In this document: positions 1 through 48,209 of the stretch, in pieces
How the letters are laid out: every line of letters starts with the position of its first letter
Position numbering within the stretch: the first letter of the stretch is position 1
NCBI GenBank assembly: GCA_020726265.1
Contig: DYSZ01000008.1
Span: 1-48,209, forward strand
Length of the DNA: 48,209 nucleotides
Direction: 5' to 3'
Source of the DNA: Draconibacterium orientale
GTDB taxonomy: Bacteria > Bacteroidota > Bacteroidia > Bacteroidales > Prolixibacteraceae
Program-made: the position numbers and the translations under genes
Notes under the pieces: generated by a model
What the model was told of the DNA's origin: nothing
Database searches by the model: none
Seen by the model: the letters and a program-made list of their open reading frames with translations, nothing else

Positions 1-637
1 CGCGGTTTCGCGAGTTCTGGGTTATGGCATTGCTGATTTGCGAAGGCGTAATTCCATAAGCTTCGCAGGCTGCCAGGTCGTAAGTCACCTCTATCGAACG
101 TTCTTTGCCGCCAAAAACCGTGACAGAAGCAATTCCGTCGGTATTTTCAAGGTCGGCCAGCACTTCCTGTTCCACCACATTTCTTAACCTGTCGGTTCCA
201 CCGCTGCCACGTACCTGTAACTCCATAAACTGGTTGGTCAGTTGCTGAATATCAACTTTGCTGACGGTTACAAAGAAATTTTCGTCAAGCGATTCGGCAA
301 CCTGGTCAATTTTTTCCTGAAGTTTCAGGAATGTATATTTAAAATCGACATTTTGTTTGAATTCAACCTGTATGGTTGCCGAACGGTTATTCAGAAATGC
401 CTCGATATTTTCAATCCCTTCCATGGTTCCAACAGCTCCCTCGATGGGGATAACTGCCTGGTTTTCCATGTAAGTGGGATCTACTTCGAGGCGCGACTGA
501 ATCTGGACGAAAAGCATGGGAAGCTCGGCGTTGGGTATCAACTCGACCGGCAACCTTTTATACGAAACATATCCGAGCATGGTAAGCGCGAGGAATACCA
601 TACTGATGAATATTTTTCTGTGTAATATGAATTTCAT
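1..637 (-). CDS. RND efflux permease, N-terminal part (cut by window edge)
   Basis: The visible 212 residues are the N-terminus of an AcrB-like proton-driven inner-membrane efflux permease. There is a basic start and one hydrophobic segment (about residues 9-28), then the porter-domain start with the family pattern KRLPVELIPNAELP and, later, NVVEQEVLADLENTDGIASV. The ATG at 635-637 lies 35 bp downstream of the stop of another RND gene, so this is the last visible gene of the operon. The gene continues beyond base 1, so its pore and second half cannot be judged. Two different RND permeases in tandem recall MdtB/MdtC-type heteromeric pumps, but whether they co-assemble is inference. Substrate unknown. 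Confidence 0.9.
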   Translation of the reverse strand, partial: MKFILHRKIFISMVFLALTMLGYVSYKRLPVELIPNAELPMLFVQIQSRLEVDPTYMENQAVIPIEGAVGTMEGIENIEAFLNNRSATIQVEFKQNVDFKYTFLKLQEKIDQVAESLDENFFVTVSKVDIQQLTNQFMELQVRGSGGTDRLRNVVEQEVLADLENTDGIASVTVFGGKERSIEVTYDLAACEAYGITPSQISNAITQNSRNR

Positions 638-672
638 ATTTTAATTTCTTAGTAAAAACTGAAATCTCAGTA

Positions 673-3600
673 TCAGTTTCTGGCAAACATGCTTTTGAAT
701 CGGTCGAAAATATCGAACACACATGGAATAACCACAAGCGTGAGCAGTGTTGAAGTGGTTAACCCGCCAATTACTGCCAGTGCCATTGGCGAACGCAGCG
801 AAGCGCTCTCTCCAAAACCGATGGTAAGTGGAATCAGCGCAAGAATGGTGGTGAGACTTGTCATCAGAATTGGGCGCAACCTTTGCTGCCCGGCCTGAAT
901 AATGGCAGATTTCCGGTCAAGTCCGCCTGCCATCAGCTGATTGATGCGATCGACAAGAATGATGGAGTTGTTTACAGCAATACCCGCAAGCATGATGATA
1001 CCAATAATGGCCATGATATTGATGGTTTTGCCTGTAATAAAAAAGATGAGCACAGTTCCAACCAGTGCAAGCGGTATTGTCAGTAAAATGGTAAACGGAT
1101 GCACCAGCGACTCGAACTGTGAAGCCAGCACCATGTAAACGAGCACGATTGAAAGTAAAAGTGCAAATGAAAGGTTACTCACTGATTCCTGTCTTTTTTC
1201 TTCCTCTCCGGTAACCATAATCCGGTAGTTGGGTTGTAAATCAATGGTGGAAGCAGCTTCCCTGATTTCGGTGGCCACTTTATCGAGAGGTGTATCGTTA
1301 CTGATTTGAGCAGTTACCTTGCCAATGCGGTTCTGGTTACGCCTGATAATTTCCTTTGGCGCAATTTCCCGGGTAATTTCGGCAATCTCACTTAGCCTGA
1401 AAACCTGGTCGCCCGAAGTGATTAAAATATCATTTACCTCACTCAGACTTTTCTCAGGAACTTTGAGCGTAATGTCGCGCATTTCGCCTTCGCGTTCAAT
1501 CTGTCCGGCTGTTTTGCCTTCCAACTGATCCTGAATTTGTGTAACCACTGTGTTGATATCGATGCCATACATTCCGGCCCTCATTCTGTCAACCTTAACT
1601 TCAATTTCCGGTGCCCCGTCTTCAATTGAGGTTTGAACATTGAAGAGGTCACTCATGCCAACCATTTTTTCTTTTACCTGGTTTACAACCGACTCAATTT
1701 CGTCGAGTTCCTCTCCACGCACTTCAACAACCACAGGCGCTTCACTGGTTCCGAGAATTGAATTAAGCGATGTTTGTTCCTGCTTGAAAGTAACTTCGAG
1801 GCCAGGAATATTGAGGTGAGCTGGTTTACCGACGAAATTACCGATTCGGTTGAAATGGAAGATTTTTCCTTCAGCGCCACCATAATTTCGGCTGTATTTT
1901 CGCCTTCAAAAACCGAGGAGGCATCCTCAATTGTTCCTGATGACGGGCCCGACCTTGAATAAATAATATCGAGATTTTCACCAAGGTAATCGGTTAAAAC
2001 ACCTTCAATATTTTTTACCATTCCTTCGGTTCGCGAAAGTTCAGTTCCTTCGGGTAATTTAAGTTCGATAGTGATTTCGCGGGTCTGGGTCTTTGGCATA
2101 AACTCGGTTCCGATAAAAGGAATTAAAAGCACCGAACCTGCCACCATCAAAGCTGCTACAAGGACAACCAGCCATTTGGCTGCAAGTACTTTTTCGAGAA
2201 AGCGGCCGTAGCCACCAATCTGAACCGATTTATGAGTTGCAACAGTTTTTTTGTTTTTGTATAACCGGTGGTACATCATCGGGATGAGGAAGATAGCCAC
2301 AAAAAGCGACGAAATCAGCGAGAATGCCACTGTCCATGCTTGGTCTTTAAACAACTCGCCCGAAGCGCCATGAATATAAACGATAGGCAAAAACACCACA
2401 ATTGTGGTTAAAGTGGAAGCAGTAATTGCACCTCCCACTTCGGCTGTTCCGTTAATGGCCGCATCGCGCACACTCGATCCGTTTTCGTGGTTTCTGAAAA
2501 TATTCTCCATCACCACAATCGCATTATCAACAAGCATACCTGCCCCGAGCGCAAGTCCTCCCAATGTCATAATATTTATGGTGAGGTCGTTAAAATACAT
2601 CAGGTTGAAAGTGGCAATCACCGAAATAGGAATTGCAACACTCACAATTAATGTTGTACCGATTTTACGAAGGAAAACAAAAAGTATAATAACAGCTAAT
2701 ACCATCCCGATTAAAGCTGTATCCTGAACTTCGCCCACAGCATCGCTGATAAACTTGCCCTGGTTGGTTACCTGTGTAAGTTTATATCCGGGCAGAGCTT
2801 TTCCAATATCCACTAGCGATTCTTTTATCTCATCAACGGCTTTAACCGTATTGAATTTGGTTTCCTTGTAAATAGCAAGTCCAACGCAACGCTGACCGTT
2901 CACATGCACAATATTGTATGGGTCTTTGTTGCCATATCGCACTGTGGCTACGTCTTTCAGGTAAATTGGTGCACGCTCAATATTTGTTGAGTTGGCGGTT
3001 TGCACCCGTGTGGCTTTATATCCTACAATCAGGTTTTCAAAATCTTCGCGGTCGCGCAACAGGCTCACGCCTTTTACAATGTATTGAGTTCCAAGTTCGC
3101 TGATGCGGCCACCTGAAACATTGCGGTTGTAACTCTGTACCCGAGTGCTTATTTCGTCAAGCGAAAGATTCTGCGATTCAAGCCGGTACAAGTCGGTTTC
3201 AATAATTATTTCACTTTCTTCCTGACCGGCGAGTTCGACTTCTGCAACTCCCTCAAGTCTGACCAATTCATTACGGATGTAATTTTCAGCAACTTTCCTG
3301 ATTTCATTCATGTCGGTAATTTCGGTGTGGGTAACACCAATAATCATCACCGGCGAAGTATTCGGGTCGTGCTGGGTAATTTTCAGTTCGTCAATTTCAG
3401 CATTCTGGGTAAGCGTGTTTAAAGCTTTCTGTAAATCGAGATAAGCTTCGTCCATATCTTTATCCCAGCCATATTCAACAGTAACTTGTGCCGAGCCAAC
3501 TTTCGAAACTGAGTTTACCTGGGTAACTCCCGACTGGCGCATGGCCAGCGCTTCGATTCCCTCAACAAACTGTTTCTCCATTTCCTCGGGCGGGCGCTCG

Positions 3601-3758
3601 CCCGATTTCACCTCAACAAAAATGCGTGGCGAATTTAAATCGGGAAAGAGGTCAACTCCCAGCTTTTTGAATGAAATGAAACCCAGCAAAATAACGCCGA
3701 GTACCACCATCAAAACCGTAACCGGATAATTAACCGAGAATTGTGTTAATTTCTTCAT
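673..3758 (-). pseudogene. RND efflux permease, interrupted by a single frameshift
   Basis: This is a full-length AcrB/HAE-type RND permease in two reading frames. The first frame (3758 down to about 1817, about 647 residues) carries TM1, the porter domain and the TM4 motif GMLVDNAIVVMEN near residue 405-415. There one of the two AcrB aspartates is Asn. The second frame (about 1816 to 673, about 381 residues) resumes at LNIPGLEVTF and contains TM10-like GIAVNNSIILVDRINQL and the C-terminal helices. Together they give about 1028 residues, the usual family length. The frames join if one base is restored between about 1811 and 1824, so the lesion is a one-base deletion or a sequencing error. The start is ATG 3756-3758, 29 bp after the adaptor gene. 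If the frameshift is real, the pump lacks its second transmembrane bundle and cannot work. Confidence 0.88.
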
Positions 3759-3787
3759 TGTACAAATTTTCGGATGATTAACAATTC

Positions 3788-4849
3788 CTACAGAATAATT
3801 TTCACTTTCGAGTTGTCGCGAAGTGTTTCGAAGCCTTTGATAATCAGTTTATCGTTTAGTTTCAAACCTTCAATTACCTCAACCTGGTCTTTGTTTTCAA
3901 TGCCGGTCACAATTTGCCTGTCGTCGGCAGCGCTGTTTCGTTCAACCACAAAAACATATTTTCCGCGGTTACCTGAAAGAATGATGTTTTTTGGAATTAC
4001 AAGCACACTGTCTTTTGTGGCAGTAATAATATCGGCTTTCACAAACATCCCCGGGCGGAGTTTCAGTTCAGGGTTGTTAATGGTGAGTTTTCCGCTGAAC
4101 GTGCGTGTTTCTGAGCTAATCATCGGCGAAAGTTCACTCACGATCCCTGTCAGCGTGTCTTCTTCAATGGTATAATTGGTAATTAAAACCTGCTGTCCGG
4201 GTTTTACCTCGTTAATGCTTTTCTCAGGCAAATTAATTTCCATATACATTTTATCGTAACTCATCAGCGTTACCATTGTTTGCCCCGAAGTAACGCGAGT
4301 TCCTTTTGTGTAATAAGGTAAATCAACAATTACGCCTGAAAAAGGAGCAGCAATTTTCATTTTTTGGAGCCTGATTTCGGCACTTTCATAATCATATTTT
4401 GCGTTGGTTTTTGAAACTTCCGAATTACGAAGTTCGCGCAGTGTAACGCCGCCTTTCTCGTAAAGCGATTTTTGTTTTTCGTATTCGTTTTCAGAGATTT
4501 CGAGGTTGAGCTTTTTTGAATCAATAGCCAGCCCATTTACATATTCGGCATCTTCGATTCGGATGATTACCTGGCCTTCTTTTACCCTGTCGCCCAGTTT
4601 GAATGGCGCACCTGTAGCAGGATTCACCAAAAGATGATATTCACCGGACACTTCGGAAGTGAGCGTGGTTTCTGATATTGACTTGGCTGTGCCAGTGGTG
4701 TTAATGTACTGACTGATGCTCATCTTTTTAACGTTTTCAACCGAAACAGGTACTGCAAGTTCGGCGGTTTCGGTTTGTTGCTGGTTGTTGCACGAGATTG
4801 CGCCAATGGCAGCTACTGCAACGATTACAAGTAGTTTTATATTTTTCAT
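3788..4849 (-). CDS. Efflux RND periplasmic adaptor (HlyD/AcrA-like lipoprotein)
   Basis: This 353-residue membrane-fusion protein would bridge the inner-membrane RND pump and the outer-membrane channel in the periplasm. Residues 1-20 form a lipoprotein signal ending in AISC, with Cys20 as the predicted lipidation site. A lipoyl-like half (GDRVKEGQVIIRIEDAEY), a coiled-coil region (LEISENEYEKQKSLYEKGG), the second lipoyl half (KIAAPFSGVIVDLP) and a beta-barrel region with LRPGMFVKADI follow in normal adaptor order. It begins 4 bp after the TolC-like gene ends and ends 29 bp before the RND gene, so it is translated from the same operon. Family assignment is firm; substrate is unknown. Confidence 0.93.
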   Translation of the reverse strand: MKNIKLLVIVAVAAIGAISCNNQQQTETAELAVPVSVENVKKMSISQYINTTGTAKSISETTLTSEVSGEYHLLVNPATGAPFKLGDRVKEGQVIIRIEDAEYVNGLAIDSKKLNLEISENEYEKQKSLYEKGGVTLRELRNSEVSKTNAKYDYESAEIRLQKMKIAAPFSGVIVDLPYYTKGTRVTSGQTMVTLMSYDKMYMEINLPEKSINEVKPGQQVLITNYTIEEDTLTGIVSELSPMISSETRTFSGKLTINNPELKLRPGMFVKADIITATKDSVLVIPKNIILSGNRGKYVFVVERNSAADDRQIVTGIENKDQVEVIEGLKLNDKLIIKGFETLRDNSKVKIIL

Positions 4850-4853
4850 TTTT

Positions 4854-6347
4854 CTATTTTTTTGCTGATTTTTCTTGTTCTTTTAAATAAAGTTCGGCAG
4901 GTAAAATGGGTTGCCCTTTCTCAAAATCATAAAGGGTCTGAATTTTCATGTTCAGTAATTCAATTTTGTAATTAATGAGCGCTTGTGCCAGAGCAATTTT
5001 CTTTTCCGAAAGCTGCGTTTGGTAAAGGTTCAGATCCATACCGGTAAGGTCGCCGTTTTGGTAACGCTCAAGGTTAATTTCGTAAGTAAGCTGAGCATTG
5101 GTTTCGTTTTGTTTTGCAATTTCAATCTGGTTCAGCTGGTTTTGCAGGTTACGATAAACCTGGCGAACATCAATGATGATCTGTTTTTTCTCTTCAGAAA
5201 GGTTTAACTCCTGCGATTTAATTGTAGCTTCCTGTGCCGCAATTCGTGCCTTTTTTTCACCCCAGTCGAAAAGCGGGATGCTGAAACTAAGGTTTACCGA
5301 TGGACTACTGGTTGGCGAATCGAAAATCATTCCCAGGTCTTCATTATCACCGGTAACTCCGAGGCGTAAATTTACATCGCCCCTGAATTCGTTAAGGGCT
5401 TTGGTACGAATAAGGGCAAACTGGCTGTTTTCAATATCAATTTCGCGCTGGCGTAACTCCATTCTTGAGTTTAATCCGTTTTCAATTGCTTTATCGAGGT
5501 CAACCTGAACAGGATTTGCTTCAATGTTACCCAATACAAGAATATCCTGATATAAGTCCATTCCCAGGTATAGTTTTAACTGGTCTTTGGCGTTTTCGAA
5601 CGAAACTTCCCTGTTTTCCAGGGTTGATTTGGCTGTGGAAAGATTCAACTCAGCCTGGTATAACTCTTCTTTTGCAGCCAGCCCGGCATCAACCTTATTC
5701 TTTATTATATCATAGCTTTTTTGCGTGTTAACCAATTCTTCTTTGGCAATTGTGAGGTTGTTCTGAGCCATAAATACATTGTAAAAAAACTGGGTTACGT
5801 TTTTTTCGAGATTTAAACGCTGCATAGCGTAACTGATGTTTGCATTTTCGTAACTCAGCTCAAGTTCTTTCATCTGAAGTTTTAACCTGTTGTAGGTAAA
5901 TAACGGCTGATTCAGGTTCAGGTACAGGTTGTTATAAAATCTTTTACTTTGCGTGTTGGTGCCACTGGCATCAGATGTGCTGTTTTGCCAGCCAAATTCG
6001 TTTGATAACGAAATGGTTCCATCGGTTGGCAAAATAGGTTGCGAAATCAGGAACCTGGCGTTCGATGTCAAACTCTCGTTGGTGTACCATTCCGAAACGC
6101 GGGTGTCGAATCTTCGCTGGTTACTGTAATTAAGCGGTGTAACATCAAGCGTAAGGCGCGATTTGAGCGCTGCACGCTGAGCTTCAAGATCTTTCTGAAA
6201 ACGCTCAAGGTTGAGTAATGATTGTTGCAGATCGGGGCTTCCGATTTCCGAAATCTGCAGGGCTTTTTCGAGCGTAAGCGCTTCCTGGGCAGTTATCACC
6301 GAAATGCCGAGCAAAAAGAAAATCCCCAGCATAAATAGTCTTTGCAT
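4854..6347 (-). CDS. TolC-family outer-membrane efflux protein
   Basis: This 497-residue protein is an outer-membrane channel component of tripartite pumps. Residues 1-21 are a cleavable signal peptide ending in TAQ. Two repeats typical of OEP domains are visible. One contains LEKNVTQFFYNVFMAQNNLTIAKEELVNTQKSYD in the first half (quoted motif LEKNVTQFFYNVF). The matching second copy has IIIDVRQVYRNLQNQLNQIE, and both are followed by long helical segments and the usual YQNGDLTGMDL turn. The length is normal. It lies 44 bp after the permease/peptidase gene and 4 bp before the adaptor gene, so it probably serves the RND pump and perhaps the ABC component as well. Confidence 0.93.
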   Translation of the reverse strand: MQRLFMLGIFFLLGISVITAQEALTLEKALQISEIGSPDLQQSLLNLERFQKDLEAQRAALKSRLTLDVTPLNYSNQRRFDTRVSEWYTNESLTSNARFLISQPILPTDGTISLSNEFGWQNSTSDASGTNTQSKRFYNNLYLNLNQPLFTYNRLKLQMKELELSYENANISYAMQRLNLEKNVTQFFYNVFMAQNNLTIAKEELVNTQKSYDIIKNKVDAGLAAKEELYQAELNLSTAKSTLENREVSFENAKDQLKLYLGMDLYQDILVLGNIEANPVQVDLDKAIENGLNSRMELRQREIDIENSQFALIRTKALNEFRGDVNLRLGVTGDNEDLGMIFDSPTSSPSVNLSFSIPLFDWGEKKARIAAQEATIKSQELNLSEEKKQIIIDVRQVYRNLQNQLNQIEIAKQNETNAQLTYEINLERYQNGDLTGMDLNLYQTQLSEKKIALAQALINYKIELLNMKIQTLYDFEKGQPILPAELYLKEQEKSAKK

Positions 6348-6391
6348 TGTTCTTTTTTTTATTTGGTTTATTATTATATTTTTTTAACGCG

Positions 6392-9300
6392 CTATAATTC
6401 AACGACTTTTATTGCATCAGCAAAAATCATTCGTAGTTCCGATTTGTTTGTAAGCTCAACAAGAGCAGTATCGGTTGTAAAATTGAATGATCCCAGATGG
6501 TTCCAGCCAGCTTCCACATTATCATTGTCAATGGTGATGTCCTGCGCACCTTCATCGCCATGAATGAGAAAAAGGTATTCACCTTTATTCCCCCGGTCTT
6601 CGCCACCACGGCCAAACTGGCGTGCTTTGTACATATAAACATAAACATCGTAATAGCCGGTTTTTTTCAGCGGAATACTCCAAACTGCTTTCAGGTCGCC
6701 TGTTCCTCCTTTTATATAATAGGCCGAACGCACATATTCTCCATAAAAGTCGGAATTCGCAATTGCTGTCCAGTTGGTTGGTGGTCTCCACCAGTTTATT
6801 GCCGAATATTTGCTTTGGCTTTTCTTTTCACGCAGTACCCATTTTTCAAGCAAACTGATATTTTCGGATTTGGTTATTTTGAAATATTTCGGGTCTTCGT
6901 TATCCACAATTACTTCGTTGGGTAACGAAAGTTGCACTGGTATTTCCGATACAGTTTCACCTTCGTAAGGAATAACTTTGGTATCTTCTTCCACATCGCG
7001 GAAAAATGAAGAAAGGGTTTGTGGAATATTTTTCGATGTTAAAGTGTTTAACATCACCACACGAGGGTCAACATTCAGCAGATAACTTAAATCTTTAGTT
7101 TGATGGGCTTCGAGGAGAACCAGTTTATTAATCACATCGCTTCCACCCATTCCGCCACCACGACCTCCGCCACCACCAGAACCACCCGGGCCACCGCCCA
7201 ACCTGAAGGTAATTTTCACCAGCCCTTCGGTATCGGTAAAATTGGTGACTTTAAACTTCACCATAGTTTGCATTTTATCTTCCGATTTTACCTTAACAGC
7301 TGTTATCGGGGAAAAGAGGTAGCCGGGAAGTATTTTTGCATTAAACCACACATCCATCATTGGTAGTATTTCGATGTTGAACTGGTCGAAAATCATCTGC
7401 GAAAAATCGCTGAAAGTGATGTTTTTATAGAGATTTTCACTGAGCATTTTTCGCAGAAAAGCTTGAAATTCTTCCTGTCCGGCTTTAAGTTCGATGGTTG
7501 AGAACAGCACATCGCCTTTCAGCTTAATCACGTTTTCGATGATCGATTTTTGCTTTGGGTCGGCTAAGATTTCTTTGAAAGTACTGTCCTGCAGCGAAAT
7601 ATTTGCGAGTTCATCGGTACTTTGTCCCTGGTTCATAAAAACCGAACGCATATCGGTTACCTGACTTTTCAGGTAAGCTTCAAAAATACGGTTTATAATA
7701 GGCCACTGGTCAGAATAAATATTGTTCTGAAAATTGTATAACATCGGGAAAATAAAATAAGGGCTTGCGACTGCAACCTGTTGTCCCATTCCACCCTGCC
7801 CGGGGCGCCAGTTGCGTTCTTGTGCAGAGGTGAACGTGGCAAGAAATTCTTCAAAAACGCGCAGTTCCATATCGAGAGGAGTCATGTTGTTATCACCGCG
7901 GCTTCCCCAGCGTTGCATGTTTTTTACCTGATTTTCAAAGTCGAAGGTTCTAATCATAAATCCTTTTTCAGGAACCATTACCTGTTCGGGCTGAACATAC
8001 TCCTGCATTGATGCAAAATTGCGCGGATAAGTTTTAAACTGAGCCGGCACTTCAACCAGCGAAAGTCTTTCACTGTTGTAGTTTAGTTTGTATGTTCGTT
8101 TAAAGTCTTCAAATCGTTCGTTCAGAATATTTGGGATTGTGTCGTTGATTTCTTTGAAAGCACCGGTAAAAAAGTCATGACCTTCCAGATACCAAACGCC
8201 AAATTCAACCTCTTTTCCTTTGATGGTTTTTTGCTGGTATTTACCAATAGCCAGCGAAATCTGGGTTTGGGCATGTTTGTTTTCGAATTTGAACTGACCG
8301 GCAGCAACTTCTTTAACATCACCCTGCGAAATGGCTTTTAACCCGTCGGAGGTTTTTACTTCGAGACTGAATTGAATAAATTGTGGTTTGTACCAGTTTA
8401 CACTCTCGGTGCTGTAGGTAACACCGGTTCTGGGATACCAGTTGGCTTCGGGTGTAAGCAGTACATAATCAGGGCTGATAAAGGCATATCGTTTGTCAAC
8501 ATTAACCACAAACTTGCCATATTTTTCCTGAATAACCTCTTCTTCTATATCGAGGTAACAAAGTACTTCGTTTATATTTCCATCATAAGAAAATTCAACT
8601 TTTACCTCAGCAGCTGTGGCGAGATTAACCTTGTCGGTTACCATCACCAGATGATTTTCGCGGAGAAATGGAGTTTCAGTACCATTAATTTTCAAGCTAC
8701 TGATAGTTAAACCACTGTTCAGGTTAAAAATCAGTTTTTCAAGTGTTTCTGCATTATCGTTCCTTAAGGTGATTTCCGACTTTACCACAATTTTTTCTGC
8801 CTGATGCTCCAAAATAATATGCTGACTGAGCGTTGTCGGTGTTTTTTCATCAACATATTTGTTGTTCAACACAATGGCTTCGGCCCTGAGTTTTTCGTTT
8901 TGCCTGAAATTGTCGATGTGGTTATAAGCCAGATATCCGCCTGCAGCAACAAAAACAATACTGAAAACAAGTGAAAGATAAGTTGTTGCTTCAGACTGTG
9001 GCAACCTTTTCAGCATAAAAATGGTGGCAAAAATAAAACCTAACCCCAGCGAAAGATAAATTCCGCGATGAATGAGGATGGTTTCGAGGTTGCCAAATCC
9101 AACAATATCGGAATTTAACATCGGAATGTTAAAGGCCATATAATCGAAAATGTAATAGAATTTGGCCTGAAGCAGGAACAATGTGATGCCGATGTAGCCG
9201 AGGATGAGTACAAAAGTGATTGCCTGGTTTCGGATTACACTCATCAGCAAAAACGAGAGCCCCATTATAAATATGAGTGTGGGCACACTGATGGTTACAA

Positions 9301-9751
9301 GGTAAATTGCGTATGATTCCCAACTGATTGAAGCCCCTTTAGCCAGCATGTTAAAAATAAGCGCCATTAAAACCACTACTACGTTCAGCACCAGGAAAAC
9401 CTGAAGGTTTCCCCATGTTTTGCCAATCACGTACTCGCCATTGGTCATTGAGCGCATATAAATTACTTCGGTGGTATCCAGTTTTTTATCGCGTTTTAAA
9501 AAGTCGGAGGCCAAAAAAACAGCAATAATTGCCTGCGCTACATTCAGAATTAAAAGGTTGAAATAAGGAATGGCACTTGGAATACTGCGGATTGCCCAAC
9601 CTTCGGCACCACCACCTTCAATAATCATCCCGAAATTCATTCCGAACAACACAAGCAACGAAAGAATTCCAAAAATACGGAAGAACCAGCTTCGGAGCAG
9701 TGTTTTTCGCTCGTATTTGGCAATGGATAAAATGTTGTGTAATGATATCAT
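6392..9751 (-). CDS. ABC-2 permease fused to M1-peptidase-like and Golvesin/Xly-like C-terminal domains
   Basis: This is a 1119-residue multidomain protein. The first about 290 residues have seven hydrophobic segments and look like an ABC-2 type permease half. Residues from about 300 onward have the beta-rich then helical layout of M1 aminopeptidase-like proteins fused to ABC permeases in Bacteroidota. However, no GAMEN exopeptidase motif and no HExxH zinc motif is present: NFASMQEYV and MELRVFEEFLATF stand where they would be expected. A Gly-rich linker of about 23 residues (GGGPGGSGGGGG within it) precedes a C-terminal module. The last about 120 residues (GYYDVYVYM ... GWNHLGSFNF ... ADAIKVVEL) resemble the Golvesin/Xly carbohydrate-binding-like fold. 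The ATG at 9749-9751 is 14 bp after the ATPase gene, its likely partner. It is probably non-catalytic. Confidence 0.8.
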   Translation of the reverse strand: MISLHNILSIAKYERKTLLRSWFFRIFGILSLLVLFGMNFGMIIEGGGAEGWAIRSIPSAIPYFNLLILNVAQAIIAVFLASDFLKRDKKLDTTEVIYMRSMTNGEYVIGKTWGNLQVFLVLNVVVVLMALIFNMLAKGASISWESYAIYLVTISVPTLIFIMGLSFLLMSVIRNQAITFVLILGYIGITLFLLQAKFYYIFDYMAFNIPMLNSDIVGFGNLETILIHRGIYLSLGLGFIFATIFMLKRLPQSEATTYLSLVFSIVFVAAGGYLAYNHIDNFRQNEKLRAEAIVLNNKYVDEKTPTTLSQHIILEHQAEKIVVKSEITLRNDNAETLEKLIFNLNSGLTISSLKINGTETPFLRENHLVMVTDKVNLATAAEVKVEFSYDGNINEVLCYLDIEEEVIQEKYGKFVVNVDKRYAFISPDYVLLTPEANWYPRTGVTYSTESVNWYKPQFIQFSLEVKTSDGLKAISQGDVKEVAAGQFKFENKHAQTQISLAIGKYQQKTIKGKEVEFGVWYLEGHDFFTGAFKEINDTIPNILNERFEDFKRTYKLNYNSERLSLVEVPAQFKTYPRNFASMQEYVQPEQVMVPEKGFMIRTFDFENQVKNMQRWGSRGDNNMTPLDMELRVFEEFLATFTSAQERNWRPGQGGMGQQVAVASPYFIFPMLYNFQNNIYSDQWPIINRIFEAYLKSQVTDMRSVFMNQGQSTDELANISLQDSTFKEILADPKQKSIIENVIKLKGDVLFSTIELKAGQEEFQAFLRKMLSENLYKNITFSDFSQMIFDQFNIEILPMMDVWFNAKILPGYLFSPITAVKVKSEDKMQTMVKFKVTNFTDTEGLVKITFRLGGGPGGSGGGGGRGGGMGGSDVINKLVLLEAHQTKDLSYLLNVDPRVVMLNTLTSKNIPQTLSSFFRDVEEDTKVIPYEGETVSEIPVQLSLPNEVIVDNEDPKYFKITKSENISLLEKWVLREKKSQSKYSAINWWRPPTNWTAIANSDFYGEYVRSAYYIKGGTGDLKAVWSIPLKKTGYYDVYVYMYKARQFGRGGEDRGNKGEYLFLIHGDEGAQDITIDNDNVEAGWNHLGSFNFTTDTALVELTNKSELRMIFADAIKVVEL

Positions 9752-9765
9752 TTGATTCGTTTTTA

Positions 9766-10662
9766 TTAAGCGTTACTCCAGCTGTTCAGTTTGTTTTCCA
9801 TAAAATGAACATAGGCATGTTCGAGATTTGGTTTTATTTGCGTGCCGTAATAGCCGTTAATATTTTCGGCCACAACCTGAACTTCCCACCCGCCATCAAT
9901 TGGAATTGTTGAAATTACAGGGTATTTTTCGTTGATTTCGAGGTACTCTTTCTCGGTGGCTTTAATCAGCCATACAAATCCTTCTGCTTCTTTTACCAAT
10001 TGTTCAGGCGAGCCTGAAAATGCAAGATTTCCTTTATTGAGCAGTGCCATATTATCGCAGGTACTCGAAATATCGCCAACAATGTGGGTTGAAAGGATAA
10101 TGGTTACGTCGCGCGTGCTGATGGTTGAAAGCAGGTTGCGGAAACGGATGCGTTCTTCGGGGTCGAGGCCGGTGGTTGGTTCGTCAACGATAATTATTTT
10201 AGGATCGTTGATTAGTGCCTGTGCAATTCCGAGCCTTCGTTTCATACCGCCCGAGAGTTTGTTGGCAATGCGGTCGCGCGCTTCAAACAAACCCACTTCC
10301 TCTAGCATTTGCTCAACCGCAGTGCGCCGGGTTGCTCCGTTTTTCATTCCGGCCAGGCGTGCTGCATAATCCAGAAATTCATAGGTTTTAAGTTTCGAGA
10401 AAAAACTGAAATCCTGCGGAAGATATCCGAGCATTGCACGGATTTCGCGGCGGTTTTTTGCCAGATCGAGGGTTCCGTTGATGGTAACTTTTCCGCTGCT
10501 GGGCTTCATCAGCGTTACCAGAATACGCATCAGTGTTGATTTTCCGGCGCCGTTTGGCCCAAGCAACCCAAACATTCCATTTGGAATTTCGAGATTCAGG
10601 TTTTTGATGGCATAACTTCCACCTTTATATACCTTGTTTAAATTTTCAATTTTAATGTGCAC
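9766..10662 (-). CDS. ABC transporter ATP-binding protein
   Basis: This 298-residue cytoplasmic ATPase energises the adjacent ABC-2 permease. Walker A GPNGAGKST is at residues 35-43, the Q-loop lies in GYLPQDF (79-85), signature LSGGM is at 136-140, Walker B IIIVDEP at 156-162 and the switch His at 193. The C-terminal about 80 residues are a variable extension ending in a region specific to this subfamily. The start is GTG (10660-10662); no in-frame ATG lies upstream before the promoter-like region. It is the first gene of the about 10 kb efflux operon. The ABC-2 class includes drug, lipid and polysaccharide exporters and the Nos/Gld type, so the substrate cannot be fixed. Confidence 0.93.
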   Translation of the reverse strand: MHIKIENLNKVYKGGSYAIKNLNLEIPNGMFGLLGPNGAGKSTLMRILVTLMKPSSGKVTINGTLDLAKNRREIRAMLGYLPQDFSFFSKLKTYEFLDYAARLAGMKNGATRRTAVEQMLEEVGLFEARDRIANKLSGGMKRRLGIAQALINDPKIIIVDEPTTGLDPEERIRFRNLLSTISTRDVTIILSTHIVGDISSTCDNMALLNKGNLAFSGSPEQLVKEAEGFVWLIKATEKEYLEINEKYPVISTIPIDGGWEVQVVAENINGYYGTQIKPNLEHAYVHFMENKLNSWSNA

Positions 10663-10760
10663 AGTTAAATTTAGTTGAAATTTGTGAAACAGTGCTTTTG
10701 ACTTTTACTTTTAAAAATAGTTTAAAAGCAAAAAATTCGTCAGCAGCAATAAAATTAAAC

Positions 10761-10768
10761 CAAATATA
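10761..10768 (-). promoter_or_regulatory. Candidate Bacteroidota -7 box for the ABC/RND operon
   Basis: On the minus strand this reads TATATTTG, an exact match to the Bacteroidota -7 consensus TAnnTTTG. It lies about 98 bases before the GTG of the ABC ATPase gene. No clear TTG or TTTG element is seen at the usual upstream distance, so it is a half-match only. The rest of the 231-base gap (10663-10893) is AT-rich and shows no gene or strong hairpin. Confidence 0.4.
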
Positions 10769-10893
10769 ATCAGTTGGAATAGTAACTGTTACATTACAGC
10801 CAAAAGCCGGTTTCTTTCGGATTAGTTTTTTGACAAACAGATATGCGAATCAGGCTGCTTATTAATAAAATTGATAGATCACAAAAGCTGATT

Positions 10894-11517
10894 TCAACGC
10901 CTGTAAAAATTCATTTCATCAAGATATTCCCAGGATTTTTGAGGCATAAAATGCCGTACATCTTTGCTCGATTTTATTGATTCGCGGATGAATGACGACG
11001 AGATTTCCATCAGCGGAGTATTTTCCGCGATGCTAATATTTGGGTGTTTCATTATTTTTGATTCATCGAATCCCGGACGAGGATAAATGATGATACCATA
11101 ATTTTCAAGAATCACCTGGTAGTTTTTCCATTTGTGAAAGCTCTCAAGGTTGTCGGACCCCATGATAATTGAAAACTGGTGGTTGGGGAACTTCTCGTGT
11201 AAATAGGCGAGCGTGTCAATGGTGTAGTTTGGTTTTGGCAGGCCAAATTCGATGTTTGAAGTGCGAAAACGCGGGTCGCCATCAATGGCACGGTTAACGA
11301 GTTCGAGCCGGTGATAATCATCGAGAAGGTTTTCCTGTGTTTTGTGCGGATTTTGCGGCGAAACCACAAACCAAAGCTGGTCGATTCCGGTAAATTCGAC
11401 CATATAATTGGCAATGACCATGTGACCGATGTGTACCGGATTGTATGAGCCAAAATAAAGCCCCACTTTGAAACTGACGGGTTTTGGCGAGAAAATGTCG
11501 GTTAAAATGTCGGACAT
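10894..11517 (-). CDS. nadD: Nicotinate-nucleotide adenylyltransferase
   Basis: NadD joins ATP and nicotinate mononucleotide to make deamido-NAD in NAD synthesis, in the cytoplasm. The 207-residue protein has the nucleotidyltransferase signature GSYNPVHIGH at residues 23-32 and the second family motif ISSSFIRESI near residue 175. GSDNLESFHKW matches the NadD pattern GxDxLxxxxxW. The start is ATG 11515-11517. It follows gmk and yicC on the same strand with a gap of 58 bp, a common housekeeping order in Bacteroidota. Assignment is firm. Confidence 0.95.
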   Translation of the reverse strand: MSDILTDIFSPKPVSFKVGLYFGSYNPVHIGHMVIANYMVEFTGIDQLWFVVSPQNPHKTQENLLDDYHRLELVNRAIDGDPRFRTSNIEFGLPKPNYTIDTLAYLHEKFPNHQFSIIMGSDNLESFHKWKNYQVILENYGIIIYPRPGFDESKIMKHPNISIAENTPLMEISSSFIRESIKSSKDVRHFMPQKSWEYLDEMNFYRR

Positions 11518-11575
11518 GACAAATGATTAAAAATGAAAAATTTATAATTAAAAAACGAAAGAGAAGTAATTCTTT

Positions 11576-12139
11576 TCAGGCAATAAAATTATGCACCAGC
11601 TTTTCAGCTTCAATCACAGCTTTTTCGATATTTTCGTTTACCACAATTACATCAAATTTATCAGCAAACGAAAGCTCGTGTTCGGCTTTGGCAATGCGCA
11701 TCGCTATTTTTTCTTCGGTTTCGGTGGATCGGTTTTTTAATCGGGTTCGTAACTCCTCAACCGAAGGCGGCTGTACAAAAATGGCAAGCGCCTGTTCTTC
11801 AAATTGCCTTTTAATATTCAGACCACCAATCACATCCACGTCGAAAATCACATGTTTCCCGGCATCGCAAATTCTGTCAACTTCGCTTTTCAGTGTTCCG
11901 TAACAGATGCCACTATAAACTTCTTCCCATTCTAAAAAATCACCGGCTTCAACCTTGTTTTTAAATTCTTCAATGGTGAGAAAATAGTAATCGCGGCCAT
12001 GTAATTCGTTGGGCCGTGGCGAGCGGCTTGTAGCTGAAACAGAGAATTCGAGGTTGAGCCCACGTTCGAGCAACTGCCTCACAATGGTGGTTTTACCTGC
12101 ACCCGATGGTGCTGAAAATATAATGAGCTTACCTTTCAT
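11576..12139 (-). CDS. gmk: Guanylate kinase
   Basis: Gmk phosphorylates GMP to GDP with ATP in the cytoplasm. The 187-residue protein has the P-loop SAPSGAGKTT at residues 9-18, the GMP-binding SRSPRPNELHGRDYYF segment and the lid region VQPPSVEELRTRLKNR. Length is normal for the family. Its ATG (12137-12139) overlaps the end of the YicC gene by 4 bases, so the two are translationally coupled. Confidence 0.96.
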   Translation of the reverse strand: MKGKLIIFSAPSGAGKTTIVRQLLERGLNLEFSVSATSRSPRPNELHGRDYYFLTIEEFKNKVEAGDFLEWEEVYSGICYGTLKSEVDRICDAGKHVIFDVDVIGGLNIKRQFEEQALAIFVQPPSVEELRTRLKNRSTETEEKIAMRIAKAEHELSFADKFDVIVVNENIEKAVIEAEKLVHNFIA

Positions 12140-13011
12140 AAAACATTCAGCAACTGTTCTTTAATTCGTTCGAGATAGTCTTTCATTTGTACCACAATTC
12201 GCTGTATTTCGATATGATTGGCTTTTGACCCGATTGTATTGATTTCGCGTCCCAGTTCCTGCGAAATAAACCCGAGTTTTTTACCTGTAGGTACGGGTTC
12301 GTCAATGGTTTCGAGGAAATACTTGCAGTGGTTAGCCAATCGTACTTTTTCTTCGTTGATGTCAAGTTTTTCGAGGTAGAAAATCAGTTCCTGCTCAAAA
12401 CGGTTTTTGTCAACACCGCCTGCTGATTTTAAACTTTCAAGATTTTCAGAAAGCCTTGCCTTAACCGAGTCAAGCCGGTGCGGCTCAAAAGGCTCAATCA
12501 TTACCTGAAGTTTTTGAATGGCTGTCAGATTCCGTACAATATCTACTCGCAGCGCATTACCCTCCTGTTCCCTGAATTTATCGATGTCGGCAATTGCTTT
12601 CTGAATATTTTTTAAAACTATCGCCCATTCCTGCTCATCGAGTGTAAGGTATTCGGTTTTAACCACATCTGGTAAACGCAAAACAGCTTGAATAGTTGAT
12701 TGGTCGGTGGCAAGATTAAGTTCGGTGTTGATTTTTGCCAGTTGGTGAAAATAGCTTTTCAGAATTGGCTCATTAATTTTCGAACTGGTTTCGTCGCCCA
12801 GGTTTTCGATATAAAGGTTAAAGTCGATTTTACCGCGCTCCAGTTTATCCGAGAGTTCGCGCCTGATTTCAATGTCCTTCTCCCGGTACAACGCCGGAAT
12901 CCGGGTGTTGATGTCGGTTTGTTTACTATTAAGCGATTTAATTTCGATGGTGAATTTTTTGTTGTTCACTTCGAATTCGGCTCTGCCGAAACCAGTCATT
13001 GATTTTATCAT
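12136..13011 (-). CDS. YicC family endoribonuclease
   Basis: This 291-residue cytoplasmic protein begins with the hallmark MIKSMTGFGRAE and ends with the conserved DUF1732 region (GREINTIGSKANHIEIQRIV...MKDYLERIKEQLLNVL). YicC proteins are now known as endoribonucleases with a role in RNA turnover. The sequence shows the full family length. The start is ATG 13009-13011. It is coupled to gmk by a 4-base overlap, which matches the very common yicC-gmk order in bacteria. Confidence 0.93.
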   Translation of the reverse strand: MIKSMTGFGRAEFEVNNKKFTIEIKSLNSKQTDINTRIPALYREKDIEIRRELSDKLERGKIDFNLYIENLGDETSSKINEPILKSYFHQLAKINTELNLATDQSTIQAVLRLPDVVKTEYLTLDEQEWAIVLKNIQKAIADIDKFREQEGNALRVDIVRNLTAIQKLQVMIEPFEPHRLDSVKARLSENLESLKSAGGVDKNRFEQELIFYLEKLDINEEKVRLANHCKYFLETIDEPVPTGKKLGFISQELGREINTIGSKANHIEIQRIVVQMKDYLERIKEQLLNVL

Positions 13012-13073
13012 GTTTGTGTTTTTATGCGAATGTAAGAGAAAGTCTGATGTCTGAAGTCTTAACCCCGAATTTT

Positions 13074-14255
13074 TCAGGAAATTACGCCTGACCCAATCAA
13101 TTCGTCGCCGTCGTACCAGGCGGCAAACTGCCCCGAAGTAATTCCGCGTTGTTCGTTATCGAAGATAAAATAAGCACCTTCTTCTTTCATAAATATGGTC
13201 CCTTTTTCCAGCGGTTGCCTGTACCGGATGCGAATTTCATAACTGCGCTTTTCTCCAGGTTGCATCTTTAAATCCGTTCTTATCCAATGCATATCGGCGG
13301 CAGCAATAAAAAGTCCCTTCCTGTGCAGCCCAGAGTGGTTTTGGCCTTCTCCAACATAAATAATGTTGCGTTGTACATCGGTGCCAATAACAAAAAGTGG
13401 TTCTTTGTGTCCGCCAATATTCAGTCCTTTTCGCTGCCCAATGGTGTAAAAATGTGCACCTTGGTGTTCGCCAATTATTTTGCCGTTCCAGGGTTTAAAG
13501 GGGAAAGGAAAACAGAGCTTGCTGAAGTTTTCTTCGGCAACTTCAACCTGCTTTTTCTTCTCCATAAATTCAGCATCAATTTCAATGATGTTGCCGGTTT
13601 TGGGTTCGAGCTGTTGCTGCAAAAAGGTGGGTAAATCAACTTTCCCGACAAAACAAATGCCCTGCGAGTCCTTGCGTTCGGCAGTGGGCAGGTTTTGTTG
13701 ACGGGCAATTTCCCTTACTTCGGGTTTCAGCAAATCGCCAATCGGGAAAAGCGCCCGCGAAAGTTGTTGCTGGTTGAGCTGGCATAAAAAATAACTTTGG
13801 TCTTTATTCGGGTCTTTCCCGGCAAGCAGTTGGTACATTGGTTCTCCGTTCACTTCAAATTCGCTTTTGCGACAATAATGACCAGTGGCAACAAAGTCGG
13901 CATCAAATTTCAGCGCCTCGTTTAAAAAGGTATCGAATTTAATTTCGCGGTTACAAAGCACATCGGGGTTGGGTGTGCGGCCAGCCTTGTATTCAGCAAA
14001 CATGTAATCCACCACCCGTTTCTTATAGTCAACGCTCAAATCAACAATATGAAAAGGGATATTGAGTTTTTTGGCCACCATGCGGGCAATCAGCGCATCC
14101 TCCTCCCAGGTACAGGCACTTGTAATATTCCCGACACGTTCGTGCCAGTTTACCATAAAAAGTGCGATGAGATCGTGCCCCTGTTCCTTTAAAAGATAGG
14201 CTGCCACACTTGAATCAACGCCTCCTGAAAGTCCGATAACAACCCGTTTCTTCAT
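13074..14255 (-). CDS. mnmA: tRNA-specific 2-thiouridylase
   Basis: MnmA installs sulfur at U34 of the tRNAs for Lys, Glu and Gln, taking sulfur from a persulfide relay. The 393-residue protein has the PP-loop GLSGGVDSSVAA at residues 8-19, the catalytic Cys101 in NPDVLCNREIKF and the second Cys201 in QGICFVG, so the active site is complete. The ATG at 14253-14255 is chosen because the PP-loop family normally starts right before VVIGLSGG; the open frame extends six codons further without support. It lies 62 bp before the YicC gene on the same strand. Confidence 0.95.
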   Translation of the reverse strand: MKKRVVIGLSGGVDSSVAAYLLKEQGHDLIALFMVNWHERVGNITSACTWEEDALIARMVAKKLNIPFHIVDLSVDYKKRVVDYMFAEYKAGRTPNPDVLCNREIKFDTFLNEALKFDADFVATGHYCRKSEFEVNGEPMYQLLAGKDPNKDQSYFLCQLNQQQLSRALFPIGDLLKPEVREIARQQNLPTAERKDSQGICFVGKVDLPTFLQQQLEPKTGNIIEIDAEFMEKKKQVEVAEENFSKLCFPFPFKPWNGKIIGEHQGAHFYTIGQRKGLNIGGHKEPLFVIGTDVQRNIIYVGEGQNHSGLHRKGLFIAAADMHWIRTDLKMQPGEKRSYEIRIRYRQPLEKGTIFMKEEGAYFIFDNEQRGITSGQFAAWYDGDELIGSGVIS

Positions 14256-14327
14256 AGGCTGCAAAAATAGCAATAAAAAGAGTGCTTTGTAAAGGGGGCT
14301 AAATCATCAGAAAATAGCTGTAAGATT

Positions 14328-15203
14328 TTAATTTGTTTTCCCGAATGGTATAGTAAAACCAAGCCAGGGCAAAGCAATAAATGTATCAATGTCAGATGAA
14401 ATGGGTAGAAAAAGTCCGTAATCGATAGCTGCCTTTTTGATAATCCAGCGTCCGCCGGCCGAAAACATAACAACTGTAGTTCCATCGGCACTTATTAAAT
14501 AGTTTTCTGTAATAAAATAGCCACGGTTTGTAATCCTGAACATTCCACTGAAATTAATTAAAGGCGAAGGTGCCCATTCGCCACCGGCAAACATTGCCCC
14601 ACCTCCGATAGATACATTGGCATCGCGTGAGCCAAAAGTTGCATTGGAATATAGAATTCCGAAACCGGTGCCTTCTTCACCCAAAACAGTACCAACAATC
14701 GCGCCCACCCCAATATTAAACTGATCCTTTTTAACAGGAATTGAAAATTTAGGCGTGATGAATATAGGTGTAGGTGCACCACCAAATAAAAACGCGGGAA
14801 CAATTCCTGCTCCAATTGAAAAATAGTCGGTTACACCATATGAAAACTGGTTCCACAAAACCCAGATATTTTGATAATATCCTTCACCCCTTTTTAGCCC
14901 GTACCCGTTGGGCGACCAAAAATACCGTGTTGATTGCGGATTTTCGAACCAGAGTTTACCGTCCTTTATTTGCTGAACCTGCACGGATTCAGTATTTTTG
15001 ATATCTGCTTTCAGGATTGTGATTTCTCCCAGCTTTTCGGTTTTGAGAACCGTTTTTGTTGAGTCGTCACTTATTACCTGCCCGATAAATTCGTTCCCGT
15101 CGGTAGTTTCAATTTTTACAAGAAGGGTGTCGCCAGTGTTTTGAGCATTAGCAAAAAGCACCGTGATGCAGAACATTACAAAAAATACAATTCTCATTTT
15201 CAT
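14328..15203 (-). CDS. Predicted outer-membrane beta-barrel protein, function unknown
   Basis: I do not recognise a named family. The 291-residue protein starts with a signal peptide (MKMRIVFFVMFCITVLFANAQ). A short domain follows, DTLLVKIETTDGNEFIGQVISDD, which resembles an SH3-like beta unit. The rest is rich in alternating hydrophobic and glycine residues (FSIGAGIVPAFLFGG, VSIGGGAMFAGGEW, FGKTN at the end), as in small outer-membrane barrels. Start ATG 15201-15203 is chosen because the signal peptide begins there. A TAATTTTG -7-like box lies at 15246-15253 on this strand. Neighbours (mnmA, helicase) give no functional hint. Confidence 0.7.
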   Translation of the reverse strand: MKMRIVFFVMFCITVLFANAQNTGDTLLVKIETTDGNEFIGQVISDDSTKTVLKTEKLGEITILKADIKNTESVQVQQIKDGKLWFENPQSTRYFWSPNGYGLKRGEGYYQNIWVLWNQFSYGVTDYFSIGAGIVPAFLFGGAPTPIFITPKFSIPVKKDQFNIGVGAIVGTVLGEEGTGFGILYSNATFGSRDANVSIGGGAMFAGGEWAPSPLINFSGMFRITNRGYFITENYLISADGTTVVMFSAGGRWIIKKAAIDYGLFLPISSDIDTFIALPWLGFTIPFGKTN

Positions 15204-15265
15204 AGCACAGGATTTTAAGTTTGATAATACTGAAACGAAATGTAGCAAAATTAATCCACCCGCAG

Positions 15266-16555
15266 TTATTGTCCTTTGGGTTTTTTATGCCAGTATTGTT
15301 TTCCTTTAGGCGGATTTTGGCTATTGCGGGGACTCTGATTGCCGGTAGTCGACGACTTTTTAGGTTTATGAAATCCGCTTTTGTGCGGACGGCCTCTGAA
15401 TGGCTTTAACTGCCAGGCAGGTCCTGTGCCGAATTTTTCGGGAAGCGGGATCTTAAAAACCTCACGTTCAATTAGTTTTTCAATCTGGTGAAATTTGAAC
15501 ATGTCTTCCTCATTCACCAGCGTGAGCGCTACACCGGTGGCATCGGCACGGGCGGTACGTCCAACACGGTGAACGTAATCCTCTGCATCGTTCGGTACAT
15601 CATAATTGATAACCAGATTAATGTCTTTAATATCAATTCCGCGGCTCATTACATCGGTTGCCACCAGAATCCGGATGCGTTTCGACCTGAATCCCTGCAA
15701 AACTTCTTCACGCTGAGCCTGTTCCAGGTCCGACGAAATTGCTTCTGCCGGCAATTTCATCCTTTTCAGTTCGCGGGCAAGTTCGTTGACTGCTCTTTTT
15801 GTGGAACAAAAAATCAGAATACTGTTGTATTCAGGGTTTTCAGCAATGAGGTGACTTATGAGTTTGTTTTTCTGCTGGTTGAAAGTAAGGTAAGCGGCCT
15901 GAAGTACTCCTTCGGCTGGTTTCGAAATGGAAATATTTATTTCTTTTGGGTTGACAAGTACCTGTTGTGCAAGACTTCTGATTTTTGATGCCATTGTTGC
16001 ACTAAACATCAGCGTTTGTCTTTCCTTTGGCAGGTACGAAATGATTTTAACGATGTCTTCGTAAAACCCGATGTCAAGCATCCGGTCGGCTTCGTCAAGA
16101 ATCAGAAATTTTATTGTGTCGAATTTAACATAGCCAAGGTTGAGGTGCGAAATCAGTTTTCCAGGTGTAGCAACTACAATATCAGCGCCTTGTGTGAGTG
16201 CTATTTTTTGCTGGCCCCAGTTGTCGCCATCACCACCGCCATAAATTGCTATCGAGTTGATTCCCATTGTGTAACCAATTCCCTGAACCTGCTGGTCGAT
16301 TTGCATGCAAAGTTCGCGGGTGGGTACAATAATTAATGTTGATGTTTCGCCGCCGGGCAGGCTGGCAATTAGATCGAGGATGGGCAGTAAGAATGCTGCG
16401 GTTTTTCCGGTGCCGGTTTGAGCGCAGGCTATGAGGTCGTTTCCTTCGAGAATGATTGGAATGGCTTGTTCCTGGATTGGGGTAGCTTCTTTAAAACCCA
16501 TGTACGAAATGGCATCCAGCAGATCGTCGTGAATTCCTAATTCTGAGAATTTCAT
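15266..16555 (-). CDS. DEAD-box ATP-dependent RNA helicase (RhlE-like)
   Basis: This 429-residue cytoplasmic RNA helicase should unwind structured RNA during ribosome assembly, decay or cold adaptation. The order of motifs is complete: F plus Q-motif (FKEATPIQ, 21-28), motif I AQTGTGKT (45-52), motif II DEAD in ILDEADRM, motif III FSATM, and motif VI HRVGRTARA. The last about 50 residues form a basic, low-complexity tail (PHKSGFHKPKK, HKKPKGQ), which in this family binds RNA. The ATG at 16553-16555 gives the usual MKFSELGI start; the upstream extension has no support. The 5' leader holds an inverted repeat (see 16565-16587). Confidence 0.93.
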   Translation of the reverse strand: MKFSELGIHDDLLDAISYMGFKEATPIQEQAIPIILEGNDLIACAQTGTGKTAAFLLPILDLIASLPGGETSTLIIVPTRELCMQIDQQVQGIGYTMGINSIAIYGGGDGDNWGQQKIALTQGADIVVATPGKLISHLNLGYVKFDTIKFLILDEADRMLDIGFYEDIVKIISYLPKERQTLMFSATMASKIRSLAQQVLVNPKEINISISKPAEGVLQAAYLTFNQQKNKLISHLIAENPEYNSILIFCSTKRAVNELARELKRMKLPAEAISSDLEQAQREEVLQGFRSKRIRILVATDVMSRGIDIKDINLVINYDVPNDAEDYVHRVGRTARADATGVALTLVNEEDMFKFHQIEKLIEREVFKIPLPEKFGTGPAWQLKPFRGRPHKSGFHKPKKSSTTGNQSPRNSQNPPKGKQYWHKKPKGQ

Positions 16556-16564
16556 AAAAGATAA

Positions 16565-16593
16565 TGTATCAACTAAATATTGATACAAAGGTA
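16565..16593 (-). promoter_or_regulatory. Promoter -7 box with overlapping inverted repeat before the helicase
   Basis: On the minus strand TACCTTTG (16586-16593) matches the Bacteroidota -7 consensus TAnnTTTG. Directly downstream, TGTATCAA (16565-16572) and TTGATACA (16580-16587) form a perfect 8-base inverted repeat with a 7-base spacer. The expected transcription start falls inside the repeat, so it could be a repressor site or a 5'-end hairpin in the short leader. No good -33 element was found. Confidence 0.45.
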
Positions 16594-16616
16594 GATAAAT
16601 TGTTCGCTTTCCTGCT

Positions 16617-17876
16617 TTATTGAATTAATAGTTGTTGCATCCGCAAATTTTTGTAGCTATCCCACTTAAAATTGCTGATAAAATCGAGACCTTTCCGGGC
16701 ACCGAGCAAAAAAAGTTTCTTTTTGCTTTCGTCGCTCATTTTAAAGTTGAGCCAGTTAAAATCTTTGTCGGCATCAATAAAACATATCAATTTCTGAAAA
16801 TCGGGATTTTGAATCAGAAACTCGTTGTCAGCGTCGTGCCGCATTGTGCTGATCATCGAACCCACGAACCCGCCAAGATCATCAATGTTGGAACACTCGT
16901 CACGGTAAGCACTTAGTTTTACACCAAAAGTAGGTTTTCGCGGGGCATTTCCGCTCTTTGAGTGAAACACATTGATGGGAAAATTCGAAATCATTCCGCC
17001 ATCAACAAACTTCACTTTTTTAGGAATAGGTCCGTGGAAGTTGGTGTATTTTATCCACGAGTCGTTGGCTGGCTTTCCTGCGTCAGGAATGTCATCAATT
17101 TCGAATGGGGTAAAAAAGAATGGAACCGACATGGATGCCCGTACTAATTTTGCTGGCGATATTTCCCACATTTTGTCGCCCCAATACAAGTGAGCCATTT
17201 TTGGAAACTGAACTTTCGATTGTGTGGTTAAATCTGCGGTTATGATGTGAACATGAGCATAATCATCGGGGATTAGTTCACCGGTAAGCCTGTTTTTTAG
17301 GCCCACCGGGAAATATTTTTTACCACGTTTATCAATCAGTTCGCCAACTGTCGTTATGGTATTCGACGAGTCACGCAACACCTTTTCAATCCATATTTCG
17401 AAAGCGTTTCCAGGGTTCAACCCAAGGTTAACAAAAAGCGCCTTTTTCACTTTGGGGAAGTTGAAAGCCAGTTTCCAAAACATTTTTTTTAACGGAGTGC
17501 CATCAATAACTTTCTGAATAATTTTTTTCAGTGATGTGTCGCCATCAACAAATTCAAATAAATCCTGTTTGGCCAGCACATCGAGCACCTGTTTCGATTT
17601 GGCTTTGTCGATGCTGTCGATACCGGCAAGCACCAAAGTATTAATAGCTCCGGCAGAGGTTCCTGCCAAATGAAAAAACCGAATTCCCGCAGTTTCAAGG
17701 ATATAAGTGTAACCTACGAGAGCGATGCCAAGCACACCGCCGCCTTCCTGAACAAGATCAACGTATTGATTTCCTTCATCATCAATGATATCGGAATACA
17801 CATTTGTTTTTAGTTTTTCAGCTTCCTTCAACATTTTCTGAAATTCAGGCTGGTTGGTAAAATCCTCGTAAGTCAT
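16617..17876 (-). CDS. Patatin-like phospholipase
   Basis: This 419-residue protein is a serine lipid acyl hydrolase of the patatin family. The oxyanion loop EGGGVLG is at residues 44-50, the nucleophile elbow GTSAG at 72-76 (Ser74) and the catalytic Asp in VDGGMISNFP (Asp292), so the Ser-Asp dyad is intact. No signal peptide is visible, so a cytoplasmic or membrane-associated enzyme is likelier than the exported, barrel-fused patatins seen in the phylum. The start is ATG 17874-17876. Likely substrates are membrane phospholipids, but the physiological role cannot be read from the neighbours. Confidence 0.9.
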   Translation of the reverse strand: MTYEDFTNQPEFQKMLKEAEKLKTNVYSDIIDDEGNQYVDLVQEGGGVLGIALVGYTYILETAGIRFFHLAGTSAGAINTLVLAGIDSIDKAKSKQVLDVLAKQDLFEFVDGDTSLKKIIQKVIDGTPLKKMFWKLAFNFPKVKKALFVNLGLNPGNAFEIWIEKVLRDSSNTITTVGELIDKRGKKYFPVGLKNRLTGELIPDDYAHVHIITADLTTQSKVQFPKMAHLYWGDKMWEISPAKLVRASMSVPFFFTPFEIDDIPDAGKPANDSWIKYTNFHGPIPKKVKFVDGGMISNFPINVFHSKSGNAPRKPTFGVKLSAYRDECSNIDDLGGFVGSMISTMRHDADNEFLIQNPDFQKLICFIDADKDFNWLNFKMSDESKKKLFLLGARKGLDFISNFKWDSYKNLRMQQLLIQ

Positions 17877-17966
17877 TGTAATTTTGAATTTAATGATTGT
17901 TAGCTGCTGAAAAGTTACGGAATTTGAATGGTTCGAAGCAAATAATAAAGATAAAAATACCTGAAA

Positions 17967-18977
17967 TTAATGAAAAATAATTTTAACAGGCGTTCCACAA
18001 TTTGCACAACTCCCGTTTTTCCTGATATTTTGAATTTTAACTTCATACGTGTTCCTACGAATCAATAATTCTCCGCAATGTCTGCAAAACGTGGATGAAC
18101 GTTCCTGATTAGACATATTCCCAATATAAACATGATTTAAATGTTTTTTGGCAATTTCATACAGCAAAAGCATTGTTTCCGTTGGTGTCGTAGCTGTTTT
18201 TAATTTATACTTCGGAAAATAACGCGAAAGATGCAATGGAACATCTTTGCCAAGTTCTCCGGCAATCCAGTTCAACATATTTTCAAATTCTGCTTCGTCA
18301 TCGTTTAGTCCGGGAATAACCAGATTGGTTATTTCGAGGTGTGTCGGGCTTTCAGTAATAATTTTCAGCGTTTCTAAAACTGGTGCCAGCTTTCCTTTGG
18401 TTTGTTTCAGGTAAAAATCATCGGTAAAAGCTTTTAAGTCGATATTGAAAGCATCGATATAAGGAAGCAGATTTTGAAGTGGTTCGGGATTAATGTAACC
18501 GTTTGAAACGACTACGTTTTTGAGCCCAATTTCGTGTGCCGCTTTTGCTGTTTCGAGCATGAACTCGTAAAAAGTAAACGGTTCGTTGTAGGTGTAGGCA
18601 ATGCCTATGTTATTTGGAATTTGCAGCGCTTTTGCAACAATTTGTTCTGAAGTGATTTTCTGAAATCCTGTAAATTTAAAAGCAAAACATTGCGAAATCC
18701 GGTGGTTCTGACAAAATGAACAATGCAGGTTGCAACCCACTTCTCCTATCGAAAGTATGCTTCTGCCGGGATAAAAATGATAGAGTGGCTTTTTTTCGAT
18801 GGGGTCGATTCCGAAAGCGGCAATTTGATTGTAAACATGCGTAAACAGTTTTCCGTTTACATTTGATCGCACTTTGCAATTGCCCGTTTGCCTGGGTTTT
18901 AGCACACAATACCACGGGCAAAGGTCGCAACGAACAGCGGTTGCAGGTAATTGGGTGTAAAACTGAGCCTCATTCAT
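17967..18977 (-). CDS. amrS: AmmeMemoRadiSam-system radical SAM enzyme
   Basis: This 336-residue radical SAM protein belongs to the AmmeMemoRadiSam group, usually associated with AMMECR1 and Memo proteins; its chemistry is not settled. The cluster motif CNLHCSFC is at residues 82-89. An N-terminal cysteine group (CDLCPWYCVL) and a C-terminal zinc-ribbon-like pair (CRHCGELL and CANCGTPV) are both present. ATG 18975-18977 is preferred over an upstream TTG because the family starts just ahead of the CDLCPWYC motif. Neither an AMMECR1 nor a Memo gene lies in this window, so the companions must be elsewhere or absent. Confidence 0.88.
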   Translation of the reverse strand: MNEAQFYTQLPATAVRCDLCPWYCVLKPRQTGNCKVRSNVNGKLFTHVYNQIAAFGIDPIEKKPLYHFYPGRSILSIGEVGCNLHCSFCQNHRISQCFAFKFTGFQKITSEQIVAKALQIPNNIGIAYTYNEPFTFYEFMLETAKAAHEIGLKNVVVSNGYINPEPLQNLLPYIDAFNIDLKAFTDDFYLKQTKGKLAPVLETLKIITESPTHLEITNLVIPGLNDDEAEFENMLNWIAGELGKDVPLHLSRYFPKYKLKTATTPTETMLLLYEIAKKHLNHVYIGNMSNQERSSTFCRHCGELLIRRNTYEVKIQNIRKNGSCANCGTPVKIIFH

Positions 18978-19161
18978 GGTTTTTAGTTTTCTCAAAGTTA
19001 CAAAATCTGGTTTCGAAAATTTAAGTTCTGATTTATTTGCTGATTGTCAGGGAGGAATAATTTTTTATTCACAAACATTAAAAATGAGATGGTCGGTTTC
19101 TGGATTTGTGTATATTATTATCGTCAGTGTTACGGAAATATTGACACAATAATTATTCACT

Positions 19162-19222
19162 GGGAAGCAATTCCCGATATTTTGAGGTTCAAATCCTTCC
19201 GTTTTATGCGGAAGGATTTTTT
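19162..19222 (+). ncRNA. Structured leader or small RNA ending in an intrinsic terminator
   Basis: A small hairpin GGGAA-GCAA-TTCCC (19162-19175) has a GNRA-type tetraloop. It is followed by an 11-base-pair hairpin (19191-19201 with 19209-19219) ending in a T run, a classic rho-independent terminator. It sits just upstream of the ATG of the decayed radical SAM gene. It may be a transcription attenuator of that lost gene or the 3' end of a small RNA. No good promoter was found, and no riboswitch class was recognised. Confidence 0.45.
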
Positions 19223-19238
19223 AAAGATTTTGAATTAC

Positions 19239-19562
19239 ATGGAAACGAAAACAGTTCAGCAAAGACTTGAAATACTCTCGGATGCAGCAAAATACAATGT
19301 TTCGTGTGCATCGAGCTGACGTAACCGGAAAGACAGCACCAAAGGAATTGGCAATGGAGTGGCCTGCGGAATATGCCACCGTTTTACCGAAGATGGCCGG
19401 TGTGTGAGCCTCTTCAAAATATTAATGACAAACCATTGTATTTACGATTGTGCCTACTGTACCAACCGCCGCAGCAACGACCGCCAGCACCCCTCCACTA
19501 AACGAATTAATATTGTTATTGCGAGCCGACCCAAAAGAGGCGACACAATCTTTAGTAGCTAA
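19239..19562 (+). pseudogene. Remnant of putative DNA modification/repair radical SAM protein
   Basis: The N-terminal quarter of this family is clear: METKTVQQRLEILSDAAKYNVSC, then NRKDSTKGIGNGVACGICH, GRCVSLFKILMTNHC and the cluster-binding motif CIYDCAYC. An in-frame TGA at 19317-19319 breaks it after SCASS, where the family normally continues with a Gly. Homology stops at NRRSND (about 19481); the following bases are repeat-like and lead to a TAA at 19560-19562. About three quarters of the gene is missing. Its normal partner, a TIGR03915-type protein, is found as a second remnant at 23814-24578 on the same strand. Confidence 0.8.
19515..19551. repeat. REP-like element (ATTGCGAG...CAATC type)
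   Basis: The stretch contains ATTGCGAGCC and, inverted and imperfect, GGCGACACAATC around a short centre. The ATTGCGAG...CAATCT theme is familiar from dispersed palindromic repeats in many genomes. It starts only about 35 bases after homology to the radical SAM protein ends. Assignment rests on recognition, not on a copy elsewhere in this window. Confidence 0.4.
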
Positions 19563-19580
19563 TATTCATTGTATTATAGA

Positions 19581-19663
19581 AATCTGTCAATGGTAAACGT
19601 ACGCGAGGAGAAATCTCTTCGAAAAGCAGATTTCTCCTCGCTCACTCGCGCCAATGACAGATT
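19581..19663. repeat. Long dispersed-type palindrome (GAGGAGAAATCT family)
   Basis: An 83-base imperfect palindrome. The core is a perfect 14-base stem (GCGAGGAGAAATCT at 19603-19616, AGATTTCTCCTCGC at 19628-19641) with an 11-base loop. The outer arms AATCTGTCAATGG (19581-19593) and CCAATGACAGATT (19651-19663) match at 12 of 13 positions. Elements with this GAGGAGAAATCT/AGATTTCTCCTC core are, from memory, widespread between genes in Bacteroidota. It covers a spurious open frame at 19569-19766. Confidence 0.7.
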
Positions 19664-19670
19664 TTGGGTT

Positions 19671-19729
19671 CGGGACTTTGAGTTTCCAAGTCAAAAATTT
19701 ATTGTCGGACTTGGAAAGTCCGACTCCCG
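19671..19729. repeat. Inverted repeat with CGGGA ends and internal hairpin
   Basis: Left arm 19671-19692 (CGGGACTTTGAGTTTCCAAG...) and right arm 19704-19729 (GTCGGACTTGGAAAGTCCGA...) are imperfect inverted copies sharing CGGGA ends. The right arm alone forms a perfect 9-base-pair hairpin (19704-19712 with 19716-19724, loop GGA). It may be a MITE-like or REP-like element, and it is also placed to act as a weak terminator for the minus-strand metal operon ending at 19799. Confidence 0.55.
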
Positions 19730-19798
19730 TTGCTGTAATTCACTCATTATATTTTTAATAAATTAAGTTTAACTCTCGAAATGAATATCAAATAGTAT

Positions 19799-20338
19799 TT
19801 ACCTCCGTTTCAGAATTTTTATACTTAATCCTTTTTGTATTGACCAACCTTCCTTGTCGGTTAACGAAATATAGAAATGGTAATCTCCTTCATCAAACGC
19901 TCCATTTCCATTGCCTGCCGGAATGGTAATTTTCTGGCTGGTTTTGTATTCTCTGCTGCCTTGCGGAATATCGTAATCGTTGATAAAAACAAACGGATTT
20001 ACAGGAACTTTCTTTGGCCACAATTCACATTCAGTAACTTCGGAGCTGTGAGAGTGATGGTCGAAGTTGTTGTGGATATCGATGCTGTACGAACCCAGTT
20101 CAACGTTGTCTTTCAGCAAAGCCTGAAACGAAAAATCTTCGCCAAAATACAAAGTGTCGCAATTTACAGGGAACGCATCAGCAATAGTTAAATCGATTTC
20201 GGGTTTTTCGTCGTCGGTTTCCTGGTTGTTACAGGCGTTAAAAACTGCAAAAAGAAACACAAGAAAAACGGTCATCCACGCTTTCTTCCCAAATACTGAA
20301 ATAAAAAGTCCTTTTTTAATGGTCTTCATGTTCTCCAT
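19799..20338 (-). CDS. DUF4625 lipoprotein, probable metal-handling partner
   Basis: This 179-residue predicted lipoprotein has a signal ending at Cys36 (FLFAVFNACNN) after a basic N-terminus, and a DUF4625 beta-sandwich-like body. The segment HNNFDHHSHSSEVTECELW is rich in His and acidic residues and fits metal binding; that is inference. Two possible ATG starts (20336-20338 and 20327-20329) both overlap the end of the preceding DUF4625 gene, so translation is coupled. It is the last gene of the TonB receptor operon. It probably sits on the periplasmic or outer face of the outer membrane. Biochemical function is unknown. Confidence 0.82.
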   Translation of the reverse strand: MENMKTIKKGLFISVFGKKAWMTVFLVFLFAVFNACNNQETDDEKPEIDLTIADAFPVNCDTLYFGEDFSFQALLKDNVELGSYSIDIHNNFDHHSHSSEVTECELWPKKVPVNPFVFINDYDIPQGSREYKTSQKITIPAGNGNGAFDEGDYHFYISLTDKEGWSIQKGLSIKILKRR

Positions 20339-20759
20339 TGCTTTCTGTTAAAATTAAATCTTTTTCTTCTTCTGCCACATTCCCCGATTTATCGACAACC
20401 GAAAGATGAAAATGGTAGTCTCCATGTTTCGCATCGGCCGGAACCATAATTTCGTGATGGTGAACCGTGTAGTTTTTCAGTCCTGAAATTTCAGTAAAAA
20501 CAGTGTCAAGTTCCCAATGAATTGTTGTTGCACTTTTATGGTCTGCTTCAGGATGAATTTTTACCTGGTAATAGGCAAGCAATTCATCGTCACTCACTTC
20601 AAATTCAAGATGAATGGCTTCGCCTGCAAAAATTGAGTCGTTGTGTCCGACTTCCAGATTGCTAATTACAGGTTTTAAATCGTCATCGTTATTACAGGCA
20701 AACACAATAAATGCTGTAACAATCAATGATAAAACGGGCAGTAATTTTTTTGTTTTCAT
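20316..20759 (-). CDS. DUF4625-like lipoprotein with His-rich segments
   Basis: This 147-residue lipoprotein has a lipobox around Cys22 (FIVFACNN). The body matches the DUF4625 pattern (PVISNLEVGHNDSIFAGEAI, FEVSDDELLAYYQVKIH, DYHFHLSVVDKSGN). Several His-containing stretches (HPEADHKSATTIHW, YTVHHHEIMVPADAKH, NGEHEDH at the end) suggest metal binding by inference. It lies 28 bp after the TonB receptor and overlaps the second DUF4625 gene, so the two probably act together on one ligand. Confidence 0.82.
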   Translation of the reverse strand: MKTKKLLPVLSLIVTAFIVFACNNDDDLKPVISNLEVGHNDSIFAGEAIHLEFEVSDDELLAYYQVKIHPEADHKSATTIHWELDTVFTEISGLKNYTVHHHEIMVPADAKHGDYHFHLSVVDKSGNVAEEEKDLILTESNGEHEDH

Positions 20760-20787
20760 AATCTCTTAGTTTTTAAAATTTAAAAAT

Positions 20788-23190
20788 TTATTTCACGCTG
20801 AATGGGATGTTTACATTGACAACCAGATTTCTGCCGGGCTCGGGAACGTTGATGAGTCGGTAATAACTGGTATGGTTAAAGTATTTGGTATTGAAAAGAT
20901 TCTGAACCTGAACTGCAACAGAAACAACCTGACTTTTGAGCGGAATTCCGGCACCAAAAGCCAGATTAAAAATGGCCGAACCCGGAGTTTTTTCTTCAGG
21001 GGGTACAATGTTATTTTGTTTGGCAGTAATTCTGTAATCCACAGAAAAGTGCGGATTTGTGAGAACCCCGACTTTTTTGCGGGCGTATTTCAGGTTGAAC
21101 AGAACCGTAGCAGGAGGGGAAAATGGAAGAGTAAAACCCTTTTTCTCTCCTGATAACTGAACCGAATAAACGTAGTCGGTAATCAGCCCCAACTGCCAGT
21201 TTTCGGTGAATTCGCAATGCGAATGAATTTCGCCACCCCAGCGGAAAACCCGGCTCTGTGTGTAGTAGAAAACCTGGTTTCCGTTTCCGTACAAACGGTC
21301 GTGTTCCGAAGTTGGGTTCAGGTAAATATAGTTTGCAAAATAGTTTACAAACGGCGTTACACCGGCAGCAAAACGTGGGCTGTAAATTTCTAATCCGCCA
21401 TCAAACTGAAAAGCAATTTCGGGCGATAAATCAGGATTTCCAACCTCGTAACTGAAATGGTGATAATTTACACCGTTGGCAGCCAGTTCTTTGGCAATAG
21501 GCATTCTGAAACTTTTTCCCAGATTGGCTTTGGCCGAAAAATGTTCGCTGTTGAAGCTGTATCCAACCGAACCTGTGAAACTTGAAAAGCGTCTTGTTAG
21601 CGCCGGGGCACGTTGCAAATACGCCCAACCCGTGTCGGGTTCGGTTTCAACCGGACTTGGAAACCAGTCGGAATAAGCCTCGGTTTCAATCATTCCGAAA
21701 TCGTGGCGCAAACCTGCCTGAAGAATACTATTTTCCGAAGAGTTATACTTTACGTGCACAAATCCACCTGAGGTAAACTGTGTAAATGATGGAATTATAA
21801 AACCTCTTCCACCGGTTTTGTTATTTTGATATTCGGTTTGACTACCCAATGAAATCAGGGCTTTTTCAGAAGCTTGCAATTCGGTTTTTAAATTGGCTGA
21901 AAGAATGTACTTGTCGAATTCCAGTTCGAGATCGGACGGATAAGGCAGTGAATCGGGAAAAACCGCGGGCATGTAACCGTGGCTAACGTACTGGCTAAGT
22001 TCCTGTCTGAAATTCCACTGAAAACCGACGTCTGCCAAAAACTGCATTTGCTCTGTTCTCCATTCGGTTTTATTAATCGCTTTGAAATGATTCACAGTTT
22101 GATACGGATACTGAACATCGCGGTCTGATTTATCGTGAAAATTGGTGTCAACCCTGCGTGGTTCCAGTCCGTGGGCATTGGCAAAAAATCCGCTTTTATT
22201 GTACACGTTACTCAGAAAAAGTTTTGTTGAAAAACCGTTATTTACATAGCCGGCAGTAAAGTGGAGATCGATTTCGTCGCCGGCAGTGTTTCTCATTCGG
22301 TTTTCATACAGCGGGGCTTCGTAAGAGTAAATTTCAACACTGTCGGTTGGCACGCGATAATCGGCAAAATCGAGCAAAGTTACCCGGCCTGTGAAATACA
22401 ACTTTTCCCATCGGTTATAAAACATTGCCGAAAATCCTGCGAAATTGTTGTTGGTTTTTCCAATTAAATCAACGCTGCCACCAAAACTGTTTTTTACAGG
22501 TATCTCCAACTGTTTCAGCTCGATAACCCCGCCAATTCCATCAGAACCGTACATCAGCGAAGAGGGGCCTTTTATAACTACAATCCGGTCGGATGCAAAC
22601 TGGTCAACCTCAAGACCATGGTCGGCACCCCACTGCTGGCCTTCGTGTTTTATCCCGTTTTCGGTGACTACAACCCGGTTAAATCCAAGTCCGCGAATTA
22701 CCGGTTTCGACTGCCCCGAACCAATATCGATGGTACTGACACCCGGTAAACGGTCGAGCGATTTCATCAGGCTGCCACCCAGGTTTTGTTTTAAATACTC
22801 GTTGTTTACCACTTCAACACTTACCGATTCCTCCCGTTTCCGTTGATCGGCGTAATTATCAGTTATGGTAATTTCGTTCAGCGTCAATAATTCAGGTTCA
22901 AGAGTGATTTCGAGCGTTACGTTGTTTTTCAGGTTCAACTGACAGGAATATTTTTTATACCCCAGGTAAATAACCTGGATTGTATAATCGCCGGGCTGCA
23001 GTTTACCGATAATAAACTTTCCGTTTTTATCGGTTACAGTCCCGTAATTCCCCGGACTTACCAATACCGATGCTGCCGGTAATGGCTGTTTGTCGTTATC
23101 GCCGACAATGCCCGATAATGTAAATATTTGCTGACTTATTGCTGAAACCGGCAGTGCCAATACAACAAACAGCAACCAAAAAACCCTCAT
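20788..23190 (-). CDS. TonB-dependent outer-membrane receptor with carboxypeptidase-regulatory domain
   Basis: This 800-residue receptor should import a scarce ligand across the outer membrane using TonB energy. Residues 1-20 are a signal peptide. Residues about 22-105 form a carboxypeptidase-regulatory-like beta-sandwich (GIVGDNDKQPLPAASVLV...YLGYKKY). A plug domain follows (SLDRLPGVSTIDIGSGQSKPV to MYGSDGIGGVIEL, about 145-225), then the barrel with typical PDLSPEIAFQFDGGLEIYSP. It is not a SusC, being short and lacking a SusD partner. Its neighbours are a His/Cys-rich small protein and two DUF4625 lipoproteins, which points to a metal or metal-complex ligand, perhaps like ZnuD. That is inference. 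Confidence 0.92.
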   Translation of the reverse strand: MRVFWLLFVVLALPVSAISQQIFTLSGIVGDNDKQPLPAASVLVSPGNYGTVTDKNGKFIIGKLQPGDYTIQVIYLGYKKYSCQLNLKNNVTLEITLEPELLTLNEITITDNYADQRKREESVSVEVVNNEYLKQNLGGSLMKSLDRLPGVSTIDIGSGQSKPVIRGLGFNRVVVTENGIKHEGQQWGADHGLEVDQFASDRIVVIKGPSSLMYGSDGIGGVIELKQLEIPVKNSFGGSVDLIGKTNNNFAGFSAMFYNRWEKLYFTGRVTLLDFADYRVPTDSVEIYSYEAPLYENRMRNTAGDEIDLHFTAGYVNNGFSTKLFLSNVYNKSGFFANAHGLEPRRVDTNFHDKSDRDVQYPYQTVNHFKAINKTEWRTEQMQFLADVGFQWNFRQELSQYVSHGYMPAVFPDSLPYPSDLELEFDKYILSANLKTELQASEKALISLGSQTEYQNNKTGGRGFIIPSFTQFTSGGFVHVKYNSSENSILQAGLRHDFGMIETEAYSDWFPSPVETEPDTGWAYLQRAPALTRRFSSFTGSVGYSFNSEHFSAKANLGKSFRMPIAKELAANGVNYHHFSYEVGNPDLSPEIAFQFDGGLEIYSPRFAAGVTPFVNYFANYIYLNPTSEHDRLYGNGNQVFYYTQSRVFRWGGEIHSHCEFTENWQLGLITDYVYSVQLSGEKKGFTLPFSPPATVLFNLKYARKKVGVLTNPHFSVDYRITAKQNNIVPPEEKTPGSAIFNLAFGAGIPLKSQVVSVAVQVQNLFNTKYFNHTSYYRLINVPEPGRNLVVNVNIPFSVK

Positions 23191-23244
23191 AGCTGAAGTT
23201 TATGACTTTTTGTAATAAAAAATGAACTGATAAAAAGCTGAACA

Positions 23245-23601
23245 TCAGCAAGTGGGAGGCGCTCTTGGTATTAAATTGGAAAATATGTTTTTTGAATATC
23301 CTTTCAGCGGGACAGAAAATACCTGTCCGGTTTCGATTACAATATTTTGTAAGGATAAAAACTCAGCCGGGACTTCGTTTATCGGGAAATGATAACTACA
23401 AATGGGGCAGGGCTCTTCTTTTTCTTCGGTAACATCGAAACCCGCAAAACCAAAGTCAGAATGTGGCTCACTGCAACTTACCGAACACTGTGTACAATGC
23501 GAATGCCCGTGATGAACCACCACGTGAAAAGGCTGGTAAATCAGCGGAAAGCTGAAAATGCCAAACAATAAAAAAGCAATATTTCGAATTGTGTTTCTCA
23601 A
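23245..23601 (-). CDS. Exported His/Cys-rich small protein, probable metal binder
   Basis: This 118-residue protein has an N-terminal signal or anchor segment (NIAFLLFGIFSFPLIYQ) followed at once by HHGHSHCTQCSVSCSE. Further on is a CPICSYHF pair, and it ends in SNLIPRAPPTC. Small His/Cys-rich proteins ending in RAPP-like tails beside TonB receptors are known in Bacteroidota but not functionally defined. The start is TTG (23599-23601), since no in-frame ATG lies nearby; this is the least secure point. It is the first gene of the putative metal operon, 54 bp ahead of the receptor. Zinc or copper binding is inferred from composition only. Confidence 0.7.
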   Translation of the reverse strand: MRNTIRNIAFLLFGIFSFPLIYQPFHVVVHHGHSHCTQCSVSCSEPHSDFGFAGFDVTEEKEEPCPICSYHFPINEVPAEFLSLQNIVIETGQVFSVPLKGYSKNIFSNLIPRAPPTC

Positions 23602-23665
23602 AATTTTCGAATTTTCGCCGGAATTGCCGGGTCGTTATTCTATAAGTTCGCAACAATTATTCAGA

Positions 23666-23686
23666 TGCAACAACGTTGCAAATATA
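23666..23686 (-). promoter_or_regulatory. Palindromic operator overlapping the metal-operon promoter
   Basis: TGCAAC-AAC-GTTGCA (23666-23680) is a perfect 6-base inverted repeat with a 3-base centre. It overlaps a minus-strand TATATTTG box (23679-23686), which fits the Bacteroidota -7 consensus TAnnTTTG. A repressor bound here would block the transcription start. The shape suits a Fur/Zur-family or other metal regulator, but I do not claim a match to a known motif. Confidence 0.55.
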
Positions 23687-23813
23687 GTATTTGTTTAATC
23701 TGAATTGAATAAATTTTTTTATGCATTGAAAAAATGAATTTAAAACCGAGTGGTTAGACTATAAAAAATGCTGTTTTATTGGAAACAAAACCGAAGATAA
23801 AATTGACACTGAT

Positions 23814-24578
23814 TTACACTACGACGGGACTTTTGAAGGATTTCTCACTGCCATTTTTGAGTGTTACAACCGCAAGGATTTTCCAGTTGAAATTGTTTCG
23901 CGCGATGGTGAACAGAAATACCTTTTTGCCCAAAAAGTAGATGTTCAAACCGATGAACCCATGGCGGAGCGGGTTTAGAAGGGTATTCTGCAAAAAATGA
24001 CGGAGAAAAACAAGCAGTTTGTGTTTTATGCTTTTCTCTCGGAGGAGCAGGGAATTGAGATGAAAATTTACCGTTTTCTGCGACGGCTGTTCAGCAGCAA
24101 TCTGAATATTGAAACCGATTTTGGCGACCCGGATGTTTTGTATCTCACACAAACTTCGCGGAAAGTTAAGCAGGAAGCCATGCGGATGCTACAGTTTGTA
24201 AGGTTTCAGCACACAAAAGACGGGTTGTATTTCTGTGGAATTGAACCGTGCTATGATGTTATTCCGCTTGTGGTAAGCCGGTTTCAGAAACGATTTGCCG
24301 ACCAGTGCTGGCTTTTGTACGACTTAAAACGAAATTATGGCATGTTGTACGATAAAAACAAACCGCAGGAAGTAGTGATTTCGAACAAGGAATTCAGTTC
24401 GATAACCGGACAGGTAAACGAAAATGTGTTACAGGAAGGGGAGGAGTTTTACCAGAAATTGTGGAAATCGTATGTCACACACATCAACATTCAGGAACGC
24501 GAAAACCTGAAACAGCAACGACAACACCTACCTCGCCGGTTCTGGAAATTTTTGCCGGAGATGATGATTCTGAATTAG
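23814..24578 (+). pseudogene. Decayed TIGR03915-type putative DNA repair protein
   Basis: Family sequence begins at LHYDGTFEGFLTAIFECYNRKDFP with no ATG in frame nearby. It is interrupted by TAG at 23976-23978 (AERV-stop-KGILQK, where the family has Trp, so TGG to TAG). It then runs intact to PRRFWKFLPE and a TAG at 24576-24578. The later part (GDPDVLYLTQ, MLQFVRFQHTKDGLYF, RFADQCWLLYDLKRNYG, LWKSYVTHINIQERENLKQ) matches the family throughout. Such proteins are encoded next to a radical SAM protein and are thought to act in DNA repair. Here that gene is the remnant at 19239-19562. A 193-residue fragment could still be started at ATG 23997. Confidence 0.8.
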
Positions 24579-24588
24579 TTATATTTAG

Positions 24589-24629
24589 TTTTAACTTTTC
24601 CAAAGTTTTAAACTTTGGAAAAGTTAAAA
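24589..24629. repeat. 41-base near-perfect palindrome
   Basis: TTTTAACTTTTCCAAAGTTT (24589-24608) is followed by one T and then its exact reverse complement (24610-24629). There is no T run placed to make it a good terminator for either neighbour, though it sits between the convergent ends of the TIGR03915 remnant and the DUF1080 gene. It shares the CTTTCCAA theme with the repeat at 19671-19729. Confidence 0.7.
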
Positions 24630-24636
24630 AAACCTT

Positions 24637-25431
24637 CTATTGCAATAATTCCTTTGGTATTTCCTTTATCGATTTAATCTGAATGGTTTTTACAAATAAT
24701 TCGGCTCCTTCCGATTGCAACTGTATCTTTCCTGAACTTGCTGGAATGATTTGTCCGTTTTCTGTTTTGCCGATGTTTGTGTTAATCATCACAACCTGCC
24801 CGTTTACCACATGCACCGAAGTACGCCCAAAACAGTAAAGGTCAACCGTATTCCAATTGCCCAGCGGTTTTTCAGCGTCAAATGCTTTTTTAATTCCCTG
24901 TCTTTCGTAGATTATGCCAAATGGCTTAATCGAATCGTTTTTTGAGTACATAAAACCGTCTTCAACGGTTTTTACAGCCGTTTCGCAATACATGTTTTTC
25001 ATCAGGTAGGTATCGCCGAGCCTTTCGTGCATCAACTGGCATTCTGCATTTACCATCCATGTCCCCAAAGCTTCGCCAAAATAGCCAAAACTGTGATACA
25101 GTAACCCACTGTTTTGTTTGGTGTAAATCGAGTCACCCCATTTAAAAACGAGTTGCAGGTGGTAATTGGAGAAAGTGTCGCGGGTTGCCAGCGAACCGTT
25201 TACAACACCCGAAATGCGAATGAGTTTTTCGCCGTCTTTTTCAACAACACTAAAAACATTTTCAGTAGTTGCTCCAATTCCTGCATTTTCGGCACCCGTT
25301 AGAAAAGTTCCAAGATGTTTGTCCCAGTTGTCGAGGTTTTCACCATTAAACAATGGGTTCCAGGGGTTTTGGCAAGAAGTGAAAATCAGCACTATAAAAA
25401 GTGAAATAAGCAGAAAAGAAAATTTTTTCAT
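24637..25431 (-). CDS. DUF1080 (3-keto-disaccharide hydrolase-like) lipoprotein
   Basis: This 264-residue protein has a lipoprotein signal ending in FTSCQNPW (Cys20) and one DUF1080 concanavalin-like domain starting at PLFNGENLDNWDKHLG. The matching core elements are NYHLQLVFKWGD, NSGLLYHSFGYFGEALGTWMVNAECQLMHERLGD and the C-terminal KIQLQSEGAELFVKTIQI strand. Some members hydrolyse 3-keto-glycosides, but the domain is widely reused for sugar binding, so the activity is not proven. It is a single gene between a palindrome and a terminator. Start ATG 25429-25431. Confidence 0.88.
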   Translation of the reverse strand: MKKFSFLLISLFIVLIFTSCQNPWNPLFNGENLDNWDKHLGTFLTGAENAGIGATTENVFSVVEKDGEKLIRISGVVNGSLATRDTFSNYHLQLVFKWGDSIYTKQNSGLLYHSFGYFGEALGTWMVNAECQLMHERLGDTYLMKNMYCETAVKTVEDGFMYSKNDSIKPFGIIYERQGIKKAFDAEKPLGNWNTVDLYCFGRTSVHVVNGQVVMINTNIGKTENGQIIPASSGKIQLQSEGAELFVKTIQIKSIKEIPKELLQ

Positions 25432-25460
25432 ATCAATATCAGGTTAGTTGAATAACAAAA

Positions 25461-25490
25461 AAAACTGTCTCATAAAAATAAGACAGTTTT
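25461..25490 (-). terminator. Intrinsic terminator after the small HTH gene
   Basis: AAAACTGTCT (25461-25470) and AGACAGTTTT (25481-25490) form a perfect 10-base stem with a 10-base loop. Read on the minus strand, it is followed by a T run, 24 bases after the stop of the 85-residue HTH gene. It also insulates the DUF1080 gene from upstream transcription. Confidence 0.75.
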
Positions 25491-25514
25491 TCAAATTTTT
25501 TATGGTATTCAGAA

Positions 25515-25772
25515 TTAATGTACAGCTTCGGCATTAATTAATTCCATCGCTCTGTCGAGAATCGCTGTATCGTCAAGCATTACAATACCCCCATTGGGGC
25601 CTGGTTCCATGTGGATTCCAACTGAAGCTCCTTTTACATAATTGGCGCCTCCAAAATAATTTCTGACGGTTTCCTCGCTTACATTAAACTCCTGCGCCAA
25701 TTTTTTGATGGAACCGGCAGGCAAACTGTCTTTGATTTTTCGCAACTCATTAAAAGTGATTTTACTTGTCAT
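25515..25772 (-). CDS. Small helix-turn-helix DNA-binding protein
   Basis: This 85-residue cytoplasmic protein has a likely helix-turn-helix at residues about 20-42 (GSIKKLAQEFNVSEETVRNYF). A conserved-looking tail follows with GIHMEPGPNGGIVMLDD and AILDRAMELINAEA. It resembles short uncharacterised DNA-binding proteins found across Bacteroidota, so it may be a nucleoid or regulatory factor; the target is unknown. The gene stands alone with its own terminator. Start ATG 25770-25772. The 243-base gap upstream of it (25773-26015) is AT-rich and holds nothing I can name. Confidence 0.8.
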   Translation of the reverse strand: MTSKITFNELRKIKDSLPAGSIKKLAQEFNVSEETVRNYFGGANYVKGASVGIHMEPGPNGGIVMLDDTAILDRAMELINAEAVH

Positions 25773-26015
25773 AGCGCATATTTTTTATGTGATTATTAAA
25801 AGATTTTTAGTCGCACCTGTAAAAATAGAATTAATAATTTAATAACAAAAGTTTCACAGATATCTATTTCTGGGGTCTGGATGAAAATCAATTTTTACTG
25901 TGAACGGATGAATTGTTACAGTTTGATTAAGATGCAATAAATCAATAAATAAGTTGAAGATTATATTCTGTTAAACCAAGAGAGGTGCCAATTGCATTAA
26001 CATTTATTAAGATTG

Positions 26016-28970
26016 TCAGCGCCCTTTTTCTATGCAATTGTAAATTTCGTTGTGAATGGCAACGCGAATATTCAATTCCGAAATTTTGTTGTTTTCACGC
26101 GTGGGGTAAACCCGGTTCGAAAGAAAAATATAAAGCAATCCGTTGTCAGGGTCGGCCCAAACCATATTGCCGGTAAAGCCGGTGTGGCCAAAGCTGGCGG
26201 CGCTTGCACCGCGTGCCGGATATGAATTTTCAGGGGTTTTCGATTTATTTTCAGGCAACGGTTTATCGAAACCCAGTGCACGCCGGTTGTTGTTTTCGGG
26301 AAATTGTACCTTGTTAAAACGGTTAAAGGTGTCTTCGGTAATGTATCTTTTCCCACCATAAAATCCTTTTTGAAGGTACATCTGAAAAATTTTGGCGAGG
26401 TCGTTGGCACATCCAAATAAACCGGCATTTCCCGAAACTCCGCCCAGCATTGCAGCTCCTTCATCGTGTACAAAACCATGAATATTGGCATGTCTGAAAA
26501 CAGTGTCAGTCTCGGTTGGGACGATTTGGGTTAAAGGGAAAAAACGCAATGGATTGTAAGTAACAGTGGTTGCTCCCAACGGCTGGTAAAAGTTTTTCTG
26601 AACAAAATCTTCGTAATTTGTTCCTGTCAGATTTGATATCACTTCGGGATAAATATGAAAACTCAGGTCGGAATACAAATATTTCTTTTCTCCCAGTTTT
26701 GAGTTTCTGATGGTATCAAAAAATATTTTTTTGAAGCCATTACGAAGGTACAAATTCTCATAAACCCGAATTTTAAAACTGTCGGTTGGTTCGCTTCTGA
26801 AATTAGTAGTCCGCAATTTGTCCTTTTTGCCGGTGGCCATTTGCCAGAGCGGCAGCCAGGCTGGAATACCCGATTGGTGTGCCAGAAATTCTTTGATTTT
26901 AATGCCTTCCTTGTTGCTGTTTTTAAATGATGGCCAATAATCGCTGAGCGGTTTTTCAACATCCAGTTTTGCTTCGTCAACCAGTTGCATAAGCGCGGGC
27001 AGTGGCCCGGTTACTTTGGTAACTGATGCCCAGTCGTACAAATCGCTGTCGGTTACTTTTAAACGTTTGTCGTAAGTGTGCCAGCCATAACTTTTCTGAA
27101 AAATTACATTCCCGTTTTTTGCCACAATCACCTGGCATCCAGGGTAAGCTTTTTCTAAAAGTCCGAGATTTACAATTGAATCAATTTTATGATTGAGCAA
27201 TTCCGAATTGATGCCGACTTCCTCGGGAATTGTGTATGCGAGTGTTTGATTGGCCATTATTTCAATACCTTCGTTTTGCCTGAAACGTGAACCGACAGTA
27301 ACTGACAGTTTGCCATGGCTGCTGAATGCTCCAAAAATGAGTTGAGCTGCCAGTTGTTGCGTTATCTCCGTGTTTTGGTAACTTGTTATCAATCCGCTTG
27401 CACGATGAATATTGGCAAAGTGTTGAAGTGCATAAGCATTCCCGAAAAAAGCAAAAATCACCTGTTTGTTCTTCACCAAATCATCCACCGCTTTTCGTTG
27501 AATTTCAGTTGTCCCGTACTGGTTGGCCGGGTAAATACCGATTCCCTGGATTCCGGCAATTACAAGATTAAAGTTTTCTAATTTTTCGAGGAGGTCAGCC
27601 CAGGTTTGCTCAGGAGCGTTTTTGGGCAGCACAAAATGGTCAGCTTTTGCATATTTCCCAACGTATTCCTGAAATGTTGAAACTTCGTTTCCCCCGATAC
27701 TTAACGTGGCAATTTTGAAAGTATCCAAACCTTGCAGTGGCAACAAATCTTTATTTCTTAAAACTGTCAAAGTCTTTTTAAGCAGTTTCCGGTTGGTGAC
27801 TTCAAAATTTATGTTGTTTAAAGCTGCAGTAAGATTATTGGTTACCGCAGGTTTGTATTCGTTCAATTGCACCCAACGCTTAATTGCCAAAACCGTTGTG
27901 CACTTTTCATTAATCTCATCGATGCTGATTTTTCCTTCGGTTATAGCAGTTTTAACCGACTCAATTGCCTTCTTCAGATCCGGAACGCATTCAACCATAT
28001 CAACTCCGGCGGTCAATGCGCGAAGTTCAGCATTACCTCCGGCGGTTCTGACGCCTTTCATGTTAATGGCATCGGTTACAACTAAACCTTTGTATCCGAT
28101 TTCGTTACGGAGATACCTGGTTACAATTTTTTCTGAAAGAGAAGACGGCGTTCCTGATTTATCGAGAGCCGGAACATTTAAGTGAGCCATCATAATTCCG
28201 CCAATTCCGTTGTGCGCTAAAATGCGGAAAGGATATGATTCGAGCATATCAATATGCGTTTTTGAATGATTCAACAAAGGTAGTGTGTGGTGCGAATCTG
28301 TTTCGGTGTCGCCGTGCCCCGGAAAATGTTTGGCTACCGGTAAAACCCCTTCGTTTTGCATTCCTTTCGCAATGTACCATGCGGTTTGTGCAACTGTATT
28401 TTTGTTTTCACCAAACGATCTGAAATTGATCACCGGATTTTCAGGATTTGTACTGATGTCGGCAACAGGGGAAAAATTAACGTGAATTCCCATCAACTTC
28501 ATTTGTTGAGCAATATCACGCCCCATCTGGTAAATCAGTACCGAATCGGTAACAGCTCCCAAAGCCTGTGCATACGGGTAACGTATGGTACTGTCGATTC
28601 GCATCGGCAAACCCCACTCTCCGTCTATTGCAACCAATAGCGGGGTCGTTGAAGCTTTCTGGAAATCATTTATCCATGTTGCTGATACCACCGGATTTCC
28701 TTTCATTACGAGTATTCCTCCCGGTTTGTATTTGCCGATAATTTCAAGCGATTGGTTTTTACTTGTTTCTCCAAGTTCAGGATAAACGGCAATAGTCATC
28801 AGTTGGGCAATTTTTTCATCCAGCGTGAGATTTTTAAGCTGATTTGTCACCCACGTATCTGTTTTGTATTGAAAGTAAGGTGGATCAATTATTTGTGCAG
28901 TACCCTGAATAGCAATGGCTAAAATGATAACAAAAGCGGATGCAATATTCTTGAATTGGATGTTGTTCAT
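26016..28970 (-). CDS. GH3 beta-N-acetylglucosaminidase fused to serine beta-lactamase-like hydrolase
   Basis: This 984-residue exported enzyme (signal peptide ending GTAQ) joins two domains. Residues about 30-365 are a NagZ-type GH3 module. It has the catalytic dyad motif KHFPGHGDTETDSHH and the nucleophile Asp in VVTDAINMKG, and a GH3 C-terminal-like region follows. From about residue 580 is a serine-hydrolase module with SVTK (SxxK), YSD in place of YxN, and HTGFTGN as the third motif. Such fusions should cleave GlcNAc from peptidoglycan fragments and act on the peptide part. ATG 28968-28970 gives a clean signal peptide; an ATG 14 codons upstream (29010-29012) is possible. It diverges from the NamZ gene. 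Confidence 0.92.
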   Translation of the reverse strand: MNNIQFKNIASAFVIILAIAIQGTAQIIDPPYFQYKTDTWVTNQLKNLTLDEKIAQLMTIAVYPELGETSKNQSLEIIGKYKPGGILVMKGNPVVSATWINDFQKASTTPLLVAIDGEWGLPMRIDSTIRYPYAQALGAVTDSVLIYQMGRDIAQQMKLMGIHVNFSPVADISTNPENPVINFRSFGENKNTVAQTAWYIAKGMQNEGVLPVAKHFPGHGDTETDSHHTLPLLNHSKTHIDMLESYPFRILAHNGIGGIMMAHLNVPALDKSGTPSSLSEKIVTRYLRNEIGYKGLVVTDAINMKGVRTAGGNAELRALTAGVDMVECVPDLKKAIESVKTAITEGKISIDEINEKCTTVLAIKRWVQLNEYKPAVTNNLTAALNNINFEVTNRKLLKKTLTVLRNKDLLPLQGLDTFKIATLSIGGNEVSTFQEYVGKYAKADHFVLPKNAPEQTWADLLEKLENFNLVIAGIQGIGIYPANQYGTTEIQRKAVDDLVKNKQVIFAFFGNAYALQHFANIHRASGLITSYQNTEITQQLAAQLIFGAFSSHGKLSVTVGSRFRQNEGIEIMANQTLAYTIPEEVGINSELLNHKIDSIVNLGLLEKAYPGCQVIVAKNGNVIFQKSYGWHTYDKRLKVTDSDLYDWASVTKVTGPLPALMQLVDEAKLDVEKPLSDYWPSFKNSNKEGIKIKEFLAHQSGIPAWLPLWQMATGKKDKLRTTNFRSEPTDSFKIRVYENLYLRNGFKKIFFDTIRNSKLGEKKYLYSDLSFHIYPEVISNLTGTNYEDFVQKNFYQPLGATTVTYNPLRFFPLTQIVPTETDTVFRHANIHGFVHDEGAAMLGGVSGNAGLFGCANDLAKIFQMYLQKGFYGGKRYITEDTFNRFNKVQFPENNNRRALGFDKPLPENKSKTPENSYPARGASAASFGHTGFTGNMVWADPDNGLLYIFLSNRVYPTRENNKISELNIRVAIHNEIYNCIEKGR

Positions 28971-29036
28971 TTTTCTGTCGAAGATTTCTATTAAAACTGC
29001 TAATAAAGACATTTCAAGTTGTATTTTTAGCCGTTA

Positions 29037-29065
29037 CAAATGTAATTTTTATCACGTCATGCCAA
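29037..29065 (-). promoter_or_regulatory. Bacteroidota-type promoter for the GH3 fusion gene
   Basis: The minus strand has TTG (29063-29065), an 18-base spacer and TACATTTG (29037-29044). This fits the Bacteroidota TTTG/TAnnTTTG promoter form in both boxes and spacing. The upstream box overlaps the first codons of the divergent NamZ-like gene, so the two promoters are interlocked. Confidence 0.6.
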
Positions 29066-30225
29066 AAAGTAGTTTGTTGCTGGTAATGCTGTTTGTTTTT
29101 GGTTTTTTGCAGGTGTCATGTGCCGAAAACATTGTTACGGGTGCCGATCAGCCAGAGATATATTTACCACTGATGAAAGGGAAACGGCTTGGTCTGGTTG
29201 TAAATCACACCTCGTTGAAAGGCACAACGCATCTTGCAGATTTTTTGATTTCCGGGAAAATGGATGTTCAGAAGATATTTGCACCTGAACACGGGTTCAG
29301 AGGCGATGCATCTGCTGGCGAGGAAATTCAGGATGGGTTTGATATTAAAACCGGCGTTCAGGTGGTTTCGCTTTATGGTAAAAACAGAAAACCTACCAGT
29401 GAACATCTAAAAAATCTCGATTTGATTGTGTTTGATATCCAAGATGTGGGGTGCAGGTTTTATACTTATATTTCAACGCTTCACCTGGTTATGGAAGCTT
29501 GTGCCGAAAATAATGTGCCTTTGCTTGTGCTCGATCGGCCCAATCCAAATGGAGATTACATTGCCGGCCCGGTTTTATTACCTGAATTTAAATCGTTTGT
29601 TGGAATGGATCCGATTCCGATTGTGCATGGTTGTACAGTTGGCGAACTTGCCCGAATGATTAACGGTGAAATGTGGACTGATACTGTTCCGTGTGTGCTA
29701 GATGTAATCCCGGTTTTGAATTATACTCATCGTACAAAGTACGTATTACCAGTTCCCCCTTCGCCAAATTTGCCAAATTATCTGTCGGTAAGATTATACC
29801 CGTCGCTTTGTTTTTTCGAGGCAACAACCGTGAGTGTAGGCAGGGGCACCGAATTTCCATTTCAGGTTTTGGGTGGCTTACAAAAGAATTTGGGCGATTT
29901 TCAGTTTATACCTGTTGAAATGCCTGGAATTGCAATTGATCCTGTAAATGAAAACCAGGTGTGTTATGGTGTTGACTTGAGAGAACTGACAGAAATCCCG
30001 CAGTTCACCTTACAGTTCTTCCTTGATTTTTATGAAAAATATGAAATTGAAAAAGATTTTGTCAATCGTGAAAAGTGGTTCGATACATTAGCTGGTACCA
30101 GGGTTTTGCTCAGTCAAATCAGGGAAGGTAAAAGCGAGGCCGAAATTAAGCAGTTGTTTATCCCCGAAATAGATAAATACAAAGAGATTAGAAAAAAATA
30201 TTTGCTTTACCCTGATTTTGAATAG
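29059..30225 (+). CDS. namZ: DUF1343 exo-beta-N-acetylmuramidase (NamZ-like, GH171)
   Basis: This 388-residue predicted lipoprotein (lipobox LQVSC, Cys21) belongs to DUF1343, shown in other bacteria to be exo-lytic N-acetylmuramidases that release MurNAc from chain ends. Family motifs are LGLVVNHTSL, FAPEHGFRGDASAGEEI, FDIQDVGCRFYTYISTLH and LDRPNPNGDYIAGPVL. ATG 29059-29061 starts a proper signal, while the longer frame upstream (from 28915) has none. It is 2 bp from the symporter gene and diverges from the GH3 fusion, so the three genes should trim peptidoglycan fragments and import the sugar. Confidence 0.9.
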   Translation: MPKSSLLLVMLFVFGFLQVSCAENIVTGADQPEIYLPLMKGKRLGLVVNHTSLKGTTHLADFLISGKMDVQKIFAPEHGFRGDASAGEEIQDGFDIKTGVQVVSLYGKNRKPTSEHLKNLDLIVFDIQDVGCRFYTYISTLHLVMEACAENNVPLLVLDRPNPNGDYIAGPVLLPEFKSFVGMDPIPIVHGCTVGELARMINGEMWTDTVPCVLDVIPVLNYTHRTKYVLPVPPSPNLPNYLSVRLYPSLCFFEATTVSVGRGTEFPFQVLGGLQKNLGDFQFIPVEMPGIAIDPVNENQVCYGVDLRELTEIPQFTLQFFLDFYEKYEIEKDFVNREKWFDTLAGTRVLLSQIREGKSEAEIKQLFIPEIDKYKEIRKKYLLYPDFE

Positions 30226-30227
30226 CA

Positions 30228-31679
30228 ATGAATCCATATCTGGTTATCAGCATCATTCTTGGTTATTTTATTATCTTAATTGTTGTTTCGTGGTTCACTT
30301 CACGAAAGGCAGATACTGAAACTTTTTTCACAGGCAACAGAAAATCACCCTGGTACATTGTGGCTTTTGGAATGGTTGGTACCACAATTTCGGGGGTTAC
30401 ATTTATTTCCGTTCCTGGAGAAGTAGGGAATTCAGCCTTTTCGTACCTGCAGTTTATTCTTGGGAATATTGCCGGATTTTGGATAGTGGCGTTGGTTTTA
30501 TTGCCGCTGTATTATCGGCTGAACCTGGTTTCGATTTACACCTTTCTAAACCAACGCATGGGAGAATATGCCCATAAAACGGGTTCATTCTTTTTTCTTA
30601 TTTCAAAACTTATCGGTGCAGCTTTCCGGCTTTACCTTGTAGCGGGCGTTTTGCAACTTGCTTTTTTCGACGCATTTAACATTCCATTTGCGCTTACAGT
30701 AATTGCAACCATCTCGTTAGTTTGGGTTTATACTCAAAAGGGCGGAATAAAAACCATTATCTGGACCGATTCACTTCAAACATTGTTTCTTGTTATTGCA
30801 GTTGTTTTTACAATCGTAACAGTTGCAAAGTCATTAAACTGGAGCTCGGTACAGTTAATCAATGAAATTGTGGAGAGTCCAAATTCACAGGTGTTTTTCT
30901 GGGACTGGCGTTCGGAGAACAACTTTTTTAAACAATTTCTGGCCGGAGTTTTTATAACCATTGCAATTGTGGGAATGGACCAGGATATGATGCAAAAAAA
31001 TCTGACCTGCAGGAATATACATGATGCTCAAAAGAATATGATTGTTTTCAGTCTTCTTTTTTTAGTTGTTGTGGTTCTGTTTTTGAGTCTGGGAACTTTA
31101 CTTTATGCGTTTGCAGAAAAATCAGAGATCACAATACCAGCTAATACAGATGATTTGTACCCGATGCTGGCTTTAAAATATTTGGGGTTGCCTGTTGGAA
31201 TTGCTTTTCTTTTAGGAATAACAGCAGCTGCATATTCCAGCGCTGATTCGGCGCTTACAGCTTTAACAACCTCATTCAGTATCGATTTTTTGAAGATTGA
31301 ACAATACGAAGAAGCAAAACGAAACAGAATTAAAAGATTGGCACATTTGTTCTTTTCAACACTTTTAATTCTTATCATACTGCTGTTCAGGGCGCTTAAC
31401 AACGAAAGCATAGTTGTGGCAGTTTTTAAAGTGGCCGGTTATACATACGGACCCATTTTGGGGCTTTTCATCTTCAGCCTGTATTTTAAACGAAGAACTA
31501 ATGATAAGTGGGTGCCTGTGGTGGCCGTTTTAGCTCCGGCTGCATCATTTTTTGTTGCTAAATACGCTCCGGTTTTGTTTAACGGTTACCAGTTCGGCTT
31601 TGAATTATTGATAGTAAATGCCTTTCTTACAATCGTTGGATTATTGCTGATTTCAAAAAGACCGGAACTAAGCAACTAA
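30228..31679 (+). CDS. Sodium:solute symporter, probable amino-sugar importer
   Basis: This 483-residue inner-membrane protein has about 13 hydrophobic segments and SSS-family motifs: FFTGNRKSPWYIVAFGMVGTTISGVTFISVPG near the N-terminus (core GTTISGVTFISVP), VGMDQDMMQKNLTCRN mid-protein and AAYSSADSALTALTTSFSID near residue 340. It takes up a solute with sodium. It overlaps functionally with the NamZ gene 2 bp upstream. In Tannerella forsythia a symporter of this kind takes up MurNAc, so MurNAc or a related sugar is my inference; no 6-phosphate etherase gene is in view. Confidence 0.9.
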   Translation: MNPYLVISIILGYFIILIVVSWFTSRKADTETFFTGNRKSPWYIVAFGMVGTTISGVTFISVPGEVGNSAFSYLQFILGNIAGFWIVALVLLPLYYRLNLVSIYTFLNQRMGEYAHKTGSFFFLISKLIGAAFRLYLVAGVLQLAFFDAFNIPFALTVIATISLVWVYTQKGGIKTIIWTDSLQTLFLVIAVVFTIVTVAKSLNWSSVQLINEIVESPNSQVFFWDWRSENNFFKQFLAGVFITIAIVGMDQDMMQKNLTCRNIHDAQKNMIVFSLLFLVVVVLFLSLGTLLYAFAEKSEITIPANTDDLYPMLALKYLGLPVGIAFLLGITAAAYSSADSALTALTTSFSIDFLKIEQYEEAKRNRIKRLAHLFFSTLLILIILLFRALNNESIVVAVFKVAGYTYGPILGLFIFSLYFKRRTNDKWVPVVAVLAPAASFFVAKYAPVLFNGYQFGFELLIVNAFLTIVGLLLISKRPELSN

Positions 31680-31717
31680 ATATTGCTAAGAAACGTTAAA
31701 AATTGTGAATTCATTTT

Positions 31718-31725
31718 TATATTTG
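31718..31725 (+). promoter_or_regulatory. Candidate -7 box for the beta-helix lipoprotein operon
   Basis: TATATTTG matches the Bacteroidota -7 consensus and lies 48 bases ahead of the TTG start at 31774. The upstream element at a 19-base spacing is only TTA. Confidence 0.4.
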
Positions 31726-31773
31726 CCATAATAAGAGGTTCGCATAACCGTTATATATTCTAAATATTTCAAA

Positions 31774-33225
31774 TTGAACAGGTATCTTATTCAAATATTG
31801 ATGCTCAGTGCTATTGTTTTCTCGTTATTTTCCTGCGAGGATGAAGGATATTTGAACTCTCCTGATGCCCGTTTACAATTTTCAGCCGACACAGTTACTT
31901 TTGATACAATTTTTACGACAATAGGGTCAACCACGCAGCGATTTACCGTGCATAATACGTACGACGAGAATATTCTTATTTCCAGAATTCGCTTGTCGGG
32001 AGGTGATTTTTCTAATTTCAGATTAAATATTAATGGTGAGGTTGCCAATGAAATATTTGAAGTTGAGGTTCCTGGCAAAGACAGTATTTTCATTTTCGTA
32101 GAAGTAACCATTGACCCAACCGGGCAAAATCTTCCAATGGTTGTTCAGGATTCAATCGAGTTTACTACAAATTCGAATGTTCAGAATATTCAGCTCATTG
32201 CTTATGGACAGGATTTTAAACTGGTTAAAGCAGAGACAATAAAAACCACGACCTGGACTTCTGAGAAACCCTATCTGATTTATGATTATGCCTATGTTGA
32301 CAGCACTTCTGTTCTTACGATTGAGCAGGGTACAAAAATCTATTTTCATAAAGGTGCAGGATTGTATGTTAAAGGCAAATTGAAAGCTAACGGTACTTTT
32401 CAGGAACAAATTCATTTTATTCCCGACAGGCTTGAAGATACCTATGAAAATATCCCTGACCAATGGAATGGGATTGTATTGTTTTCCGGTAGTCACGAGA
32501 ATGTCTTTGATTTCTGTAATATTAAAAATGCAAATATCGGTTTGCAGGTTGGTACTATTGAAGATGATGGGTATGCAAGTGCCAAAATTACAAATACGAA
32601 AATTGAGAATATGGCTTACGCCGGGTTGTTTGCAATTAAATCGAGAATTACGGCATATAACGATTTAATAGCTAATTGTGGATTTTACGCTGTTGCACTT
32701 GTGGTTGGCGGCGATTACCAGTTTTTTCATACCACCATTGCAAATTACTGGGGTAATTATTCAACTAAAGCGCGGTCAACTGCTTCGTTGGTAATATCTA
32801 ACGTGCTGATCATAGCTGATTCAAAAGGTGGAAGTACGGTTTACAGTGGCGATCTTGAAAACGCCACTTTCGGAAACAGTATAATCTACGGCAATAATAT
32901 CCAGGAGATTGAATTGGGTGATAATGGCAAGAATAAATTCAATTTTAAATTCGAAAATTGCATTATGCAGGTTGCCGATACATTTAACACATCGAACAAA
33001 GATCGTTTTGTTAATGTTTGGAAGGGGTCTAAATACGATCCTTTATTTGTTGATCCATATAAAGAATATAATTACCAGCTTGATACGCTATCGCCTGCAA
33101 AGGATGTGGGAAAAACCGAAATAGGAGCGTTATACGAATTCGACATTCTGAACAAAGACAGAACTGCCGATAAAGCACCCGATTTGGGAGCTTATGAACG
33201 TATTGAAAAGAAGGATGGGAAGTAA
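31774..33225 (+). CDS. Lipoprotein with right-handed parallel beta-helix
   Basis: I do not know the function of this 483-residue protein. It has a lipoprotein signal (MNRYLIQILMLSAIVFSLFSC, lipobox FSC at Cys21). An immunoglobulin-like N-terminal part with QRFTVHNTYDENILISRI precedes a region rich in short beta turns (QWNGIVLFSGSHENVFDFCNIKNANIGLQ, core GIVLFSGSHENVFDFC) that looks like a right-handed beta-helix, the fold of many polysaccharide-acting or surface proteins. Start TTG 31774-31776 gives a basic signal peptide; ATG 31801 would shorten it. It overlaps the next gene by 32 bases. Confidence 0.78.
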   Translation: MNRYLIQILMLSAIVFSLFSCEDEGYLNSPDARLQFSADTVTFDTIFTTIGSTTQRFTVHNTYDENILISRIRLSGGDFSNFRLNINGEVANEIFEVEVPGKDSIFIFVEVTIDPTGQNLPMVVQDSIEFTTNSNVQNIQLIAYGQDFKLVKAETIKTTTWTSEKPYLIYDYAYVDSTSVLTIEQGTKIYFHKGAGLYVKGKLKANGTFQEQIHFIPDRLEDTYENIPDQWNGIVLFSGSHENVFDFCNIKNANIGLQVGTIEDDGYASAKITNTKIENMAYAGLFAIKSRITAYNDLIANCGFYAVALVVGGDYQFFHTTIANYWGNYSTKARSTASLVISNVLIIADSKGGSTVYSGDLENATFGNSIIYGNNIQEIELGDNGKNKFNFKFENCIMQVADTFNTSNKDRFVNVWKGSKYDPLFVDPYKEYNYQLDTLSPAKDVGKTEIGALYEFDILNKDRTADKAPDLGAYERIEKKDGK

Positions 33226-34243
33226 GTTCATATTACTTGTCGGCCTTTTCAGTTTCATTGTCACAAATTCGTTGGCGCAAACCGAATCCGAAGAATTCAA
33301 AATACTGTTTTATAATCTTGAAAATCTGTTCGATATAAAAGATGACTCATTAACCAGTGATGAGAATTTTACACCTGAAGGTGAAATGCATTGGACATAC
33401 AACCGACTGAATACTAAATTAAAGAACATTTCGAAAGTTATTATTGCTGCCGGTGGATGGAAAACGCCGGATGTGCTGCTGTTTTGTGAAATTGAAAATA
33501 GGTATGTTTTGGATAAACTTGCCAGCGAAACACCATTAAAGAAAACTTCTTATAAAGTCATTCAAAAGGAGTCACCAGATCATCGCGGAATTGATGTTGC
33601 CATGTTGTACAACAGTGAAAGGTTTTATCCGACAAGTTACAAATACTATCCGCTGATTTTTAAGAATGAAGTTTTGAAAACACGTGAAATATTGTGTGTT
33701 TCAGGTATTGTTGACGGGAAAGATACCATTCATATTTTGGGAAACCATTGGCCTTCACGCTATTCAGGTTTACTCGAAACCCTTGAGTTGCGTGAAGCAG
33801 CGGCGGCTTTGTTGAAAAGTCTGGTTGAGCAATTAAAAAAAGAGGACAAAAATCCAAAAATTGTTATTGCGGGTGACTTTAATGAAAATCCTGATGACAA
33901 GTCGATTGTTGATATTCTGGATGCCAGGAGTTGTGAAAGCAAGTATGTTGACTCTGCGATTTATAATTTGTCGACAACATGGGTAAAAGCAAACAGCGGT
34001 ACACTAAAATTTCAATCGCAATGGTTTAGCTTCGATCAGATTATGGTTTCAGGGGCGCTATTAAATTCGAACGAGCGGTTACACACCACGCTGGAAAATG
34101 CATCAATCGTGAATTTGTCATTCTTGTTGGAAGAAGATAAAAAGTTTGGTGGTAAAAAACCCTATCGTACTTATAATGGCTTTGATTATCAAGGAGGTTT
34201 CAGCGATCATTTGCCGGTAATGTTACGTCTTACAGTAAATTAG
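33194..34243 (+). CDS. Exported endonuclease/exonuclease/phosphatase-family protein
   Basis: This 349-residue protein has the fold motifs in order: [25 protein letters not shown] (metal Glu), [23 protein letters not shown] and [11 protein letters not shown], so the catalytic His/Asp set looks complete. A signal peptide-like segment ([20 protein letters not shown]) means it is exported, which argues for an extracellular nuclease or phosphodiesterase over a repair enzyme. Start is uncertain: ATG 33194 with a GGGAG upstream, or ATG 33215 directly before the signal peptide. The end overlaps the convergent cca gene by 14 bases. Confidence 0.85.
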
Positions 34244-35651
34244 AATCCTTTTTTGTGAGTCCCAGTTCTGTTGCTTTCTGCATCATTAATGCATAAGCTT
34301 CATCATAATCATTTCTAATTATTCCATCTAAAATTGCATCTTTTATGGCGTCTTTAATTATCCCTACTTCTCTGCATGGCTGAAGCCCGAAAATCTCCAT
34401 AATAAGTTCACCTTTAACAGGCGGCTCAAAATTGCGAATCGCATCTTTCTCTTCAATTTCTTTTAACTTTTCGCGGACTACCAGAAAGTTTTTCATGTAA
34501 CGTTTCACTTTCTCCGGATTCTTTGAAGTGATATCTGCTTCACAAAGCGTCATTAAATCATCAATTTCATCACCAGCTTCAAATAGCAACCTTCTTACAG
34601 CCGAATCGGTTACCACATCCTCCGACAAAACAATTGGACGCATGTGTAACTGAACCATTTTCTGTACATATTTCATTTTCTCGTTCAGTGGCAATTTGAG
34701 GCGTTTAAAAATTTCAGGAATCATTTTGGCCCCTAAAAAATTGTGAGAATGGAATGTCCAGCCTTGTCCTTCAACAAACTTTTTTGTTGGTGGCTTGGCA
34801 ATGTCGTGCAGCAATGCCGACCATCGTAACCAAAGGTTTTGGGTATGAGGTGTAATACGGTCGAGTACTTCAAGCGTATGATAAAAATTATCTTTGTGTG
34901 CAATCCCTTTAACCCGTTCTATTCCTTTCATATTTTGTAATTCAGGGAAAATGATTGCCAATAATCCGGTTTCTTCGAGCAGTTTAAATCCGATGGAAGG
35001 TTTATCGGATAGCATAATCTTGTTTAGCTCTTCAACGATTCTTTCGCCTGAAACTATTTTTATCCGGTCTTTGTTTTTAGCGATTGCTTGCAACGTTCCG
35101 GGTTCAATTTCAAATCCAAGCTGGGTTGAAAACCTGATTGCACGCATAATCCTGAGGGGATCATCAGAAAAAGTAATATCAGGGTCAAGCGGGGTGCGGA
35201 TTATTTTGTTTTTCAGGTCTTCGAGCCCATTAAACGGGTCGGTCAGCTGGCCAAAATTGGCACTGTTCAATCCAATTGTCAGCGCATTTATGGTAAAGTC
35301 CCTGCGATTTTGGTCGTCTTCCAGTGTACCGTTTTCAACCTGCGGTTTCCGTGAGTCTTGTTGGTACGATTCTTTCCGGGCACCAACAAATTCAATTTCA
35401 AGGTCTTTGTATTTCAGCATTGCAGTACCAAAATTCTTGAAAACATGAACCTGGGGTTTGTTTTTTAACCGTTCAGATACTTTTCCGGCAAGTTCAATTC
35501 CACTGCCTAATGTCACAATGTCAATATCTTTCGAATTTCGATGCAGAAAAATATCACGGACAAAACCGCCGATAACATAGGTATCGAGTCGCATTTCATC
35601 AGCAACTGCTTTTATTTCGTGAAATATTCTGTGATTCAGTTGTTTAATCAT
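34230..35651 (-). CDS. cca: CCA tRNA nucleotidyltransferase with HD domain
   Basis: This 473-residue enzyme adds or repairs the CCA end of tRNA, though some relatives are poly(A) polymerases. The nucleotidyltransferase core has GGFVRD (residues 28-33) and the catalytic DxD (Asp42/Asp44), followed by RRDFTINAL and the RRxxD-like EDDQNRRDF segment. An HD phosphohydrolase-like domain has [10 protein letters not shown] in the middle. ATG 35649-35651 is chosen as the normal family start. The longer frame upstream runs into a 33-base palindrome (35667-35699). Confidence 0.92.
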
Positions 35652-35666
35652 CGTCTGTAAAATAAG

Positions 35667-35699
35667 TGAATGTGTCATGTTAGTAACATGACACATTCA
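35667..35699. promoter_or_regulatory. 33-base perfect palindrome between cca and trxA
   Basis: TGAATGTGTCATGTTA (35667-35682), a single G, then the exact reverse complement (35684-35699). It lies just upstream of cca and within the divergent gap to trxA. It could be an operator shared by both genes or a leader hairpin in the cca transcript. No T run follows, so a terminator is unlikely. Confidence 0.6.
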
Positions 35700-35770
35700 G
35701 AAAATTGAATGACAAAATTACAATTATTTAACTGAAAAGGGCAAAAAACAATGGGTAACAAAAACGGTAT

Positions 35771-35778
35771 TATATTTG
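35771..35778 (+). promoter_or_regulatory. Candidate -7 box for trxA
   Basis: TATATTTG fits the Bacteroidota -7 consensus and lies 53 bases ahead of the trxA ATG. No clear -33 TTG is seen. Confidence 0.4.
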
Positions 35779-35831
35779 CATCGAAATATATAGATAATTA
35801 TATATGAAGTTAAATTTTAAAAATTGATATT

Positions 35832-36203
35832 ATGTTAGAGCATTTAACCTTAGCAACTTTTAAAGAAAAAGTATTCAATTTCGAAGAGAATAAAGATTGG
35901 AAATATGAAGGCAGCGTGCCTTGTATGATTGATTTTTACGCCAACTGGTGTGGTCCGTGTAAAATGGTGGCTCCTGTATTGGAAGAGTTACAAAAAGAGT
36001 ACGGAGATAAAATTGTTATCTACAAAGTAAACACTGAAGATGAGCAGGAATTGGCGGGCTTATTTGGAATTCAGAGCATACCTTCGCTGCTGTTTGTTCC
36101 AACCGACGGACAACCACAAATGGCAATGGGAGCGCTTCCAAAACCGACATTTGAAAGAGCAATTGCCGATGTATTAAAAGTTGAAAAACCTGTGCTGAAC
36201 TAA
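35832..36203 (+). CDS. trxA: Thioredoxin
   Basis: This 123-residue cytoplasmic thioredoxin reduces protein disulfides. The active site WCGPC is at residues 36-40 and the cis-Pro lies in QSIPSLLF. The N-terminus has no signal peptide. The protein is slightly longer than the classic 105-110 residues because of an N-terminal extension (TLATFKEKVFNFEENKDWKYEG), which is common in Bacteroidota. The end overlaps the convergent murF gene by 4 bases. Start ATG 35832. Confidence 0.93.
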   Translation: MLEHLTLATFKEKVFNFEENKDWKYEGSVPCMIDFYANWCGPCKMVAPVLEELQKEYGDKIVIYKVNTEDEQELAGLFGIQSIPSLLFVPTDGQPQMAMGALPKPTFERAIADVLKVEKPVLN

Positions 36204-37492
36204 AGATAGTGCAGTACTTTTTCGAGATGGATTCCGCGCGAACCTTTTATTAAAACATTTCCTTTGGTGATGGGTGTTTTTTTAAAGGTTTCGCACAGGG
36301 AATCAACATTTTCAAATGCAGTATAATTATACCCTCCTGCAATTTCAAAAAAATTATCACCAACAAGATAAACATTGCATTCATGATAACTTTTAAGGAG
36401 TTCGAGTATTGTAGTGTGTTCATCTCTTGAATATTCACCTAACTCAAGCATATCACCCAAAATTAAACTGGTTTCGCCTGCCATGTTTTGCATGAAACTT
36501 TTAATCGATGCCTGCATGCTCGTTGGATTTGCATTGTATGCATCCATTGTGATTCTCAGGTTGTTTTTCACAATCAGCTGAGAGCGGTTATTCTTTGGCT
36601 GATAAACTTTAAGTGCCTTTTGAATTTCAAGCGGGTCAACCCTGAAATGATTTCCAATACAGGCTGCGGCCAAAACATTTTCGAAATTGTAGTTTCCGGT
36701 TAACTGGGTATTCAGATAGAGAGCCCCTTTTGGAAAGATAGCCTTCAAATGCAAATAGGGTGGTGATACAATTGGTTCTGCAACCAAATTGGCATCTTTC
36801 TCTCCGTAACTTATTTTGTTGGCGATATTGCCGGTCAATTTTTCGAGTAAAGGATTGCTTTTGTTATAAAAAACAAGACCGTTCTTTTTTTGCAGAAAAC
36901 GGTAAAGTTCTGTTTTAGTTTGAATTACTCCTTCAAAAGAGCCAAATCCTTCCAAATGAGCTTTCCCGATATTTGTAATTATCCCGTAATCAGGGTCAGC
37001 AATATCACAAAGTTCAGCAATTTCGCCCAAGTGGTTTGCGCCCATTTCAACCACCCCATATTCGGTTGACTCATTCATTTGAAGTAGTGTTAGTGGTACT
37101 CCGATGTGATTGTTCAGATTACCTTGTGTAAAACTTACCTTGTATTTTCTTGATAAAACCGCCGACACCAATTCTTTGGTGGTTGTTTTTCCATTCGTAC
37201 CAGTTATTGCAAGTATGGGCAACCCGAGCGTTTTGCGATGTAAACTTGCTAAATCCTTCAACGCCTGAAGTACATTTTCAACCAGTATTGTTTTCCCTGG
37301 CAATACATATTCTTTTTCATCGATAATTGCATAGGCAGCTCCTTTGTTCAACGCTTCAATTGTGAATTTGTTACCATTGAAGTTATCCCCTTTCAAAGCA
37401 AAAAACAGGCTATCCGGCTCAATATTCCTGCTGTCGGTGGTTATTACAGGGTGGTTCCTGAAGATGTGGTAAAGTTCAGCAATGTTTTTCAT
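36200..37492 (-). CDS. murF: UDP-N-acetylmuramoyl-tripeptide--D-alanyl-D-alanine ligase
   Basis: MurF adds D-Ala-D-Ala to the UDP-MurNAc-tripeptide, the last cytoplasmic precursor step of peptidoglycan synthesis. The 430-residue protein has the Mur-ligase ATP loop ITGTNGKTTTKEL (residues about 97-109), the VEMGANHLGEI motif, NKSNPLL and the C-terminal MDAYNANPTSM signature. It follows gldJ on the same strand across a terminator. Length and motifs are normal. Confidence 0.95.
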   Translation of the reverse strand: MKNIAELYHIFRNHPVITTDSRNIEPDSLFFALKGDNFNGNKFTIEALNKGAAYAIIDEKEYVLPGKTILVENVLQALKDLASLHRKTLGLPILAITGTNGKTTTKELVSAVLSRKYKVSFTQGNLNNHIGVPLTLLQMNESTEYGVVEMGANHLGEIAELCDIADPDYGIITNIGKAHLEGFGSFEGVIQTKTELYRFLQKKNGLVFYNKSNPLLEKLTGNIANKISYGEKDANLVAEPIVSPPYLHLKAIFPKGALYLNTQLTGNYNFENVLAAACIGNHFRVDPLEIQKALKVYQPKNNRSQLIVKNNLRITMDAYNANPTSMQASIKSFMQNMAGETSLILGDMLELGEYSRDEHTTILELLKSYHECNVYLVGDNFFEIAGGYNYTAFENVDSLCETFKKTPITKGNVLIKGSRGIHLEKVLHYL

Positions 37493-37527
37493 TTTTCAAT
37501 TTCAATAGTAGTTTGACTAATTGAAAC

Positions 37528-37563
37528 AAAAAGAGCTCCATCTTTAAAAATGAAGCTCTTTTT
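37528..37563 (-). terminator. Intrinsic terminator between gldJ and murF
   Basis: AAAAAGAGCT (37528-37537) and AGCTCTTTTT (37554-37563) form a perfect 10-base stem with a 16-base loop. On the minus strand the stem ends in a T run, 16 bases after the gldJ stop. murF may therefore need its own promoter or read-through. Confidence 0.75.
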
Positions 37564-37579
37564 GAAATATTTAATTTTA

Positions 37580-39034
37580 TTAAAATCCTTCTGGGGAACC
37601 AACGCGTGTCATGGCACAACGGAATCCCAAGTCGTTCTGCGCCTTATCCTGCTCCAGGTATCGGCGGGTTCCGGGCACAAGCCAATAAGAACGGTCTTTA
37701 AATGAGCCACCTTTATACACTCGAACATTGTCGGTAATTAAAGAAGAAAATGCTCCGGGGCGGTCATCCTGAATATACATATCAGATGTTTTATTCCCTT
37801 GAACGGCGTTCCAGTTTCCCGATTCCACAAGCTGAGAATTTGGATCTCCATCTTTAAAATTTCTATAATCCATACCGGCAACCGTATCTTTAACCAACTC
37901 TCCAAACTGGTCGCGCATAAGGTTTCCGCTGTTGTCGCGACGATATTCTGTAATCACATTTCCACGAAAGGGGTTAAATTCTTCAACATCTTTGAATGAA
38001 AGTGGTCTGTAAACATCAGCAACCCACTCGTTAACATTCCCAGCCATACAGTACAACCCGAAGTCATTCGGGTCGTATGAATAAACTTTAGCAGTAATAT
38101 CGGCATTGTCGTTTAAGGCTCCGGCAACACCCATCATATCACCTCGTCCGCGAACAAAGTTGGCTTTCATTAAACCTTTTTCACTTTTCGAATCTTCGCG
38201 TAAATAAGCTCCATTCCAGGGGTATAATTTTCTGTCGGTCAGCAACTCGCCATCCATATTCCCAATAAGTCCGTAAGCGGCATATTCCCATTCGGCCTCG
38301 GTGGGTAACCGATAGCTGGGCAGCAAAATTCCATCTTCCCAACGAACTCGCTTGGTGGTTCCATCCGGATTTTCGAGTGGTTTCTTCCCATCTGATCCCT
38401 GGTACAAGCCGGCAAGATATGTTTTAGATGTGTAGATATTTTGGGCAGCTTGCGTATTGTCGTGTGCCATTATTCCTTTTTCAACAAGAATCTGCTCATT
38501 AACCCTGTCGGTTCTCCATGAGCAATAAGCGTGGGCTTGTTCCCAAGATACTCCAACAACAGGATAATCGCTATAAGCAGGGTGACGGAAGTAATTCTCA
38601 ACATATGGTTCATTATAGGCTAGCTCACTTCTCCAAAGTGCTGTGTCGGGAAGTGCTGAATTAATTTTAGCCCTGTTTCCGGCATAAACACGTGATAACC
38701 AGTGTGTAAATTCGCGGTAGTCCTGATTTGAAACCTCAGTTTCGTCCATGTAAAACGAAGCTACTGTTACTCTGCGAGGTGCATTATCCCAGCGATACAT
38801 TACATCTTCTTCTACGCGGCCCATGGTAAAAGTACCGCCCTGTACAAAAACAAGACCGGGTCCGGCATCCTGCTCATAACCTGATTCATATGGAATGCTT
38901 CCTGTTTCTTCAGAATTGTACTCCCAACCTGTTGTTCTTGAAACATTTCCGCCTTTTTTGCCAAATAAACCGCATCCCGATATGGTTGCTGCTAATAGCA
39001 ATATGAACAAAGTCTTTAACTTCATCATTTTCAT
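37580..39034 (-). CDS. gldJ: Gliding/type IX secretion lipoprotein GldJ
   Basis: This 484-residue lipoprotein (Cys21 in TISGCGLFG) belongs to the GldJ/GldK group, which share a formylglycine-generating-enzyme-like fold. GLVFVQGGTFTMG starts that domain at about residue 59. FYMDETEVSNQDYREF, SYRLPTEAEWEYAAYG, GNVNEWVADVYRP and VYKGGSFKDRSYW follow. GPGLVFVxGGTFTMGxVExDxMYxWNN with FYMDETEVxN is the pattern I associate with GldJ rather than GldK. gldJ beside porU and porV is the arrangement in Flavobacterium johnsoniae. It is an outer-membrane ring component that stabilises the secretion machine. It diverges from porU. Confidence 0.82.
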   Translation of the reverse strand: MKMMKLKTLFILLLAATISGCGLFGKKGGNVSRTTGWEYNSEETGSIPYESGYEQDAGPGLVFVQGGTFTMGRVEEDVMYRWDNAPRRVTVASFYMDETEVSNQDYREFTHWLSRVYAGNRAKINSALPDTALWRSELAYNEPYVENYFRHPAYSDYPVVGVSWEQAHAYCSWRTDRVNEQILVEKGIMAHDNTQAAQNIYTSKTYLAGLYQGSDGKKPLENPDGTTKRVRWEDGILLPSYRLPTEAEWEYAAYGLIGNMDGELLTDRKLYPWNGAYLREDSKSEKGLMKANFVRGRGDMMGVAGALNDNADITAKVYSYDPNDFGLYCMAGNVNEWVADVYRPLSFKDVEEFNPFRGNVITEYRRDNSGNLMRDQFGELVKDTVAGMDYRNFKDGDPNSQLVESGNWNAVQGNKTSDMYIQDDRPGAFSSLITDNVRVYKGGSFKDRSYWLVPGTRRYLEQDKAQNDLGFRCAMTRVGSPEGF

Positions 39035-39060
39035 TTTTCAATTTACTTTTCAGAACGTCA

Positions 39061-39068
39061 CAAATATA
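39061..39068 (-). promoter_or_regulatory. Candidate -7 box for gldJ
   Basis: Minus-strand TATATTTG fits the Bacteroidota -7 consensus and lies 26 bases ahead of the gldJ ATG. A -33 element at the usual distance is not evident. The rest of the divergent gap to porU (39069-39241) is AT-rich with no obvious box for porU. Confidence 0.4.
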
Positions 39069-39241
39069 ACTAAATTGTTCAATTCTTATTGTTTTGCATT
39101 TTTAAAAAATTTTGTGTTTGTTGCATCAGCACTGACATTCTGGTACTTCAGGAGGATTCGATAGTTCTAATTTAATGGTCAGTGGTGCTGCAATAAATAT
39201 TTATATTAGGCGTTTTATTTCTGATTTCACATCTGATTTAT

Positions 39242-42200
39242 ATGAAGTTTTATACACTCCTATTATTTATTGTATTAGCTGGATTCACATCAGGTGACAT
39301 CCACAGGGAACATATTACTATTCAGTGGAGTAACCTATCTGTGGATGAAAACGGGTTGCATCTATCCGCTGAATTGAATTTTGAAGGCGCAGCTTTTCCA
39401 GAGCCGGGCTCAATGATTCCTGTTTATTTTAAATCTGTTGAGTTAAACGAAAGTGAGGAATTCAGCTATGTTTTGGAAAATCCGGTTTTTGAAGCTTTTG
39501 TTTTGCCCGATGATTTTCCCGGCATTGAGAAAATTGAGGATAGATTTAAACTAACTACAAATAAATCACTTACGCGTGAATATGCAGTCCTGCATATTCA
39601 GATTTCAACTTTAAAAAAGGTGGATGGGAAAATTTTCAGGCTGAAGAGTTTTGTTCTGAAAAGAGTTTCTGGAAGTAAAGTCGGTGAATTAAAGAATGCA
39701 CAAGTTACTCTCGAATGGGAAAATAGTTCGGCTTTAAGTCAGGGGAAATGGGTAAAAATCAGCATTACCGAAAAAGGAGTTTATAAAATTCCGTATTCAA
39801 AACTAACAGCCTGGGGGTTTGCCAACCCCTCAAAAGTTAGTATATATGGAAGTGGGGGAATGCTTTTGTCGGAAGATCCTGGTGTAATAAATTATGATGA
39901 TCTTGAACAGTGTGCTGTTTGGCGCGACAAAAACAATGGCACAGATTGTCTGTTTTTTTATGCACCTGGTTTGGTTGAATGGGCTGTTGATGAATCAAAC
40001 GATGTTTTTTACCATCAAACCAACGAATATTCTTCCAAAGGTTTTTTCTTTTTGACAGATAACGTTGGCACAGATAAAAATGCAACGAAGTTGGCGGCTG
40101 TTACCGAACCAGCCACACAAACCGTTACTTCGGCAAATGCATATGTAGTTTATGAAAATGATATTGAAAATGTGTTGCAATATGGCTCGGGGAAAAAGTG
40201 GTATGGCGATAAGTTCAGAAACAGCACGGTGAAAAATATTGATTTTACACTCGAAGATATTAGTGTTGCTGATCCGATTAAAATAAAAGTAAGCGGAATT
40301 GCCCGGTCATACAAAAAATCCGAATTGAAAACACTGGTTAATCAGGTTGAAATTGGTTCGCTCAAATTTACAATGGTAAATACCGGAAGCCAGACCGCCA
40401 GTTATGCCGATGAAAAGGAAGGTTTAACCTCGGTTACAGTTACAGGAAACCCGGTGCGATTTACACTAAAATATTTTGGTGATAACACAGGCGGAAATGT
40501 TGATGATAATGCAGTTGCATGGCTCGATTATCTCGAAATTAACTATCGAAAAAAGCTTAAGTTTGGAAACAAACCAGTTTTTTTCAGCAACTTGAATAGT
40601 ATTGGAGCAAGTAATATAACCGCATACTCTATTGAAAATGCTGTTTCAGGAGTACGTGTTTTTGATGTTACCGACAAGTTTAACGTCAGTGAGATACCAG
40701 TTGAAATAACGGGCAACATTAGTGTTTTTAAAAGGCCATCATCGGAGTTGGCCGAATATGTTGCATTTAGTCCCAATGGAACATACAGCGAGCCTGAACT
40801 TGTTGGTGAAGTTGCCAACCAGAATCTTCATGCAATGAGTGTGCCTGAATTTATAATTATATCACATCCCACTTTCTTGAGTTCTGCAAACCGTTTAGCC
40901 GATTTTCACCGTAGTTACGATGGTATGAGTGTGGAAGTTGTTAATGCAGAACTGGTTTATAACGAATTCAGTTCGGGCGAACGAAATGCAACAGGCATCA
41001 GGAATTTCATTAAAATGTTGTATGATAAATCAACAGCACTGAAATATGTGTTACTGTTTGGCGATGGCAGTTTCGATAACCGGGAGATCAGGGCAAATAC
41101 AAAAATTTTTATTCCTACTTATCAATCAGAAAATTCGCTCGTTCCGGTAGCTTCGTTTGTAACCGACGACTATTTTGCTATCCTCGATCAGGGAGAAAGT
41201 GTGTATAATGGGAGCCTTGACATCGGGATAGGACGAATACCTGCATCTTCAGAATACGAAGCTAAACTGGTGATTGATAAAATTGAAAACTACTATGCAG
41301 AGAATGCACTGGGTAATTGGCGCAATGTAGTTAGTTTTATCGCCGATGACGAGGATGGTAGTTTGCACATGTCGGATTCTGAGAAACTGGCAACCATGGT
41401 TAACGCGGGCCATAAAGAATTTTTAACTGAAAAAATATACCTCGATGCTTACCAGCAAATTGTATCAGCCGGAGAAGAAAAATATACTGATGTTACAACA
41501 GCAATTAATAACAGGGTAAAAGATGGGGTTCTGATTCTGAACTATGTTGGACATGCAAACGAACGTTTTATGGCCGATGAACATGTATTGGATATCAGCA
41601 ATGTCAATTCGTGGTCGAATGCCAAAAACCTGCCAATTTTTGTAACAGCCACTTGTGAATTTAGCCGATTCGATACCGACGAAACCTCAATTGGTGAGTA
41701 TGTATTGTTTAATCCAAACGGCGGTGGGATAGGGTTATTCTCAACAACCCGGCTGGTTTTTGCCTATTCTAATTTTTTACTGAGCCAGAGTTTTTACGGT
41801 TTTGTTTTTGAAGCCGATAAAAACGGGAATCGTTACCGGATGGGCGACATCATGCGATTGGCCAAAAACAATACAATTAATACAACTAACAAACGAAATT
41901 TCAGTCTGTTGGCCGACCCGGCTTTGCGATTATCGTACCCGAAACACAAGGTTGTGACAAAAAAAATCAATAATGAAGAGGCAAGTACATATACCGACAC
42001 CATAAAGGCACTCGATAAAGTTACAATTGAGGGTGTTGTAACGGATTTTGTCGGCAATACGCTTGGTAATTTCTCCGGAAAAATGTCGGTAACAGTTTAT
42101 GACAAGGCAACAACAGCAAGTACGCTTGGCAACAATGGTGAAACGCCATTTAGTTACAAAGTATTGGAGAATATTATATACAAAGGTACGGCGAGTGTCA

Positions 42201-43012
42201 CAAACGGTGTGTTTTCATTCAGTTTTGTTGTGCCAAAAGACATTTCGTATGCGGCAGGGCAAGGCAAAATCATGTATTATGCCGATAATGGAACTGAAGA
42301 TGCTCACGGTGCGTTTAATGATTTTCTGATTGGCGGTTTATCCAATCAGGCAATAGCAGATAATCAAGGACCCGACATCAATCTATTCATGGATTCGGAA
42401 GATTTTGCCAATGGTGAAAAAACAAGTAAAAACCCGTTGCTGCTGGCTTTTATAACCGATGAAAATGGAATAAACACCGCCGGTACAGGAATTGGTCACG
42501 ATATTACTGCTATACTCGACGATGATTTCTCAAATGTGCTTGTATTGAATCAGTATTACCAGGCAAACAACAATGATTATACAAGCGGGGTAATTAATTT
42601 TCCGTTTCAGAATCTTTCTATCGGAAAACACAAACTCACCTTAAAAGCCTGGGATGTTGCCAATAACTCATCGGAAGCTGAAATTGAATTTGAAGTGACA
42701 GGTGATTTCATAATAAGTGCAGTTCACAGTACACCAAATCCGGCAGTCGGGTTTACCAATTTCAGATTCGAACACAACCAGGCTGATGCCACACTCGATG
42801 TAATGATAGAGATTTTCGACCTGATGGGAAGACGCATTGAATACATCACAACCGAAGTGGGTTCGGCAGGACTGGTGAGTAACCCGGTGATGTGGGATTT
42901 TAATTCGACCCAGACCGCCCTGGGTAACGGTATTTATGCTTACCGGATTACAGCACGGAACAATTCAGATGTTGTAACCTCCGCTTCAGGGAAAATGATG
43001 ATTTCACGTTAA
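39242..43012 (+). CDS. porU: Type IX secretion sortase PorU (C25 peptidase-like)
   Basis: PorU cleaves the C-terminal signal of type IX cargo and links the cargo to the surface. The 1256-residue protein has a signal peptide-like start and large beta-rich N-terminal domains. The gingipain-like domain has the catalytic His771 (NYVGHANERFM) and Cys805 (TATCEFSRF), 34 residues apart as in gingipains. It ends in a CTD-like domain (NFRFEHNQ, IEIFDLMGRRIEYIT, GIYAYRITARN), which PorU is known to keep. Start ATG 39242. The 108-base gap to porV holds a promoter. All core residues are present, so this gene looks functional. Confidence 0.92.
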   Translation: MKFYTLLLFIVLAGFTSGDIHREHITIQWSNLSVDENGLHLSAELNFEGAAFPEPGSMIPVYFKSVELNESEEFSYVLENPVFEAFVLPDDFPGIEKIEDRFKLTTNKSLTREYAVLHIQISTLKKVDGKIFRLKSFVLKRVSGSKVGELKNAQVTLEWENSSALSQGKWVKISITEKGVYKIPYSKLTAWGFANPSKVSIYGSGGMLLSEDPGVINYDDLEQCAVWRDKNNGTDCLFFYAPGLVEWAVDESNDVFYHQTNEYSSKGFFFLTDNVGTDKNATKLAAVTEPATQTVTSANAYVVYENDIENVLQYGSGKKWYGDKFRNSTVKNIDFTLEDISVADPIKIKVSGIARSYKKSELKTLVNQVEIGSLKFTMVNTGSQTASYADEKEGLTSVTVTGNPVRFTLKYFGDNTGGNVDDNAVAWLDYLEINYRKKLKFGNKPVFFSNLNSIGASNITAYSIENAVSGVRVFDVTDKFNVSEIPVEITGNISVFKRPSSELAEYVAFSPNGTYSEPELVGEVANQNLHAMSVPEFIIISHPTFLSSANRLADFHRSYDGMSVEVVNAELVYNEFSSGERNATGIRNFIKMLYDKSTALKYVLLFGDGSFDNREIRANTKIFIPTYQSENSLVPVASFVTDDYFAILDQGESVYNGSLDIGIGRIPASSEYEAKLVIDKIENYYAENALGNWRNVVSFIADDEDGSLHMSDSEKLATMVNAGHKEFLTEKIYLDAYQQIVSAGEEKYTDVTTAINNRVKDGVLILNYVGHANERFMADEHVLDISNVNSWSNAKNLPIFVTATCEFSRFDTDETSIGEYVLFNPNGGGIGLFSTTRLVFAYSNFLLSQSFYGFVFEADKNGNRYRMGDIMRLAKNNTINTTNKRNFSLLADPALRLSYPKHKVVTKKINNEEASTYTDTIKALDKVTIEGVVTDFVGNTLGNFSGKMSVTVYDKATTASTLGNNGETPFSYKVLENIIYKGTASVTNGVFSFSFVVPKDISYAAGQGKIMYYADNGTEDAHGAFNDFLIGGLSNQAIADNQGPDINLFMDSEDFANGEKTSKNPLLLAFITDENGINTAGTGIGHDITAILDDDFSNVLVLNQYYQANNNDYTSGVINFPFQNLSIGKHKLTLKAWDVANNSSEAEIEFEVTGDFIISAVHSTPNPAVGFTNFRFEHNQADATLDVMIEIFDLMGRRIEYITTEVGSAGLVSNPVMWDFNSTQTALGNGIYAYRITARNNSDVVTSASGKMMISR

Positions 43013-43070
43013 ATTTTTTTGGGCGCAAAATTTTTGGAATAATGCTGCGTTCTCTTTTGTACGATAACCA

Positions 43071-43099
43071 TTGCTGCAAAATCAAATGTAGTATATTTG
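43071..43099 (+). promoter_or_regulatory. Bacteroidota-type promoter for porV
   Basis: TTG (43071-43073), an 18-base spacer and TATATTTG (43092-43099) match both boxes of the Bacteroidota promoter. The start codon of porV follows 20 bases after the -7 box. Confidence 0.65.
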
Positions 43100-43119
43100 C
43101 AGCCTCAATTTTTTGAAAA

Positions 43120-44298
43120 ATGATGATAAAATTATTTAGGTTCTTACTTCTTGCGACAGTTGTTATATCTATGGCCGAAAATGTACAGGCTCAGTCAACT
43201 ACATCGGGCGCTAATACAATTACCACTGCTGTGCCGTTTCTTACCATCACTCCTGATTCGAGGTCTGGTGGTATGGGTGATGCCGGGGTTGGTTTGACCC
43301 CCGATGTGAGTTCACAGCACTGGAATCCGGCAAAATACGTATTCATGGAAAGCGATATGGGAGTAGGACTTTCATATTCTCCCTGGTTACGCAACCTTGT
43401 TGACGATATTAATCTCGCTTATCTTTCTGGATATAAAAAGCTTGACGATGTTTCGGCTGTTGCCGCCTCATTGCGTTATTTCTCGCTGGGCGATATCGTT
43501 TTTACAACTGATTTTGGTGAAGTTGCCGGTCAGCAAAGCCCGAATGAATTTGCCATCGACTTCGGATATTCGAGAAAACTTTCTTAGATTTTCTCCGGAG
43601 CTGTATCACTTCGTTACATCAGGTCCGATTTAACAGGTGGTCAACTTGTTGGTGGGCAGGAAACTCATGCAGGAAATTCATTTGCCGCCGACGTAGCATT
43701 TTACTGGTATAATGAGTTCAGGGCTAACCGGAAAGACAACATTTTCTCGGCTGGTATCAATATTCAGAATATTGGTTCAAAAATTTCATATACCGATGGC
43801 GAAGTAAAAGATTTTATTCCGACCAATCTGATGCTTGGAACATCATATACTACCAATCTCGACGATTACAACTCATTTAATTTTTCATTCGAAGCTAATA
43901 AATTGCTGGTTCCAACACCGCCGGCTGATTCAACCGAATATGGCGACGATGATGTGATTTGGTCGGGTGGAGTAAATTCTGATATCGGCCCGATTGAAGG
44001 GATGATTGTTTCGTTTTACGATGCACCCGGTGGTTTTAAGGAAGAATTGCAGGAAATAACACTCGCACTCGGGGTTGAATACTGGTACAACAAACAATTT
44101 GCCATCAGGGGAGGATATTTTTACGAGCACGAAAACAAAGGGAACAGGAAATATTTTACGGCAGGTGCAGGTTTGAAGATGAATGTTTTTTCACTCGATT
44201 TTTCGTACCTGTTGCCAACACAACGCAATCATCCACTCGAGAATACACTCCGGTTTACGCTTTCGTTCGATGTTGATGCATTTGGAAGACAACGGTAA
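43120..44298 (+). pseudogene. porV: Type IX secretion outer-membrane protein PorV, interrupted by an amber codon
   Basis: PorV is the FadL-like barrel that carries cargo from the type IX translocon to PorU. The frame would encode about 391 residues: signal peptide (FLLLATVVISMAENVQAQ), FLTITPDSRSGGMGDAGVG and SSQHWNPAKY near the N-terminus, and the barrel continuing to LRFTLSFDVDAFGRQR. A TAG at 43585-43587 interrupts it after residue 155 (YSRKLS-stop-IFSGAVSLRY). The same frame continues with clear PorV sequence, so one base change explains it (for example GAG to TAG). If real, it removes the barrel. Promoter, porU neighbour and ispF overlap are otherwise intact. Confidence 0.85.
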
Positions 44299-44777
44299 TG
44301 GATTTCCGGATTGGACAAGGATATGACGTACACCGCCTGGCTGAAGGAGAGACCTTGTGGCTTGGCGGTATTTTAATTCCTCACAGTAAAGGGACAGTTG
44401 CCCATTCCGATGGCGATGTGGTGATTCATGCCATTTGCGACGCGCTGTTAGGGGCAGTCAAACTGCGGGATATCGGAACTCATTTCCCCGATAATTCAGC
44501 CGAATTTAAAAACATCGATAGTAAAATACTGTTGAAAAAATCGTATCAGCTTGTTAGTGAAAAGGGATACGAAATCGTAAATATTGATTGTACAATCAGC
44601 GCACAGCAACCGAAACTCAAACCATATATTCCTGAAATGGAAAGAGTGCTGGCCGATGTTTTAGCAATTGATGAAGAGCAGGTTTCAGTAAAAGCCACAA
44701 CCAACGAAAGACTTGGATTTGAGGGCCGTGAAGAAGGCATTTCGGTGAATGCTGTTGTTCTGTTAAAAAGAAAATAA
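44298..44777 (+). CDS. ispF: 2-C-methyl-D-erythritol 2,4-cyclodiphosphate synthase
   Basis: IspF closes the cyclodiphosphate ring in the MEP pathway for isoprenoids. The 159-residue protein has the metal and substrate motifs GQGYDVHRL (Asp10, His12), GTVAHSDGDVVIHAICDALLGA, DIGTHFPD and KATTNERLGFEGREEGI. Length is normal. Its ATG overlaps the porV stop by one base (TAATG), so translation is coupled. porU-porV-ispF is also the gene order in Porphyromonas gingivalis, as I recall. Confidence 0.95.
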   Translation: MDFRIGQGYDVHRLAEGETLWLGGILIPHSKGTVAHSDGDVVIHAICDALLGAVKLRDIGTHFPDNSAEFKNIDSKILLKKSYQLVSEKGYEIVNIDCTISAQQPKLKPYIPEMERVLADVLAIDEEQVSVKATTNERLGFEGREEGISVNAVVLLKRK

Positions 44778-45142
44778 TGGGAAATAAGAAAACACTCGTA
44801 ATTGGGGCCAGTACAAACCCCGACAGATATTCAAATATGGCAATCCGCGCACTAAGAAATCATCAGCACGATGTGATTGCACTTGCAAAAAGAACAGGAG
44901 AAGTAGCCGGAGTACCGATTCAGACCGAGTTTCCGGTGAACGAATTAATCGATACAGTGACTCTTTATGTGGGACCGCAACACCAGACTGAATATTATAG
45001 GCAGGTAATTGACATCCAGCCGGAAAGGGTGATTTTTAATCCTGGAACCGAGAATTTTGATTTTGCCGAAATGCTAGAATTAAAGGGGATTGAGACCATT
45101 GAAGGATGCACGCTTGTGATGCTAAGTACAGGTCAGTATTAA
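44777..45142 (+). CDS. CoA-binding domain protein
   Basis: This 121-residue protein is a single Rossmann-type CoA-binding domain (YccU-like): TLVIGASTNPDRYSNMAIRALRNHQHDVIAL is the nucleotide-binding start, and GVPIQTEFP and NPGTENFDFAEM follow. The role is unknown; the family may sense or sequester CoA or a similar nucleotide. The ATG overlaps the ispF stop by one base, so it belongs to this operon. No signal peptide. Confidence 0.88.
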   Translation: MGNKKTLVIGASTNPDRYSNMAIRALRNHQHDVIALAKRTGEVAGVPIQTEFPVNELIDTVTLYVGPQHQTEYYRQVIDIQPERVIFNPGTENFDFAEMLELKGIETIEGCTLVMLSTGQY

Positions 45143-45158
45143 CAAAAATTATTACAAC

Positions 45159-45494
45159 ATGTTTGAACAAGTGGAATCATTCGAAGCGTTTTTAAAACAT
45201 AAAGAAGAGGAGCCTGCATTGCTGGCTTATTTTTCAACCGAAAGCTGCAATGTGTGCAAGGTATTAAAACCAAAAGTCGCAGATTTGATTCAAGCCTCTT
45301 TCCCTGAAATTAAAATGGTTTATATACAAACCGACAAATTGCCCGAAGTTGCTGCACAAAACCAGGTGTTTGCTGTTCCCACACTTTTGGTTTATTTTGA
45401 AGGTCGGGAATATATTCGCAAAAGCCGGAATATCGGTATTGGCGAATTGGAACGCGAAATCGACAGACCGTATTCAATGATTTTCGGTGAATAA
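45159..45494 (+). CDS. Thioredoxin-fold protein with CNVC active site
   Basis: This 111-residue cytoplasmic protein has a thioredoxin fold with the redox motif CNVC (ESCNVCKVLKP) in place of CGPC and the cis-Pro in FAVPTLLVYF. The family has an oxidoreductase or disulfide-reductase role; the changed residues between the cysteines imply a different redox potential. It lies 16 bp after the CoA-binding gene and ends 8 bp before the convergent hutU gene. Partner unknown. Confidence 0.85.
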   Translation: MFEQVESFEAFLKHKEEEPALLAYFSTESCNVCKVLKPKVADLIQASFPEIKMVYIQTDKLPEVAAQNQVFAVPTLLVYFEGREYIRKSRNIGIGELEREIDRPYSMIFGE

Positions 45495-45502
45495 ATTCTA
45501 AT

Positions 45503-47503
45503 TCATAATAAACTTTCCAATAGATTTTCGTCGGCTTCGTTTGGCAGGGTAACCTTCAAATCAGGGTTTGCTTTCATTGCCTGTTGAATGGCAAATTTTG
45601 CTGCTGGATTTTGCGCCCAACTGCGACGGGCAATGCCATTGTTTACATCCCAGTGAAGCATCATTTTAATTCGTTTTTCAGCCTCTTCCGAACCGTCAAT
45701 CGTCATCCCGAATCCTCCGTTGATTACTTCGCCCCAGCCAACGCCACCTCCATTGTGTAACGAAATCCAGGTAGCTCCGCGGAAGCTGTCGCCAACAAAA
45801 TTATGCACAGCCATGTCGGCGGTAAAGGCCGATCCGTCGTAAATATTCGAGGTTTCACGGTAAGGAGAATCGGTTCCCGAAACATCGTGATGGTCGCGGC
45901 CAAGCACAATGAGCGCAGAAATCTCACCATTTTTGATTGCCTCGTTAAATGCGAGGGCAATTTGGGTGCGGCCTTCGCAGTCGGCATATAAAATGCGCGC
46001 CTGCGAGCCAACCACCAGGTTGTTTTTTCCGGCTTCAGTAATCCAGTGGATGTTATCTTCAAGCTGCTGTTTTATTTCGGCAGGCGCAGTTTTAGCCAGT
46101 TCTGTTAAAACCTTTGCAGCAATCCGGTCGGTGGTTTCAAGGTCTGACGGATTTCCTGAAGTGCAAACCCAGCGGAAAGGCCCAAACCCGTAATCAAAAA
46201 ACAGCGGCCCCATAATATCCTGAACATACGAAGGATAGATAAACCCGCCGTCTGAATTTGTAACATTTGCCCCGGCCCGGCTTGCTTCCAAAAGAAATGC
46301 ATTTCCATAATCCCAGAAATACATGCCCTGTTTCGCTAATTTGTTGATGGCATTTACCTGACGTTTTAGCGATTCCTGAACTTTCAGTTTGAATAAATCA
46401 GGATTTTCGGCCATCATCTGGTTCGATTCCTCCAATGAAAGTCCAACCGGGTAATAGCCCCCGGCAAACGGATTGTGCAGTGAAGTCTGGTCGGATCCGA
46501 GGTCAATTTTCAGCTCCGATTCAGCCAGGGTTTCCCACAAATCAACCACATTTCCCTGATAAGCAAGCGAAACGGGTTCGTTGGTTTCGCTTGCTTCTTG
46601 TATCCGCTCAATCAGCTTTCCGATATCTGTAAAAACCTCGTCAACCCAACCCTGTTTATGTCTGATTTCAACTACTTTGTGATTTATTTCAGCAACAACA
46701 CAAATCATACCGGCGATTACTGCGGCTTTTGGCTGTGCGCCCGACATGCCGCCCAATCCGCTGGTCACAAAAATGCTGGTCTTAACATTGGTGGCCGATT
46801 TCATGCGGGCAGCATTCATTAAAGTAATCGTTGTTCCGTGCACAATACCCTGTGGCCCGATGTACATATACGAACCAGCTGTCATTTGCCCATATTGAGA
46901 TACTCCCAGTGCATTCATCCGTTCGTAATCATCACGCGATGAATAGTTGGGAATCACCATTCCGTTGGTTACAACAACCCGCGGTGCATCAGGGTGTGAT
47001 GGAAATAGTCCCATCGGGTGGCCCGAATACATCACAAGCGTTTGATTGTCGGTCATTTCGGCAAGGTATTTCATGGTGAGCAGGTATTGCGCCCAATTCT
47101 GAAAAACAGCTCCGTTCCCGCCATAAGTAATCAATTCGTGTGGATGCTGCGCCACTTCCGGATTGAGGTTGTTCTGAATCATCAGCATAATTGAAGCTGC
47201 CTGTTCCGATTGTGCTGGGTACTCGCCGATTGGGCGTGCATACATCGGATAATCAGGCCGGTAACGGTACATGTATATGCGACCAAACGTAGTCAGTTCA
47301 TTTAAAAACTCAGGAGCAAGTTTCGCATGTAACGCGCTGGAGAAATAACGTAAGGCATTTTTTAGCGCGAGTTTTTTTTCTTTTGCATTTAAAATATCTT
47401 TTCGTTTTGGGGCATGGTTTATCGTTTTATCGAAAGGCTTTTCAGCAGGCAACGTTTCTGGAATTCCCTGCAAAATAGTTTGTTTAAAATCAGTTGTTAT
47501 CAT
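45503..47503 (-). CDS. hutU: Urocanate hydratase
   Basis: HutU converts urocanate to imidazolone-propionate in histidine breakdown, using a tightly bound NAD. The 666-residue protein has the family motifs ITYGGNGAVFQNWAQY, MYSGHPMGLFPSH, YIGPQGIVHGTTITLMNAARM, SGLGGMSGAQPKAA and YADCEGRTQIALAFNEAI. It is about 110 residues longer than the classic enzyme (about 555), as in other Bacteroidota and myxobacterial relatives, with extra sequence at the N-terminus and within. No other hut gene lies in the window. Start ATG 47501-47503. It is convergent with the thioredoxin-fold gene. Confidence 0.93.
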   Translation of the reverse strand: MITTDFKQTILQGIPETLPAEKPFDKTINHAPKRKDILNAKEKKLALKNALRYFSSALHAKLAPEFLNELTTFGRIYMYRYRPDYPMYARPIGEYPAQSEQAASIMLMIQNNLNPEVAQHPHELITYGGNGAVFQNWAQYLLTMKYLAEMTDNQTLVMYSGHPMGLFPSHPDAPRVVVTNGMVIPNYSSRDDYERMNALGVSQYGQMTAGSYMYIGPQGIVHGTTITLMNAARMKSATNVKTSIFVTSGLGGMSGAQPKAAVIAGMICVVAEINHKVVEIRHKQGWVDEVFTDIGKLIERIQEASETNEPVSLAYQGNVVDLWETLAESELKIDLGSDQTSLHNPFAGGYYPVGLSLEESNQMMAENPDLFKLKVQESLKRQVNAINKLAKQGMYFWDYGNAFLLEASRAGANVTNSDGGFIYPSYVQDIMGPLFFDYGFGPFRWVCTSGNPSDLETTDRIAAKVLTELAKTAPAEIKQQLEDNIHWITEAGKNNLVVGSQARILYADCEGRTQIALAFNEAIKNGEISALIVLGRDHHDVSGTDSPYRETSNIYDGSAFTADMAVHNFVGDSFRGATWISLHNGGGVGWGEVINGGFGMTIDGSEEAEKRIKMMLHWDVNNGIARRSWAQNPAAKFAIQQAMKANPDLKVTLPNEADENLLESLL

Positions 47504-47519
47504 ATCTTGTGGTCGTTTA

Positions 47520-47531
47520 ACCGGTACCGGT
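47520..47531. promoter_or_regulatory. 12-base palindrome in the hutU-lemA gap
   Basis: ACCGGTACCGGT is a perfect palindrome 17 bases upstream of hutU, in the divergent gap with lemA. It could be a repressor site for hutU, but a 12-base palindrome may also be chance. The rest of the 129-base gap shows only a poor -7-like box (AATATTTG, 47596-47603) for lemA. Confidence 0.3.
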
Positions 47532-47632
47532 CGAAATACAGCGGCAAAATATGGTCTTTCCCCGATTTACAGGCTGATTTTTTACATTGTTTTGAAATAT
47601 TTGCACATATAAAATTAAAAACGAAGAAGAAG

Positions 47633-48209
47633 ATGAAAAATTTAAAATTAGGATTAGTTGCAGTTGTGATTGCAGTTTTGTTCTCAAGTTGTGGTTACAA
47701 CAAAATGGTGAGCATGGATGAGCAGGTTACCTCTCAATGGGCACAGGTTGAAAACGTTTATCAGCGGAGGGCCGATTTAATTCCTAATCTGGTAAATACG
47801 GTAAAAGGTTATGCCGAACATGAAAAAGAAACACTCGAAGGAGTTATCGAAGCCCGTTCGAAGGCAACAGCGGTTAATATCGACCCGACAAAACTAACTC
47901 CCGAGGCTTTGCAACAATTTAACAATGCACAGGATGGTTTATCGTCGGCATTAAGCAGGTTAATGGTGGTTGTTGAGAAATACCCCGATTTAAAAGCTAA
48001 CCAGAATTTCCTCGACTTGCAGGCACAGCTTGAAGGAACAGAAAACCGTATTACTGTTGAAAGACAGAAATTCAATGAAACAACAATGACGTACAACGCC
48101 TATATCCGCAAATTTCCACAGGTGATTTATTCAGGGTGGTTTGGGTTTGAAAAGAAAACCTATTTCGAAGCACAACAGGGAGCTGAAAAAGCGCCTGAAG
48201 TTAAGTTCT
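47633..48209 (+). CDS. LemA family protein (cut by window edge)
   Basis: The visible 192 residues are almost the whole of a LemA-family protein. A signal with lipobox FSSC (about Cys20) comes first. The helical LemA core follows (SQWAQVENVYQRRADLIPNLVNTVKGYAEHEKETL, core YQRRADLIPNLVNTVKGYAE). Then come LDLQAQLEGTENRITVERQKFN and YNAYIRKFPQVIYS and GFEKKTYFEAQQGAEKAPEV. LemA proteins are envelope-associated helical proteins of unclear role, often beside TPM-domain proteins. The C-terminus and downstream genes lie beyond base 48209. Start ATG 47633-47635 follows GAAGAAG. Confidence 0.92.
   Translation, partial: MKNLKLGLVAVVIAVLFSSCGYNKMVSMDEQVTSQWAQVENVYQRRADLIPNLVNTVKGYAEHEKETLEGVIEARSKATAVNIDPTKLTPEALQQFNNAQDGLSSALSRLMVVVEKYPDLKANQNFLDLQAQLEGTENRITVERQKFNETTMTYNAYIRKFPQVIYSGWFGFEKKTYFEAQQGAEKAPEVKF

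Follow-up and report, generated by a model that had tools for sequence, protein, structure and literature searches.

A candidate Zur-controlled zinc-uptake operon with two DUF4625 lipoproteins in Draconibacterium orientale

Introduction

Four tightly packed genes in a stretch of 48,209 nucleotides from Draconibacterium orientale (contig DYSZ01000008.1; hereafter the window) raise the question of which metal, if any, is taken up by a TonB-dependent receptor that is encoded together with a pair of DUF4625 lipoproteins and one small exported protein rich in histidine and cysteine. Outer-membrane zinc uptake is known in detail in Proteobacteria. The literature excerpts covered by our search describe no Zur box or Zur-controlled zinc receptor for Bacteroidota, and the nearest report, as far as the excerpt extends, is a study of ZntR in Riemerella, where proteome changes suggest that several TonB receptors take part in zinc homeostasis (PMC11960050). 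A preliminary description had read the four genes as a metal-uptake operon, leaving the choice between zinc, copper and iron open. The present analysis supports that reading and, from a Zur-like box and neighbouring zinc genes, narrows the probable metal to zinc. We consider it likely, judging from sequence and genome context, that the four genes form a Zur-controlled operon for scavenging zinc through the outer membrane, induced at zinc shortage.

Gene organization and conservation

The open reading frames place two DUF4625 lipoprotein genes, a receptor gene and the small-protein gene on the minus strand at positions 19799-23601, with the following features.

19704..19724, minus strand, candidate terminator, read by eye: hairpin GTCGGACTT-TCC-AAGTCCGAC with an A/T-rich tract behind it
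19799..20338, minus strand, DUF4625 lipoprotein B, 179 aa
20316..20759, minus strand, DUF4625 lipoprotein A, 147 aa
20788..23190, minus strand, ZnuD-like TonB-dependent receptor (CarboxypepD_reg_2, Plug and barrel), 800 aa
23245..23601, minus strand, small exported or membrane-anchored His/Cys protein, 118 aa, TTG start
23666..23680, minus strand, predicted Zur-like operator, perfect palindrome TGCAACGTTGTTGCA (TGCAAC and GTTGCA around GTT), 64 bp upstream of the first gene
23679..23686, minus strand, match to the -7 promoter element, TATATTTG, which overlaps the operator's left arm

The coordinates confirm the packing noted in the preliminary description, including the 23-base overlap of the two DUF4625 frames (20316-20338); the remaining gaps are 28 and 54 bases. 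Both lipoproteins match DUF4625 (PF15418; 135.2 and 85.8 bits, gathering cut-off 27), as had been proposed, and the motifs HHGHSHC, CTQC and CPIC are all present in the small protein. The candidate terminator hairpin is overlapped by an inverted repeat (I5) in the inverted-repeat listing.

The gene neighbourhood, on whose recurrence the preliminary description had staked its proposal, is conserved across Bacteroidota. The set is not a product of chance, because the same set recurs in loci across the phylum. Among the best 80 of at least 584 confirmed stretches, DUF4625 genes stand beside such receptors in all 77 evaluable loci, the count leaving out L060, L075 and L107, which have fewer than 800 bases downstream. 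The small protein co-occurs in 63 of 79 loci by the refined profile (upstream counts leave out L060) and in 36 of 80 by the first profile, again among the best 80 of at least 584; some of the sequences from which the refined profiles behind 77/77 and 63/79 were derived came from the very loci scored. In an order-wide panel, tallied by eye, DUF4625 adjoins 25 of 27 receptor matches. Further copies in this panel may be missed, since at most six candidates were scored per genome.

The small-protein family (33 members) is marked by an invariant H26, a CxxC motif and an R(A/G)PP tail. The window's member has no Pfam match at E values up to 1, DUF2946 included, whereas seven of the 33 family members match DUF2946 (PF11162) weakly (E up to 0.1, best 1.4e-4), which points to a distant similarity; an RxPP-type tail is presumably common to DUF2946 and this family.

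A palindromic box in the company of zinc genes

The exact palindrome occurs twice in the 3,858,324 bases (3.86 Mb) of the organism's own genome, once at the operon. It lies outside the span of the preliminary description and went unremarked there. TATATTTG matches TAnnTTTG, which we take to be the Bacteroidota -7 promoter consensus, and TAnnTTTG stands at the corresponding place in 24 of 50 boxes compared (refined gene-model set; loci from the best 80 of at least 584). Exact boxes are concentrated upstream of the homologous operons: 14 (in 10 loci) were found in 68 kb of upstream sequence and 2 in the 1,204 kb that make up the remainder of the same loci (best 80 of at least 584). This enrichment, like the 36/80 above, was obtained with the first set of gene models.

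A regulator that may bind such a box is encoded in the same genome. The gene of a FUR-family protein (C213) has a box with one mismatch 20 bp upstream and a ZIP transporter gene (PF02535, 160 bits) downstream. The protein carries conserved HxHFxCxxC and CxxC motifs and scores 29 bits with the NCBI Zur model NF008646 (curated cut-off 167); given this poor match, we name such FUR proteins Zur-like, a designation that comes from their genome context. In the order-wide panel, an exact box precedes the FUR gene heading zur-small-receptor-DUF4625-DUF4625 in L036, L037 and L038 and that of zur-receptor-DUF4625-DUF4625 in L052; it also precedes FUR genes lying with ZnuA/ABC permease genes (L041, L042 and L054) and with CobW GTPases (L040 and L048). 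Locus L040 holds, spread among other genes over about 10 kb, zur, three CobW-type GTPases (one scoring 566 bits for ZigA, cut-off 600), FolE and the same small-receptor pair. In L128 the order is box, MerC, FolE (above cut-off), ABC transporter, receptor, DUF4625-A and DUF4625-B, and in L087 four boxes with at most one mismatch lie among genes for CobW, a ZigA-like GTPase (560 bits), MerC, an ABC transporter, FUR, the receptor and DUF4625. An AztD-like lipoprotein is encoded downstream in 8 of the best 80 of at least 584 loci; for the two that were scanned the scores are 73 and 79 bits, with the cut-off at 400. The operator is thus common to known zinc genes, standing before zur-ZIP in the own genome (one mismatch) and before zur-ZnuA/ABC, zur-CobW and MerC-FolE-ABC-receptor in relatives. 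ZIP, ZigA-like GTPases, FolE and AztD-like proteins belong to zinc-starvation regulons in other bacteria. Zinc is the best reading of the metal because of the Zur-like box and this company of zinc genes.

Several observations count against the zinc reading. A box with at most one mismatch is absent from 53 of the 80 homologous operons (best 80 of at least 584), including 14 of the 15 loci titled Prevotella or Prevotellaceae; 21 of the 30 exact boxes read in the order-wide panel have no FUR gene nearby; and boxes also lie beside metal-efflux genes in L043, L044, L046 and L049. These last may, by analogy, recall Caulobacter, where Zur is in addition an activator of RND and P-type ATPase efflux, as stated in the available part of PMC4176598.

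It appears very improbable that the substrate is a divalent metal other than zinc (manganese, nickel, cobalt or copper). Such a substrate would agree with the ZnuA-family protein of L041, which scores slightly better for MntC (manganese, 96.0 bits) than for AdcA (zinc, 89.0 bits), and with a weak match of the receptor to a copper-receptor model (72.7 bits). In L042 and L054, however, the ZnuA proteins match the zinc binders AdcA and AztC best, and the neighbouring zinc-starvation genes named above speak for zinc.

Relationship of the receptor to ZnuD

The receptor contains CarboxypepD_reg_2, Plug (PF07715, 65.3 bits) and barrel (PF00593, 92.8 bits) domains, all above cut-off. When its profile was compared with solved structures, the zinc receptor ZnuD of Neisseria meningitidis (4rdr) was the first match (E 2.5e-27, 98.7 bits). 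With this outcome and the conserved neighbourhood, the preliminary description's reading stands. We call it ZnuD-like and not ZnuD because it scores 122.7 bits with the ZnuD model NF038289, whose curated cut-off is 950. Two zinc ligands of ZnuD, H100 and H499, were placed using a numbering offset of 14 deduced from the chain length. H191 of the window receptor aligns with H100; the counterpart of H499 is matched only approximately, because N575 occupies its column and H577 lies two residues further on.

Because the plug histidine was part of the peptide patterns by which the 80 loci had been chosen, conservation of the ligands was assessed on the order-wide panel, with 21 of its 27 receptor matches. 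The H100 counterpart is kept in 20 of the 21, and a histidine occurs at 575 or 577 in all 20 of 20. A [D/E]H pair is found in 18 of the 21 family receptors versus none of 11 other TonB receptors, one of which has a lone histidine in the column.

The receptor could instead serve haem or iron uptake, with the DUF4625 lipoproteins as HmuY-like haem scavengers under a Fur-type iron sensor. FRAP and NPNL motifs mark haem receptors, and the window receptor carries similar FRMP (FRxP) and NPDL motifs, which flank a histidine. The haem model TIGR01785 (TonB-hemin) gives 127.1 bits (cut-off 316.85) against 122.7 for ZnuD, and among ten receptors scanned, the window's included, NCBIfam haem models lead in six and ZnuD in four, which counts against zinc. 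However, motifs common to haem receptors at first led to the wrong annotation of ZnuD itself as a haem transporter, according to the accessible portion of PMC4557270. The solved-structure comparison puts ZnuD far above the best haem receptor (45.7 bits), and the box and regulator accompany ZIP, ZnuA, CobW/ZigA, FolE and AztD-like genes; none of eight recurrent neighbour clusters, most judged by eye, resembled haem or siderophore genes (best 80 of at least 584 loci). We regard haem uptake as highly unlikely.

The DUF4625 lipoproteins

Predicted structures (pLDDT 85.1 for lipoprotein A and 91.5 for B) and conserved residues characterize the DUF4625 lipoproteins as Ig-like domains with clustered conserved histidines. 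These are H50, H100 and H102 in lipoprotein A; in lipoprotein B, an HxNFDHHxH motif (H89, H94, H95 and H97) and H154 are conserved together with C60 and C104. The excerpts returned by our literature search contain no paper naming DUF4625 and no described function for it. As described in the retrieved text of PMC5080379, the export signal (LES) of surface lipoproteins consists of polar and then acidic residues directly after the lipobox cysteine. In the window the cysteine is followed by an acidic stretch in both lipoproteins (CNNDDD and CNNQETDDE). Among B proteins, 40 of 59 have at least three acidic residues in the nine positions after the cysteine, as do 27 of 39 A proteins, counts made with a cysteine picked automatically and imperfectly and with no control set.

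It is unlikely, in our estimation, that the operon serves zinc homeostasis while the DUF4625 and small proteins, instead of delivering zinc to the receptor, take part in sensing, protect the envelope or store zinc. The partnership of DUF4625 with the receptor is a prediction from gene neighbourhood, fold comparison shows the Ig-like fold to be common to many unrelated proteins, and of the strong DUF4625 matches in the order-wide panel, 49 in all, seven lack such a receptor as a neighbour and 42 have one (tally by eye). Against this, the core genes lie close together (220 gaps with a median of 40.5 bases; best 80 of at least 584 loci), and the conserved histidines and acidic stretch behind the lipobox cysteine suit capture at the surface. 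Whether DUF4625 proteins are surface zinc-capture lipoproteins, the two of them forming a lid-like complex with the ZnuD-like receptor, seems to us evenly balanced; such a complex would be a lipoprotein-assisted metal-ion counterpart of SusCD/BtuBG, and a route by which Bacteroidota widely scavenge zinc, governed by a Zur box of the TTGCAACnnnGTTGCAA type.

Discussion

What the computation shows is the gene set with its conservation, the box and the zinc genes that go with it, and the relatedness of the receptor to ZnuD. That zinc is the substrate, that the regulator represses, that the lipoproteins reach the surface and what DUF4625 and the small protein do is inferred from these. For a zinc-scavenging operon, we propose the following mechanism. 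When zinc is plentiful, the Zur-like FUR protein would occupy the palindrome over the -7 element and block transcription; when zinc is short, it would be released and the four genes would be expressed. The DUF4625 lipoproteins, probably exported to the cell surface, would capture zinc and deliver it to the receptor, in the way that BtuG serves BtuB in vitamin B12 uptake. The ZnuD-like receptor would then import free or weakly chelated zinc through the outer membrane, driven by TonB, by way of a plug/barrel site including H191 and H577. The small His/Cys protein, whose hydrophobic segment at the N terminus possibly anchors it in the membrane, might accept zinc in the periplasm and pass it to ZIP or ZnuABC.

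The proposed system resembles ZnuD of N. meningitidis in plug/barrel homology, in the H100 and H499 counterparts and in the proposed Zur control, but differs in its CarboxypepD_reg_2 domain, its low score with the ZnuD model and its companions, a pair of DUF4625 lipoproteins plus the small His/Cys protein. Caulobacter ZnuK and ZnuL are likewise Zur-controlled TonB receptors scavenging zinc, whereas their operator is of the GTTAT...ATAAC type and the excerpted text describes no lipoprotein partner (PMC4176598). BtuB-BtuG of Bacteroides shares the combination of a TonB receptor and a lipoprotein partner, with a surface lid as the proposed mode in the part of PMC10404256 available, but its substrate is different, and lid action for DUF4625 is proposed by analogy.

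If the present reading is true, DUF4625 would gain a predicted function, and a candidate Zur operator with its set of target genes would be at hand for a major phylum of gut, soil and marine bacteria. Lipoprotein-assisted TonB uptake would then include a metal ion besides sugars and vitamin B12, and zinc scavenging in Bacteroidota would become directly testable.

Organization and setting of the operon

The preliminary description had claimed four tightly packed minus-strand genes, including a DUF4625 pair with a 23-base overlap, and ORF and Pfam analyses found them as claimed. The genes and the neighboring features are as follows.

19254–19487, plus strand: TIGR03916 radical-SAM gene reduced to the first 78 of 415 positions, with one internal TGA
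Within 19799–23601, minus strand, first gene: small His/Cys protein (118 aa, TTG start)
Within 19799–23601, minus strand: TonB-dependent receptor (800 aa; CarboxypepD_reg_2, Plug, and barrel domains in Pfam)
Within 19799–23601, minus strand: DUF4625-A lipoprotein (147 aa, over the PF15418 cut-off)
Within 19799–23601, minus strand: DUF4625-B lipoprotein (179 aa, over the PF15418 cut-off)
23666–23680, minus strand: perfect palindrome TGCAACGTTGTTGCA, upstream of the first gene of the operon
23679–23686, minus strand: TATATTTG, fitting TAnnTTTG and overlapped by the left arm of the palindrome
About 23800–24578, plus strand: TIGR03915 gene with an in-frame TAG

The small protein had no Pfam matches, and the DUF4625 pair represents the only DUF4625 genes in the genome. 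The operon sits between the TIGR03916 remnant, which is the sole TIGR03916 match in the genome, and the TIGR03915 gene. Since these are linked partner genes in other genomes, the operon appears to have landed inside this DNA-repair pair, whose remains now flank it, and to have broken it. Our panel of 149 genomes of the order contains one further member of the family, G072, which gave no DUF4625 or receptor match at the thresholds used. An imperfect 37-base inverted repeat (19580–19664, 78% complementary) lies near the left end of the operon.

The element TATATTTG fits what we take to be the consensus of the −7 element of Bacteroidota promoters, TAnnTTTG. Because the left arm of the palindrome overlaps this match, a bound repressor would cover the promoter. 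The same overlap was seen in 24 of 50 boxes compared, a raw count. The sequence TGCAACNNNGTTGCA occurs exactly twice in the genome (3,858,324 bases, 346 contigs). The second exact box (L002:1501–1515; G000:C307:7904–7918) is upstream of a lipoprotein-like gene truncated at the contig end, which is perhaps another regulon member.

Similarity of the receptor to ZnuD

A search of PDB sequences using the receptor-family profile found ZnuD (4rdr) first (E = 2.5e-27), followed by the TonB-linked receptor 9gbc (3e-20), a SusC homologue (1.2e-14), and haem receptors (2.5e-11). With single receptors, the TonB-hemin and ZnuD models of NCBIfam scored nearly equally, all far below the cut-off; the leading model was haem in six and ZnuD in four of the 10 receptors scanned. 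According to PMC4557270, ZnuD was itself formerly misannotated as a haem transporter, and its H100 and H499 belong to the residues that ligate zinc at one site. With an inferred numbering offset of 14 (chain residues 114 and 513), H100 aligns with H191 of the window receptor and H499 with N575, two residues ahead of H577. Among family receptors of the order panel, 20 of 21 retain H191, and 20 of 20 have a histidine at 575 or 577. A [D/E]H pair is present in 18 of 21 family receptors versus none of 11 other TonB receptors from the loci retrieved, with one of these 11 having histidine alone at the site; the alignment to these distant controls was rough. Two divergent receptor-DUF4625-DUF4625 operons (L158 and L159) have lost the plug [D/E]H pair; their receptors possibly handle another metal.

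Conservation of the operon in Bacteroidota

Scanning the receptor alignment against 84,980 species genomes gave at least 584 confirmed stretches, and the following counts refer to the best 80 of these loci. All are from Bacteroidota wherever the title names the organism, and include Bacteroidales, Flavobacterium, Tenacibaculum, Pedobacter, Chitinophaga, Algoriphagus, and others. The checks proposed earlier, for DUF4625 genes beside TonB receptors elsewhere in the phylum and for co-occurrence of the small protein, both gave positive results: DUF4625 adjoined the receptor in all 77 loci with sufficient downstream sequence (both types in 66), and the small protein was found in 63 of 79 loci using a refined profile (a smaller initial version detected it in 36 of 80). 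The median core-gene gap was 40.5 bases, and a FUR gene lay within 3 kb in 17 of 79 loci. Exact boxes numbered 14 (10 loci) in the 68 kb upstream zone versus two in the remaining 1,204 kb. No box with one mismatch or fewer was found in 53 of the 80 loci, including 14 of the 15 titled Prevotella or Prevotellaceae. A further lipoprotein follows the operon in eight of the 80 loci (Flavobacteriaceae and Pedobacter); the two members scanned (L068:11385–12599 and L072:11694–12900) are similar to AztD, a zinc metallochaperone, at 73 and 79 bits (cut-off 400).

In the order panel, tallied by eye, 25 of 27 receptor matches (E up to 1e-80) lay within about 3 kb of a DUF4625 match, all but the two weakest, and 42 of 49 DUF4625 matches (at least 54 bits) adjoined such a receptor. 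Among the other seven, L154 adjoins a small-family gene and L150 is a DUF4625 pair lacking a receptor.

Association of the box with FUR-family and zinc genes

The exact box was present in 48 of the 149 genomes. Of 30 sites read, one per genome, seven coincided with the beginning of a FUR-family gene (between 57 bases ahead of its called start and 16 bases past it), which would almost never be expected of a random site, and another two adjoined such a gene. Box-linked FUR genes head the order zur-small protein-receptor-DUF4625-DUF4625 in the larger stretches of L036, L037, and L038, and zur-receptor-DUF4625-DUF4625 in L052. Elsewhere, zur accompanies ZnuA/ABC/permease genes (L041, L042, and L054) or CobW GTPases (L040 and L048). 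In L040 (genome G118), zur, three GTPases of CobW type (one with a ZigA score of 566 bits), the GTP cyclohydrolase FolE, and several others precede the small protein and receptor over about 10 kb, with DUF4625 falling past the end of the stretch. In L128, the box is followed by MerC, FolE, an ABC ATPase, a permease, a small unnamed protein, the receptor, DUF4625-A, and DUF4625-B, with a divergent FUR gene across the box. L087 has four boxes (one mismatch or fewer) among genes for CobW, a ZigA-like GTPase (560 bits, cut-off 600), MerC, an ABC transporter, DUF4625-A, FUR, the receptor, and DUF4625-B.

In the Draconibacterium genome, a one-mismatch box lies 20 bases ahead of the Zur-like gene (C213), which is followed by a ZIP transporter; the other FUR match is PerR-like and adjoins a gene judged peroxiredoxin-like by its sequence. 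Both an HxHFxCxxC and a CxxC motif are common to the Zur-like proteins. They match the NCBI Zur model poorly (29 bits, cut-off 167), and the name Zur was thus given from gene company rather than sequence.

Several further arrangements were observed. In L043 and L044, exact boxes adjoin genes for small His-rich exported DUF6769 proteins. In these two loci and in L049, they adjoin RND efflux genes, identified by eye, and in L046 the neighbor is a P-type metal ATPase with a FUR gene behind it. This efflux is perhaps zinc-linked, under the same or a sister regulator. An ABC ATPase, a MacB/FtsX-type permease, and a small exported protein lacking a Pfam match adjoin the operon at L087:3695–6192, L095:12843–15125, L098:5440–7780, and L128:5069–7456, and a similar ABC pair stands behind zur-CobW-CobW in L048; these sets are possibly a further zinc transporter. 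In L039 (L014), the box separates a divergent Zur-like gene from a TonB receptor that is less closely related (28% identity over the aligned part), and DUF4625 was not found on this short contig.

DUF4625 lipoproteins and the proposed mechanism

AlphaFold2 predicted confident Ig-like sandwiches for DUF4625-B (pLDDT 91.5) and DUF4625-A (85.1), and a structure search using the models returned generic neighbors only. Histidine accounts for five of the 33 columns conserved at 85% or more in DUF4625-B (H89, H94, H95, H97, and H154; overall histidine 4.4%), where C60 and C104 are also conserved, and for three of 19 in DUF4625-A (H50, H100, and H102; overall 5.5%). We tentatively place both lipoproteins on the cell surface because the acidic stretch after the lipobox cysteine (CNNDDD and CNNQETDDE in the window proteins) resembles the lipoprotein export signal described for the phylum (PMC5080379). 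Members of the small-protein family share a histidine that follows the hydrophobic stretch near the N terminus, a CxxC pair, and an R(A/G)PP ending. Of these residues, the histidine, the two prolines, and the first cysteine never vary, and the second cysteine is 88% conserved. Seven of 33 members match DUF2946 weakly. The role of the small protein, the least certain of all, may be that of a membrane-anchored zinc acceptor.

We propose that Zur would repress the operon, the receptor would import zinc, the DUF4625 lipoproteins would capture it, and the small protein would hand it over. These steps would make one coherent path; what the data show directly is how the genes are arranged, the operator, and the homologies. 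The proposed path takes two systems as its models: BtuB-BtuG, whose receptor is capped by surface lipoproteins acting as lids (PMC10404256), and the Caulobacter Zur regulon, which includes zinc TonB receptors (PMC4176598).

The earlier claim that a DUF4625 pair with a TonB receptor is not known to have been functionally described holds in the literature searched, which consisted of listings and passages mostly from outside subscription journals: no paper named DUF4625, and none of those on Zur in Bacteroidota, including Riemerella and Flavobacterium, or on Zur and TonB receptors showed a counterpart. Nearest is a Riemerella ZntR study, which suggests that several TonB receptors partake in zinc homeostasis (PMC11960050). 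We regard the operon as a probable zinc receptor system of the ZnuD-like type that has lipoprotein partners.
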